This document shows, piece by piece, positions 1 to 64,000 of a stretch of DNA of 64,000 nt (the first letter of the stretch is position 1; each line of letters starts with the position of its first letter). Below the pieces are notes generated by a model that made no database searches, was not told the origin of the DNA, and saw nothing but the letters and a program-made list of their open reading frames with translations. A program made the translations under genes and the position numbers. The stretch comes from Platerodrilus igneus. Taxonomy: Eukaryota; Arthropoda; Insecta; Coleoptera; Lycidae. The DNA lies in contig JARFIW010000942.1 of NCBI GenBank assembly GCA_036346225.1, positions 2,377,001 to 2,441,000 of the forward strand. Reading direction: 5' to 3'.

Positions 1-581
1 GGATCAAAAAGAAAAAAATATATGACTTTAAGAATATATTTTTTTGTAGAAACACAATACGTTAAAATTAAATGAAAAGAGAGGAGAATAAAAAATAAGT
101 ATGTTAGAAACAAATTTCCATATAAAGAAAACTAAAAGAGAACAACAATGAGTAGTGTGATAATTAACGCGTACTAAACGTCACAAAGGGATACACAATC
201 GGTGAAGTAAAAATCGGGTAGGTCATAATAGGTGAGGACTAGCCACTCATTGGTGACATGTTTAAGACAAAAAATTGAAAGAAAAAAAAGTTTAGAGGAA
301 AAATAAAGTTATTATTGGTTATACGAAACGGATAACAAAAACATTAACAGAAAAAAGCAAGGGGGGGGGGGTTGATTATACAAAGAAAACTAATTTATAT
401 CAGTACCAGTATAAGGTTTAAGGTCCTTGATGTGCCAATTATCCGTTTTCGATCCATCAGGATTAGTGAGATTATATACAAGGTTTGACAGTTTTTTACT
501 AACAGTGCACCAGATATATTTTGATGCGAGCTTGGTGAAAAAACCATCTGCTGCACTAGATAAAATTTTGTTTGTTCTCCA
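1..581. other. AT-rich sequence, no gene recognised
   Basis: No protein family, RNA gene or clear repeat is visible. The only notable feature is a run of ten G at 361-370. The 75-codon frame at 427-654 overlaps the integrase remnant on the other strand and shows no family motif, so it is treated as chance. Confidence 0.6.
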
Positions 582-1290
582 GATAGTATTTCCGACTTTA
601 AACGAATTTTCTCTGCGACGGAGATTGAATGTTTGTCATCCTTTTATATGCTAAATGAAGCTTATTACGGATTTCTTTAAAAAGAGCAAAAAGACCTTGG
701 TGGTCAACGGCATATGCCTCTCTATCTTCTGGCATAACATCAATATCCTCTGAGGGTTTGCAAGACGAACTATAAAATTTACCAGAGATAGGTACATGAC
801 GACCAAAGAGAAGAAAATTTGGTGTGAAACCAGTTACTTCATGTTTTGCGGAATTTATTGCGTACTGTATTTTAGACAAACTTTTATCCCATTTATTATG
901 TGTACTAATGTATGACCTGATGACAGTGCCTACAGATTTATTTATCCGTTCAACAAAGTTACACTGGGTGAATACACTGCGTTAAACCACATTTTTTCTA
1001 TATTATATTTGGAACATACATTTTTAAAGACATGACCGGTCAACTGACTGCCGTTATCACAAATTATAAAGTGGGGTACGCCGTAAGTTAGGAAAACATT
1101 GTTTTCTAGATATTCTTTTATGGTATGTGCCTGAGCAGTACGTAGTGGGTGAAGTAATGTAAAACCAATCACGTATGACTAGTAGCCATTTCTGACCTTG
1201 TTTGCAATGAGGAAGAAGTTCAATAAGATCGAGAGCTAAAGTATGGAAGGGGAAATGCACATCTTTTTCCTTTTCAAACAACCCTAATGG
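582..1290 (-). pseudogene. Gypsy-type retrotransposon integrase, frameshifted remnant
   Basis: In LTR retrotransposons of the Ty3/Gypsy group, integrase joins element cDNA to host DNA. Three minus-strand pieces in different frames give the catalytic core in order. 1281-1057 holds LALDLIELLP, with the first Asp. 1172-942 holds CDNGSQLTG, with the second Asp. Across the next frame change VERINKS supplies the catalytic Glu. 879-598 holds the core end, with the family-typical TGFTPNFLLFGR. At least two frame changes break the protein. No reverse transcriptase or protease is visible upstream, so this is an isolated 3' portion of pol. It lies about 280 bp downstream, in its own sense, of a primer-binding-site-like motif, which may mean the body of the element was deleted. 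Confidence 0.85.
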
Positions 1291-1569
1291 TGCTGATAAA
1301 TTAGAAGCTTCCTTTTTCTTTCATAGGTTTTTTTAAAACTACTACTCTTATGTAATAAAGTTCATATACAAGCTCTTCTATTAACAAATGACCTGCACTA
1401 AAATTATCTTCCATTTTAATAGTTATATTTATTTTCAAAACAACGAAATATTTTTTTTTGAAAATTCTTTTATTTTTATTTTAAGTTATTTCAATGTATT
1501 TATTTTGAAATTATTTGAATACGATACTAAATCGAACGTCGTTATAAGGAAATATTTATAGAGAAATTT

Positions 1570-1580
1570 GTTGGGCGCCA
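1570..1580 (-). other. Primer-binding-site-like motif (tRNA-Lys 3' end complement)
   Basis: Read on the minus strand the motif is TGGCGCCCAAC, complementary to the CCA-terminated 3' end of animal tRNA-Lys. Such a motif marks the start of minus-strand DNA synthesis in LTR retrotransposons. It stands upstream of the integrase remnant in the same orientation, but no LTR end is clear beside it. A chance 11-base match cannot be excluded. Confidence 0.35.
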
Positions 1581-1649
1581 GTTCTATGTAAAACAAATTA
1601 AAAAAAAAATCGATTTAAATTGTTGGCTAACGATAAATTTAGAAAAAAA

Positions 1650-1960
1650 GAAACACATGGGCGGCAGTGTGTTGTTGGGTATAGAAAAATTAAAAAAACG
1701 TTGGGGATAATTGTAAACAGAAAACGTCGAGCATAGAAAAATGTAAAAAATCAGTGTGTTTCTCTTTTTGGGCATCGGTGTGTATGCACGTAGTAAAGAG
1801 GAAAAAATGCGTTGTGCGTCAGTGTCGCCGGTGATGGGCGTTGGATGCCATGTGGCATTGTAGAAAAATTTGAAAAAAAGGAGACGTTGGGTGCCATGTG
1901 GCGTTGTAGTAAAATTTTAAAAGAAGAGACGTTGGGCGTCATGTGTGGCCGACTTATTTA
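1650..1960 (+). repeat. Decayed tandem repeat, about 60-bp unit
   Basis: Degenerate units each combine a GC-rich core such as ACGTTGGGTGCCATGTGGC or ACGTTGGGCGTCATGTG with an A-rich spacer like GTAGAAAAATTT. The clearest two-and-a-half units lie at 1835-1950; weaker ones run back to about 1650. The core resembles the tRNA-Lys 3' end seen at 1570. Overlapping ORFs show no family motif and are read as by-products of the repeat. Confidence 0.5.
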
Positions 1961-2148
1961 TGTGAGGCTAAGTCGGGATACAAAGTATTTTATAAACACT
2001 TTGGCGGGGCTAAGCGTCGATCGTTGGTGGCTGTGGAGAATACATGAGACTTGAATCATCAGAAGTTATAAGGTAATTAAAAGGTAACCAATGTAAAGAA
2101 AGGTGAAAAAAAATAGTATCATGTTAGAAACGTAATGTTCTGAAGTGA

Positions 2149-2216
2149 TGGGGGCCTGGGCTAGGGGTGGGTGGGCGGGTGGTGGGGGTCGGTGTGTGGG
2201 TGGGTGGGTTGAGGGT
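2149..2216 (+). other. G-rich tract with G-quadruplex potential
   Basis: The plus strand carries at least eight runs of three or more G separated by one to five bases, in an otherwise AT-rich setting. The minus-strand ORF over it has a Pro/His-rich tail that merely mirrors the tract. Confidence 0.6.
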
Positions 2217-3678
2217 ATTGTCTGATATACAGCCTAGAATTTGCAACAGAATGTTTCCTAAATGGAGACAGATAGGATATACAAAACAGCACTTCTTGTT
2301 TATTTAATCCAAGTTTGTCACTGGCGGCTACATCATTGTAACTACTATGGCCTTCACTAAGCAACCTCCTTGACCACGAGTAAAAAAATATAAATTTCAC
2401 TAAAATCAGCGCTTGTTCTAAGATATAGATTTGCATTGCAAACGACAATAAAGTTGGAAATATTTCACAGAGCTCGATAAAAAATTTGTTAGCAAATAAA
2501 TTGCGTTTTATAACGCACTAAAATGTTTGTTAGATCATCACACCCCTTACTAGGTCACGCCTGTCTACTTTCACGAAGTGAGTAAATAATTTGGAGCCAC
2601 CGCAAAAAATAATGCAAACAGCTCATTTGGAATGGTGTTCAAAGGGGAAGAACGTAGATAGAATGCATAGATTAGGCGTAGCTTTATATGTATATAATTT
2701 ATAATTCTTTTCAGAAACAATTCGTAAACGATTTTTAGATAACTCTTTTAAGCACGAGATGGAGCAAAACTTGCTAACAGAAACCAACAAATACATTTGA
2801 AGTATTTCAAACCATATTTCATCTCAATTCAGAGTAATGGTGCAGCGATGACGATACAGTTCTTGAATTTACGTCCTGCCCCATGCACGTGGGGAACCCC
2901 GCAGAGAACACTTCGGCAAGGCAGGCAAAAGACCCTCCGTTACCACGACAACGCATATAGAATGTATACGAAATACGCAATGTCCGATTGGATTTAGATC
3001 GTGCCATGCACTTTTAAGTTTTTAGGGCATCGTTCCTTTAACCTAATTAAGCGAGTTAATTTGGAAGTGATTGATTAAGTAGACGAAGTTTCAGATTTTA
3101 GATTTATTTTATGGCTTCTTTAATTCTACAGGTTAATACGCTAACGAAATATCTTTACGTTAAGTTTGGAAAAGAACTGGAATGTGCTTGTCGATGTGCT
3201 GCTTTACTTGTACAAGAGGAAGCTGTGAAACATTTCTATTGCAGAGTAGAATCTAAATTTCATATTTTGGCGTGTAGTTGAAAGCTTATACGAAAAATCT
3301 ATTTGAACTGAATGGTTTTATTGGGGTGAAAGTGAAACTGATTTTTCCCCACATTTGCGTACTAGCAGATACGAAAAGTGTAAGCAGCAATTCTTTCCAA
3401 TATTCCTTTAAGAAGAAGTAACAGCTGTCTGAATTCACAGAGTAGTTACTTTTATAAAAATGAAAAACGATTTTTTTTTGTTAAATAATTAAGTTTTAAA
3501 ACTGAAAACTAAAAGGTGCTTCTTGTTTTCCAATTTCACAAAAACAGACGTATCCCTGATTGAAATTTCTGCAAGAATTACCGGATTGGATAAGAAGAAG
3601 GTTCAATTACATTTTCTAATTTTAAGATTCGAAACATGTGTTATAAATATCAATCATTCCTTAGAAACAGAGGTATGA
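2217..3678. other. No gene or repeat recognised
   Basis: The stretch is AT-rich with short chance ORFs only. Overlapping frames on both strands at about 2800-3000 shadow each other and match nothing I know. Confidence 0.5.
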
Positions 3679-3812
3679 CTTAGTTTTAGAAAGACACTTT
3701 TTTAGGGGTCGCATATATATTTCGATAGGAAAATTTTTCCTGAGCAAGAATATGTTATTCATTTTGTGCGGAAACGACCCCTTAAAAAGTTATGGTTAAA
3801 ATACTCTCTCAT
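3679..3812 (+). repeat. Small inverted-terminal repeat element, copy 1
   Basis: The inner part runs from AGGGGTCG to CGACCCCT, with imperfect 15-bp ends CTTTTTTAGGGGTCG and CGACCCCTTAAAAAG. A second copy in opposite orientation lies at 14140-14327. The two share the core, including the stretch around CCTGAGCAAGA and TTCATTTTGTGCGG. This copy has only a few TA units where copy 2 has about twenty. The shape fits a non-autonomous DNA element (MITE), but similarity extends some 20 bases beyond the terminal repeat on one side, so the true ends are uncertain. Confidence 0.7.
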
Positions 3813-3879
3813 TCTAAGTCTCTGGGATTCTTTTTTATTTTATTAATATTGATTATTGGTTAGAAAATAGAAGGTCTAT

Positions 3880-3901
3880 CCTAACCTAACCTAATCTAAC
3901 C
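3880..3901 (-). repeat. TTAGG telomeric repeat remnant at LINE 3' end
   Basis: Four CCTAA-type units on the plus strand (TTAGG on the minus), one of them mutated, directly abut the poly(A) tail of the minus-strand LINE. Confidence 0.8.
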
Positions 3902-4293
3902 TTTTTTTTTAAAGAGGATTAGGAACATGTTACGTGCACACCCCGGCTGGGATGTTCTGTGCCGGGGGTAGTGTCGGGCTCTCCTTACTATCAGGGCCTA
4001 CCGACTAAACCCTTCCTTTTCTTCTCGCTTGTGACAGAGTCCTGGTACCGCCAAAGGCATTTCTTCGGGACTCTTGCGAGGTATCCTTTATTGCAGGTTA
4101 TTTTATGTTCGTCTGTCTTTGTCATTATTCATAGTTGTTGTTTAAATTCATCGTGTATTTTTATCTTTATGATGTCTCTTAACGCAGTCGTAATTACCTT
4201 CCAGCTTTCTTCATCTCTTATTATTATATCCGATATGTTTCTCTTGGTAATTTCTGTCTGGCATGCTAGATGCATTTTGTTTCGTTGTGTAGT

Positions 4294-4985
4294 CTATCTT
4301 GGACAGATGAAGATGGTGCGTTCTAGGGCATAAACTTCTCCGCAATACCAACAGTTAGGGTTATCTCTCCTCTTGATTTTGTAAAGGTAACTACCAAAGC
4401 TGCCATGTCCGGTGAACGCCTGCGTTCTGTAGTAATGTATTTCTCCCCTTCTTTTTTGACACCACAGCCTGACGTCTTTTCTAAACGTTTTTGTCCATCT
4501 CTCGTACCGTTCCCATCTCTGTTGCCAATCATTCATTAAAGTTTCGTATGTTTCCTGTTTGTTTGCCGAACCCGTTTTAATAGCATCCGTTCTTTCCTGC
4601 ACTTTCAGATTTATGGGTGGTATCCCAGCGATAGCTAAGATGGCTTCTGTAGCTACCGCTCTATATGCCGAGGTGATTCGGATTGCCATTTTCCTGTTGG
4701 TAGACTCCATTAGTTGTTCGTAGTGCCGATACTGTAATGCCTTTTGGTATATCTGGGCACCGTACATTACAATTGATAGGACCACAGTAGCTAGCACATT
4801 TCTTTTATATTCCCTGGGCGCTCCAATGTTAGGGAGTAGCCTCACTAATTTTGTTTGCATTTGTATTGCTTTCTTGCACACTTCTTTAATGTGTGTTGTC
4901 ATCCTCAGCTGTCTATCGAGATGTACTTCCATGTACTTTAGTGAGCTTTTGCTCTTGACCATAGTTCCAGTTCCGTGGGTGTTAT
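4294..4985 (-). pseudogene. LINE copy 1: C-terminal RT region and zinc knuckle
   Basis: The reading gives the post-catalytic part of an R1-type RT (KYMEVHLDRQL, in the position of the usual KYLGVxLD motif) and a Cys-rich end CWYCGEVYALERTIFIC. In the related copy at 10.4 kb the matching knuckle keeps a His (SHTLFRC), while here that His is Arg, so the zinc site is probably broken. The frame is open for 222 codons. It lost its link to the RT core by the foreign block immediately upstream in sense. Confidence 0.8.
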
Positions 4986-5984
4986 AATTTTAAGTGCATA
5001 AGATGTTTCTTGTCAAATGTACTGTCTTGTTACCTTGAGTCTAAATATAAAGTTTGCAAGTTTTCAGTCTACCGTTTCGTTACAGTAGTTGCATCAATGT
5101 CTTATTTGTACTTTAATTACAAAGTTTTTATGTCTACTGAAAATTTTATTTCAGTCTCGTGATAATTTAAATAAATCGCGTCTTTTACAATTAATTACCT
5201 CGTTAATTGCTGAAGTATTTAATCATAAAATGTTACGTTTAAATGTTGCTTTTTATAAAGTTGCGGTGTGCGTTTTTGGAATAAATCTTATTCAGTAATT
5301 TTTTCACTATAATTAAATATATTTGTATCCAATTATAACTTTTTATAACATTGCAATAGGCGAATGTTTTATTCAATGAAGGTCGTATTTTATGTGAGAA
5401 TCGCCCTATAAAGTTTGCACGCTTTGTTTCAATTTGTAAGGGTTTAATGGTTTAATTTAATAATAATAAGTACAAGGTGTTTCTATACTTTATAGAAATG
5501 TGATGAAGGTTGGTGTTTGAATAATCGTTTCTATACATTAGTTTTCGGTGTTCAATTTTCTGTAGATAAAATTGTAAATTAATTACGTTCAATTTTTGGT
5601 ATCTTAAAATCGTTTTCATTTTGTTTCATTAGTTCTTACGTCAGCTACGTCTTGAATTATTTTAATAATTTGTGCGCCAGATATTTTTTGTATTGGTAAT
5701 AATTCGTAATAATTGTTTGTATTATTTTGCGCATGTAATGCGTCTTTTCGGTTTTCTTGCTTTAAAAGTCTCTTTTAAAATAAATTCTCTCAAAATAAAA
5801 TTGAAAATAACTTTTTGCAATAGAGAAGTAAATTGTTTTCGTAAAATGCTATAAATCCCAATAATAATAATAAATACAAATTTCTGTACATACATAAAAT
5901 AATAAAATGAAAAATTTTATATTACTAGCGAATATCAATAAATTTTTCAACATAAATTGGTTTTAAGGAAATGATCTTACATTA

Positions 5985-6180
5985 ATTTTTTCGTCAATTT
6001 TATAGACTCTGTCGATTTTTGTACGTCGTCTACGTTGGTTTGGTTTAGATTCGATCAATGCTTGTATCTCCTCCAAGTTCTGTTTGGGTTCTATCAAATT
6101 GGGAATTGAAATTCCAGACCACCAGTTCTTCGAATTTGGGTTCCCCAGTGACCTTTTGACATCCGCACGGCTGCGCTAGT
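5985..6180 (-). other. Short coding-like stretch downstream of LTR-like repeat
   Basis: On the minus strand this reads with few stops and ends in a basic, Glu/Arg-rich segment (EEIQALIES, then RRRRTKID). It lies downstream of the promoter of the LTR-like repeat at 6215-6730, where a retrotransposon leader or gag would begin. I do not recognise it. Confidence 0.25.
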
Positions 6181-6214
6181 TACGTTCCGGGACCTGAGGG
6201 CGGTGTTTTTAAAA

Positions 6215-6730
6215 ACTACTTCCAAAACTTGTAACAAATTTTATTAGTTTAAACAGACATTAATTACGGCATTTTAACAAACTGTTGTCGAAATAAAATA
6301 ATTAATTGACTAATATGAGTGAGTAGCCTAAGCAAACTGCAATGTTAAAGTTGAAATACTTGAGACTGATTGGTCTTGAGGCTCCCGGGGTATTTATGTT
6401 GTCCCTGTCCCTCACCATTCTGTGGGAACTTGCAGATCTCATGTCTGCTTATTTCTTAATACTATTCATGAATACCTTGTAACAATCTTACTTTCTAGGT
6501 AATCGCGGTATCTTAACCACTGCCACCTGCAGTATCACTAGAGTTTGGAATACATCGTATTGCATCCGCTCTCATGAACTGTTAATAACCTTTTTATATT
6601 TATCCTTGAATTACATTGTTGTACTTGACTTCATAATTTCTTAATGATTTCTAATAATTTCCTATTAGATTCTATTTTGTAATACATATAAAGATTGGGG
6701 ATACATAACTTGCGCAATCATAACGTTTCT
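6215..6730 (-). repeat. LTR-like repeat family C, copy 1
   Basis: It shares a colinear 500-600-bp sequence with 57215-57810 and 63735-64000, including GCAATGTTAAAG, GGCTCCCGGGGTATTTAT, GTGGGAACTTGCAGA and GGGGATACATAACT. On the minus strand a TATA-like box (CATAAATACCCCGGGAGC) recurs in all three copies at the same place. A promoter inside a repeated non-coding unit of this size suggests an LTR. Terminal TG...CA bases are not certain. Confidence 0.65.
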
Positions 6731-7468
6731 TTCTAATCTATTCATGCTAAAACGACAAGTTTATGCTATAATTAAATAGTCAATACTTTGTGGTAGGTAT
6801 CCGTTAATGTGTTAAACATTGATAACTTATAATTGCTTTCTCTTGTGTTTCCACTCTAAAGATTTCTAGACATAGTGGATCCTGCTATTATTTGATAAGC
6901 GTGTTTTTCAGTTTCTTAATGGCGCTTTGATAACGCGAGAACTGCAGTTCGAATTCGTGTTATTGGAACCAATTTTTAATTTGATTCTGCAACTTGTGCG
7001 TTTAAATATTTTCTACAGCGATGCATGTGTGTTTGTTTGACTAGTAGGAGGTATCTTGCGTGTATCGGTGAGTTTTTCCGCGCTTACCCATCCTAATAAG
7101 ATTCTCCTTTTAGCTCTTAGCTGGAGGCCAAATTGTTTTTTGCCACAGACCAACTGCCGTTGCCTGTAGATCGCTACTGCCGTAACAGGGTAAATGGACC
7201 CCGACGACCGTGGCGATGCGGTGCTGATTCACTTCCGAGGGCGTGCAAGCTAAGTATCCCGACACATAAGAAATGTGACACTGTAGGACTAATGTTTGTT
7301 GCTGAGAATCAATATTATCGCTCTACAGGTGTGATGTACCATTGTTAAAAATGTTTGACAAAAGCTCTCACACGTTAATTCTTTTCTACTGATTAGTTTA
7401 TTTTACAAAAGGTATTATGTGCAATTTTAAAAACGCTTGACAAAAGCTCTCGGAATGTATAGAATCTT

Positions 7469-7723
7469 TTATTTATTCTTATTGTTAATAGATAATCGTG
7501 GGCGATGTGCCTTTTTTTGGTATTCAGGTGAATCCCCCCACTCTCCGCGTTTGGTAGTTAGCCTGGTTTTTACGTTTCTTCCGGCTAAGTCTAAGTACGT
7601 AGCAAGTTTCTGTTTATTAAATGGTGTATTGAACAATTTGTTTCTTTTGTTCACTACACGAGGCAAGGAGGTTTCTTGTTTCGCATATTCTACCAGGGAC
7701 TGAGTGAAATATTGACCAATCAC
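7469..7723 (-). CDS. Unrecognised 84-codon ORF
   Basis: The minus-strand frame contains a compositionally normal stretch (ATYLDLAGRNVKTR, then TTKRGEWGDSPEYQ) that looks more protein-like than the surrounding frames. I do not recognise a family. It ends at the edge of the foreign block, next to the resumed LINE RT, and a plus-strand frame overlaps it. It could be a fragment of a retrotransposon protein or chance. Confidence 0.25.
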   Translation of the reverse strand: MIGQYFTQSLVEYAKQETSLPRVVNKRNKLFNTPFNKQKLATYLDLAGRNVKTRLTTKRGEWGDSPEYQKKAHRPRLSINNKNK

Positions 7724-7730
7724 GGGTCAC

Positions 7731-9251
7731 TACTTCCCTGCATCTTTGATAATAACTGACACAAAGCATCGACTTCGACATCCTTTATTTTCCTTTTACC
7801 TGCTAGTATAACCATTTCAGTTTTTTCTGGCACAATTTTTAATTTCATATTTTTGAGTGTCCCCACTATTTTTGCTATGGCCGCGTTAGCTCTTTTTTCC
7901 AAAATTTTGTTCTTTCCCTGTTACGACAATTGCTAGGTCGTCAGCATATGCGACTAGAACCACGTCCTTCCCCAATTCCAGCTTTAAGATTTTGTTATAC
8001 ATAATGTTCCACAGGGTTGCTCCCAGAACCGAGCTCTGTGGAACTCCACAAGCAGTTTGCACTACTTGCCCGTTTTCTGTGTGGATATATCTATCTGTTA
8101 GATATGACGTTATCATATCGGTTAGGTAAGAACTTATTTTTGCAGTCTCTAGTGACGTAATGATTTCTGTCCAGTCTGCTGAATTAAACGCATTTTCCAC
8201 GTCTGGTGTAATTAGCACACAAATTTCCCTGTATTGATACGCCTTTTCCTTTGTCTTTTCTGCCGTTTTCACCACTGCTTCTAGGGCATTTAATGTAGAA
8301 CGACCTTTCCTGAAGCCGTACTGATGTTCATGCAGAATGCTTTTGCCTCGACTTCCTTTTCTAACCTTTGTTTGATTAGCCTTTCTAGCAGTTTCCCCAT
8401 TACATTTAATAAACAAATTGGTCTAAAAGCAGGCTTAGCTTCGGGATTTTTTTTTGGTTTTTCAACTAGTGCTAATCTTGCCGCCTTCCATATACTAGGA
8501 AATTCTCTAGTCATTAAACATCGGATCATTACCTCAGCAACAGCTTCCATATTATTGTTGACTATCATTTTTATTACCTACGGGAGAATCATGTCTAGCC
8601 CGGGTGTTTTATTCCCTTTGATAGACCTATTGGCCATATTCATTATATCCACGCTGAACTTATCGATGCTCTCGTTCATAGTGTGGCTTTTTCCCATTTA
8701 ATTTGTTGATGATTCGGGAATAGTTTTTAACCTGCTCTGCAATTTCTCGGTCGCTCAAAGTAATTTTTGGTCGTAGTTTCAGTTTATTTGTCGCTATTTG
8801 GTAGCCTTTCCCCCATATATCCTCATCCAGCTCTTTACAGAGCTTTTCCCATGATAGCTTTTTTCCTTGCATAATGGCTAATTTTAGATCTTTTTTTGCT
8901 GTTTTATAGTTTTCTTTGGCCACTGGCCACTCTATTTCGTTGCACATGTCTTTTAATTCTACTCAACTTCCTTCTCATGTTTATGCAGGTTTGTCTTTTT
9001 TCCGCTATTTTCGCTGACCACCAATATACTGGGGTAAATTTTCCTCGTTGCGTTATCTTTTTATGTAAATATTTGTCGCATCTTTCTTTGATGTATTTCA
9101 TCAAGTTTTTAGCTGCCGCTTCTGCGCTCTGTCCTTGATTTGTTGAGACATCTTTACACTTTTCCTGAAGTTGTATTAAGCTTTCCTCCTTTACCCTCCA
9201 CCCTCTGTGTGTGGTGGAGCTGTTATTTTTTTGTATAACATCCTGCGTCAT
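7731..9251 (-). pseudogene. LINE copy 1: linker and reverse transcriptase, frameshifted
   Basis: Overlapping minus-strand frames give an R1-type RT in order: linker (9251-8660), fingers with FRPICLLN (8568-8290), YGFRKGRSTLNAL and VENAFNSADW (8416-), GVPQSSVLG, and the catalytic AYADDLAIV at about 7940-7960. The Asp-Asp pair is intact. At least four frame changes separate the pieces, so no full-length enzyme is encoded. Family knowledge says this enzyme copies LINE RNA at the cut target. The coding line is lost at about 7730 where the foreign block begins. Confidence 0.85.
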
Positions 9252-9308
9252 TTCTATTTTATATTTGATGTATCTATGATTGCATTATTCCCTTTGTTAA
9301 TAACTACC

Positions 9309-9605
9309 TTACATGTGATTTTCCAATGCTCCACCCGAAGGTACTACATTGGCCAGGAAGCGAGTTTCTTTTACCTGAAAAATTTGGAATTTTGCCGAAC
9401 CCTTGCTATTCCTAGCAAGGTAGGGATCTTTAACATGCGTGACAACACTCACACACGAAACTTCCATTTTACCTCTCATCCGAACGAGGGTGTATTTTTG
9501 TGAAAAATGCTCGCCTAACATTTTTCAAGCGGACAGTGTCGGGATTCGAACCCGGGACCCTGGGCGTAGTAGTCACACACATACCACTACGCCACGGAGC
9601 CGCCC
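9309..9605 (-). mobile_element. tRNA-derived SINE, copy 1
   Basis: The minus strand begins with a tRNA-like head: A box TGGCGTAGTGG and B box GGGTTCGAATCCC, RNA polymerase III promoter elements. A non-tRNA body follows, ending near CACATGTAA. The element is 297 bp. Its flanks are a 14-bp target-site duplication with one mismatch (TGTTAATAACTACC at 9295-9308 and TGTTAAAAACTACC at 9606-9619). It interrupts the endonuclease of LINE copy 1. Other copies are at 46442-46739 and 52067-52284, with a diverged one at about 41360-41655. Confidence 0.9.
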
Positions 9606-9619
9606 TGTTAAAAACTACC

Positions 9620-10011
9620 AGCTCATTTTTGTCTATCCATTCCTCGAGGAGCCTGCCTTTTTGATTTGTTGTTTTAGATCCAAATATTATAGATTTGGCA
9701 TTTAGATCTCCTCCAACTACACATTCTTTTTTCTTGCTCTAAGTCTTTTTTCTATATTATCCAATAGTATTTCAAATTCCTCGATGTTTTTGTTTGACGA
9801 AAAATAGCAAGAAATTATCATCAAGTCTGATAGCTCTACGTTAAGGAAGCCTGCTCCTGGGTGATAGTTTGTGCGCTTTAAGTTGCTCCTTATACTAATA
9901 AAACAATCTGAGTTTCTGTCATAGAAAAAAACTTTCGTTGTCACTTTATTCGGCTCTTGTCCTATCGTAACGTCAATGACTTCATCCCGGATCGTTTGCA
10001 TGAGCAGATCT
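9620..10011 (-). pseudogene. LINE copy 1: endonuclease domain, C-terminal half
   Basis: The minus-strand frame holds the later part of an APE-type endonuclease, with GGDLNAKS (the Asp/Asn metal-site motif) near 9700 and ISCYFSS earlier. The N-terminal half is missing because the element starts at the TTAGG block at 10015. The frame is cut by the SINE just after VVFN. In R1-clade LINEs this domain nicks the target and sets insertion specificity. Confidence 0.75.
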
Positions 10012-10014
10012 TGC

Positions 10015-10031
10015 CCTAACCTAACCTAACC
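10015..10031 (-). repeat. TTAGG telomeric repeat block between two LINEs
   Basis: Three perfect CCTAA units plus CC on the plus strand. The left edge meets the truncated 5' end of LINE copy 1. The right edge meets the poly(A) tail of LINE copy 2 (T run 10032-10039). Confidence 0.85.
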
Positions 10032-10262
10032 TTTTTTTTCTTTTAATGGGATTAGAGAAGCTTTTATAGCCTACCCTCGGCTGGCTTTTACAGCAATAAT
10101 CGACGAGGGTGATGTGGGAGTAACGCTATAAGCTGCGGCTACCCACTAAACTCCTTCCCCCTTCCCTCTTGTGACATAGTACCCTGGAACCACCATAAGG
10201 TATTACTTCAGGGTACTTGAGGGGCCTGGATCTTGATGGTATTTGATTCCTAGGACTTGATT

Positions 10263-11071
10263 TTAGTCTGGTCTACTTTGTATCTGTCTCTCTATTTCTT
10301 CCTTGCTGGTTAATACAAATGTAACATAGCTTTCTACACGCTCCCACTGCTGCGATGACTTCAGCATCAAACTTATCATGTTGTTGGGAGTTAGCTGCTC
10401 TCCCAAATATAACTCCACCTCACATTTGCTTATATGCCATCTCTGGCACCTGAACAGTGTATGGCTGACATCATCGTTCTCACCGCATGCAATACAACGG
10501 TCATCCCTGTATTTGCAAATTTTTTCAAGATAGTCCGCGAAGCATCCATGGCCACTAAGAGCCTGGGTAAGGTGGTAACCCACCTCCCCCATGACCCCTT
10601 GCTAACCACGGCTGGATCCTCGGTATAAATTTTTTAGTCCATTTACCCTTCTCGGAGTTATCCCACCTTGACTGCCAGACTCTAAATGTGTTTTCTCTCA
10701 CCTCCTTCTTAGAGAGATTAAATGCCCTTATATCCTGTTGTTTTTTAACTCTCAAGTCTAGTGGAATAACCCCGGCAATGACCATTACAGCATCCGCAGA
10801 CACAGTTTTGTACGCACTTGAAATTCGTAGGGTCATCCGTCTTTGAACCCCCATAATAAGTTTTTTTCTTTTTATCGGTCCGCATACAATCAGCCCAGAT
10901 CGGAGCCGCATACATTAAAATAGAGTCAGTAACCGCCGCCAAGACCCGACGTTTACTAGCTCGCGGACCTCCTATGTTTGCCATCAACCGACTAATCTGG
11001 TTTGCAGCCGCCTGGGCTTTGTTGGCCTGTATCTCCAGATGCTTCTTAAAGGACAGACATCCGTCTAACAT
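10263..11071 (-). pseudogene. LINE copy 2: C-terminal RT region and CCHC-type knuckle
   Basis: Three overlapping minus-strand frames (11071-10745, 10911-10555, 10592-10263) continue the RT: CLSFKKHLEIQANKA, VTDSILMYAAPIWA, then a Cys/His knuckle CIACGENDDVSHTLFRC with all expected ligands. Two frame changes break the chain. R1-clade ORF2 proteins usually end with such a knuckle, thought to bind element RNA. Confidence 0.8.
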
Positions 11072-12029
11072 AAGGCTTAATCCTCAGTCCCCCTATCTCA
11101 ATTAGGAAGGGTCTAATCTTCCTCCTCCCTGTCATCAAAATTGCTTCCGTTTTGTTCGGTGCTAGGGTTAGCCCATTCTCTGTCATCCAGTCTTCCACTG
11201 ATCCTAATGCTTGCCTAGTTGTACATCCTAACTCTTCCTCATTATTCGCCGCGGTCACAAGGGCTAGGTCGTCTGCAAAAGCGACAAGCTTAGAGTTTCC
11301 TGGCAGGTCTAAGCGCAGGACACCATTGTACATTGCATTCCAGAGAATCGGACCTAACACCAAACCCTGCGGAACTCCAGAGGTTACCGGCAGGGTAAAC
11401 ACATCTCCATTTTTTCCGGTAAAAATCACGGACCTATCCTGCAGATAGCTTCTTATAACCCTCATCAGGTATGGCGACATCCCCAATTGCCTCAGCGTCT
11501 TAATTATTACTCCCCACTTAGCCGTGTTGAAGGCATTCTGCACGTCCAACGCTACCATCAGATTAACTTGACGTGTTCGCCAGGTACCCCTCATGGCTTG
11601 TTTAGCAAACCCTACCACCTCCTCAAGTGCATCTAGAGTCGAGCAGACTTCCCTAAAACCAAACTGCATACTAGAAAGGCCGCCCTTCTCTTCAATCTCT
11701 TTCTTTAGCCTGGCGCCAATCATATGCTCGGCCAGCTTCGTGGCCGTGTCGATTAGGCATATGGGACGATAGGAGGAGAATATCCCTTGTGGTTTCCCAG
11801 GATTTCTAATCAAAACCACTTTGGCACTTTTGCCTCTTGTGGGAAAGCGACCTTCTGCCAGGATAGTATTCATCGCAGCTAGCACTGAATCGGGTATCGT
11901 ATCAACCGCATCTCTGATCACTTCCACTGGAATGCCATCCTTACCAGGAGCTTTTCTGGGCTTGAGCTTCTTGGCCGCACAACATAATTCCTCCCTCGAA
12001 AAGAGAGGAACATCGCCAACATCTATCAT
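11046..12029 (-). pseudogene. LINE copy 2: reverse transcriptase, 327-codon open frame
   Basis: One uninterrupted frame spans nearly the whole RT: RKAPGKDGIPVEV, SYRPICLIDTATKLAE, FGFREVCSTLDAL, VALDVQNAFNTAKW, SGVPQGLVLGPILWN and LVAFADDLALV, with the catalytic Asp pair intact. It is the best-preserved LINE RT in the window. It is labelled a pseudogene because the upstream endonuclease is truncated and the downstream part is frameshifted. The annotated Met lies inside the polyprotein and is not a true start. Confidence 0.9.
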
Positions 12030-12362
12030 AGCATGTTCTGCCTCATCTTCCTCGCCACACCGTGGGAATAGTGATATCAGAATTTTTTTTTATTCTTCCC
12101 AGGGAAGCACCTCATCCGCTAGTCCTTTTAACTTTAGGGCGACAATTTTATATCCGAGGCCCCACGTGTCGTTGTTCACCTGACTACACAGTTCCTGCCA
12201 ACATCTTTTTTGGCTAGCCCGAATAGCCCCTTTTAGCTCCTTTCTTTTAGTTTTCAGAGTGTTTAACTCATGTTCGCAGCTTCCAGGTGCTCTCTTTCTT
12301 TTTCTTAAATATGCCTTTCTAGCAACATTAACTTCAGATCTTATCCTAGAAATCTCATTGGT

Positions 12363-12662
12363 TCACCAGTAAACCTGTCTGCGGCCTCGTACTAAAAATG
12401 ACTTTTTAGGCATGGTCCTATTGCATACCCTGGTGATGGCTTCGATTAGAAGGTCGTAGTCCACCCGGCTGCCAAACGACTCCTCTAGCAACCCTTTCTT
12501 GAAGGTCTCGCTATTAAATTTACCTAAGGCCCATCCCTGTACTGCTATCGCTACTGCTTCCTTCTTCCGCTCAAGCTGGTAGGAGATGTAGTTATGGTCG
12601 CTCATAGTTTCACACTCCAGGACACGCCAATGTTGAACCATGCCAGGAGATGACGTGACCAT
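12363..12662 (-). pseudogene. LINE copy 2: end of endonuclease and linker
   Basis: The frame includes WRVLECETMSDHNYISY, the SDH motif that closes APE-type endonucleases, followed by linker sequence. The domain's earlier catalytic residues are missing because the element is truncated at about 12668. The stretch 12030-12360 links this to the RT through broken frames. Confidence 0.8.
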
Positions 12663-12671
12663 AGTTAAGTC

Positions 12672-12714
12672 TAACTAACCGAACCTAACCTAACAAAACC
12701 TAACCTAACATAAC
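12672..12714 (-). repeat. Degenerate TTAGG repeats at 5' end of LINE copy 2
   Basis: CCTAAC units with substitutions (AACCGAACCTAACCTAAC, then AAAACCTAACCTAACATAAC) decaying into TTAACT-like sequence. They are more mutated than the block at 10015, as expected for an old interstitial telomeric tract. Confidence 0.75.
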
Positions 12715-12891
12715 TTAACTTAATATTTAAAGAATTATTTTAAATAGCAACAACATTTATTCACAAGGAAGCAAAATACAAATAAGCAATCAATTTATAA
12801 TGAAATGAAATATTTAACCTCGGAAATCAGTGTATTGAAAGCGAGTTGCTTGGAGAAGAGCTTCGAACGGATCGCGGTTATGCTTATTGTT

Positions 12892-13895
12892 TCAGCGGCA
12901 CCATAGGTATTCGCAGAGATGGTCAGCAAATGCTTCATCTGGAACCTTTTTGTCTGCAATATAGCTTTTTGCTGGGCGCCAATTTGCTTCGACTTCTTGT
13001 GTGTGAACACCTGTAACAGAGTCTAAACAAACAATTAATTAAAATTTAAAGAAACGCAAAAATAACTTACCAGCAAAGTATTTCTTATGATTAACTGCTT
13101 TATGCAAATAAGCATGACTGGGCAGCGATAAATAAGCGCGCCACTGATCAGAATAGGTGATCGATCCGGGAGCAACGTGCCATTCAATCTCAGGGATTAA
13201 ATCGTCTGCGCCACGCTTATTATCCGGACAAACAACTATCCGAAAATCATTGCTTGCCTCGCAGCACACCTCGAGCACCCAGTGGCCTTCAACTATACGG
13301 CCTTTATTGTTTTTACGCTTACCAAATTTTGACTCATTAATCTGAACAACAATGACAGGGCCACCAATCTGTCCTCCGTTATGCTGTTCAGTTGAAAAGT
13401 GATCGACAACCATTTCTCTAGCGTATTTGTATCTAACGCAAATCGATAAACAAAATTAGATTAAATTAACCAAATGCTAAAATAATCTACCTGGCAGCAA
13501 TTGTTTCGGGAGACAACAGAGTTTCCGAGTTATCGTCTCTGCATTCAAGAATAACGCGTCGATACTCCTCGCTGTGACAAAATCCATAAAGCAAGCTAAA
13601 AATAAAAATAAAAAATATAAAATTCTATCAAGAGTAAACAATTGATCACTTACCAAATATCATTGTGCGAAGCTAGATAAAATTTCGAAAGACTAACTTT
13701 CGGGCATTTTGTTTGGCCGCTAGGGCAGCAAAATGCAACGAGGCCATATTGGCAAGGGTCAAACTGCATTTCTTTGCGGCGAGAGTGGCATTGTTTACTA
13801 GTTGGCAGCAGGCCTTGCGCCTGTGCCCAAGAAACAGAAACATCTTTGGTGGCCAGAAGCATGCGACAATTCCAAAACGGGACTGGAGTAGCCAT
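12892..13895 (-). CDS. Merlin (IS1016-like) transposase, four exons, one catalytic residue changed
   Basis: DDE transposase of the Merlin superfamily, which cuts and pastes its own DNA. Joining four minus-strand exons (13895-13654, 13595-13491, 13432-13071, 13010-12892) gives 828 nt in one frame, 275 residues plus stop. The three introns are 58, 58 and 60 nt, each GT...AG, with donors GTAAGT, GTAGAT and GTAAGT. Exon 1 holds a Cys-rich N-terminal segment. Exon 3 holds ESKFGKRKNNKG and SDQWRAY (second Asp). Exon 4 holds HTQEVEANW (third acidic residue). The first catalytic Asp, normally IDESKFG, is Asn here (INESKFG). The stop at 12892 lies before 26 more family-like codons, so it is probably premature. 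Start: the only ATG before exon 1's motif. Terminal inverted repeats were not found. Confidence 0.8.
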
Positions 13896-14139
13896 GATCT
13901 AAACAATTAAGTTAATTAATTAAGAAATTAAACTAAATATAAAAGCAATTAACTAAATACTTACGCAATAGAACGCTAATTGAGAAGAACGAAAAGTGTG
14001 ACCTTTCCCTTCGAAAGCTGAGAACACACTGAATTTAAAAACAGACGCCACCGGTTTCTCTTGCTCTAGCGCAGCGCCATCTGTTGTTTAAAGTATTTTT
14101 GGCGTGAAGTTTGAATATTAAAAAAATTTAAGAAAATTT

Positions 14140-14242
14140 CCATAGACTTATAATGGAACAGTATTTTAAGCGTAACTTCTTAAGGGGTCGTTTCCGCACA
14201 AAATGAATAACATAGTCTTGCTCAGGGGAAAATTCCCTATCG

Positions 14243-14288
<46 letters not shown>

Positions 14289-14327
14289 GACCCCTAAAAA
14301 AAGTGTCTTTCTAAAACGAAGTCCAGC
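14140..14327 (-). repeat. Small inverted-terminal repeat element, copy 2, with (TA)n
   Basis: It is the reverse complement of the repeat at 3679-3812, with ends AAGGGGTCGTTTCC and ACACGACCCCT. The main difference is an expanded (TA)n run at 14245-14285. Overlapping ORFs on both strands containing repeated Tyr-Ile are products of this run. Confidence 0.7.
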
Positions 14328-15339
14328 CGAAACAGAAAAAATAAAACCACATTTGCGAGAAGAAAGCACAGGCAATACAGTTCAAAGAGCGTTGTATACA
14401 ATATTTAGATAAACACCTCTTCAACTTGAACATAAACCATATGTTTAGATAAATCAAACCAGAATTTATAGTATCCGTGTGGGCGCCGGTAAGATGGGTT
14501 GCCTAATTTGACGTACTATAATTTAAAACTAACAACATTATCGAAAATGTGACATGTAATTAAATAAAGAGGAGACCCAAATATACAAAAGCAGAAAAAC
14601 GAACGCGACAAATTCGAAAACAGTGGGTACCATGATGCTTATTTATTTAAAGAAGTGGCAGAAATATTTTAAAGTAGAATTAATAATTTTACTGAAAAAT
14701 TTTAGTAAGCTAAAAGTTAATTTTCATAACCCTGCAGAAATAAATACTCATAGAGTATAGCGTGTGTCATATTAGAAACATTCCGTGTGTAAGATAGCAT
14801 TTAAAAGGTCATGTCATAAACATATTTTAACCTTTGTATTCAATAAGTGTAAATTGTAGGAATAATTTCTGAAAAACTTTAGCTTCATTTCTAGGATTTA
14901 TAGCTATTTAGTTTAAAAACAAGGAAAAGTTATATTATTAAGTAAAAGCGTTTGAAAGTGTTTTGAAAAAACCTTCCAAGTATTATTAAACTATATACAG
15001 ATGTAGCCGTCGTATTTTTCCGTGTATCTAATAGGGTAAAATGTTGCACAAACAACAGAAATTCAAAATTGTTGTTAGTTCCGACGTCAATTAGAGAAAT
15101 TTATAGCATCTTAAAGACGATAAGAAACAGAGAAGTTGGGGCAGTTCATGTCCGCTACAAATGAAGCTTGCCAACAAAGAAACAAAGAGGGGTTATTTGA
15201 CAGCATGTGAAGAAGTGACAGAATATAACACGTGTTAAGAGTTTGTTGAATTGAGTGAATACAGGGTTAGTGAAGTAAGTAGCAGTTGTTAGTTATACGA
15301 CAGACATGGAAAACAAGTAAGAGATAGTTGATTTTAGCG
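14328..15339. other. No gene recognised
   Basis: AT-rich sequence without clear ORFs, RNA genes or repeats that I can place. It may include the diverged 5' part of the TA-bounded element that follows. Confidence 0.45.
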
Positions 15340-16640
15340 CGTATAGTGGAATGCGATAGATATAAAACGTATTAGATTGAGGGGCGTATTTTAAAACCAT
15401 AGCATTTGTTGATTGGGGTTCGTACAAGGTTATTTAAGGTAGGGTGTCAAAATATGAGAAAATCATTTAGTAACGTGCGAGTGTTTGTTAGCTTCAAGTG
15501 ATTTTCAAAGAAATGAGTACTCGGTTAAATAAAATACAAGGAATTTTGAACGTACGTTAGAGTGGTTTTAGGAAACGGCGGCCGTTGTAGTGTGTTGGTA
15601 TGGAGCAGTTTCAGGAATTATTGTGTACGTTAGGGAAGTGTTTGAGGAAACGAGTGGCCAAAATCTTGACGTGGGGCTCTCCTACGATTTTAGTTTTCAA
15701 CAAGCGTACCTCGCTAGCTTAGTTTTCAACTATCTTACTATTATTGTATCTCAATAAGCTGACGTATTTACGTTTTGCATATAAGCTTAATTTGTGTTAG
15801 TTAAAAAAACAGTTTGCTTTTAATTTGTACCAAGTGTGCAAAAGTATTCACTTTGAAAAAGAGTAAATGTCAGTGTTTGGTTGGTTTGGTGGTTTACCAA
15901 CAAATTTATGGTATCAATAGAGGAGGTTTGAGAGTTTGAAAGCCCTATCAAATTGGTGAACGAAATGACGTCTTGTTGATATGGTTGCTGCCTTGCAGTT
16001 GAGGTGATTGCAATCCAAATTGGAGTATTCCTGAATGCCGCAGTCATTGATGGAATGATGGCAGGCCCGTGTACAGTTATGGAATCCAGGTAACTAATGC
16101 TTTTTCATTATATGTGTGTAAACAGGTGCTTAATGACTTACTGAATTGGGGTGCATAATTTTATGAATTAAAAAGACAAACAGGGAAAAAGTTTCTGATT
16201 GAACAATTTAATTTGAGTTGTGTATATCGTATTTACGTGGAAATTTAGAATAAGGAGTGATTTATAATATTTGATTTATGTACAAGGTAAAAGGGTCTTT
16301 TTGATTATTGATGTGCAAAAATTAGCACGAAAGGTTAAGGTTTACTATGAGCTCGTAAGGAACCGGAGTTAAAGTAAGAAATGTAGTAAAACTCTATTAC
16401 TTTCTCTGATTGTATTAATGGGAAAATTTGTCTGGAATAAATTTTGTTTACGAAATGTATTGTTAAGAAAATATTGGGGTGGAGATGTATAGAATATGTA
16501 AATAATGTAGGCAATTTACCGGAGCTGCTTTGTTTTTTTGAGTAGTTAGGTTTATTTTCAGAAAGTAGCTGAGCAGCCGGGGCAAACTTCATAAGCAAAA
16601 GTGTTTGACGTCTAACAGCAGGCTTGTAGAATGATCGCAG
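15340..16640 (+). repeat. TA-bounded non-coding element family, copy B1
   Basis: Shares four colinear blocks with the copies at 23-31 kb. They are a start-site-like block around CTCTCCTACGATTTTAG (15680), a 5' splice-site-like CCAGGTAAC (GT at 16090), a block starting GTACAAGGTAAAAGGG (16277) and running through TTACTATGAGCTCG, and GAGCAGCCGGGGC (16569). Spacings from block to block are about 410, 187 and 292 bp. No TATA box is obvious at the expected place in this copy. No protein is encoded. Confidence 0.65.
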
Positions 16641-17078
16641 TAATTTTTATGGCACACGGAACATGGAGCTATAACTGTAGAAGGTGCAGTGAATACGTAT
16701 GACACGTTTGATTATCAATCAAACAGCTAAGGACAGAAAGATTTGGTCCCTATTCGGGGGTGTTTAGTGAGTAGGAGCGTGATAGCCGTAGAACCAATAT
16801 TGTAGTTCGAATGCTTATATGACTGAAAATCGTATTCTGTGATGGTAGGCTACTTGGAGGAGGTACAGAGAAGGATGTAGAACTAAAGACGGAAAAAATT
16901 CGGCACCTAGTAGTACTAGGAGTTTTGGGGTGACTGAAAGAGAAGCAGCAACAGAAGTAACCTGGTCCGAGAAGCGGGTTTGGTTGAGGTAGGATTAGTA
17001 AAAGTAACCGCATAAGTGGTGATCGTAGACGCAGAGAGCGTGTACGCTAAGGAAGGTTTCAATAAATTAGGGATAGTA
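16641..17078. other. No gene recognised, between element B1 and gag remnant
   Basis: Minus-strand frames here (17013-16750, 17167-16916) are Ser/Pro/Thr/Leu-rich and could be decayed downstream coding sequence of the gag remnant, but no family motif supports it. Confidence 0.35.
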
Positions 17079-18095
17079 CTAGAAGGCGGTGGTCTGAAAG
17101 TGTCTACAGAATTGTGCAATAGAAGTAATTTCATTAGTGCTAACGAGGGTTGATAATACGGGACCAAATTGCGTCGCAGAATCTCCTATTGTTGCGGTTC
17201 CCACAAGGGGGCGGGCAGTCGTAAGAATAAACTTTGCATTGTCGCATGGTCTTCCGTAAGACTCATAGTTCGGGAATTTATTTCGGCCATTAGGCATTTG
17301 TTATAATCAACAGACAGAAATTCGGCCTAGAGTAAATCGACAACGTCTTTCCAACATGTAAGAGAACTTTAATGTGCTTTAAAGCCCACCCTGTAAGTAA
17401 TTCAGAAGTAAAAAAAAGTTGTTGCGTAGAAATATTATGAGAAACGATGAGTTCATTTGTATGTATCAAAAATTCGGGTAGAGATTTTTCACCAGAGAAT
17501 GAGATATTTAGTTTAGTAATAGGATACCATTTAGTAGAAGCTATAGGATTGGTAACAACAGAAGTATCCACTTTCCACTTCTGGTTCGGAATCCGAAGAA
17601 AGATAAGGGACTTCTTCAGTAGATGTAGCGGAATTATTAAAAGTTTGTGGGCTAGAAGCAAGCTGCCGAGAAAAATCAGTAACGGCAATACGCTTAAATT
17701 TTTTAACGGTCTTCTCGACATCCAAACGAATAGTTTGTAGAGCAAACAGGAATTTATTTTTTATTAAAGCTTCCTCATCGAATTTAGACGCCATCAGTTC
17801 ACAGCGCCGCTGAGAATGTACCCATAAGGACCGTAAACGTGCAAACTTATCATCAGTGATATCCCCAGCGAATTCGTCAGAGGATTATTCAAGTTTCGTA
17901 AGTGTGCGTTGAATAGCTTCACAATCGTCTTCGAATGGCATAAACAATTTTCGTAAACGATTGCGTCTATCTTAAGAGGGTTACGGGCGACTTTGCGCAA
18001 CCCTCTACTTTAATATCCGGGTCGAACCCACGAGAAGATAGTTCATATTGTAGCTCCTGTTTTAGGAATCGGCTGATGTCTAATGTGCAGCTAAT
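17079..18095 (-). pseudogene. LTR-retrotransposon Gag-like remnant
   Basis: Minus-strand pieces in several frames read like an insect retrotransposon Gag, the structural protein that packages element RNA. Near 18090 a start ATG leads into ISRFLKQELQYELSSRGFD, resembling the N-terminal SAP-like segment of such Gags. Next comes a frame (17794-17531) with an acidic linker. A third frame (17745-17290) holds NISFSGEKSLPEFL, NELIVSHNIST and QLFFTSELLTGWAL, the pattern of a capsid-like Gag core. At least three frame changes or stops break it. No pol or zinc knuckle is identified. The group (Gypsy or BEL) cannot be decided. Confidence 0.6.
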
Positions 18096-18420
18096 CATCG
18101 TGACAAAGTAATAAAAAATAATAATTTAATAAAAAAAATTAATAAATAAAAGAAAGTAACCCTCCACAAACAGAGTAAATTATAATATAGCTAAATTACA
18201 CCTAAAAAAAACAAAACGATTTTAGTAAGGATACGTATCGAAAGGAATATATCTTAAAGTTACATTAAAATTAACGGAAGAAAGCAGGGCGCCAGCGGTT
18301 TCGACTGTAATTGGAATTACCAGCGAAAACACAAGTCTGATGATCCATGTAAAAGTAAAAAATCCTTAACAAAATGCTACACTGAAAATCTAAAACCGGT
18401 TAACCAGAGGAATGTAATAA

Positions 18421-18925
18421 AATCGGGACGGAAAGTTAAATAAAAAAACGAGGGCTAAAAGTTAAATAAGAAAATTGGAACGAAAAGCTAAGTAAGAAAA
18501 TAAGGCAAAAAAGTTAAATAAGAAAAATTGTGGTTAAAAGTCAAGGAAAAAGAATTGGGGCGGAAAATTAAGTAAGTAATGGGGGCTAAAAGTGAAATAA
18601 GTAAATCGGAGCGAAAAGTTAAGTAAGATATAGGGGGAGGAAATTAAGTAAGAAAATCGAAGCTAAAAGTTAAGAAGAAAATAGGGGCAGAAAGTTAAGT
18701 AAGAAAAAATGGCGGTTAAAACTTAGTAAAAAATCGTGGCGGAAAATTAAGTAAAACAAATTAGAGCTAAAAATGAAATAAGAATATCGGGGCAGAAAGT
18801 TAAGTAAAAAAAATGAGGTTAAAGGTTAAATAAGAAAATTGGGGCGAAAAGTTAAGTAAGAAATCGGAGCAGAAAGTTAAGTTAAAAATAAGGGTATAAC
18901 GTTAAGTAAAAAAATCTAGGCCACA
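18421..18925 (+). repeat. Minisatellite, about 26-bp unit, about 19 copies
   Basis: Consecutive units follow the form GGGGCGAAAAGTTAAGTAAG plus a short A-rich spacer. A second type, GGGCTAAAAGTTAAATAAG, appears among them and often alternates with the first. Units diverge moderately from one another. No ORF crosses it. Confidence 0.85.
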
Positions 18926-19344
18926 CGTTGCTTTTGCCAATATTTGTAACGGTAAAATTTGTAAGGTTAAGAAACGCACGGTTCGGAGAGAAACAGAAAG
19001 GACAAAAAAAGAAAGACCTGCACGAATCACTTACGTATAAAAAGATAAAGGAAATTTAGAAAGGCCGGACAAACTACAAATTCAAAGAGTGGGGCAATTC
19101 ACATAGACGAAAAAAACGTGCATTGCTCTTGGTGTAATGGTATTAATCACGTACAGGATATATATGTTATGACCGCGAAAGGCAGGATCGAAGTGAAAAT
19201 ATTTAACAGGGTACAATTGAACGTAACAAATTCTCCTTTAGCAAAATTAAAGAGACGGGGTACGAAACAGAAGCAACGAATCAAGCAACATACCAACAGA
19301 ACAAATCTAAGCAAATTTCCGCCAGAAAACAAAAAAAAACAAAA
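18926..19344. other. No gene recognised
   Basis: A Lys/Asn-rich frame at 19118-19381 has a His/Cys-containing start (HCSWCNGINH), but the rest is low complexity and runs into the A-rich repeat. Not accepted as a gene. Confidence 0.4.
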
Positions 19345-19550
19345 AAAAAATTATCCGGCTCGAAGAGCAACTATATACTAATAAGATGAACGAGAGAAAA
19401 CCCATCCAGAAAACCCAAGAAAACGCAAAAATACAAAAAATTTTTTTATACAGCTCGAAGAACCATATACTAATAGGATGAACGAGAAAAAAGAACGCAA
19501 AAAGACAAAAAAATTTTATACGGCTTGAAGGACGTAACAAGCTTAAAGAA
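19345..19550 (+). repeat. Tandem repeat, 70-95-bp unit, two and a half copies
   Basis: Units begin near TTATACGGCTCGAAGA, continue with CATATACTAATAGGATGAAC and GAGAAAA, then an A-rich spacer of variable length. Copies start at about 19351, 19447 and 19513; the last is partial. Confidence 0.7.
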
Positions 19551-19919
19551 CCACAGGCGTTAAACCCATTTAATCCTTCTATCGACGACGTATGTGAAAT
19601 TTTAAGCCTTCGTAAACGACTTCTAAAAAATCTTATTTGGGCGTTTCTTAAAATACATAATTTTTAACTTTCTCCATTTTAAATTTCCAGAGTGGCGAGT
19701 GAGGTGCTGTAAGTTCAGGGCCTACAAGGGATAGCGCATTTTAAACCCAACCCGTTCCAAGCCTAAGGACAGTTTTCAGGTCGCATTTTTATTAAACCAT
19801 TGGATACGTTTCTAATTCTGATTTGCGTTTTAATGGAATGAATATAGTACACTGTTACCTTCAAAGAGACTATTAATTAGTTACTTAAAACTTAAAGTAA
19901 TAATTACACACATGTAGTC

Positions 19920-19962
19920 AGCCCCACGTGTCAGTTATGCGGCTGACGTTGCACGTGGGGTT
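19920..19962. other. Hairpin with paired CACGTG motifs
   Basis: CCCCACGTG at 19922-19930 is exactly complementary to CACGTGGGG at 19952-19960. Inside, TCAG (19931-19934) pairs with CTGA (19943-19946), leaving small loops. Each arm contains the palindrome CACGTG, the core of an E-box. Function is unknown. Confidence 0.6.
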
Positions 19963-20684
19963 GCTAATCCTATAGCACGCCTAAATTCTCTTATGAATAA
20001 TCTAATTCCATTCAAACTACAATAGAACGTGGTTATCAAGTGATGAGATTACCAAGCAATTTGATAGCGCATTAATTTGTAGTAAAAACAAAACACTTAA
20101 GGTGATTAAGGAGTAACAATGCATTCAAATGCATACATGTAGAAAGTGCGATGTGGCAAGAGATTGAATTTAACAAAGCATGAAATACGTATTTCAACAA
20201 AACTAGAGATTATGGAAGATTAAGCAATAAAGTCATACACACGATGACCAAATGTTCGTCATGACCAGTTATAGTTAGTGCAATATTCATTATCTAAAAT
20301 TTTTAGGTTAGTTTACTCTATATTACAGTATAATTTCCATTTCTGCAACCTTTGGATAATGTGCTACATAAAAGAGTCTGTATAATTGTATTCCTACGAT
20401 CCTTTTGTTCGCACAGTTTCGGTCCAAATAATTGGTGAAATATCTTACCTTCGGAAATTACCGTCGACCTAGACCGTAAACAACAAGATAATACTACCAC
20501 TCGACTTTAGGGTAGGTTAAGGTTGTTACCTGGGGTTGAGTGTTACAGTGTTACAGTCACACCCTGTAACACACAAAATTAAAGTAACAAATCCAAGAGT
20601 AACTACGTATCCGTTAATACAGATTGTAGAATAAATAGCTTTTAATGTCCGAAGTTATGCAACACACATTTCACAAGGGAAACA
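19963..20684. other. No gene recognised
   Basis: AT-rich, no convincing ORF. A short local duplication of GTGTTACA lies near 20545. Confidence 0.45.
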
Positions 20685-20726
20685 GCACACACACACACGC
20701 ACACGCACACGCACATATATATTTAT

Positions 20727-20770
<44 letters not shown>
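20685..20770. repeat. (CA)n then (TA)n microsatellite at element boundary
   Basis: An imperfect CA/CG run (to about 20714) passes into interrupted TA repeats that end exactly where element A1 begins with TTGCTACGA. Confidence 0.85.
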
Positions 20771-20772
<2 letters not shown>

Positions 20773-21839
20773 CTACGATATCTCCCTTCGCCAGATGTAC
20801 AACGATCAATTGTCTGCTGATCGCTACCTCTATGTGCCTTTAAAATAAATTTAAAATTAACACAATTATATTTATGCCTTGACTAGCTCAGTGATACCCG
20901 CACAGAGTGAACGACGAAATGATAACAGAGAATTTTTACTCACTCCTTTTCAACACTCAATATCTCGCAATAAAACAAACTAAATTCACCAAAATTTGTA
21001 TAGTGAAATAAATAAAGTTACAATTTACAAAGCTGCGCCCTTTTTGATATCATTTGTTTTTTTTAATATAACTTTTAAATCAAATTTAAAAAAAGTATCT
21101 TACGTAAAAGGTCAACAAAAATTTGGTTGGTACGTAAAAGTATGATTAAGAAAGGGGATATTTCTTTGAACGTTTAATTAAACTATTCGTGGTAAAACGC
21201 AAATTTTTTTGCCGGCTGTAATTGCTATATAAAGGTAAAAAGGTTATAAACTTCGTAAAGAGCTAATTCAATGGACATATTTAATTACATGCAACTTTTA
21301 AGCTTATTTCTGAATGCACCAATTATGTAAAATTGTAAATGCAACATACTATAAATTGAAAAGATATCCCTGACCTTATATTCCTCCTGTTTTTCTCGCT
21401 GGAGCTTCCTGGCCTAAATAGGTCGTTTGTTCAGTAGCTTGGAGTCGGCAACCAGCAGCTTAGCGTGTTGACCCACTACTTTGAAATATTTAGTAGCAAC
21501 TCGGAGTCGTTTGCCCAATGATTTGAAGTATTAACCTTAAGAGTTTTAACCCAGTAGCTTGGTCTTTTATAACATTAACGTCTGATTTAATTTATTATTA
21601 ACGTCGGGATCTAGTATATTATTAATGTCGTGACCCAGTGATCTAGTTTATTATCGTCGTGATTTGGATTATTAACGTCGTGACTTTGTGCCTTAAATTA
21701 ATAAATTGCAAAGATTTTATTTATTAATTAATTCTAGACTACGTTTATGTCAATGGCAGAATATTTATCACACTTATTTCAACGTGCACTTTATTGTTTT
21801 ATCACACTTGCAATAATTAATTTATTTTTGCGAGCTACT
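20771..21839 (-). repeat. TA-bounded element family, copy A1, 3' part
   Basis: Starts after the TA run with TTGCTACGATATC, matching the TTGCCGTGG-type end of other copies. CTAGCTCAGTGATACC (20883) is the family's third block in reverse. The middle holds a minisatellite (21420-21720). The upstream part of the element appears to resume at about 22431 after a foreign segment. Confidence 0.55.
21420..21720 (+). repeat. Minisatellite inside element A1
   Basis: Degenerate units of about 30 bp built on TTATTAACGTCGTGACCCAG with variants such as CAGTAGCTTGGAGTCG. The 3' five units are clearest (21580-21700). Confidence 0.65.
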
Positions 21840-22430
21840 ATTAGGCAACCTGTCAAACACACAAGTGCCGTAAGCACTGTATATTCTCCAGGGACCGAGA
21901 ATTTTCTAGCAATTACTGGAAGATGAATCATTCTTTTTAATTCAGGGTATAAATAAGACCGATGATGAAGTACAGAAGTTAGTGTATATCAGAATGTCGA
22001 ATATAAATTATATCGTGTAAAGTTAAATAGTTGACCTTTTGGAAGTCCAAAAGTAAACAAATGTTATATTATGTGAGCGTGTCTAATGTACATGCAGCTT
22101 GTAGAATACATAAATAGACAAAAGTGTAATAAATAAATAGTTGTGTTGGTGTTGTTAATAAAACTATGGTTAAGAATTTAAGAAGATATTAGTGCTTGTA
22201 AATTCATTAGTGTGATAGTGTTTCATTGTTTATTGGACTGAAAACATCTCTAAATAAGGCATATACTGTTAATTAGACTTGTGAACAGTGAGTAATAAAG
22301 ACCTTTGTTATTACTTGTTTTAAATTAGTGAAACGCAGTAGTAGTAGCCCGCTACATTATGTTACTTCCAATTTATTCAACTTATAACTTTCACTAAATT
22401 TTATTTACGTAATAAAATTTCAACTATTAC
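21840..22430 (+). repeat. Possible LTR fragment
   Basis: Contains a plus-strand TATA-like box (GGGTATAAATAAGACC, about 21946) and, about 320 bp downstream, AATAAAGACC followed by TTGTTATTAC, the promoter/polyadenylation order of an LTR. A sequence of similar style occurs at about 42960-43460. No PBS or ends were found. Confidence 0.3.
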
Positions 22431-23080
22431 GGTCGGCGCGTTGATTATGGAATGAATGCCCTTTATCTGCTTCAGTTAGTTTTATAGAGAAATTCCTTCC
22501 CGAATGTTGCACGCGTCTTCATTGGTTGACAGCCCGCTATCGGTTGTTTGTCCATCAAAAAGGCGTTTCTATGTTTATTTGTGATGTGTTATATCTGTAA
22601 CCTGTTGGGTTTTATTAAATATTGTTTTTTATATACGTTCGAATTTACACGTACATCGGAACTTTGTAATGGGATTCGTTTAACAAATGGTATCTCATGT
22701 ACGTTTTAAACTGCACGTAATCGGAATTTTGATATCCATACTTTAATTACATATGTTCGTTTTATTGAGTATGGCAATTTATATACGTTCCAATCCGCAC
22801 GTATTTCATCGATTCAATATCTATATTTTATTTACATGCGCTTATTGACTTCTTTACGCAATTGAAACAAATTGTATTTCACGTTTATTTTTCTTCAAAT
22901 ATGTTGAATTTTTAATTTGATTTTAAGCTTAAAATTCTCTTAAATGTTCTAAAAATGATTGGATTGCTCCTGCAATTATTTATTTTAATTGATGTGGTGA
23001 AGTTATTAATAAATAAGCTTTCTCTGATTATTGTGACTTATTGTTGATTTTATACAGGGTGATTTGTATTCATTTTTGCA
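22431..23080 (-). repeat. TA-bounded element family, copy A1, probable 5' part
   Basis: T-rich sequence resembling the 5' ends of A2 and A3 (read on the minus strand). It contains TATACAGGGTG near 23050, the counterpart of TATACAGGGTGTTTG at 28790 and TATACACAGTGTTT at 26690. Confidence 0.4.
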
Positions 23081-24640
23081 TAATGAATGAATTATGCACA
23101 TTCTATGAGGCTTTCGGCGAATTGAATATCCGTTTGTATATGTTCGTAGTAAATCATTTATTTGTTTTGAAAATTTCTTAGATTTGAAGACGGTTTGGTG
23201 CACAGCTGCGAATTTTAAGTGGAAATAGTGAACGTTATCGGAGAAGTTTTCAGAATTACCGACGGTTGAAAGCTGTTTGTAAGCGTGTGGTTTGTAGAAT
23301 CGTATTGACGGTTTGAAAATTTACCAAGAAGGTCTATTTGTTTGTAGTGGTGTGTTTCAAGAATTACAACTAGACAGGGGCAGGATGTTTGTATAACCAC
23401 TGAGTGACAATGAGAGAGAGAGGTGCCCTTTTATTTTTCACCCAAGCTTCGAATAATATTAGTAAACTAATTACGTGACCAGTGATTTTAATAACTTAAT
23501 TCAAGTTAATTAAAACATGCACAAGTTGGTGTATTGTTGTATAAGCAGTTCGATTATTTTATACAGTACATTTGAGTATACGAAACTTACTTCTGAACTG
23601 TAAGTAGAGATTGCTTGCTATTTTGGTTGTTGGTGCAAGATGAGCACTTTTATGAAGTAGTGGGTGAATCGATGTGGTGATGTACTGAGGCTAGTTGGAT
23701 CCGTAGATGGAATCTAAGGTTTGGAAATACCGTAATTTAGTGGACGTGAGAATTGAATAGCAGATTGCCGTCAAGGAGGGTATGATTCAACTTGGAGGTT
23801 GTTTCCTGAAAGTGCAGTCATAGTCGAAGGCAACGTCATCGATGGTTTAGTTGCAAATTCATGTGAGGTGGTGCTTACCAGGTAACAATTTTTGTGAAAC
23901 TTTATTCTGTTGTGTGTTTGGTGCGTTATGACATTTTGATGCCGTATTGACATAATATTAGAAATTTAAGAACAAAAGAATTTACTTTTGAACTTTTAAA
24001 AAGTACTTTTGATCATATTTTTATATAAGGATTTACATTTATAAAATAAATTTTCAGTATCTGTTTATATACAAAGTAAAAGGATTTGTTTGTGATTTTC
24101 AGTGCAAAAATTTAGCACATGTGTCCAAAAAGGGTTTTTACTATGAACGCATATTAGACCTGGCGTTAAAGTAAGGGTATGGTTAAGCCCAGTTACTTTA
24201 CTGAGTTTATTAATGAGTAATGTTGTAGCGCAAATATTGGATTGAAAATGAATTATTGTAAAACGAGGATGAATGTAATTTAATGTATATGTGAAATAAT
24301 TATTCGATAAAGATTTTTTTGTTGTATAGAATTTTCTGTTGGAACAAATTGTGGTGAATGGTTGGTAGTCGAGTTTTTTTTGTGTAGAAAATAGAATAGT
24401 AATTTTAGGTATAAGTTGCAGCGCAGCCGTGGCGAACTTTACTGAAGAAGATAAGTTTTGGCGGCCAGGAAGGTAGGTCACCTTCGGCCCAATAGGTGTA
24501 AATAAGGAGTAAATAATATCAACCCAACAGTGAGGTTTGAATTAGTGATTCAGCATATGTCCAGGAAGACTTCAGAGTAAATATGACGCCCAAAGTGTGG
24601 GGCACGAAGTTACCAACTCGTTTTCAGTCGAACCTCACAG

Positions 24641-24641
<1 letters not shown>
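23081..24641 (+). repeat. TA-bounded element family, copy B2
   Basis: Plus-orientation copy. Start-like block CCCTTTTATTTTTCACCC (23425), splice-donor-like CCAGGTAAC (GT at 23882), block 2 ATACAAAGTAAAAGG (24070) with ACTATGAACGCATATTAGAC, block 3 GCGCAGCCGTGGCG (24420), and a 3' end CACAGT meeting the TA run. Reverse-read, that end is TTACTGTGAGG, matching the TTGCCGTGG ends of other copies. It is tail-to-tail with A2, sharing one TA tract. No protein-coding frame is supported. Confidence 0.75.

Positions 24642-24701
<60 letters not shown>
24642..24701. repeat. (TA)n microsatellite shared by B2 and A2
   Basis: About 30 uninterrupted TA units lie exactly between the 3' ends of two inverted element copies. 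Confidence 0.95.
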
Positions 24702-24702
<1 letters not shown>

Positions 24703-26741
24703 CCGTGGTACCGGGATTAAGCTCTTAAATCGGGTCCCAGCGTTGGGCCGTCATAAAATTTCTAAAAATAAAAAAAATAAACAAAAATTTCTTACACTAC
24801 CTTTTGGAACGCCTCCTTATTTTTGCACACGCTGGCTAGCTCAGCAATCTGCTTCTTCGTAAATACCTACCATCCTAAGTACATTCCTTTCTCACAAACA
24901 CAGACAAATAAAATTACCATTCAAATAATGTAGCAAGACATACAACTTTTTTATTTACACATCTTAACAAGTGTCCCTTAATAATAAAATATTTACACAT
25001 TGGTACATACAGTTAGATCAAACTGTTACCATCTCTATCTTTAAATCCTTTAAAAGTAATTTCAACAATTTTATTTCAGACGAGTAGATGGGTTCGTCCT
25101 GCAACCCTAAATTGATTTTATACTGGTCTATTTTGAGCTCAGTATAACCCAGTTACGTTAAATGGTTTTAAACCTCGCATTTTTATTTAAAATAAAGCTA
25201 AAGACCCGTGTACTCCTTACAACAACATTTTTATATCATCGATAAATATTTTTAAATAATCAATTATAATTGTCCTGTACATATGCCCCTTTAAATGCGT
25301 TTTTATGGTAATCAGATACACTCCCAATAAGTCAAAACACTCCAAAATATCAACACAAATGTTCAAGTAAAAGCAATTAATTTTCCCTACCTGGAGTCAG
25401 CTTTGTCTGTCGTTACCTCTGAAGATGTGTACCAAAAAACCCGCTTTGTCGTGTCCATATACTTCGTGATTATGCCTGGCTCCCACTAATATTCACCAGC
25501 TATCCAAATCCCTGCCACCACCTTTGATATTTCTTAACCAGCCATACCATTACACTTCCCGCACACTAGTTAAGCTTTTCAATTTGCTCACCCAAGTGCC
25601 ATCCTCTCATTTGATTGTATCGTGTATTAACCACTTCTGTGATACGGTAGTTCACACTTGTGCAAATCACTTTTAATTCTGGTCCATTACTAACCGCTTT
25701 ACACACTTTCAAATAGGATGTGATACACTACTTCAGCGTATAAACAATAATTCAGCACGTAATAAGTTCTAAGAGCAAGCGCGAGCAAGCAAGCAAGAGA
25801 AAAGAGCTTTAATAATTCTCTCCGTGTATTTATATCCTTTTCCAAACTCCCCATGGAACCTATTTCCATTGAAAAGCTTATTTTCTAAACCGATTCTTAA
25901 AATTTTTATCGTAACAAACTCTAACGTCTGAAAATTCCCCGTTCATCGTGCAGTTATATAGAAATTCGTTTGATACCCTTAACGAACGCGAGTTTCTCAA
26001 AAACTGCTAGCCTTCGACCAATGATACTTCTTTCTCCCGTTATAACGTTCCACCTCCTAGCTATCTTTCTCCGTTCCACACATATTTATTGCCTTTTTAG
26101 AACCCCTCTTAAGCTACAGAAAATCGATATTGTTGTTGGCCTTCAACTGTCGGGTGTATTCTAGACGTGTATCGTATCCAACCTTTTATTATACGTGTTC
26201 TTTGTCCGTTTTACATTATAGGTCTTTTATTTCACTCAGTCTTCAAAGACCTTGTTATTTTAGTAGCTTATACATTGACTGTTACAAACAATTCTTTAGA
26301 AATTTTGTCTTAACGTTCATTTACGTTCCTGAACTTGGCATTTAACTAGCAGGTGTTTCTTTGAAGCAACTTGTTTAAAATAACAATTCCGAGTTTATTC
26401 CATTCTTAGCATTTGTAAAACTAACGTTTTCGTTTCTTTGAATGGAACTGTGCGTTTAAATTATTGATTTTTTATACTTGAAAACTCCGTTTCTGATCCC
26501 ATGCGCTTGATTCAAACTATTATAATTAATTATGCGTATCCTTGAGTTTTTATGAACCCTAAAGCTTCTTCCCGGTATGCAATTTTAACCTTTCAATTTA
26601 AAAATAGAAAAATATCTTAATAACCGTCCGTTTTCACTATTTAAACTGATTAATTTGGCGCGTAAATAAATTGTTCCTATTTTCTATATACACAGTGTTT
26701 AAAATTTTATTATCTAGACCAATTTAACCTATAATTTCACG

Positions 26742-26745
<4 letters not shown>
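24702..26745 (-). repeat. TA-bounded element family, copy A2 (full length)
   Basis: About 2.04 kb between two TA tracts. Read on the minus strand: 5' end with ACACTGTGTATA, TATA box GGATATAAATACACGG (about 25830), start-like block AAGCTCTTTTCTCTTGC (25800), donor CCAGGTAGGG (exon end at 25391), block 2 GAGTACACGGGTCTTT (25210), then TGGGTTATACTGAGCTC and ATAGACCAG, block 3 GCTGAGCTAGCC (24838), and 3' end CCACGGCA before the TA run. No coding frame. Confidence 0.8.

Positions 26746-26785
<40 letters not shown>
26746..26785. repeat. (TA)n microsatellite between A2 and A3
   Basis: About 20 TA units lie between the 5' end of A2 and the 3' end of A3, both on the minus strand. Confidence 0.95.
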
Positions 26786-26787
<2 letters not shown>

Positions 26788-28843
26788 CCGTGTACCTCGG
26801 TAACAGCCTCGCCAGAGTAAAAAAAAACATTCGAGAATTTTATTTATTTTTCAAAACTCGAAAATAAATTTCACACAATAGTAAAATTTAATAAAGAAAT
26901 TAATCTCTTACCCAGATTCCTCTCTTCATCACCTTAATTCTTCTTCAGTTCCCAGGCTAGCTCAGTTGGGCCTCCTCTTGGATACCTAGATTTAGTATTA
27001 TACTCTGTATCGTTCACGCACACTCTCAATAAAACCACAAAATAATACAACCATCATACAATATTTATTTACCAATATTTACAAATAAAATTCAAGGTTA
27101 TCCACTTTTCAGAGATCAAGTTACACCTCAATAAATCCTATTTTTGTATTGTCCTGAATTTTAATTTAAAATATCAAACACATTGAATATACCCGGAGTA
27201 AATGGGCCCTGAATAATACCTTATTTTCTTTCTTTATTTATAATTTATTTTAAATTAGTATACTCTGGAGTATGGTGAGCTCATGATAAACCAGTTAATT
27301 ATGAATAATGTATGCTTTTGTACTTTGCATACTCTTACAACAAACAAAAAAACCCATGTACTCGTAACAATAAAAATTTTAAATTCCTGATGGAACGTTA
27401 ATAAGCTTTATATACACCTTTAGATTTCTATTTAAATACCATAATAAAGTTAGTTATACGTATTATTTTCAATACTCAAAATAATGCACAATACCTTCAA
27501 AATTCACTCTCACACGTTACACAATTTTCATAGTTTCATAGTTTATAACAACAATTTTAAAGCATTACCTGGAATTTCTTGAAGATTTCTACTCCGTTGA
27601 CGATGCGGTAAAGTAGTTTCACTCTTCTCTGCTGGCCGCTTCTAGCTATTTGTAGATGACCCCATCTAGGTTGTGTTGTTTGTTCTGCCTTCACGGTCCA
27701 TCCAAATCCAAATCCAAATTAATTACACTTTTTTCATAATTGCGTACTTTAGTTTAATTTAATTTAGTTTAATTTAATTTATTTATTTATTATTTATTTA
27801 TTTAATTTATTTAATTTACGTTACTTCACGTCACTTCACGAGCTTGTTTAAGATAAATGTTGCACTTCTATAAAATTTTAGACTCGTCACTTATTCGCGT
27901 ATCAAATTATGAGGCCAACACTGTACTATTTAATTTAGAAATATGTACACTTACAAACTCGTATTCTGAAGCGGTGAAAATATTAAGCGATCGAAGTTAA
28001 AGAGAGCCCTGCTAATTCTCTTCCAGTATTTATATGATTCGAATGCCACCTCTAGGCCGCTCTTCCCGTAAAAAATCTAATTTAAAATAACACTTCCTCA
28101 AATTTTGTTTCAACCGTTTTCGAAATCCCCAAAATTTAGCGCGTCGTTACGATATTTTCCGAAAAATTAACATTCAATATTCCCGTGTTTGTCTATTCTA
28201 GAACTAACTATATCGACCAATAGTATATCCATTGACGTCCTAAAAATCCCGCCTATATTAACGCTGTCCCTTTCTTATGCATATTATATGTTTCCTTCTA
28301 ACCTTGTTTGAGTGGTAAAAATCGATATTACTGTCCGCGTTCTTTTTACTTCATGTAGACTTGTATACGTGCCTTTGCGACTGTCGTTTAACCAATATTC
28401 TTTAAAACTTGCTTGTTATCTATACAAATTAGGGGAACCTGACATTTTGAAACCATGCAGGTGTTCAATTAACCGACGTTTTAACACAACATTTCTAATA
28501 GTTGGCTTTTCAAGGTATTTTATATTCAACGGCTGTTTTATGTGTTAGCAAAGCGTTTCACCTTGGTATTATCGATTTTTCATGCTTTTATGCGTATTAT
28601 ACGTAATTACCCGTTCAATTAAACTCCATTAAATTAATAAATAACTTGCATTGGTTCTAAAATTTATTTTCTTCATGAACTTAACTAAATTTTATTTATT
28701 AATTGTAAAATTATGTTAATACTTGTTACTTTAAAATGAACTAAATGAAATAAATTTTGCACGTAAATTCTGGTTGTTTCCTCTATACAGGGTGTTTGAA
28801 ATTGCTTTGTTTATAGTTAAATTTAACCTTTTAAAACCACTAC
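26786..28843 (-). repeat. TA-bounded element family, copy A3 (full length)
   Basis: About 2.06 kb between two TA tracts, nearly the same length as A2. Minus-strand order: 5' end TTGTAGTGGTTTTAAAAGG, CAAACACCCTGTATA, TATA box CATATAAATACTGG (about 28030), start-like block GGCTCTCTTTAACTTCG (28000), donor CCAGGTAATG (exon end 27569), block 2 GAGTACATGGGTTTTTT (27362) with TCATGAGCTCACC, block 3 AACTGAGCTAGCC (26960), and 3' end CACGGCA. The segment at 27760-27840 is a TTTAA/TTTA and ACTTCACG microsatellite. Confidence 0.8.
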
Positions 28844-28864
28844 AATATATATATATATATATAT
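28844..28864. repeat. (TA)n microsatellite shared by A3 and B3
   Basis: About ten TA units lie between the 5' ends of A3 (minus) and B3 (plus), a head-to-head pair. Confidence 0.9.
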
Positions 28865-31330
28865 TACTGTGGATTTATAGGTTATAATAGGTGTTAGAAA
28901 GGTCAAATAATTAGTTATTGCAGCGTATCTTATGTAAATAAGGGTCAATTAAAGTTAAAGGCGTTTTTCCGACAGATAGGATAAGAATTTATCAATTTTC
29001 ATTACACATTAGGGTTAATTGTACGTAGTTGTAAAATTCACCGTAAATATTAATTATAATTAGGTAGGAAACGTAATTTCGTGAAGCATAGTTTCATAGA
29101 TATGTAGGAAACATAGTTCCGAAAAGCGTAGTTAAAATTATAAAATGAAATATCGTGTGAATTTGTTAATACGAAAGCTTTTATGTTTGTAGCATAAAAA
29201 TCGATAATGGAAGAGTGTGAATTTATTTAGTAACGCATATTCAAAGCGTCATTTATTTATTTGTGTAAATTAGGGTAATATAAAGCGGGAACATGTATAA
29301 AATTTCTGAAGGATTTAGCATAGTAAACTGGTTCTTTGTATAGAGTTTAAACCTTGTCAACAAGTATTAGGATTTCTGGTAAAAGACCGTTGAGAAACAA
29401 ACACAGCTCTATGTTGGATAAAATGTTGCACGTTACGTATGAAAACAGATCGATAATATAAAGAGAAAGACAGTATTTTACATAAAATAGCAAAGAAGGG
29501 GATATAACATATGGTTAGCTATCGTTGACTTTGAAACGTCTGTTTGACGAAGAAATTTAGAGGCAAATAAGCGAGACAGAGGCGCGATGTGTTTTCTGAA
29601 GATATTGGTTGGAAAGGGAATCAGAAATCCAGTAGAGGGTTGCAAACAGAGTACGATTGTTAGATTAGGTGAATAAGAGCAAGATAGACGATAGTATCGA
29701 TCGGTTAGGTAGAACGGAGCTTATGAATAGCGGGGGTAGGAACAACGAGTTATAACATACGGGTTAGACGAAAATAAGAGAAAGGCACAACGAAGGTTGA
29801 AAATTAAGAAAAGGAAAAGACAAAACATGGAAGATTTTAAATGCAGGTTAGAGGAAAATGACAGATATGCGCGTGCGTTAGAGGCGTGTTTTTGAAGCTA
29901 GAGTGGATGGCAGTTATCGGGAGATTTCGCGGAAAGTGACAGCCGTTGAAAATTTTAATGAGGGTTTCTTTGTAAAACGATTGTTTGTAACTGAAAATTC
30001 CAAGATTTTTGCGACGGTTTAAAAACGGTTGAGAATTTTACCTAGAATACCTCAAGCGTAATGGTTAGTTTGTGGAATTGAGCGACCGTTTGTTGTTGTG
30101 CTGTACATGGGTTTCTGAAACCTGTGGACGGTTTAAAAACGTTACTAAAAAATTGTCTTAGAAAGGTGCTGAGAATAGATTCAAGGAGGCAGCTTTGGAG
30201 GCTATATAAACGCAGAGGAGGTGGTAAAGACTCTTTTGCTTTCGATCTTCAACCAAGCTGCATACAAGTGTAAATGCAAATAAGGGAGTTTAGATTTTAT
30301 TAAAATTAATATGCACACGTTGGTGAAAAGTTATATGGCTATTGTGAAGTATATAAAATCCTGTTAATAATCGAAGCTGAAAGCAAGGTAAGTAGAATTT
30401 GTATTACTTGTGATTGGAGGCGCTTGGTGTACTCTGGGTACAAGTCAAGTATATGGATGGAGCAGTAGCAGATGTACGGGAGCATGGAAGTACCGTGCAT
30501 TAGTAGCGGAGAAATCTGGGTAGAAGCGTGCAGTTCCGGACGGTGAGAAGCCACCTGGAGAAATTTTTGAACGTGCAGTCGAGTAGGATGACTACGTTGG
30601 AGATGGTTTCCACGTAGAGAGCTGGTGGTGCTACAATCCAGGTAATTCAATCTTTGTAAAACTTTTGCTTATTGTGATTTTGTGGGTGATTATGGCAATG
30701 TGGTGATTATGGGTGTATTTTATTGCACTGTAAGGACATTTTATTTGACGGTTTACCTTGAGAAAGGAGTATACGAAAAAGTATTTATGTACTATTTGGT
30801 GGTATAAAATGAAGGTGAAGGTTTTTTGTACAAAGTAAAAGGGTTTTTGGTAATTTCTGTGCAGTAGTTAGCACATAGGTAACGAAAACTTTTTACTATG
30901 AGCTCGTATTAGACCTGGGGGTTTAAAGTAAAGTTTGGGGATAAGCCCAGTTACTTTGGTTAATTATTGATATAATTAGAAAAATTTCCAAATTATTTTA
31001 TTTAAAAAGAATTCTTTTAAAATTGGTAATATGTGGTATATATTCAAGATGTATGAGGAATGTAAAACTGAAAATTTTTAGCCACTTGATGTTCAAATAA
31101 ATCGTGATATACTTTTGGAGGCCAACTTTTATATATTTAAATAGTAGGGTAGGATTTTCAGAAGACAAGTGAGCAGCCGTGGCGAATATCCTTGAGAAAC
31201 CTGGAGGTTTTGGCGTCCGAATTGGAAAGCACCTTCAGCGGGTATTACTATAGGGTGATATGAATTGCAAGTCTAGGTGGTAGGGCTTAATTTTCAGGTA
31301 GGTGCGGGTATTTGTGACAACACAAAATTC
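28865..31330 (+). repeat. TA-bounded element family, copy B3
   Basis: Begins TTACTGTGGATTTATAGG, alignable with the 5' end of A3. TATA box GCTATATAAACGC (about 30203), start-like block AGACTCTTTTGCTTTCG (30230), donor CCAGGTAATT (GT at 30642), block 2 GTACAAAGTAAAAGGG (30829) with ACTATGAGCTCGTATTAGAC, and block 3 GAGCAGCCGTGGCG (31168). It is the clearest copy for promoter plus splice donor. The 3' boundary is not sharp because no TA tract follows. Confidence 0.75.
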
Positions 31331-32939
31331 TAGGGGCGTTCCATCCAGGTAACCTACAGAGAATTATATATCTTGATTTTGTGTGACTGCCACTATTTCC
31401 TAACACTTTGTACATAGAAACGCATTATCAACATATTTTCTTACAAACTTTTACTTCGGGAAACTTATAAACCACTGATTTTAAATATATGAAAGTCATC
31501 TTCGCAAATACCCCCGTGACATTTTCATGTAGCGTAAGTCATAGCTTTATTTACTAACGTATATGGAGGTCAAGCTTGCTGTCTCTGAGTAATGTCCATC
31601 AAATTTCCAGTACGCACTAAGATAAATATCATAATTTATACCTTTCCACCTTTTTAATAAGAATGGAAGCACTTAATTAGTAATTATGTTATCCATGAAC
31701 TGACTTACTTATTCTTTCCTGCATTGAGAGACAAACGTTTGAAGATTACAAACGCGTTACAAACAAAATATCCTATACGCTTTTAGAAATAATTACTGCG
31801 TTGTAACGCAATAAAAACATATCAAGAGAAGAACAATTCAACAACGTACCTTGATGTTATTCGTTGATTAATACTAATTAAAAAAACCTATTCGGTAATA
31901 GCTCATTAACGAACGCCACTGGCCGTGAAGCTGTTCAGCTATAATGGGTCTTATACCTTGTTAACATTGGTATCACCCACGTGCATGTCTGAAAAATGGT
32001 AGCGATACAATCTACGAAATTTTGTATTATAAATTACAACGTTTGAATGTTTTGCCCATTATCTGGAGGAATCAGGGTTTCCGTGTGTAACAATTTGACA
32101 GCCTGTTTGTGCAAAAGATTGAATGATGACCAGGAGATAGGTAGAACGCAGTGTGAAATCAACGCTTTTGTTGGATTTCGATGACAAATAGTTTTATTGT
32201 TCGCTCTAAAATTGTTGATAATGTGTGAAGTTTGTTATCAGGCTTTGCACAGGCATATCCCGTGCAAAACTAATGAATGCACTGGCATTTAATACTTGTT
32301 CGAAGGACACTTTGGACAGGCATTGATTAATTACTACTTTATGAGGGTTATTGTACTACATTAAATGCAAATTCCAAAGCTTTGTTAAACGCTAATATTT
32401 CAGGAACAATGTTATTCTTTAGAATATTTTGTTAAATTTATGTGAAAATGTATGCATTGAGCGTTCGAAAGACCCAATGGATGAGATAGATTATGTCATA
32501 ATTTTTCACGATTGAAGCAAAGATATTATATGCTGAACAGCTGAACCTTGTTTAGTTGTATTGGTATCAGACATTCTCAGTATGGATGGTCACAAATTGA
32601 GTAGACCTAAGCTTTGCTTCACATAGTCTCAACCCCAGAACATTAAAGTTGAGATCGGTTCGAACTTCAAACCGAATCAGAGAATGCTCAAACTCTTATA
32701 CCATTATTTTTAGGATACACTAAAAGAGTTATATTGCCTCTAGGTGCGTTGAGATAGCTGCTCCTTACCACAAAGTTCTACCAATTTTATTATATCAATA
32801 ATTTGGACCGCAGTTTTGATGAAATATGAACAACTTTCATGATTTGGAGGCTTCGTTTGTTATGTTTATTTTTCTACGTTTTCCCTGTATTCTTCTAATT
32901 AAATATCTCGTTTTCGTCAATAATCGCTTTCACGCTTAT
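31331..32939. other. No gene recognised
   Basis: AT-rich. A segment around CTGTTCAGCT and TTGGTATCA near 31930-31975 recurs weakly in inverted fashion near 32540-32575. No ORF of note. Confidence 0.4.
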
Positions 32940-33649
32940 GAATATTAATAAAATCATCATCCTTAGGTCTTCAGTCCTTGACCTGGTTAGACGCGTACAA
33001 TCATTGTTTCCTATCCTGAACTAACCTACAGATTTCCCTGAAATTTGCACAGTCTGCATCTATAACTATCTGATCTAGGTCTACATCTACCTCTTTTTTC
33101 CTATCTCTGCTTGTAATGTATCCCATACTATTCCCCAAAAAACCCTTAGAACGTATTCTGCCTTCTATTTCTCTTATCTTTTTCCCCAGATATCCTTGTT
33201 CCCCTACTATTTCTATAACCTATTTGTTATTATCTTTGTTTGTCCATGCTATCGTCCTCATACATCTGAAGCACAGCATTTCAAAAGGCTGCTACCGTTT
33301 TTCGGTCGTTTCAGACTGTCCGTAATTCATAGGCATACTGTGATGTGCTCCACACATATGCTTTCAACAATTTTCTTCTAGTTCTATGTTTGTTGCCTTT
33401 CCTCATGGGCGCTGTTCTTTCTTGTTAGATGCCGTTCGGTCACCTTCTATTGTTTTACAATTATATACCCTATATCTCCGACCTTCAGTGGTTGTGAAGG
33501 GAGGTAAGCAGCCTGTGGCTGCCAAGTTCCCCCAAACACTTACCATTTACCGATTTAATACATTTTCCAATATATCTTTTCGCACAGTCAACATTAGTTG
33601 CAGATATTTCTCAACCAACAACTAGTTGTTTATACTAATCATCAGATTT
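32940..33649 (-). pseudogene. RTE-like LINE 3' fragment, outer copy
   Basis: The minus strand matches the 3' part of the LINE at 34-37 kb. 33240-33370 corresponds to 34300-34440 (same order around CTCCACACATATG). The segment 33470-33600 is that element's 3' untranslated region, with CTTACCTCCCTTCAC and CCACAGGCTGC. It holds only the last part of ORF2 and the tail, heavily mutated. Confidence 0.7.
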
Positions 33650-33989
33650 ATCTGCGCTTATTTCTTCGTCATTAGGTTTTCCGTTTCAAAACTGGTTGGA
33701 CACGTACCTGCACTTATTTATATTCTGAGCTAGCCTACACAGTTCTCTGAAATTCTCACACAGCATGTGTATACAGCTCGTTCCCCTTCTATTGTTTTCT
33801 AATTTTATGCTTTATTTCACCGAGATTCAGTGAAGTGGGTTAAGCAACCTGTGGCTACCAAGATCCCCCAACACTTAGACATTTGCCGAAATAATGGTTT
33901 TCCAGTAAATCCTTTCACACACTTAACGTTATTCGAAAATATTGCCAAACCAATTCTTGTAGTTGCTTATAATACTCATCATGTTTAAG
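33650..33989 (-). pseudogene. RTE-like LINE 3' fragment, middle copy
   Basis: It repeats only the very end of the element: 33680-33780 matches the last codons at 34014-34110 (tract GTAGGCTAGCTCAG), and 33830-33960 matches the 3' UTR of the outer copy. It is placed head-to-tail between the outer fragment and the long element. Confidence 0.65.
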
Positions 33990-34013
33990 CACAGTTATTT
34001 TTTCGTCAATAGT

Positions 34014-34223
34014 TTATCCATCTTGGGATTGGTTGGATGCGTACCTCCATTGATTTCTATTCTGGGCTAGCCTACACATCCCCCTGAAATTCCTGCAGCC
34101 TACATCTTTTACTATCTGTGTGCAGTAGTCTAACCTAGGTCTGCCTCTTCTTCTCTTTTTTCCTATCTCTGCTTTTAATATATTCCGCACTATTCCCTCA
34201 TGCCGTAGTATGTGGCCTATCAT
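34014..34223 (-). pseudogene. RTE-like LINE ORF2, C-terminal end
   Basis: The frame IGHILRHEGIV, then KKRRRGRPRLDYCTQIVKD, ends in WRYASNQSQDG. This is the recurrent C-terminal GRPR tail of this LINE type. Its duplicates in the fragments at 32.9-33.9 kb are degraded. The next piece upstream is in another frame. Confidence 0.8.
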
Positions 34224-34249
34224 CCTATCTCTCCTATTTTTTTTACCGT

Positions 34250-35852
34250 TTACGACATATTTCTTTCTTCCCCCACCATTTTTAGTACCTCTTCGTTCTT
34301 AACTTTGTCTGTCCACGATATCATCATCATACGTCTGTAGCACCACATTTCAAAGGCTTCTGCCTTTTTCTTGTCCGCTTCTCCTACTGTCCAGGCTTCA
34401 CAGCCGCACAGTGCTGTGCTCCACACATATGTTTTAATCAATCTTTTCCTTGTTTCTATGTTTGTGCTCTTTGAGCACAGTAGTTGCTTTTTCTTGTTGA
34501 ATGTAGCACGACCTTGTGCTAATCTTTGTTTATATCTTTTGTGCTTTTTCCATCTTGCGTTATTTGGCTTCCTAGATAGCAGAAATCCTTAACCTCTTGT
34601 AAGTTCGTGTTACATACTTGTATTCTTGTTTTTAATTTATTTCCCCCACCTTTGCATACTAGAACTTTAGTTTTAGTTGTTAATTTTCATACCGTATCTC
34701 TCTGTTAGAACCGTTTCCATTTCATTAAGAGCAACTTCTAACTCTTTCTTGCTAATACCGTTATATCATCTGCAAATCTAAGCATATCAATTTTTTGTCC
34801 CTGCATAGTAATTCCAAATGTCTTCCTGCATTTGACGGTATTCATTGCCTCTTCTATGTACAAGTTAAAAATCAATGGGGATAGGGCACATCCCTGTCTC
34901 ACCCCTTTCCTAATGTTTACTTCTCTACGTTTCTGCTCTAATTCTATTACTGCTGCTTGCTCTTTGTATAAGCTTTGTACTATTCGTCTATCCCTATAAC
35001 TCATTCCAAACTTTTTGAGTATTTCAAACATTTTTTTCCATTTTACATTGTCGAATACTTTTTCCAGATCTACAAACCCTATACACACGCTTTCCTCTTT
35101 TTCTATTGTGTTCTCCATTATCACTCTCAGAGCTAAAATAGCCTACCGTGTTGCCCTGTTTCGCCTAAACCCAAATTGGTCTTCTCCTAGTATTTCTTCC
35201 GCCCGTTTTTCCATTCGTCTTTGCACAATTCTAGTTAATATTTTTGACCCGTGTTCTGTCAAACTTATTGTTCGAAAATTTTCACATCTATCCGCGCCTT
35301 TCTTTTTTGGTATAGTTACTATGATGCTACGTTTGAAATCTTTGGGTATCTCGTCTGTCTCATACATATAGCTTACAAGTTGGAAGAGACGTTCTGTTAC
35401 TGCTTGTCCAGCGGCTTTTAGAGTTTCTGCTTGCACCTTATCTTTACCCGGCGCCTTACCGTTTTTAAAATTCTTTAATGCTAATTCAAACTCATCTCTA
35501 AGTATAGGATATCCCAAGTCATCATTTTCAATGTCTGATTCCTGTTCTAATGCAGTTAGTTTCTCTCCTGCATATAAATTCCCTATATATTCTTGCCATC
35601 TACCCACTTTCTCTACGTTTTCTATGATTTTATGGCTTTGTATCTCTGTTTTCCCGTTTCGTCTGATTTATTTTTGTATTTTCGTCTTTCTTCTATTAAA
35701 TTTAGGATATCCTTTGTTATCCATGGTTTCTTATTTTCTTTTTGTGTATACCCCAGAATATCTCTGACCGCCATGTCTAAGCTGGATTTAATGTTATTCC
35801 ATTCTGTTTCTACTTCCATAGTATCAAAAATTTTCCCAATATCCTTCGGCAA
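34250..35852 (-). pseudogene. RTE-like LINE reverse transcriptase, frameshifted
   Basis: Pieces in order: linker 35852-35622; 35607-35143 with GKAPGKDKVQAETLK, IVTIPKKKGADRCENFR and FGFRRNRATR; 35124-34738 with GFVDLEKVFDNV, GVRQGCALSPLIFNLY and LRFADDITVLA (catalytic Asp pair intact); 34441-34250 with TALCGCEAWTV, part of the thumb. Three or four frame changes and at least one stop separate them. All main RT motifs survive, which points to moderate age. Confidence 0.85.
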
Positions 35853-35936
35853 TTCATTTGACTTTTTTTCAAATCTTTTGTGGATATCTTTAGCTTTTAG
35901 CTTCTCAAAGTCAGTGTTTTTTTCGGTTCCTCTTTT

Positions 35937-36977
35937 TCAGATTTTTAAATGTAAGTTCAGCCCCATAATTACGATGTTGTGGTCAGTGTCTATATCTGCT
36001 TCTGGGTAGCTTCTACAGTCTTTTACTTGATTCCTAAACCGTTGTCTAGCAAAAATGTAATCTATTTGATATCTTCCTATATCTCCTGGCATCTTCCACG
36101 TATATCGTCTTCTATCATGATGTTGAAATAATGTGTTTGTGATGATTAAATTGTTCTTGTCGCCAAATTCTACCAGCCTATTTCCTCTGTCATTTCTAGT
36201 ACCTAAACCAAATAAACCTACTATCGCTCCTTCCCTACCCTCACCTACAACTGCATTAAAATCCCCTATAATTATTAAATTTTCATGTCCTTTTACGTAT
36301 CTTAGTATGTCTTTGATATCTTTGTATATCGCCTCTACTTCTTCCTCACTGTAGCTAGAGGTGGGCATGTTTCTCGTGCGTAAACCAAATAAACCTACTA
36401 CCGCTCCTTCCCTACCCTCACCCACCACGGCATTAAAATTCACCGTAATTATTAAATTTTCATGTCCTTTTACGTATCTTAATATGTTATCGATATCTTC
36501 GTAGATCGCTTCTACCTCTTCGTCACTGTAGTTAGAGGTGGGCATGTATACTTGTATTATTATTGTGTCTACCGGTTTAGATTCTAATCTAACCATGAGT
36601 ACTCTTTCGCTCTTTTGTAAGTAATTTTCTACACAGTATCCTATCTTTTTCCGCATAACTATCCCCACACCCAAATTTCCTTCTTCGGCTCCTGTATGAA
36701 TTACCCTGAAGTCTCCACTCCAAAAATCCCCCGCCTCTGGCCACCGAACTTCGCTGATCCCTACTATGTCTAGTGATAACCTATTCATTTCGATTTTTAG
36801 GTTCTCTAGCTTACCTACTTGCTTCATACTTCTAACATTCCACGCTCCGACTCGCAGAGTGTTTCCGACTTTTATTTTTAACTTTCCGAACGCATCCTCC
36901 GAAGTAGTCCCCTCCCGGAGATCCGAATGAAGGACTATTTTAACTCCAGAATTTGTTACCCCAGAGAATGCCATCAT
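35937..36977 (-). pseudogene. RTE-like LINE endonuclease with internal tandem duplication
   Basis: A 346-codon open frame of an APE-like endonuclease. It carries WNVRSM (Asn), ISEVRW (Glu), GDFNAVVGEG (Asp/Asn) and DTDHNIV (Asp-His). A 59-residue segment containing the DFNA motif occurs twice in a row (36545-36369 and 36368-36192). The first copy has changed GDFNA to VNFNA, while the second keeps it. The frame stays open across the 177-bp duplication, but the extra segment sits within the catalytic core and probably disrupts the fold. The first Met at 36977 has ordinary upstream leader sequence. Confidence 0.85.
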
Positions 36978-37300
36978 GTTTGTTACAATTTAAGTACGTT
37001 GTGTACTTGGGAGATAATGTGGTGGTTTCCCGTTGCCTTCCACATTGCGGTAGTGTGTCTTAGACTGCCATATCGACCTCTATGGTCTCTGCCAATCTAA
37101 GTACCAAAAAGAGCCGCTGCCCTCTTTCGGGGACCTGTCTTAGTCTGGTTCCTTACTAACGACCCTACTACTTTGGTTGGACCTGTAGTTTGGCTCTTTA
37201 GCTCATTAGAATACGCAAGCCATTTCACCTGTTCTAGTAATTTAGAACTTCTGCAAGGTGCAGGTCCATTCGAAATGGATTAATAAATTATACGACCTAT

Positions 37301-38157
37301 AATACTTTAACGTTCAATATTTATTAGTTAATAGCGCACTACTCGGGGTGCGTCATGATGCTTCAAATTGTCCGATGGTGCTTCGCTTGAAGAACGATAT
37401 CACCCGTGTTATCGTTCGAGTGGGAGGCGCCTGAAAGCATGTAGGCTTGGCTTGATTATTTGTTTAATAAGTATAAGCAAAAAAAATAATTATGAGTTCA
37501 TAAATACATGAAAATAAAAGTGAAATCGTTAAAATTGAATGATTTTTAATTGTTGAAATAGCTGGCAAATCTTCGGTAATCTTCGGAAAGATTTCGTATT
37601 TTACTTTTGGCACAACGTTAAGTTACAAAGAGTTATGATTTGAAATTAAAAACTACTCATTTACAATATTTACAAGTATAAAGGGTTCAGAAGTCTTCAG
37701 TTGTCTTCGGAACTCCTCGGAAGGCTTCGGAACTGATTTGTGAGGTTCAGTAAGAACTTGGACGGTGATGATTAGAAAATATTTACAGGTTTGGGAGACC
37801 CAGACGTCTTCGGTGATCTTCGGTATTCTTCGGCAGACGTCGTGGAGGTGGTGCCTTAGGCCTCGTTGAGTACGTCTCAGTTAAACTCTACGGGGTGTTG
37901 TCTCGGAGGTAGACTTGACAGATGCAGCCGACGACATCGCAATAATTCACTTCGCGGGACGCACTTGCGGTAAAAGTGGTTTGTATATGTTTTTTCGGCG
38001 ATGGTGGCAGAGGCGACAGAAGCCTTGGGTGCGGTTGGATTGAACGGATCGCACGTCGAAGGGCGTTCTGTGCTTGCTTCCGGTTTGCCTGATGTATGGA
38101 ACGAATCTTACCAACCATAAGTAGATTATATAACTATTCACAATGAATTATAATAAC
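37301..38157. other. Non-coding stretch with CTTCGG clusters
   Basis: CTTCGG occurs repeatedly in three clusters near 37570, 37700-37730 and 37805-37840. No ORF of known family; frames at 37888-38141 overlap each other and are rejected. Confidence 0.5.
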
Positions 38158-38310
38158 GTGCCCCAGGTACGGCGGCGGAAGCGCCACTGTCGGAGATTAC
38201 GCAGGCTTTGGAAAGCACTGCGTGTCGAAGTATAGCAGGCTATGGAGAGCGCTGTTCGTTGAAGGTTTTGCAGACTATGGGGAGCACTGCAAGAGGCTAT
38301 GGTAAGCACT
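38158..38310 (+). repeat. Tandem repeat, about 43-bp unit, four copies
   Basis: Units carry GCAGGCTTTGGAAAGCACTG, GCAGGCTATGGAGAGCGCTG, GCAGACTATGGGGAGCACTG and AGAGGCTATGGTAAGCACT with variable spacers. Confidence 0.7.
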
Positions 38311-38639
38311 AACGGATATCTTCCGGAGAATTTGAAATTATATTTATACACTTGCATTTTCTATTCTTCTTGTGTTGAAAAACGTTAATGATGTCTTTAA
38401 CCAATGGAATTGTGTATTTCGAGTTTTGAATGTAAAAGAATCTCCAATTTTAGTGTGTCCAATGAACGTGCAGGTTTATGGGTACCACAAAAGTGAGTTG
38501 GTTTGTTCTATTTCCAGCTCATGTACTTTGATATAGTCAACTGCAAATCCCCAGTCTGTTCTGTGCTTAGCTCGCGTGCGGTGATATAGTCAACACCCGC
38601 AGCATCGATTATAGTTAGTGAAGATAACGAACACATCCG

Positions 38640-39130
38640 GACGCAGAGGATAAAATTCGCGCAATTAAATCTCGGGAAGGGTAAACAAGCAATAAGTAAT
38701 TTTTATAGTGCACTCTACTATAATAAAATAGATGTAGGGTTAATACATGAACCATTTACACGGTTCTAAAGTTAACGGGTTCGGTATGGGCGTACGGTAT
38801 TTCAATCGATAGAAATCCGACCGCGGAACGGGATTATCACTGGAACCGGGAGTATTGATTGCGGATCTGTCCAACGAACACCTGACTACTGTGGAAATCT
38901 AAAGCAAAAATGGAACCACATCTTACTACATCATAAGCGTCTACTTTCCACGAGTGGATCCCGAGACAAGGAAGCCGGTACATAGCTTAAGCACGTATTT
39001 AAAAAAATCGGCAGGCACAAGAAGATAATAACCTACCGCGAGTTCAACGCGAAATCTCCAGCAGGAAGCAGACCCCATTGAAGACGAACGAAGGGCGAAA
39101 TCGTGGACCTATGGGTTTGACATCGCTAGT
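38640..39130 (+). pseudogene. R1-type LINE endonuclease fragment
   Basis: On the plus strand, IKFAQLNLGKGKQAISNF followed by DVGLIHEPF is the N-terminal motif pair (Asn, Glu) of R1-clade endonucleases. Later, in shifted frames, ISVYFPRVDPE and KKIITYREFNAKS follow (the usual GDFNA position reads REFNA). Stops and frame changes break it. The fragment ends at 39130, where copy A4 of the TA-bounded family begins. Confidence 0.75.
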
Positions 39131-39431
39131 GTCAACACTGATTTTCAACAAAATAAAAAAATTTCTAAAAATATTCCTACCCTGTTGATTTCCTGCTTTA
39201 AGAATCTTCAGCAGCGTCCCTGGCTAGCTCAGCTGTGCCTCTTTTCGGATACCTAAATTATAAAACCATTCTTCCTTCCCACTCGCACACCATTCAATAA
39301 AATCACCAAATAATACAACAATCATATCAGCTTTATTTACCGCTATTTACAAACAAATTATTCACAGGTATAAACAGTTTGGTAGACTAATTACAACTCA
39401 ATAAGTGATATGTTTTAAAGTCCTTGTTTTA
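39131..39431 (-). repeat. TA-bounded element family, fragment A4
   Basis: Carries CTGGCTAGCTCAGCTG (39224) and the following GGATACCTAAATTATA through ACAATCATATCAGC, matching A3 at 26950-27070. No TA tract or other blocks are present, so it is a truncated piece. Confidence 0.7.
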
Positions 39432-39439
39432 AATTAGTA

Positions 39440-40170
39440 TTATTTTTGCCTCTCCAGGTCATGCAGTAAAGGCTCCATTATTGCATTGAAAAGGAATGGT
39501 AAAAGATGTCCGTCTTGCTTGACACCCCTCTGGAGAACGAGATCGATCTTCTGATCCCGGATATTAATTTCGTTGTGCACATCACTATACTCGTCTTCCA
39601 CCATGCCTATCACCTGCTGTGGAAGACCCTTCGCCTGCAATGCAGCCCCAATTGCCGAATGGGGAAACGAATCGAAAGCTTTGCTAATGTCAATCTGCAC
39701 TGCAACCACGCCAGTGCCATTTTGTTTTGAGTGCCGCAGAAACTTATTTAAGATTTACACATTATTGAAGCACCTCAACTCTGAAACGAAGTCTTTTTGC
39801 CGGAGCGTGAACTGTACATGCTGCCTAGGCTTGGAGTCTATTAAACTCTAATATAAACGAGTCAGGATGAAGCTGATGGTAAGGGGTTGATAGTTCTCGG
39901 CCCTCCTATTGTCCTTACCCTCCTTGGGAATTAGCAATATCCTGTTCATGCTTCATGATGTTAGTTGTCTTCTCGTCAACATGAAGATGTTGAACAGGAG
40001 ATGGAAGACTTCTTGCCAGCCTGTGCTCCTAACGTGCTTCACCAAAACATCAATAGAGCCAACGGCTGTGGACTGTTTAGTGCGGGCTAATCGCTTCGCG
40101 ATTTCCACGCTTGTAGTGGGAGTAAGTACCTCAGCGACTGCTTTTGGTCCTACTCCCTAGCCCGTCTCGG
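39440..40170 (-). pseudogene. R2-like LINE reverse transcriptase, N-terminal part
   Basis: Pieces in order: ILLIPKEGKDNRRAENYQP (about 39950), PRQHVQFTLRQKDF (about 39820), and an 89-codon frame (39709-39440) with VAVQIDISKAFDSFPHSA and LVLQRGVKQDGHLLPFLFNA. The first catalytic Asp (DISKAFD) is present. Several stops and frame changes precede the last frame. The YADD motif would lie beyond 39440 and is lost. Confidence 0.8.
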
Positions 40171-40216
40171 ATATCTGTACTTTCGGCTTGTGCCTCCATA
40201 ATGTATTGTACAGATT

Positions 40217-40748
40217 CTATATGTATTTAGGGTTCAACTTGTCTAAGCCGCAGCCCAGTTCAAGCCAGTCCACATTATCCCTGACCATCTTCGCTACCTG
40301 ACCTGGATTTTTCTTGAAGAGGTCCTGAGTTCGAGCGCATAGGTCCTTCCTGCCTCTGCACACCCGTTTGGCCTTTTCTCGACAACGGCGGACATTTCTC
40401 TGCTCCTCTCCGGTTTCTAGGAGGGCAGTGGCTTGTGCGTACAGGTAGTCCACGAGATCTTGGGGATTTGTATGTCGCTGGGCTGAAGACGTTGAGGGAT
40501 GAGTTTGTTCCCACACTGAGACCTCTTCTCCAGTGGTGTCGGGGACCGGCGGATTCTCGGGGGGGAGGCAAACTCTCCGGCAGACTCCGTCTCTTGGGAC
40601 GAGCCGAACTTGTGTAATCTGTTTCAGCTAGCGTTAGCTCTGGCTCTAATACACAATGAGCTGCCTGCCGTATCTCACGCATTCTGAATTCAGCCATCTT
40701 CTTCGCGAGAAACTTTTCACTTGCGTGAGATATCTCCATCTTCAGCAT
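40217..40748 (-). pseudogene. R2-like LINE linker region
   Basis: Two overlapping frames (40748-40275 and 40516-40217) of Arg/Pro/Ser-rich sequence between zinc fingers and RT. Motifs such as CREKAKRVCRGRKDLCARTQ are not diagnostic. It is kept as coding because it joins two recognisable parts of one element on the same strand. Confidence 0.55.
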
Positions 40749-41167
40749 GAGCTCGACCTCCTCATCGCTGAAGACGGTACCCCTCCCCCCCGGCGTGCTC
40801 GGGGTTTTTCCTCTGTGACGGCTCTCTCCACGTTTCTTTCTGCTGGTTGAGCCGTCCTCATGTGGATATTCACTCCGGTCTTATTTTTATACCTCTTCCC
40901 GCAGAGGCTACATGTATCCTCTGGGTGCTCTTCGGGAAAAGGTTTCGCACCGCCTTTGCACTTTGGCATGTGACACCTCATACCATGTAAGGATCTGTTA
41001 GTAGCTTTGCACGCTGCGCATCTATATATTATACTTTGAATTTTATGTTCTTTTAAGAGCTGCGTTATCTCGTCTTCAATGCTTAGTGCCCCGTTGCCCT
41101 TTCCTGCCGGGAGACATATACGGCAGAATCGAACCGCGAAGTGCAACGTCATCTCATACGGAGCCAT
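40742..41167 (-). pseudogene. R2-like LINE N-terminal zinc fingers
   Basis: The 141-codon frame holds two Cys/His fingers: YRCAACKATNRSLHGMRCH followed by PKC (C2HC), and CSLCGKRYKNKTGVNIHMRT, in which the second His expected about five residues after the first is not present (RTAQ rather than a typical RTAH). R2-clade LINEs use such fingers to bind target DNA. The Met at 41167 is near the start of homology. Sequence 41168-41340 upstream may be leader. Confidence 0.75.
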
Positions 41168-41359
41168 CTCATCATCCGTACTCGTTAACCGTATTCTCGC
41201 CAGTCTGAGGCATCTCCACTACTGCTGCTAGCGATTGAAAATACCCCGGGATGTGTTGCTAGCTCCTCCCGGTACTTCCCCTGTGTATTTTTTGCTACCA
41301 GCCGCCAGTTATTCTACTGGGGTTGGCCCTTACTCTCAGGTGGAGCGATGGTCTGCTCC

Positions 41360-41655
41360 GGACCTAGTACACGTACGCCAACCTGGTGGTCGGTCGGCGC
41401 TTGGAGGTTGAGTTCAAATCCTAACACGGTCCGCTTGAAACAAGTTATGCGAACATTTTTCACAAAAATACGCTCCCGTTGAGATGAGAGGTAAAATGGA
41501 GGTCCCGTTTGTGGATGTTGTCACGCACGCTAAAGATCCCTACCCTGCTTGCAGCAGCAAGGGTTCGACAAAATTCAAAATTTCCAAGTAAAAAAACTCT
41601 CTTCCTATCCAATGTAGTACCTTCGGGTGGATCATTGGAAAAATCAAATGTAAGG
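41360..41655 (+). mobile_element. tRNA-derived SINE, diverged copy in opposite orientation
   Basis: The plus strand shows a B-box-like GAGTTCAAATCC, then CACGGTCCGCTTGAAA and the same body as the SINE at 9309-9605, ending near AATCAAATGTAA. The tRNA-like head before the B box differs from the other copies, so the 5' boundary is approximate. No target-site duplication was found. Confidence 0.75.
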
Positions 41656-44149
41656 TACTAAAATGGCGACCAACGTGCCAGCAGTGACATATTGACTAAG
41701 AAATTGGGCATACATTGATTTAGTGAAAACTTTTACTGAGCTTAGGAAGAATTTTTTTCGCTATGGTTTAACAATAATTTTAGAAAATTGAACAAACATT
41801 TATAAAGAACTACCAGAAAATGTTTCATAATAACCATCGATTTTTATAACACATTCATCGTAATTATATTCTACGCCATGCTTTATAAAAGGGCTTTCTG
41901 AAACATAATACGCATTACCTGAGGTATTAAAACCCAGCGAGAAACGCCTGTCCTTTTAACTAAAATTTTAAACGACCTCTGTTATGATAAGAAAATACAA
42001 AGTAATTATGAAAAATAACCAGGGGCCATATTTAATCAGACGCATTTACAATTAAGAAGTTCCCTGAATTATCTCATAAATATTTCAGGAAGAACAGCCT
42101 TTGATCAGGGAGGACAATGTAATAAGGAGATCCGTCGTTTGTTTGCATCAACTTTTTGAATTTCCCTTTTAGCTTTATTTATGCAAATTTTTAACTACTC
42201 ACTTATGTTCATTAATATTCATGAGGGAGAAGTATTTGAAATAATATTAAACTTTATGTTGTACTTTTTCTGGGTGTTTTAAATTCATACTTTTTGCTAG
42301 GTTCAACTGCGTAATGAAGTCAACAGACCAAAAGAGAATAATGCATTAGTATATAGCTTTGCTGCTTTAAAAAATAATTTTATACGTATGTTGCTTGATA
42401 TATTTTTGCGATACGGCAATCAAATATTATATTTAAAATATTTTGTCACATTTCTGATATTTCCTGTGTTTTGTTTACTCCTAAAATTTTAGCTTGAACA
42501 AAAAACAGATTTTAATCGTGAAATGACTTGCGACGTAGTTTATTAGCACAAAAGTAATCGTTCAACTTACTTCACTTTTTGCGAATAAACTACACACGTA
42601 ACCACTGTATTTTCGCTTTACTGGTTGAGTAGTTCAAAATTAACTACTGTACGAAAACACATCGCAGTTGTGCGTAAACTAATAAAGAAAGACTGGTCAT
42701 GGCACATTATAAGATTCTGGGATTCTTTTGAGGCAAGGATTCTGTATGAACATTTGGCCGCGTATTAGACCTAGAATATTTTGGTAATCGCTTAAAGAAT
42801 TCTGTGTGGATTGGTACAAAAAGATGTTAAAAATATTGATTACGAGGCGTCGCTTAATCTACCATTGACTAGAAAAATACACCTGAACGTAAACGAGGGA
42901 TCTGTACACGAAGGCTCATTTGTAGCCATTCTGTGGCGTAACATCTTTAGATGAACTTGATTGACAGTTTACAAGATGCTGTATTTCATTTTTATTAAGC
43001 TTACAATAGGAACCTTCTAGATGTTACTTGCTTAATTTCAGTACGCTGTAGAATACTCTAGAATTATTGATTATGTGCATAAGTTGCCGGTCACGCCGAT
43101 TTGAGTTCAGTTCTAATCCAGGCTCTGATTATAATACTACGTTTTTATTTGTGTCTTGATCAATTAAGTCGCGATATAAAATAAATTAGTGAAAAAGCGT
43201 TAAAATAAATTGGTGTATGTGATATAAATTCTTTAGTGATCGATATAAATTAACAAATTAGTACTTCGAAGGTTAATCAGAATTGCATCGTATAGAAATT
43301 AAGAAGATAGCATTGTAGCTTTTAAGAAGTTAGTATTTGTACTGTTAGCTACCAGCTGGAAATATGTTGAGAATGCTTTAGAATTTCACTGTAGCTACGC
43401 GTAGTTGAAAAGATTTTAGCAATCAGTTGATAATAAAAGACTTGTTATTGCAAAAAAACTTTTCCTTACAATATTCAAAGGGGTGAGTTTAAAGAGGTGT
43501 TACCATAGTGACAGATAACGAATCTTATATTTATTGGTATGGAATCGATGTTAAATGCGTCAGCTTATTTGGACCTTACAAGCGCGACAGACGTTTGAGG
43601 TCGAAACACTTAAAAGAAAATGGACAAGAAAATTGGATGTGGCAACTGTAACGAATTCCCTGTTTTGATTTGTTTTGTCGTGTGTCTATCAGAATAAAAA
43701 AAAGGAAAATAGGACGAAATATCGTCTCCTCCACTGATACGGTTAAAATGAGCGGTACGTTATAAATAGATTTATCTTGAAGGAACGGGAACCCCGTAGC
43801 AATTTAAGTGTACACTGGCTAGCAACAATGGTGTGAAAGTGGCTCTATATGGAAGAAATAATAAAAGTAGTAAAAATAAAATACATTTGATATAGATGAA
43901 ACATGATACAATATTTACTTACCCTGAAAGGCTTTTTCTTCAGTCATAATTAAAAAATCCCAAACTATCTTGTCACAGCAATCCTGTCAATATTTTTCCT
44001 ACACGGAAGACGATTATTCCAAATTGGTCTACTTTGCTATTGAATTCTTAAATTTATCACTGGGGTAAGTGACATGTGCATGCTATATCAGTAGGGTAAG
44101 AACAGGCATCTTAGACCCACATCTATCACTTTTTACACCCAACCACTTC
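41656..44149. other. No gene recognised
   Basis: AT-rich. The part 42960-43460 has several GATATAAA boxes and ends with TAATAAAAGACTTGTTATTGC-like polyadenylation sequence, in the style of the possible LTR fragment at 21840-22430. The rest holds nothing I can name. Confidence 0.35.
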
Positions 44150-44239
44150 CCCTAGCGTCACATAGCCACGCCCAGCTTCACAACTGACGTCACGCAGCCA
44201 CCCCACCCCTCCACTGTCGTCACACGACTGTGCACCTCT

Positions 44240-44355
44240 ATTAACACTAATCACTTTCTTAACGGGAAAACCCATTAACACAAATCGCCTTTTAATGGGT
44301 AAACTGATTAACACTAATAACTTTTTAATGGGAAAACTCATTAACGATAATACCA
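44240..44355 (+). repeat. Minisatellite, 33-bp unit, about 3.5 copies
   Basis: Units ATTAACACTAATCAC plus TTTTTAATGGGAAAAC with few changes. Because 33 is divisible by three, the minus-strand frame shows a repeated peptide (FPIKKLLVLIS-like), which is not taken as a gene. Confidence 0.8.
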
Positions 44356-44524
44356 TTTTTCTTATGTCACATCTGTCATCCGCAATCTTTTATTATGTCA
44401 TCCGCCATATTTGCTTACGTCAATCCGCCATTTCTTTGACCACTTTGTACATATATGGTATACTTCCATTGCTCTATCCTGTGTATACATTTTATCACAT
44501 GTTCTTAGAGAAAAAAGTTTTTTT

Positions 44525-44612
44525 TCGTACCAGAGAATCGAACCCGGCCTCCTTCCTAAGAAGCCAAGCCTCTAGCCACTTGACTAGCAAGTTAGTTGAA
44601 ATCAATGTCTGT
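44525..44612 (-). mobile_element. Short tRNA-like sequence, probable SINE or tRNA pseudogene
   Basis: The minus strand has an A-box-like TTGCTAGTCAAGTGGC, about 45 bases later a B-box GGGTTCGATTCTC, and then A8. It differs from the other SINEs of the window. No cloverleaf with proper acceptor pairing could be drawn by eye, so a functional tRNA is unlikely. Confidence 0.5.
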
Positions 44613-46249
44613 ACATTTTTTAGTATTGCAGTAATAATATAGAACCGATTGTTAATTTATCTTATAGATTAATTTAAGATACTTACTTTTAAATATGAAA
44701 ACTTTAGGATGATTGGGAAACATTTACAGATTTTATCTTAAAATTTAGAAGCTCAAACTTGAGAAACACCACATTTTGTAGCATTTTCGTATTTCTAAAT
44801 ACTTAGTCCGTTTCCACTACATTTACCTTATTTGCATTTTCTACCTATGTTGCGTACAGTTTCCTATAGTATAGCCCATAAAACCGCTATAATTTTTTCT
44901 CAGCTACTCAAATCTGTAGAAAAAAATATAAATCGGACAACTCACCCCGAAGCGTTTCCTCTATTTCTTAGTTTTTGCCAATAGCAATGCTTATCCGTAT
45001 TTTTAATATAAAATCGTTGTGCAGGATGTCAGTTAAGATTGTTTTTTTCTCAGCTACTCAAATTTCTTAAAATTTTTCAAATCGGACTACCCTTACTGAT
45101 TTAAAATTCTCCCTTTATAAATGATACAGTGTTTAGTGTCGAAATTAAATAATCTATTGCTAAACACCATTGTGCGGTATTTCGAGATAAATCTGTCATG
45201 TAACCTATCAAACTGCTATAAAAACTAAGAAACAGGGGTAACTCCTCGGGGACTATACTACTTGGAAATGTACACAAGGTAGGTGGAAAATGCAAATAAG
45301 GTAAATGTAGGGATCAACGGACTAGGTGTTTAGAAATTCAAAAAATAAGAATGCTACAAAATTTTGTGTTTCTCAAGTTTGAGCTTCTAAATCTTAAGAT
45401 GAAATCTGTAAGATGTTTCTTAATCATCCGGAATCTTACCCTAAAGTTTTTCATGTTTAAAAGTAGGTTTCTTAAACTAATGGAGTGGTGTGGCTGTGTG
45501 ACGTCATGGTGGGGGAGGGGGTGTGGGCGTGGCTGTGTGACGTCAGTGGTGAAGGTAGTTTTGTAAACTTTAACCAAACCATACCCTAGAATTGTCATAC
45601 AGTATAAACATTATACCGGAGGTCTCTCACCAAAGCATTTCAATTAGAGCGCGTGGTTAGTCACCTCATTATACATACCCTGAAAATACCAATATATGAC
45701 CAAATCTTGAGCATCAGTTAACCCTTGCTTCCTATCTGGTTGTAAAATGCGTAAACCCTTTCTGGGGTCTATTTTCACCCCGATCACTTTTTTAATACTA
45801 TACCATGCTAAACCTAGGTATATTGTTACGTGCGTGCATACGATAATACAAGTATATAATATTGAACCATAACTTTAATTCAAAATGTATTGTATTCGTT
45901 CATGTTACATCATACTGTGTATTTAGAAAATGTATTGAATATCAGTAGTGAGTGAAACTAAATGTTCGATAATTATTTCTAAAAACATCAGTTCAATTCA
46001 CGTTTTTTCTTCACATTCACTTCTTCAGTTTCTTCTTCCTACGGTCAGTTGTCAGTGTAGTCCATGCGCACCTTTGAGCACCTTTGTCACGGAATGTTTT
46101 TGCAGATATACACGTCACACTTCGTGCAGGTTTGTGTTGTTCTTTTGTCACTTTTCCTCTCACATCTTCCTCACCTGCTACCCCGATTTTGAGGTCGTGG
46201 TTGTGGTGCAGGGATCAAATGACTGACGCCGATATTGCGTACAGCTCGC

Positions 46250-47475
46250 AGAATTTTCCCGGAGAGCTTGTTCAAGAAACTTTGCTTGAATTTTTATCTT
46301 TGAAGGCAGGATCTACTTCTGAAAACAATTTTTATGCGTCAATGCCAGCGAAGTCTACAATGTCGAAAAACACTACGAGAGGCCATCTTCTCGTGCCGCG
46401 TTTTGCAGAATATATCCGAGCCATTTGATGGAGAGTATCTATCTTACATGTGATTTTCCAATGCTCCACCTGAAGGTACTACATTCGGCAGGAAGCGAGT
46501 TTTTTACCTACAAAATTTGGAATTTTGCCGAACCCTTGCTGTTCCAAGCAAGGTAGAGATCTTTAACGTGCGGGACAACACTCACACGCGGGACCTCCAT
46601 TTTATCTTTCATCCGAACGAGGGTGTTCTTTTGTGAAAAATGCTCGCCTAACATTTTCAAGCGGACCGTGTCGGGATTCGAACCCGGGATCTTGGGCGTA
46701 ATAGTCACACACATACCGCTACGCCACGGAGCCGCCCCCGGAGAGTATCTACCCCTGGCTTTGTCGAATTGTAGAACAATATAGCCTCAGGTTTCTTGTG
46801 ATCCTCGGTGAATATGTCAAATGTATTGTGCTGAGTGGTGAGCAAAACTACAGCTTTGTTTTTCTTGGGGGACGTAATCAGCGTTCTCTCAGCATAGGCA
46901 AAAACGGTTGACGGCAGCATTTCTTTTGGCAGTTTCTTGCGGTTCTTCCTCACCAACCAATGTCATGTTCTTTTGTAGCAGTTCTTGCGCAAGGGAGAAG
47001 TTCGTAAAAAATTGTCTGTCGTGATATTCTTTCCTATACCTGCTAGGCGGTCCACTAAATCCAACACTACACGCTGGCCTTGATTTTCTTCTCGCTGGTC
47101 GCCAATTTTTCCGGGATAAATTTGTAGGATTTCCAAGTACTGCTTTTCAAAATCTAGATCAGCCCAGAATTTAATTCCGTACTTACCCGGCTTATAAGGG
47201 ATGTACACCTTGAACCCATATCATCCACGGAAAGTACACAGATATTCATCCGCAATAGTATTTGAGGAAGTAATATAAGATGATCCGCATCGGTTCGCAA
47301 ACTTATCGAGCAACTCCAAAATAGCTTCTGCCTTGTTGCCTGAAGTGTCCTTCCTTGCTTGTTTTGTTTCTAGGTTATCGAATCGTAGACTTCGTAATAT
47401 GTCTTCAAACCTGCTTTGATTCATTGTTGCTCTGAAGATCAAGAAACCGTACTCCTCTGACCAGAGTTCACAAAG
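46250..47475 (-). pseudogene. piggyBac transposase, copy 1 (partial)
   Basis: A piggyBac transposase is a DDD enzyme cutting at TTAA. Pieces in order: 47442-47221 with IADEYLCTFRG (first Asp); 47208-46963 with YIPYKPGKYGIKFWAD and TTDNFLRTSPL (second Asp); 46956-46752 with FYNSTKPGVDTLR (third Asp); then a SINE; then 46429-46250 with SAKRGTRRWPLVVFF (the conserved Trp). All three Asp are present. A stop follows FAGIDA, also found in copy 2. The N-terminal part is missing: homology stops near 47475. Several frame changes occur. Confidence 0.85.
46442..46739 (-). mobile_element. tRNA-derived SINE, copy 2, inside piggyBac copy 1
   Basis: 298 bp. Same family as 9309-9605, with A box GGCGTAGCGG and B box GGGTTCGAATCCC on the minus strand. 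The exact 12-bp target-site duplication GGAGAGTATCTA (46430-46441 and 46740-46751) proves insertion. It splits the transposase between the third Asp and the following Trp. Confidence 0.93.
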
Positions 47476-48439
47476 GAATATCGAAATTTTATACGCTAAT
47501 TGGGCATTCTGAGGAACCTTACATCATAATGTTCGATATTATTCTAGTAAAATTCTAGAAAATAGACAATTTGTATATAAAGTAGCGCTTATTGTTTCAA
47601 AGAAAATTCATTCATTAAGTTTGATCCAATGCTTAAAGCAGATCAAGAAATATTATTTTGATGTAACCGTAAGCTGTTGCTATAATATTTTGAGTATGTA
47701 GTAAACATACTGTAATTTAACCAAGTTGCGAGGTTGTAATGAATAAAGAAACGATGTTTTAAACGTAACTTGAAACGAAAAAAAATGGGATTTATTAATT
47801 ACGATGAAAAGGCAAAATTCCTCAAAATAGTGCTATTTTAATAAAATAATCGAAAAAAAGATTTAAACAAAAATGTACTTTGGTAATTGCTGTTTGAAAT
47901 GAGAATTTTTTTATGGAGAACCTTGCAAGCTGATTTGGAAATTAATTTAAAATAAGAAACTTTTTAAATACGAGGAGCGTTTTTGTGAATTCCGCAAGTA
48001 GTATTTTTTTAAATTTATCTGTAATTGATCTTAGGGTATTTGTATATCTGGTTTAAGATATTTCTAATAATTTTTTATGTCTGAGGGATTTTTTTACCAG
48101 AAGTTTATGTTCAGAGTTCGAAATACTCTGACCTTTTAATAGATTGTATGCAAGGATTTTTTCTGGTCAAAACAAATTTAACCAGCGTGGAAATTATTTA
48201 TAACCAGGTAAACGATCCTGAAAAGAATAAGTTTAAATCTTTAAATGCAAAATGAGGTAAGCAGCAATATTTTTGTAGCAAAACTTCTTAGAAATTATTT
48301 TATGTTTGAAAGAAACGATGTTGTAAATGCTGTTGTATGAAACAAGATATTTCATATTGCATAAAGACTTTGTGATATTGCTGCGTTTTATTTAATTTTG
48401 AAAACTCCATAAATTTCGTTCAGCTAGCCAAACAAAGTT
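47476..48439. other. No gene recognised
   Basis: AT-rich sequence between piggyBac copy 1 and the TA-bounded element A5. No coding frame or repeat seen. Confidence 0.45.
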
Positions 48440-50456
48440 AAAAACGAAGGTAAGTAAACAATTTCAAGTTTCCAAACCAGAAGTATCTTTTCACAGCACT
48501 CTTTTAGCGACGTTCTCAACGCGAAACCATTTTTATATCACTCTTTCGGTGGCTCTCAGTGCGACCTTGTCACAGCACTCTTTTAGTGACACAACAATGT
48601 GCGGCATTACGACATCGCTCTTTTATTGGATCCCGAGACGAGGTTTTGTCACAGCACTCTTTCGGTGGCTCCCAACACGGTGCGTTGTCACACGGTACAG
48701 GAAATTGTAAGTTTCAAATTACTAACTTACCGTCCTTTCTAACGTTTCTTTGTCTGGTTAGCTCAACGGAAGTTATTACATGGAATTAAAAAATGAAATC
48801 AAACACAGCAATCTTAAAAAAGCATCTATACATTTACAAACAATTTTCTTTCATATCAAAGAATACAGAACAGTTTACAGCACGATTTGCAAACAAAATT
48901 ATTCCTAACAGTACTTATTTACTTAATTATTAAAATACTTCTTACCTAATCTTTGTTAAAATTTACAAAACTCAAATTTCTTCTCTTGTGTATACTTGCT
49001 TGTAGGGATGTTCGGTAAAAAATCTTGACAGAACTTTGACCTCAAAACTTTCTGGTAAATATCTTTACAAAAAATATTATATAATTAGCACTTATTTTAG
49101 TTTAAATTCAAATGTCAAAATACTCAAATATCGGTTACAATCAAAAAATCTAAAATGAATACTTGTGAAATCTAATAACGCTTATCTAATTCGTAATTAA
49201 CGGTAGTAAATACCTCCCAATTCCATTTCAAAATTGACGTTAAAATACCAATTTATCAGTTTTCTTCGTATAATTTTAAATCTCCATTTAGAATCTTAAT
49301 TTTTAAAGTACATTTCCTATTTTTAATTAATTAGCTTTAAAATAACTTTATGGTATTTTACAAAGTAATCACGTTTCACCAAATAACTGCATTCGATAGT
49401 TTTTTTATACTCAACGTATAAATTCCATTGCTACTTGCATGTAATTTGGCTTTATAATCAACGTTACATATTACTTGGATTAGGACAGAATCTTACGCGA
49501 GTTAAATCTTGAACAAATCTCAATTTTTACATATTCTTGGCAAAAGGCGAATTAATGAATTAATCCCTCTAATAAAGTCCCCGCTTTTATATTAAGATTA
49601 TCTCTATTCAGGAATTGTCCTGTTCTGTTTGGAACATAATACACTCTAACGCTGTCATTTATCCGGGAATCACACGTTTTATTATCCAATTAGTGCCAAA
49701 TGGCATGATTTATGTATGTAATAAAACGTGCTATTTATCTTTAACCAACGTAAGAAGTTGATGGTGGCGTCGCATCTATCATGTGGTAATGCAAAAACTA
49801 TAAAATCAATTTTACGACATTTTTGTTTCCGCGAGTTCCTCGAACCAGCGTTTATTTAATATTAGCTATTTAATTGTTTCTCAGTACAGATGACGCATTT
49901 TTTGTATTTCTCCTAAAGCATCTAGAACATGTTTTATTTAAAATGTTATACGAAAGTCAATTTAGCTATTTAATTGAAGCTTTAATTGCTTTATTTATCC
50001 TTTGTAAGTGCAAGAAGACTTGCATCTTAATAATTGTAAAAAAAGGTTGGTTTTACAGCAATTAGAACGTGTTTTTATACACAAAATTATTTATTTTATG
50101 CACGGAAGGTGTATTTTTAAAATAGATGAATGGGTTTGTACATGCAATTAGATTCGCTTGCACGGCGATTGAAGCGTGTTCTGATGCATCTTTATGCACA
50201 GAAAATTAATTACATTTATGTCTTTAAAATTAAAACTCGTCTTCAGTAATACACCAAGAAATTAATAGCTTTTACTTTCATATTTACACACGAGAAATAT
50301 TCTTTGCTTTGCAAGTTAATGATTTTGTATTTACAATACGGTTATATTTTTATACGGGGTGGGACAATGAATCTTCTAAAATTTCAAATCTTTCCGGATT
50401 CTTTCTAATTGTGTGGGTTATATTTATGGAATTTGGGTTTCCATATTTTATCGCGT

Positions 50457-50458
<2 letters not shown>
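48440..50458 (-). repeat. TA-bounded element family, copy A5
   Basis: Contains block 3 CTGGTTAGCTCAACGG (48754), an A6-like stretch ATGAAATCAAACACAG, a minus-strand TATA-like box TATAAAAGCGGGGAC (about 49588), a weak donor-like AGGTATTT (49213) and, near the far end, TATACGGGGTGGGACAATG (50353), then the TA run at 50459. The 3' end is replaced by a tandem repeat (48490-48705). ORFs here show nothing known. Confidence 0.55.
48490..48705 (+). repeat. Tandem repeat, about 40-bp unit, five to six copies
   Basis: Units TTGTCACAGCACTCTTTCGG, then TGGCTCCCAACACGGTG, with variants. Copies start near 48490, 48530, 48569, 48610, 48648 and 48686 (partial). An ORF at 48559-48789 follows the repeat and is not accepted. 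Confidence 0.8.
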
Positions 50459-50496
<38 letters not shown>

Positions 50497-51100
50497 TTCT
50501 TGATCTTCAATTTTTGGAATAATTTAATCCGAAAATAAACCAACTTAAAGGTTAATCATTCCATCAAGCTCAGCGTTTTGCAATTTACAGTATAATTATA
50601 AATTTACACATTAAACTACTTGTTATTGATGTGATTATTGGTTTTGGCGTTTGCTAAACGTTTAATAAAAGTATACTTTATCAGCAGGTGCAATACAACA
50701 ATAGGTAAAAATGTATTTTGCTCGAACCAGTATAACAGTCGTATTAGTATTGTATAAGTTAAATTGTGTAGGTTCCAAATTTTAATCGCTGACACGAAAC
50801 TATGTATTTATGATAAGATTTTAATTTGTACATCATGTAGTTTTACTCTCTACTTTTATAAATGTTAAGAAAACGCCAAAATCGCTAATCACATCAATAG
50901 TAAGTAGTTTAATGTGTAAATCTATAATTATCTTGTAAACTACAATCTTTCAACGCATGATTAAGGATTTAAATAATCCGAAACGTTGTGCTTAATTAAA
51001 TGATTACCCTTTAAATTGATTTATTTTCCGAGAAATCATTCAAAAAATTGAAGATTAAAAAATTTATCTACATTCACGTTTACGTCCGTTACTTGGATTA

Positions 51101-51140
<40 letters not shown>
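50459..51140. repeat. Foldback element between two (TA)n tracts
   Basis: TA runs at 50459-50493 and 51103-51140 enclose an inverted repeat. The left arm (50494-50665) and right arm (about 50880-51062) share TTTACACATTAAACTACTT, TTGATGTGATTA, TTTTGGCGTTT and the outer CTTCAATTTTT. The loop of about 215 bp shows no gene. The arms are diverged and differ by small insertions. Confidence 0.75.
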
Positions 51141-51142
<2 letters not shown>

Positions 51143-51880
51143 CTGTGACTAGGTCGGCTCGTAAGTTGTCGCTAATTTTACTGTGATATGCCTAATAGTT
51201 GCGGAGCCCAAATTATAGTGATGTGCCTTACGTACGGCGAACTGTATTAATGAGAATGCGATGGAAAATATGAAGTTATTATCATACAGTGTTCTTTCGT
51301 TGCCTGACTAGCTTAACAGAAATTATGCTGTGGAATTTACGAAAATGAAATGAAACACGGGATCATTTTTCTTTCATACAAAAGAATCTCATACATTTAT
51401 AAAACAGTTTACAGATTAAGCTCATACAGAAAATTATTCTTAAAAGTTACTTAAAAATAAGCCTTACCTTTGTTAACAATTAAAGAACTCAAACCTCTTC
51501 TCTGTGGGTTACAAAAATTTACGTTAATTTTGCAGTGGATAATTTATCTATCTTTATTGACCCGTTCATGAATGTAATTGACCAACGATGCTGCGCAAAT
51601 AATTTAGTAAAAGTTAAAATGCTTCGAACTCTGACCTCAACATTTGTTGGAAATTATCCCCTTTATAGATAGTAAAATTAAGAACTTATTCTAACTTAAG
51701 TTACTAACATTTAAGCATCCTTATAAGTTACAAATAAAAAAATTCAAAATTTTACTTGCTATAGGTATTGTTAAATAACGGTTATCCAAATCTCATTTCC
51801 AATGGCACTAAATACTTCCAGGTTTCATTTCAAATTTCCATTTGAAGTTAGAAGTGTATTTATTATTAATTTATTAAAAT
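51141..51880 (-). repeat. TA-bounded element family, copy A6 (truncated)
   Basis: Starts TTGCTGTGACTAGG right after the TA run, with block 3 CTGACTAGCTTAACAG (51306) and an extended match to A5 (AATGAAATGAAACACGGGA, CTTTCATACAAAAGAATC). It ends at about 51880 where piggyBac copy 2 begins. Confidence 0.65.
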
Positions 51881-52066
51881 CAACGGAGAGCTCGTTCAGG
51901 AAATTTCGCCTTGAATTTTTATCTTTGAAGGCAGGATCTACTTCTGCAAACTATTTTTATGCGTTGATGCCAACAATGTCTACAATGTCGAAGAACACTG
52001 CGAGAGACCATCTTCTCGTGCCGCGTTTTGCAGAATATATCTGAGCCATTTGATGAAGAGTATCTA

Positions 52067-52284
52067 TCTTACATGTGATTTTCCAAGCAAGGTAGGGATC
52101 TTTAACGTGCGTGACAACACTTACACACGAGACAACCATTTTACATCTCAACCGGACGAGGGCGTATTTTTGTGAAAAATGCTCGCCTAACATTTTTCAT
52201 GCGGACCGTGTCGGGATTTGAACTCGGGATCTTGGGCGTAATAGTCACCCACGTACCACTACGCCACGGAGCCCCCTCCCCTCT
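52067..52284 (-). mobile_element. tRNA-derived SINE, copy 3, inside piggyBac copy 2
   Basis: Same family, same position and same target duplication (AAGAGTATCTA, 52056-52066 and 52285-52295) as the SINE in copy 1. An internal deletion of about 80 bp and B-box changes (GGATTTGAACTCGGG on the plus strand) distinguish it. Confidence 0.9.
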
Positions 52285-52862
52285 AAGAGTATCTACCCCT
52301 GGCTTCGTCGAATTGTAGTACAATATGACCTCAGGTTTTTTGTAATCCTCGGCGAATATGTCAAATGTATTGTGCTGGGTGGTGAGCAAAACTACAGCTT
52401 TGTTTTTCTTGGGAGACGTAGCACCCAATCAGCGTTCTCTCAGCATAGGCGAAAAGGTTGACGGCAGCATTTCTTTTGGCAGTTTCTTGCGGTTCTTCCT
52501 CACCAACCAATGTCATGTTCTTTTGTAGCAGTTCTTGCGCAAGGGAAAAGCTCGTAAAAAATTGTCTGTCGCGATATTCCTTCCTATACCTTGTAGCAAT
52601 TTTATTTTCCATATATATGCATCATCCTTTTATTAAATATTAAATAATATAATACATTATAATGTTATCCAATCACTTAATTTAATAACATCTATTGTCC
52701 AATAAAGAACTAGTATTTAGTTCATGTTAAAATTTAAATTCTACGGTGACAATATATAGCTCTTGTTTGGTATCCTCTAAAGCCCCTCTACTCAGGAAAC
52801 CGCAAGGTAACGCTGTTACCAGGCAGCAACAAGCTCGGCCCGCACTTCTAACACAGCTGGGG

Positions 52863-53063
52863 TTAAAGCAGGTCGAAATTGTTCTTAGGAACGATGTCCT
52901 TCATTGATTTTGTTGTTGGAAGCGTGCACGATGGAAGATTGCAAGTGTAAGCCATCTTCAAAAATTGTTTTGGATGGTCCATTTTTTTGTTGAAACCAGT
53001 CGTGGAGAACGATGAAGTTTTTGTTAAAGTACCGTTAGGAACAGTAAGTGAATTTGTTTCCAT
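52863..53063 (-). CDS. Small ORF in left palindrome arm, unrecognised
   Basis: A 66-codon frame starting METNSLTVPNGTLTK, reading outward from the palindrome centre. It matches the right-arm ORF at 55540-55785 except for a short middle segment, where homopolymer length changes (one A, then two A) shift and restore the frame, and an earlier end where one T is missing near 52877. I do not recognise a family. Promoter or splice signals directly before it were not seen. Confidence 0.4.
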   Translation of the reverse strand: METNSLTVPNGTLTKTSSFSTTGFNKKMDHPKQFLKMAYTCNLPSCTLPTTKSMKDIVPKNNFDLL

Positions 53064-54052
53064 AACAATATTAATTAAAATTTTCAGTGTAACTTTGGGA
53101 ATAATTTATTTTAAAATATATTGCAACGTAAATTATAAATAAGCAACCTTTCTGAATGGTATTCATGCGAAAATTAAATGAAAACAATTCTATTCTTGTA
53201 TAATATGGAATCACATTTATAATTTATTCAAGTTAATTACAAACAACATTTGCTTTCTTGTGGTGTGAATTACGCCTGGAACATCTGTAAATTGAAACGC
53301 AGATAATGGAAGCCAAGTGACGTGTTTTCAGTATGCAGCGCACTGTTTGTTTGGAATGGAATTTTCCGTTGTTAATACATACGTCAGCTTTCAAGCAAGT
53401 ATTTAGGTGCAATTTGGAGTTCTGGTATGTACAAAAATTATGTTCGTATGTTGTTTGAACTGTCGACGTAGTAACGAGATAAATTTTACTTTAACCGACT
53501 TGTGTTAACTTTGAACAGGTCAGGACAGACCTCAATTATATTTTACGTAGTCATACGATATGAATCTGTAATTTGTTCCTACAAATTCTTTTATTAACTC
53601 AATGAAACATCAGAAGATGTCACTACTAATTAGATAAAGTAAATTCTTCTAACTTTGAACCTTTAGAAATTAAATTTCTACATTTGATATTTTATGAACA
53701 ATTATCTGTAATTATTTACTGTGAAATTAAGGTAAATTTACCATAATTAACTCTTTCTATAAATAAGCAATTTTATGCTTTGTCAATTTGTTATATAAAC
53801 TTCATTAAATAGTAATTGGTACGGATATATTCAGTACCATTGTAATTAACTCTTCTAATTTAAATTAACTTATAAAGGAAGACATATTTTTGTAAAAAAA
53901 TTACTTTATTGGATACCAAAAGAATAGATTCTTATTTTCGGACTAAAGACTATCTTTTATTTAAGAGGAATGAAAGTCGATTCTGATTGTATTTAATTAT
54001 TTTTGAGTTTGAATGCACAAACAGTGTTTTTCTTTGTTTAATCTGTTCACAG

Positions 54053-54092
54053 GTGCAGTGCAGGATTGCTAAGGTCAAGGTCGAGCCATAAG
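54053..54092 (+). other. Possible 40-nt exon, left palindrome arm
   Basis: A pyrimidine-rich stretch and acceptor (CTGTTCACAG) precede 40 bases that end in AAG before the donor GTAAGA at 54093. The exact mirror copy lies at 54508-54547 on the minus strand. The two read toward the palindrome centre, opposite to the small ORFs. Confidence 0.35.
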
Positions 54093-54173
54093 GTAAGAAA
54101 CTTCAAAGATTAGGTAGTCAATCGAAGCCTATACTTTATGTGCCTATACAATTGGTACAGCAATCGAGGCCTA

Positions 54174-54196
54174 CACGTTGGGCGCCATTTGTTACC
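54174..54196 (-). other. LTR end and tRNA-Lys primer-binding-site-like junction
   Basis: On the minus strand GGTAACA (54196-54190), two bases, then TGGCGCCCAACGTG (54187-54174). The last 14 bases complement the 3' end (with CCA) of animal tRNA-Lys, and LTRs commonly end in CA two bases before such a site. It lies in the palindrome's spacer. Confidence 0.5.
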
Positions 54197-54507
54197 TTTT
54201 TACTTCCAATTTAGTTTAACGAGAAATTCCGATACTTAAAAAGGAGCCCACGGCAAATTAAGATGGAAGGTGGCTCTATGTTGAGGAAATCTCGAAGGTA
54301 TAGCGGCTAGTCGAACTTATATGCTCTGGGTAGAGAATGAGCTGTGGGTCGGGGTGTAATTGCACTAATAATAAAAATAAGGCGCCACCGTATTTTTTTA
54401 TACTGAGAAGACCTAATACAAGTCCCTTGTACAAGGCTAATGCGGAAACCTTTCTCCTATAACCGCTATATAATTTCAAAGACCACCTAATCTTTGAAGT
54501 TTCTTAC

Positions 54508-54547
54508 CTTATGGCTCGACCTTGACCTTAGCAATCCTGCACTGCAC
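54508..54547 (-). other. Possible 40-nt exon, right palindrome arm
   Basis: Mirror copy of 54053-54092 with the same acceptor and donor on the minus strand. Confidence 0.35.
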
Positions 54548-55539
54548 CTGTGAACAGATTAAACAAAGAAAAACACTGTTTGTGCATTCAAACTCAAAAA
54601 TAATTAAATACAATCAGAATCGACTTTCATTCCTCTTAAATAAAAGATAGTCTTTAGTCCGAAAATAAGAATCTATTCTTTTTGGTATCCAATAAAGTAA
54701 TTTTTTTACAAAAATATGTCTTCCTTTATAAGTTAATTTAAATTAGAAGAGTTAATTACAATGGTACTGAATATATCCGTACCAATTACTATTTAATGAA
54801 GTTTATATAACAAATTGACAAAGCATAAAATTGCTTATTTATAGAAAGAGTTAATTATGGTAAATTTACCTTAATTTCACAGTAAATAATTACAGATAAT
54901 TGTTCATAAAATATCAAATGTAGAAATTTAATTTCTAAAGGTTCAAAGTTAGAAGAATTTACTTTATCTAATTAGTAGTGACATCTTCTGATGTTTCATT
55001 GAGTTAATAAAAGAATTTGTAGGAACAAATTACAGATTCATATCGTATGACTACGTAAAATATAATTGAGGTCTGTCCTTGGCCTGTTCAAAGTTAACAC
55101 AAGTCGGTTAAAGTAAAATTTATCTCGTTACTACGTCGACAGTTCAAACAACATACGAACATAATTTTTGTACATACCAGAACTCCAAATTGCACCTAAA
55201 TACTTGCTTGAAAGCTGACGTATGTATTAACAACGGAAAATTCCATTCAAACAAACAGCTGCGCTGCATACTGAAAAACACGTCACTTGGCTTCCATTAT
55301 CTGCGTTTCAATTTACAGATGTTCCAGGCGTAATTCACACCACAAGAAAGCAAATGTTGTTTGTAATTAACTTGAATAAATTATAAATGTGATTCCATAT
55401 TATACAAGAATAGAATTGTTTTCATTTAATTTTCGCATGAATACCATTCAGAAAGGTTGCTTATTTATAATTTACGTTGCAATATATTTTAAAATAAATT
55501 ATTCCCAAAGTTACACTGAAAATTTTAATTAATATTGTT

Positions 55540-55785
55540 ATGGAAACAAATTCACTTACTGTTCCTAACGGTACTTTAACAAAACTTCATCGTTCTCCAC
55601 GACTGGTTTCAACAAAAATGGACCATCCAAAACAATTTTTGAAGATGGCTTACACTTGCAATCTTCCATCGTGCACGCTTCCAACAACAAAATCAATGAA
55701 GGACATCGTTCCTAAGAACAATTTTCGACCTGCTTTAACCCCAGCTGTGTTAGAAGTGCGGGCCGAGCTTGTCGCTGCCTGGTAA
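55540..55785 (+). CDS. Small ORF in right palindrome arm, unrecognised
   Basis: An 81-codon frame starting METNSLTVPNGTLTK and including KQFLKMAYTCNLPSC, KSMKDIVPKNNF and VLEVRAELVAAW. It is the longer of the two arm copies. Both copies keep most of the peptide despite indels, but the arms are nearly identical overall, so this is not proof of selection. No known family or transmembrane segment. It could be a captured host exon or a fragment of an element protein. Confidence 0.45.
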   Translation: METNSLTVPNGTLTKLHRSPRLVSTKMDHPKQFLKMAYTCNLPSCTLPTTKSMKDIVPKNNFRPALTPAVLEVRAELVAAW

Positions 55786-57214
55786 CAGCGTTACCTTGCG
55801 GTTCCTGAGTAGAGGGGCTTTAGGAGGATACCAAACAAGAGCTTATATATTGTCACCGTAGAATTTAACTTTTAACATGAACTAAATACTAGTTCTTTAT
55901 TGGACAATAGATGTTATTAAATTAAGTAGATTGGATAACATTATAATGTATTATATTATTTAATATTTAATAAAAGGATTGATTATACGGCTATATATTA
56001 GGTGGAAAATAAAATTGCACTAGGTGGTCCACTAAATCTAGCATGACACGCTGGTCGCCAATTTTCCCGGGATAAATCTGCAGGCTTACCAAGTACTGAT
56101 TTTCACAATCTACAGCAGCCCAGAATTTAATTTCGTACTTTCCCGGCTTGACAGGGATGTACACCTTGAACTCACATCGTCCACGGAAAGTACACAGATG
56201 CCCATCCATAGTAATATTTTAGGAAGGAATATAAGATGATCGGCATTGGTTCGCAAACTTATCGAGCAACTCCAAAATAGCTTCTGCTTTGTTGCCTGAA
56301 GTGTCGTTCCCTGCTTCGACTCATTGTTGCTCTGAAGATCGAGAAACCGTACTCCTCTGACCAGAATTCACGAAGGATCTTTCCTCGACCCATTTGAACT
56401 CCATTCATCAACAAGAATACAAGGAATGCAAGAAGTTCTGTTCTGTCGATGTTAGTGTAGCGGCTAAAATATTCGTGGTCCTTTTTCAGATCAGATGCAC
56501 GTTTGTTGGTGTGTTCGAAGATCAGGTCTAAAATTTCATTGGCAAAGAACGTCCGTAAGGATTCCACTTTAGATTCAATGTTCATATTTTCTGGAAGGCC
56601 GGGTTTAAATCTTATTATATTTCTCAAAGGTTGTCTTCGAATAACAGATGGCTATGGGCTCTAATTTATTGCACCATTCTTGCTGATGTATCCGGCACTG
56701 TGGCTGTTGTATTCTTCTCCATCCGAATCTCCGGAATCATTCTCGTTCTCACTATTAAAGAGTACATTATCGTCCTCAGCATCACTTTGGTCAAATTCAT
56801 CCGTCACCTCCTGCGAATTTAGTATGTCTAGCACATCATCGATGTGCAATACATTCTGGCGACTTGTGCTTGCCAGTTTCTACACTGACTTTACATCCGA
56901 ATACCAATAATATGGTAACAGCATCTATTTTGACGCTTTAGAAAATATACAACGCACCACACGACGATGCAATTGTTACTGAAATGATGAAATACATTTG
57001 TACGCTAGATGACGCAATTGCTATTGAGTTATAACACTGCGCACGATGACGAAATTGTTTCCGAGATGATGCAATACACTGTACCAGTTGATGCAATGTT
57101 ACGAGTTATTAAACTACACAAAGACGTAATTGTTGCCGAGATGATGCAATTAAAACAAAAACGTGTAACCTGTCGGGGTCATTTTGTACCCCACGCGAGT
57201 TAAGGTTTGTAGCT

Positions 57215-57810
57215 GCGAGTGGTCCTTTCTAAAAAGACTTCTTGAACTTCTTAACACATTTATTTATTAAAACAGAAATTAAAATTGAATTTTGATAATC
57301 TTGAAAGAATTATTCTAAGTCGAAAATATTTAGTTAATTGTACAAGTGAGTTATCTAACGAACTGCAATGTTAAAGCTGAACGATGGATTAACTGCCTGT
57401 GAGTGGAGCTCCCGGGACTTTTATAACATCCCTACCCCCTCACAAGTCTGTGGGAACTTGCAGACCTAATGTCTGCTTACACTTGACTCTTATTCATAAT
57501 ACATTGTTGTAATCTTAAAGCTATTCATAACTACTTTGTTGCGAGCTTACTTCTGCGTAATCTCGGTACGTGACTGTCTGTGACCACCTGTTACCTGACA
57601 TCTGCAGTGTCACTTATCTCTGTGCTACAAAGTAGCGCTTTCGTTCCCATGAACGTTAATAAACTGAAATGAATTGTCCTTCATGACATTGTTGCACATC
57701 ATTTAGCGCATTTTCAAATATTTCTAATAATTTCTTAAGTATTAGTTTTTTATATATATAATAAATGGGGGATTACATAACTCGCGTAATTAATTTAAAA
57801 TAATTAAATA
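57215..57810 (-). repeat. LTR-like repeat family C, copy 2
   Basis: Colinear with 6215-6730: ACTGCAATGTTAAAGC, GGAGCTCCCGGGACTTTTATA, GTGGGAACTTGCAGACC, GGGGATTACATAACTCG. On the minus strand a TATA box TATAAAAGTCCCGGGAG. It lies inside the piggyBac-ended interval beyond the transposase N-terminus, so it was probably inserted there. Confidence 0.7.
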
Positions 57811-57971
57811 ACCACAGGTACTAGAAGCTCAAACTTTTGGAAATTTAAAGATCAATCATATAGGAAAAAAGTCAAGAAACATTGACCATACTGGCTAATA
57901 CATTTTTTTAATACTTAAAAATTCATTGCACTTGGAATCGAAAATGACCTCAGACAGGAAGCAAGGGTTAA

Positions 57972-59039
57972 AATATTTGCATGAAGTTGTAAATCACCTA
58001 TAAACACTGTTCATTTAACTTGCTTCTACTCAATTCTACGATTTAGATTTTGTTCCAACATTGATTTTACGTTATTAAGCTCTTTATATTTAAATATATA
58101 TCCAAATTTAAGTGTTTGTAGAGAAAAGAATGTAATCTCACTACGCTAGTGGTCAAAACTTCTTTTTCGACAAAATAAACTTATACTTTAGTTCAATCAT
58201 CATAAATAACTACCTTTTTCGTTTAAAATAATTTAATGGAAAATATATCTTTTTAACGTAAGTAATACGCACTGCGTTTACTTTTAAAATCCATAATACT
58301 TACCCGCATATATACCTTATCCTCACGCAATCTCCTCCTTTTCTTATGGTCTTGTTTGGTTAGGATATAAAAGAAGTTTTTAAATCGTTTCGCAACTGAA
58401 AACATCCCTCTGCAGATTTTTCGTGATGATTAGAATTGAATTACGACAATAATAAGTAAAGAATAAATCACGTTTCAAGCATCAAGTAATTTTTAACGCT
58501 TCTGCCTTTGTTCAATTAAATAAGGCTTAAGATAATTCAACCAGTTTCAGCTAAATAAAAGAACAAGAGTCATTTATATTCAAAACAACTTATTAAATTT
58601 AAGGCTGACATGTTTTGTATCACAAGGCATTCCTTTAGCATTTGGTCTTTAGTACACTTACATTGATTAATACGTTTTATGTTTTGTACGCCATGAGGAG
58701 GGTCGCCTACATTGCTTTGAAACCTTTTATCTCCACGCTGAGTAATTATACGATACATACGTCTCTAATGAAAGCGCATTTCCCATGTTTAATCACATTG
58801 GATAGGGATTACAGTAGGCTTTGTTTACCAAGGCCTTGCATAAAACAATCGCTCTTTGAGTCACAAATTGAATAGTGATATTCGTAATAAAATTTTAGAC
58901 ACTACCCGCCTCGTCGTAAAGTTCATAATAGTCGATCTCTAAAATTTCCATGTAAAATAGCTTTTCATGTTTCGAACATGTGCTATTTAACTTTGAAATT
59001 TTTAGTCCAGCTCTTAAAAGCAATCAGTACATATTGGTG
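57972..59039. other. No gene recognised
   Basis: AT-rich. Overlapping ORFs on both strands near 58570-58875 cancel as chance. No repeat identified. Confidence 0.45.
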
Positions 59040-59317
59040 TTGTAGTGGTTGGCAGGTTGACCCAAAAGTTCATACCGACTATATGAGTATGCGACAAGAT
59101 AGAGATGAAAGTAGTAGTGAATTGTGCTTTGGCGCGTGAAGACATCGCATCGTTCTACGAGCTCTCCTCAACTGCATCTTAGCTTAGGCTAAGATTACTG
59201 TACTGTTTAGTACAAATCTATGAGAATTATAATTACGAGAATTAAAACATTGCTCTTCTCAGGGCGAAGGACGTAACAAACCCGAAGCGTGCTTCGGTGA
59301 CGTTTACGGACAGTGAC

Positions 59318-60544
59318 ATGGACGCAGAAACAATCAAGGCACGTCGAGTACGTGAACAACACTCCGACTACGAGACTGAGACGAAACGCACCCGCAAGAC
59401 TGCAGACAACGCAACTGACAAACAATACACGATCGTGCCTGACGCACCACCCGTTGAGCCGACGAAGATACCTATTTCCTACGCCACAGCAACCTTCAGC
59501 CCATCATCCACGAGCACATCAAGACCAACGACCTCAAACCCTACAAACAAGACCGCAGCGACGAGTAACAGAATTCCGCCCATTTTCATTGCTACATTTC
59601 CTGATTTCATCAAGCACGCAAAAGAAATGAAACGAATTACGAAACGTGACATAAACATACGAGCAACCGGACTAGGTGCACGAATCCACGCAGCCGACGC
59701 CGACGAGTTCCGATTTGCACAAGATTACTTGAAGAAACGCGCTATTGAATTCCACACGTACGGACTGAAAACCGAACGACAACTTAAGGTTGTAATCCAA
59801 GGACTAGCTGCGAACATTACACCGGAGGACGTCACCAACGAACTGTTGGACAGGAAATTTAAAATTGAACACGTAACTAGACTACAATCAAAGGACAAAC
59901 AATACAGCAATACATTTCTGGTTATACTAAAAAACGAACCGACATCACAGACCATTTATGACATTCGAGAACTTCTATACTGCCACGGCGTTAGAGTTGC
60001 TGCCTTCCAATCGAGGGTGGAGATTCCACAATGTTTTGCATGCCAACGCTACGGACACTCCACTAACTACCCCGCTAACTACAGGAACTGTCCAGCCTAC
60101 CAAGAACTACTCGACAAGAAAAAGAAGACGCACCAACCACCAGAACCGATACTCGCACAGAACACATCCGACACCTCCGACTCAGACGAAGAGGTAGGCT
60201 GGAAAAGAGGCGACCGTAACAAGAAGACACGATCACGCAAGACCCCACAGGAAACACCGACAAAACCGACTGAAGCGGTTACGGCAACAACATCCACCAC
60301 ATACTGTACACCAGACACCGACAGCTCCTCGGACGTCAGTATGGACAGCGCTCCCGAAAAACGAGTGAAACGAAGACGCAGACGATCCACGAAGACCAAG
60401 TCGACAAAAAAGACGACACCGACTACCACCGCAACGCCTACAACAGAAGCTCACACCACCGTAAGGGCTGCTCCAGCTGCCCCAGCACCTGAAGCAGTCA
60501 CGCCACAAACACCAACCAGGACAGTAGCATCAAACGACTACTGA
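59318..60544 (+). CDS. Jockey-like LINE ORF1 (Gag-like), 408 residues
   Basis: An open frame encoding a LINE nucleic-acid-binding ORF1 protein. It has a polar N-terminus, a Pro/Ser/Thr-rich linker, a conserved central part (about residues 90-230, with VVIQGLAANITPEDV), a zinc-knuckle region IPQCFACQRYGHSTN, then a Thr/Pro/Lys-rich tail with a basic block (KRVKRRRRRSTK). In the knuckle, the first three ligands C-x2-C-x4-H are present but the fourth Cys position is Pro, and the following knuckle keeps only one Cys. The ATG at 59318 is chosen; an in-frame GTG at 59297 lies upstream. Intact length contrasts with the ruined ORF2. Confidence 0.85.
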   Translation: MDAETIKARRVREQHSDYETETKRTRKTADNATDKQYTIVPDAPPVEPTKIPISYATATFSPSSTSTSRPTTSNPTNKTAATSNRIPPIFIATFPDFIKHAKEMKRITKRDINIRATGLGARIHAADADEFRFAQDYLKKRAIEFHTYGLKTERQLKVVIQGLAANITPEDVTNELLDRKFKIEHVTRLQSKDKQYSNTFLVILKNEPTSQTIYDIRELLYCHGVRVAAFQSRVEIPQCFACQRYGHSTNYPANYRNCPAYQELLDKKKKTHQPPEPILAQNTSDTSDSDEEVGWKRGDRNKKTRSRKTPQETPTKPTEAVTATTSTTYCTPDTDSSSDVSMDSAPEKRVKRRRRRSTKTKSTKKTTPTTTATPTTEAHTTVRAAPAAPAPEAVTPQTPTRTVASNDY

Positions 60545-60649
60545 ACAAAGCACTACAGTGGACGCAACGACTCATATCGACCTACATGGCTGGGGAACCC
60601 GTTATTCCGCTTCTATTGAAGGCACTGTTCGACATTTTCACGACCCTTA

Positions 60650-63052
60650 ATGGATAATCAACAAACACGACAACTGCGACTACTCTCTTGGAACGCCAAC
60701 GGAATAAAACACAGAACTACGACACTTCTTGGCCGAATTTGACATCGATATCGCACTACTTGGGGAGACGAAACTAAACCACAACCACGCACCCAAGATC
60801 GCAAATTACACAACTCACAGAAAAGACAGGACCATCGAACCAGGACAAATAACAAGTGGAGGAGTAGCCGTACTTATTCACAGACGAATCACGCATCACG
60901 TACTAGACCTTCCACAAACACAGCTAGATGCTGCAGGCGTGGAAATATACGCAGACGGACGACTACTGAGACTCATCTCCGTATACCGAAGCCCAACGAG
61001 AATATTAACTACGCAAGACATCGACAACCTAACGCTAGGAGACACGGCTACGATAATCATGAGTGACTTAAACGCTAAACACACCACTCACTGGGCAAAG
61101 ACTTTGACATCACCGGACCAGACACACCGACTAGAATACCTCCAAACCCAGATCATCAACCTGACATACTAGACATAACGCTAGTGATAAACATGCCGTA
61201 CAACTTCACGACAGAAGTGATACAAGACGTAAGCTCCGACCACCTACCGATATTAACTACGATTCACACAACGCCACATACACAAGAGACGAATAACACC
61301 GTCACATCAACAAACTAGAAGAAATTCAACAAGTACCTACAGCACAAAATAACATCTGGAAACCCGATCGTCGACACACACGAACAAATCGACGCAGCCA
61401 CAAAATACATCACCAATACGCTACAAGAAGCACTAAATTACAGCACTACGACAAGAGTCCAGAACACTAACAGACCACGACTTCCTGACTACCTTCGTGA
61501 CATCATTAAACAGAAAAGGAAGTTAGTCCGGAGATGGCGGATAACGAGAGACCCAGCCATCAAAACACAACTAAATGCAACACAAGCCGCACTGAAAACC
61601 CTACTAGACGAACACAACACGCAACAGTGGACGGAACGCATCAACAATGTTCTCGAGACTGAGGGGAACTTACACCGACTCAACAGAGGACTCATAAGAA
61701 GACATCAACAATCCAACGCACCACTAGACAGGCCAGACGAAAAAATCTACAACGCCCGTGAAAAGGCAAACATATTCGCCACGGCACTACAAGAAACATA
61801 CTCACCGAACCCAACAACACACCAGCAACATGAAACACACGTAAAGAAACTATGGACGAACTACTACAGATGCACCCAGAAGACCACATACCACTCATTA
61901 CACCAAAAAACATCAAACAAACAATTCTCAGCAACAGAGACAGAAAAGCACCAACACCACAAACCAAGGACTCAAAAACATCACGAAATGCACACTGGCA
62001 TACATCACGAGAATTCAACGGTATACTTCTACAACGACATTATCTCACAGCATGGAAGACTGCAATCACAGTAATGATACACAAGACAGGAAAAACAAGG
62101 ACAAACTTGTCACACTACCGACCGATATCGCTCCTCAGTGCGTTATCAAAAATATTCGAACGACTACTACTACAAAAACTGAAACATCACCTACGAGCAG
62201 TATCTCTGGACATACAAAACGCATTCGACAAGGTTTGGCACAGAGGACTCCTGTACAAACTAGCGACTATACACCAAGTACAACTACAATACATACAGCT
62301 ACTCGACAGCTACCTCACAGACCGAAAACTACAATTACGAGTAGACGGACAGCTACCGCACGAAATACTCATCACGGCTGGAGTTCCGCAAGGCGAATGT
62401 CTCTCAGCAGCACTGTTCAACTCCTACATGCAAGACATACCAGGCAACGACAACATCAAATGCAGACTATACGCTGAAGACATTTTATTCATCACAACAG
62501 CACGCCATCCCAGACTAGCGACACAAAGATTACAACGCCACCCTACCCGACTGGTTGGGAAGATGGAAAATACAAATCAACGTTGACAAAACAGAAACCA
62601 TACTTTTCTCACGACACAGACTACACCGATACCTTCCGCCAGCGTTTGGAGGGCAGCAACTTCCGTGGAAAAACACCATACGATACCTCGGAGTGACGAT
62701 CGACAGAAACCTTAGCCTCCACAAACACCTAGACAAGACGCTTAAAAAAGCAAGACAAACCAAAGGCTACCTACATTCGATGCTGACATTTAACAACAAA
62801 TTACCGACAGAAACACGAACCAGAATTTACAAAACGCACATAAGACCGATCATCACCTACGAATCACAAGCATGGCTGACATACCTTTCAAAGACAAACT
62901 TACTACGCCTAGAAGCATTTCAGAACATCATCCTTCGACTGATTACCGGCGCACGGTGGTTCGTCAGAAACGATTCAATACGACACGATTTAAACATTTC
63001 CACAGTACACGAATACTGTAGAACAAACGCCATAAAAACATATCAAACATAG
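60650..63052 (+). pseudogene. Jockey-like LINE ORF2: endonuclease and reverse transcriptase, broken
   Basis: Starts at the ATG at 60650. Endonuclease: LLSWNANGI, LLGETKL and MSDLNAKH (to 61172), with a frame change near 60727. Linker 61190-61850 in shifted frames. RT: NLSHYRPISLLSALSKIFE, LDIQNAFDKVWHRGLLYKL, GVPQGECLSAALFN and YAEDILF (62470-62481). Then 62555-63052 with VDKTETILFSR, YLGVTIDRNLSLHKH and the family-typical tail. Between LKHHL and AVSLDIQ (near 62196) about 40 residues, including the usual GFR motif, are missing. The catalytic YADD is YAED. At least four frame changes. Confidence 0.85.
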
Positions 63053-63374
63053 ACGACACACCACATCCATCCATACGAGACGTTGCACCGCTACAAGGCA
63101 CGCGACAAACAATCAAAAAACGACCACGCCGACTACTAGATGTGTAACATAACATCAGACAAAAGCACACCAGACCGGAACTAGTTGGCTAAATAAAAAA
63201 ACAACTAGGACACAACACGAGATCCAGACCACTAGGTGGAAAAACAGACACCTAGACAAAACAGCAAAAACCACTAGGTTACTGCTAACTACTAGACGCG
63301 CCCTGAGAGGGCAGGATCAACCAGGATAACAGATGAAAATAGACCACAAGATGGCGCAGTTAGTAACCGGGTTT

Positions 63375-63650
63375 GGAACCTTGAAAATTTATTTGCGACG
63401 ATTCGGGTTGAGCGAGAACAACCGCTACGAATGCGGCAAGTGTACGAAAAGCACCGAGCACGTGGTATAGAACTGGTCGATCAAGTCGGCTAACAGAGGA
63501 TTGGCGGACCGGAAACTAGCTGTCGTTGTGATAAAATGGCCTAAAAGCTTGGAAGAAGTCCAGAGAGTGGCTAACAAAAAACGTTCTGAATAGCCTTGAA
63601 GGATTTTGTAAGGAAAGACGTCGAGAACAGGGTGTCAAAGGGGGGGAGAG
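63375..63650 (+). pseudogene. LINE C-terminal knuckle fragment (R1-like)
   Basis: The plus-strand frame YLRRFGLSENNRYECGKCTKS, interrupted here after KCTKS for brevity, continues TEHVV and meets a stop where a Cys would follow. Such LxRFGL...CxxC...EHVL patterns end R1-type ORF2 proteins. Downstream frames to 63650 are consistent but broken. It lies right after the Jockey-like element and is a separate insertion remnant. Confidence 0.55.
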
Positions 63651-63734
63651 TCTGAAATTTGGAGTACTAGGTAGTTTAATTTAGACTTTAATTTAGTCTT
63701 TATATTATGGCACGAGATAGATTTGGGCCTTTGG

Positions 63735-64000
63735 GAGCTTCTTTATAAAAACATTTATTTCCCAAAAAACTCTTCTATTGATTTTATTCTCAATTATACA
63801 ATTACGAAAAATGACTTCTTTCTGTTACAATCAGCTTAGACGTTGATATTCACTAAACTAATTGAAATTGACAAAATACTAGAAGTTGATAATCAATAAT
63901 TAATAATTAAAAATTATGGTGAGTAGCTTGAACCACCAACAATGTTAAAGTTATGAAGTTCGAGACTGACTGGCGATCAGGGGCTTCCCAGGGTATTTAT
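63735..64000 (-). repeat. LTR-like repeat family C, copy 3 (cut by window end)
   Basis: Matches copies 1 and 2 in order, with GGTGAGTAGCTTGA, ACAATGTTAAAG and GGGCTTCCCAGGGTATTTAT, and stops at the window edge exactly at the TATA-like box (reverse-read ATAAATACCCTGGG). Confidence 0.65.

What the first reader, a model, noticed from the sequence alone, without database searches (positions are those of the whole stretch)
52595..56020. 3.4-kb near-perfect palindrome inserted in a piggyBac transposase
Arms of about 1.52 kb match almost base for base, yet other copies in the region are heavily decayed, so the palindrome is young or maintained by gene conversion. It interrupts a coding line that resumes on its other side, and the uninterrupted version exists at 47.03 kb. 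It carries no transposase I can see. Assembly artefacts often produce palindromes, but here the arms differ by several indels and the insertion site is clean.
Basis: partly seen in the sequence, partly recalled or inferred. Interest (0 to 1): 0.8.

Follow-up and report, generated by a model that had tools for sequence, protein, structure and literature searches.

The report
Snap-back LTR palindrome in piggyBac remnant
The palindrome is two copies of a retrotransposon's end repeat joined back to back, most likely a misfired reverse-transcription product that was inserted whole; similar palindromes hinged on a copied tRNA primer occur elsewhere in the same genome.

Summary
The palindrome is real: arms at 52592-54119 and 54481-56018 around a 361-nt spacer, differing by 4 substitutions and 17 indel events. 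It is not a foldback transposon. Each arm is the ~1.84-kb LTR of an abundant Ty3/Gypsy element (1,590 LTR-start sites at up to 2 mismatches). Left arm: LTR nt 1 to about 1524. Right, on the minus strand: a whole LTR (outermost 4 nt missing) plus 74 nt of leader with the primer-binding site (PBS). Both outer ends are LTR starts, and the flanks rejoin to within one base of the empty site at 47.04 kb. The inner junction was in none of the 39 other places scored. Best reading: a plus strand that had copied the tRNA-Lys primer switched template and copied back to an LTR start, and the product was inserted whole. Its PBS is of the tRNA-copied type, as in only 2 of 28 distinct ordinary copies read; this favours, but does not prove, snap-back over end-joined cDNAs. 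Of 66 tRNA-Lys 3'-end sites read (111 in the genome), 7 are long palindromes hinged on copied tRNA, one also holding U6 snRNA. No target-site duplication is present, so the insertion step is unresolved. New variant of a known kind.

The parts
52300..52591 (-). piggyBac-type transposase remnant, part beyond the insertion
   Evidence: aligns with the uninterrupted copy at 46.76-47.04 kb
52588..52591 (.). ACCT next to the exact LTR start; fits the purine..pyrimidine form of the family's 4-bp target duplications but is not repeated at the other end
52592..54119 (+). left arm: LTR nt 1 to about 1524 (52592-54115) plus 4 nt shared with the leader at the junction
54116..54119 (.). inner junction, AGGT|AGTC; GTC fits both sides
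   Evidence: read from the sequence
54116..54189 (-). 74 nt of retrotransposon leader following the right-hand LTR
54174..54187 (-). primer-binding site TGGCGCCCAACGTG, exact complement of the CCA-tailed tRNA-Lys 3' end; 26 of 28 distinct ordinary copies read have the other type (TAGCGCCCAG..), 2 have the tRNA type
54120..54480 (.). unpaired spacer: most of the leader plus the inner part of the right-hand LTR
54190..56018 (-). LTR in reverse, whole but for its first 4 nt (TGTA) at the outer edge; its outer part 54481-56018 is the right arm
56019..56330 (-). piggyBac-type transposase remnant resumes
47030..47050 (.). empty-site counterpart (CCTATACCTGCTAGGCGG) in a second piggyBac remnant

Best explanation
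During reverse transcription of a Ty3/Gypsy element, a plus strand that began at the LTR start and had copied the LTR and part of the tRNA-Lys primer ran on about 60 nt into the leader. It then switched onto plus-strand LTR DNA at about nt 1524 through 3 nt of pairing (4 with a G-T pair) and copied back to that strand's 5' end. The product is a hairpin-like cDNA with an LTR start at both ends. Made double-stranded, it went into a piggyBac remnant as one piece, with the right end 4 nt short. Shown: anatomy, LTR identity, empty site, junction seen only here, tRNA-type PBS, arm kinship, tRNA-hinged palindromes elsewhere. Inferred: the order of strand switches, and whether integrase or end joining made the insertion.
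For: Arms are LTRs of a family with gag, protease and integrase. The left arm begins at LTR nt 1 and both outer ends are LTR starts, which run-off copying of a plus strand gives. The empty site is continuous. The arms are sisters at 100/99 support, like LTR pairs of one element. The inner junction was in 1 of 40 scored places, the window itself. The PBS is the tRNA-Lys copy, against 2 of 28 distinct ordinary copies; 2 of the leader's 3 differences from the common form in 74 nt are in the PBS and both lead to the tRNA sequence. A snapped-back plus strand should keep the tRNA copy, as no RNA-templated minus strand faces it. In the same genome, 63 of 66 tRNA-Lys 3'-end sites read carry the CCA tail and 7 of 66 are long palindromes hinged on the copy, 93-98% over the 110-359 columns nearest the hinge; pairing flanks of different loci gave 4 of 200, three of them long. 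One hinge overlaps a U6 snRNA match, a mark of template switching.
Against: No target duplication, while 10 of 10 ordinary copies with both ends readable have one, so ordinary integration is not shown. The tRNA-type PBS also occurs in 2 of 28 ordinary copies, one of them with a longer tRNA match than the palindrome's, so it does not by itself mark a snap-back. The palindrome keeps 14 nt of tRNA-like sequence and its switch point lies in the leader, not in tRNA. The genome-wide count of PBS types did not complete. The tRNA-hinged palindromes have LTRs with other end sequences, so they are analogues; of the seven loci aligned over wider stretches only L045 and L112 show like LTR starts at both outer ends.
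Confidence: 0.6

Rival explanations
1. Two double-stranded cDNA pieces of one element, each with an intact LTR start and a broken inner end, were joined broken end to broken end by microhomology end joining, then inserted as one piece.
For: Explains two LTR-start outer ends, the 3-4 nt junction homology, and sister arms if both copied the same RNA. Ordinary copies can carry the tRNA-type PBS (2 of 28), so the PBS does not exclude it.
Against: Has to add a PBS type found in only 2 of 28 ordinary copies. LTRs joined tail to tail through copied tRNA recur in the genome, which strand switching explains more simply.
Confidence: 0.27
2. Post-integration rearrangement: two ordinary insertions in opposite orientation, or one partly inverted provirus, with the middle deleted.
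For: Ordinary and tandem copies are abundant. A second inverted LTR pair at C131 (L013) lies beside internal element sequence.
Against: Flanks rejoin to within one base of the empty site and the arms are each other's closest relatives among 21 rows; two independent insertions would be expected to give neither.
Confidence: 0.07
3. Assembly or sequencing artefact (fold-back chimeric read).
For: Indels far outnumber substitutions between the arms (17 to 4), unlike six ordinary LTR pairs pooled (26 to 54). Inverted duplications lower nanopore base-calling accuracy (abstract of PMC7229812).
Against: A fold-back read would mirror the flanks too; here the two flanks are different halves of one transposase remnant. 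The indel excess may be base-calling error inside a real palindrome; the sequencing method is unknown to me.
Confidence: 0.04
4. A mobile palindromic (foldback) transposon family with its own ends.
For: Long inverted arms with matching termini.
Against: Termini are LTR starts; the listed copies of the arm are largely same-orientation pairs about 5.5 or 7.9 kb apart or single; the junction was in 1 of 40 scored places, the window.
Confidence: 0.02

Closest known systems
Ty3/Gypsy LTR retrotransposons (nearest named integrase relative: a Molorchus minor protein, 57%)
   Same: arms are its LTRs; leader and PBS present; family has gag, aspartyl protease and integrase
   Different: two LTRs tail to tail, no internal region beyond 74 nt of leader, no target duplication
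Gypsy-25 of the migratory locust, described as having an inverted pair of LTRs (PMC8786324, passages read)
   Same: a Gypsy element of an insect said to be flanked by inverted LTRs
   Different: described there as the classic structure of a subfamily; here ordinary copies have direct LTRs and the inverted form is a single event. I did not see its sequence
Autointegration products and inverted 2-LTR circles of Ty1 and retroviruses (PMC4751563, passages read)
   Same: self-rearranged cDNA with LTRs in inverted order
   Different: those are circles, and autointegration joins an LTR end to an internal site (recalled); here neither side of the inner junction is an LTR end, and the product is chromosomal with two LTR starts outward
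DIRS-1 with inverted LTRs (PMC5633606, passages read)
   Same: inverted terminal repeats on a reverse-transcribed element
   Different: DIRS-1 carries a tyrosine recombinase; this family's ordinary copies have direct LTRs, an rve integrase and 4-bp duplications
Reverse-transcribed primer tRNA and tRNA/U6 chimeras (recalled, no paper read)
   Same: copied tRNA-Lys with CCA, and a U6 piece, beside LTR-like ends
   Different: here some sit at the hinge of LTR palindromes

Membership tests
Ty3/Gypsy LTR retrotransposon insertion | arm is a TG..CA LTR that occurs as direct pairs around an internal region | tested here: met
   9 stretches fetched, 8 of them with same-orientation pairs
Ty3/Gypsy LTR retrotransposon insertion | gag and integrase of the Gypsy kind in the family | tested here: met
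   Retrotrans_gag, Asp_protease_2, rve in L021; rve in L009. Reverse transcriptase was not found as an ORF or tested
Ty3/Gypsy LTR retrotransposon insertion | direct LTRs in the copy itself | tested here: not met
   LTRs are inverted
Ty3/Gypsy LTR retrotransposon insertion | 4-bp target-site duplication in the copy itself | tested here: not met
   ACCT on the left, not repeated on the right; ordinary copies 10 of 10 readable
Autointegration product | LTR terminus joined to an internal site | tested here: not met
   junction joins leader nt 74 to LTR nt about 1524
Foldback/MITE DNA transposon | the whole palindrome recurs at other sites | tested here: not met
   junction in 1 of 40 scored places (of 2,100 candidates), the window itself
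Snap-back reverse-transcription product | both outer ends are LTR starts | tested here: met
   TGTAGC exact on the left; right lacks the first 4 nt
Snap-back reverse-transcription product | trace of the copied tRNA primer that sets it apart from ordinary copies | tested here: inconclusive
   14-nt tRNA match present; 26 of 28 distinct ordinary copies lack it, 2 of 28 have it
Snap-back reverse-transcription product | single-stranded snap-back intermediate observed | not testable with these tools
   needs cDNA from particles

The most novel reading that the evidence does not exclude
LTR retrotransposons of several families in this genome recurrently turn plus-strand strong-stop DNA, with the copied primer tRNA as hinge, into double-ended LTR hairpins that become inserted: a distinct class of non-autonomous insertion (LTR, tRNA, inverted LTR). 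Because promoters in the two LTRs would point inward through a 1.5-kb stem, such copies could also make hairpin RNA that silences the parent family.
Probability: 0.35. Interest if true: 0.75.

Novelty: new variant of a known kind. Interest (0 to 1): 0.55.

Why it matters
It gives a concrete, dateable origin for a long near-perfect palindrome: failed strand transfer during LTR retrotransposition. If the tRNA-hinged class is general, it is a fossil record of reverse-transcription intermediates and a natural source of hairpin RNA against active families. Nothing of this kind appeared in the listings of ten full-text searches of the held library, apart from the locust Gypsy-25 described with inverted LTRs. 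Those searches were made before the tRNA hinges were seen and none targeted them, so absence from print is not claimed for the hinges.

Tried and rejected
Foldback or MITE-like transposon: rejected by the genome pattern of the arm and the junction seen only here. Autointegration: no LTR terminus at the junction. Gene conversion of arms: not needed. An early arm distance of K 0.0173 was inflated by a misaligned block; the pairwise count of 4 substitutions replaces it. The C131 inverted pair (L013) was pursued for a far LTR with a target duplication; no LTR match beyond the pair was found in about 15 kb, so that test gave nothing. Rfam on 52300-56400: 0 matches. Viral contigs: 0 relatives. ARAGORN on the window: 0 genes. 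That tRNA-hinged palindromes are LTRs inserted beside real tRNA genes was rejected: 63 of 66 sites have an encoded CCA (which eukaryotic tRNA genes lack, recalled), 55 of 66 copies are shorter than 70 nt, and one hinge includes U6.

One of the 27 was a second reading of the same place (L040 lies in L016), and the two leaders that my search anchor had missed (L030, L038) both have the tRNA-type PBS. The count is now 26 of 28 without and 2 of 28 with it. I lowered the best explanation from 0.70 to 0.60 and raised the end-joining rival from 0.17 to 0.27.

Frequency attempt: the 100 listed of 1,590 LTR starts gave 28 same-orientation neighbours 4.5-9.5 kb apart, one inverted pair under 4.5 kb (C131) and one opposite-orientation pair 11.3 kb apart. 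The 100 listed of 547 A-flanked starts, read by eye, hold no inverted pair under 4.5 kb. The T-flanked list has 26 sites. The G-flanked list did not complete and a C-flanked one was not asked for. The counts of the two PBS types did not complete (tRNA type; common type).
Full report
Observation. Pairwise they differ by 4 substitutions and 17 indel events. Of these 21 differences, 8 have only the right arm's form among 17 other LTRs and 2 only the left arm's; the rest are undecided. The host is a decayed piggyBac-type transposase. With the insert left out its two sides align with the second copy near 47.04 kb, one base different at the site.

What the arms are. In the window's own genome (2.71 Gb, 1,723 contigs) the left arm gave 41 matches at 94-100% (40 of 2,459 candidates scored), many as same-orientation pairs about 5.5 kb apart. 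Nine stretches were fetched; 8 hold pairs of a TG..CA repeat of about 1.84-1.85 kb around an internal region, the ninth is the inverted C131 pair. Ten ordinary copies had both ends readable (7 with two LTRs, 3 with one), and 10 of 10 have an exact 4-bp target duplication of the form purine..pyrimidine; L006, L014 and L021 could not be judged. The internal region holds integrase; a longer copy holds gag, aspartyl protease and integrase. Of 29 protein relatives the named ones are four beetle proteins (44-57%) and two fish proteins (35%). The LTR-start pattern has 785+805 sites; among the 100 listed, 28 neighbours are same-orientation, 14 at 4.5-6.5 kb and 14 at 6.5-9.5 kb, with one inverted pair and one distant opposite pair. 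So the arms are LTRs.

Anatomy. On the minus strand the insert reads: LTR (first 4 nt missing at the outer edge) to 54190, two bases, PBS, leader to 54116; then the strand turns and reads LTR nt about 1524 back to nt 1. GTC fits both sides of the joint. Both outer ends are LTR starts. The left one is exact and follows ACCT, which fits the family's target form; the right lacks 4 nt and there is no second ACCT. The base outside the LTR start is T at 547 sites and A at 26 (G not answered, C not asked); the window has T. Either integrase acted at one end and end joining at the other, or both ends were end-joined, or 8 nt were lost later.

One event, one source. The 201-nt junction query was matched in full only by the window; the other 39 scored places all begin at the joint (40 of 2,100 candidates scored, best first). 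In a tree of 21 LTRs the two arms are sisters (100/99) on a stem of 0.015; the eight ordinary pairs have stems of 0.0037-0.015 and C131 0.019. The arms' own end branches there (0.013, 0.0073) exceed what 4 substitutions give, probably because the same block is misaligned as. By substitutions (4 in about 1,520, against 2-20 in about 1,840 in six ordinary pairs) the arms are as young as ordinary pairs. The indel excess (17:4 against 26:54 pooled in those six) is unexplained; base-calling error in inverted duplications is one candidate (PMC7229812, abstract only).

The primer footprint. Just inside the LTR the palindrome has TGGCGCCCAACGTG. The tRNA-Lys 3' end in this genome is ..CCCCACGTTGGGCG: 111 sites, all 100 listed with T at the telling position; ARAGORN calls tRNA-Lys(CTT) in 2 of 6 loci; all six loci printed have CCA next. 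Its complement is TGGCGCCCAACGTGGGGC, so the palindrome's first 14 nt match a copy of the primer, after which it has the element's own leader. Ordinary leaders: 29 readings of 28 distinct places (9 from whole loci, 20 fetched from the best matches). Twenty-six have TAGCGCCCAGCGTG (one of these AGTGTG), and two have the tRNA type: L030, which matches all 18 nt of the tRNA copy, and L038, which matches 13. So the primer copy is inherited now and then by ordinary copies, and is rare. Two of the palindrome leader's three differences from the common form are the two PBS changes. A snapped-back plus strand has no RNA-templated partner at the PBS and would keep the copy always; an ordinary double-stranded cDNA keeps it seldom. 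This leans toward snap-back over joining of two finished cDNAs, by roughly the 1-in-14 frequency, not more.

The class. Of 111 tRNA-Lys 3'-end sites, 66 were read: 63 with CCA, copies of 22-73 nt (up to 3 mismatches allowed), 11 of at least 70 nt. Two pairs of the 66 are near-duplicates of each other (L050/L051, L075/L076), none of them palindromic. Seven of 66 are long palindromes around the tRNA copy: L045, L060, L067, L073, L080, L086, L101; three more have matches of 15-20 nt. The control, left flank of one locus with right flank of another, gave 4 of 200 (220-354 columns at 75-90% in three, 41 columns in one), by my reading from families shared between loci. The sequences beside the hinge differ among the seven, so several families are involved. 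Wider stretches (local alignments, outer limits approximate): L045 has a complete tRNA at the hinge and both outer ends begin TGTTAC, with adjoining 4-mers TCCT and TCTG. L112 (place of L101) has arms of 1750 columns, both outer ends TTGTAACGGGC; taking TG as the start, the adjoining 4-mers are GCAT and ACAT, three of four alike. L111 (L060) has arms 97.6% over 1536 columns and a hinge with tRNA and a U6 match (82.9 bits, 2048-2159); its outer ends are not LTR starts of the TG kind. L110 (L073) turns at the tRNA T-arm, whose stem is self-complementary. L108 and L109 have unclear outer ends; L113 has 113 columns. A second inverted pair in the window's own family (C131, L013) joins LTR nt about 924 to nt about 1828 and is followed by internal sequence; its far end was not found.

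Judgement. The object is an aberrant LTR-retrotransposon cDNA inserted whole, most likely made by snap-back on the primer side, with end joining of two cDNA pieces as the main rival. The mechanism is inferred from fossils; the hairpin-silencing idea is untested here.

Noticed in passing
L045 (C12), L060/L111 (C361), L067/L113 (C671), L073/L110 (C771), L080/L108 (C872), L086/L109 (C931), L101/L112 (C1051): Long LTR palindromes hinged on copied tRNA-Lys with CCA; one hinge also holds a U6 snRNA match, one turns at the T-arm.
   Followed up: partly
L030 (C1143:1671325-1671505) and L038 (C721:8194035-8194215): Two ordinary leaders of the window's family with a tRNA-type PBS, 18 and 13 nt of tRNA match: occasional inheritance of the primer copy.
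   Followed up: partly
L013 (C131:2147874-2150632): Second inverted LTR pair of the window's own family, imperfect junction homology of about 12 nt, followed by internal sequence on one side.
   Followed up: partly
L042-L107, non-palindromic sites: Many sites where LTR-like sequence is followed by 22-73 nt of copied tRNA-Lys and then other sequence; 9 of 66 copies have exactly 53 nt plus CCA.
   Followed up: no
C20:1723808-1739560; L014; C945:1660837-1666474; C1275:11517960-11523706: Evenly spaced LTR starts or leaders, or a 5' LTR preceded by the polypurine end: looks like tandem arrays sharing LTRs.
   Followed up: no
L009-L017 against L021: Two size classes of the family: LTR starts about 5.5 kb apart (internally deleted; integrase remnant in L009 and L012) and about 7.9 kb apart (gag, protease, integrase in L021).
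   Followed up: partly
window 52592-56018: Between the arms small indels outnumber substitutions 17 to 4, opposite to six ordinary LTR pairs pooled (26 to 54).
   Followed up: partly
window about 46430-46750: The other piggyBac remnant holds an insert with a tRNA B-box-like stretch (GGATTCGAACCC) between two copies of GGAGAGTATCTA; ARAGORN finds no tRNA.
   Followed up: no
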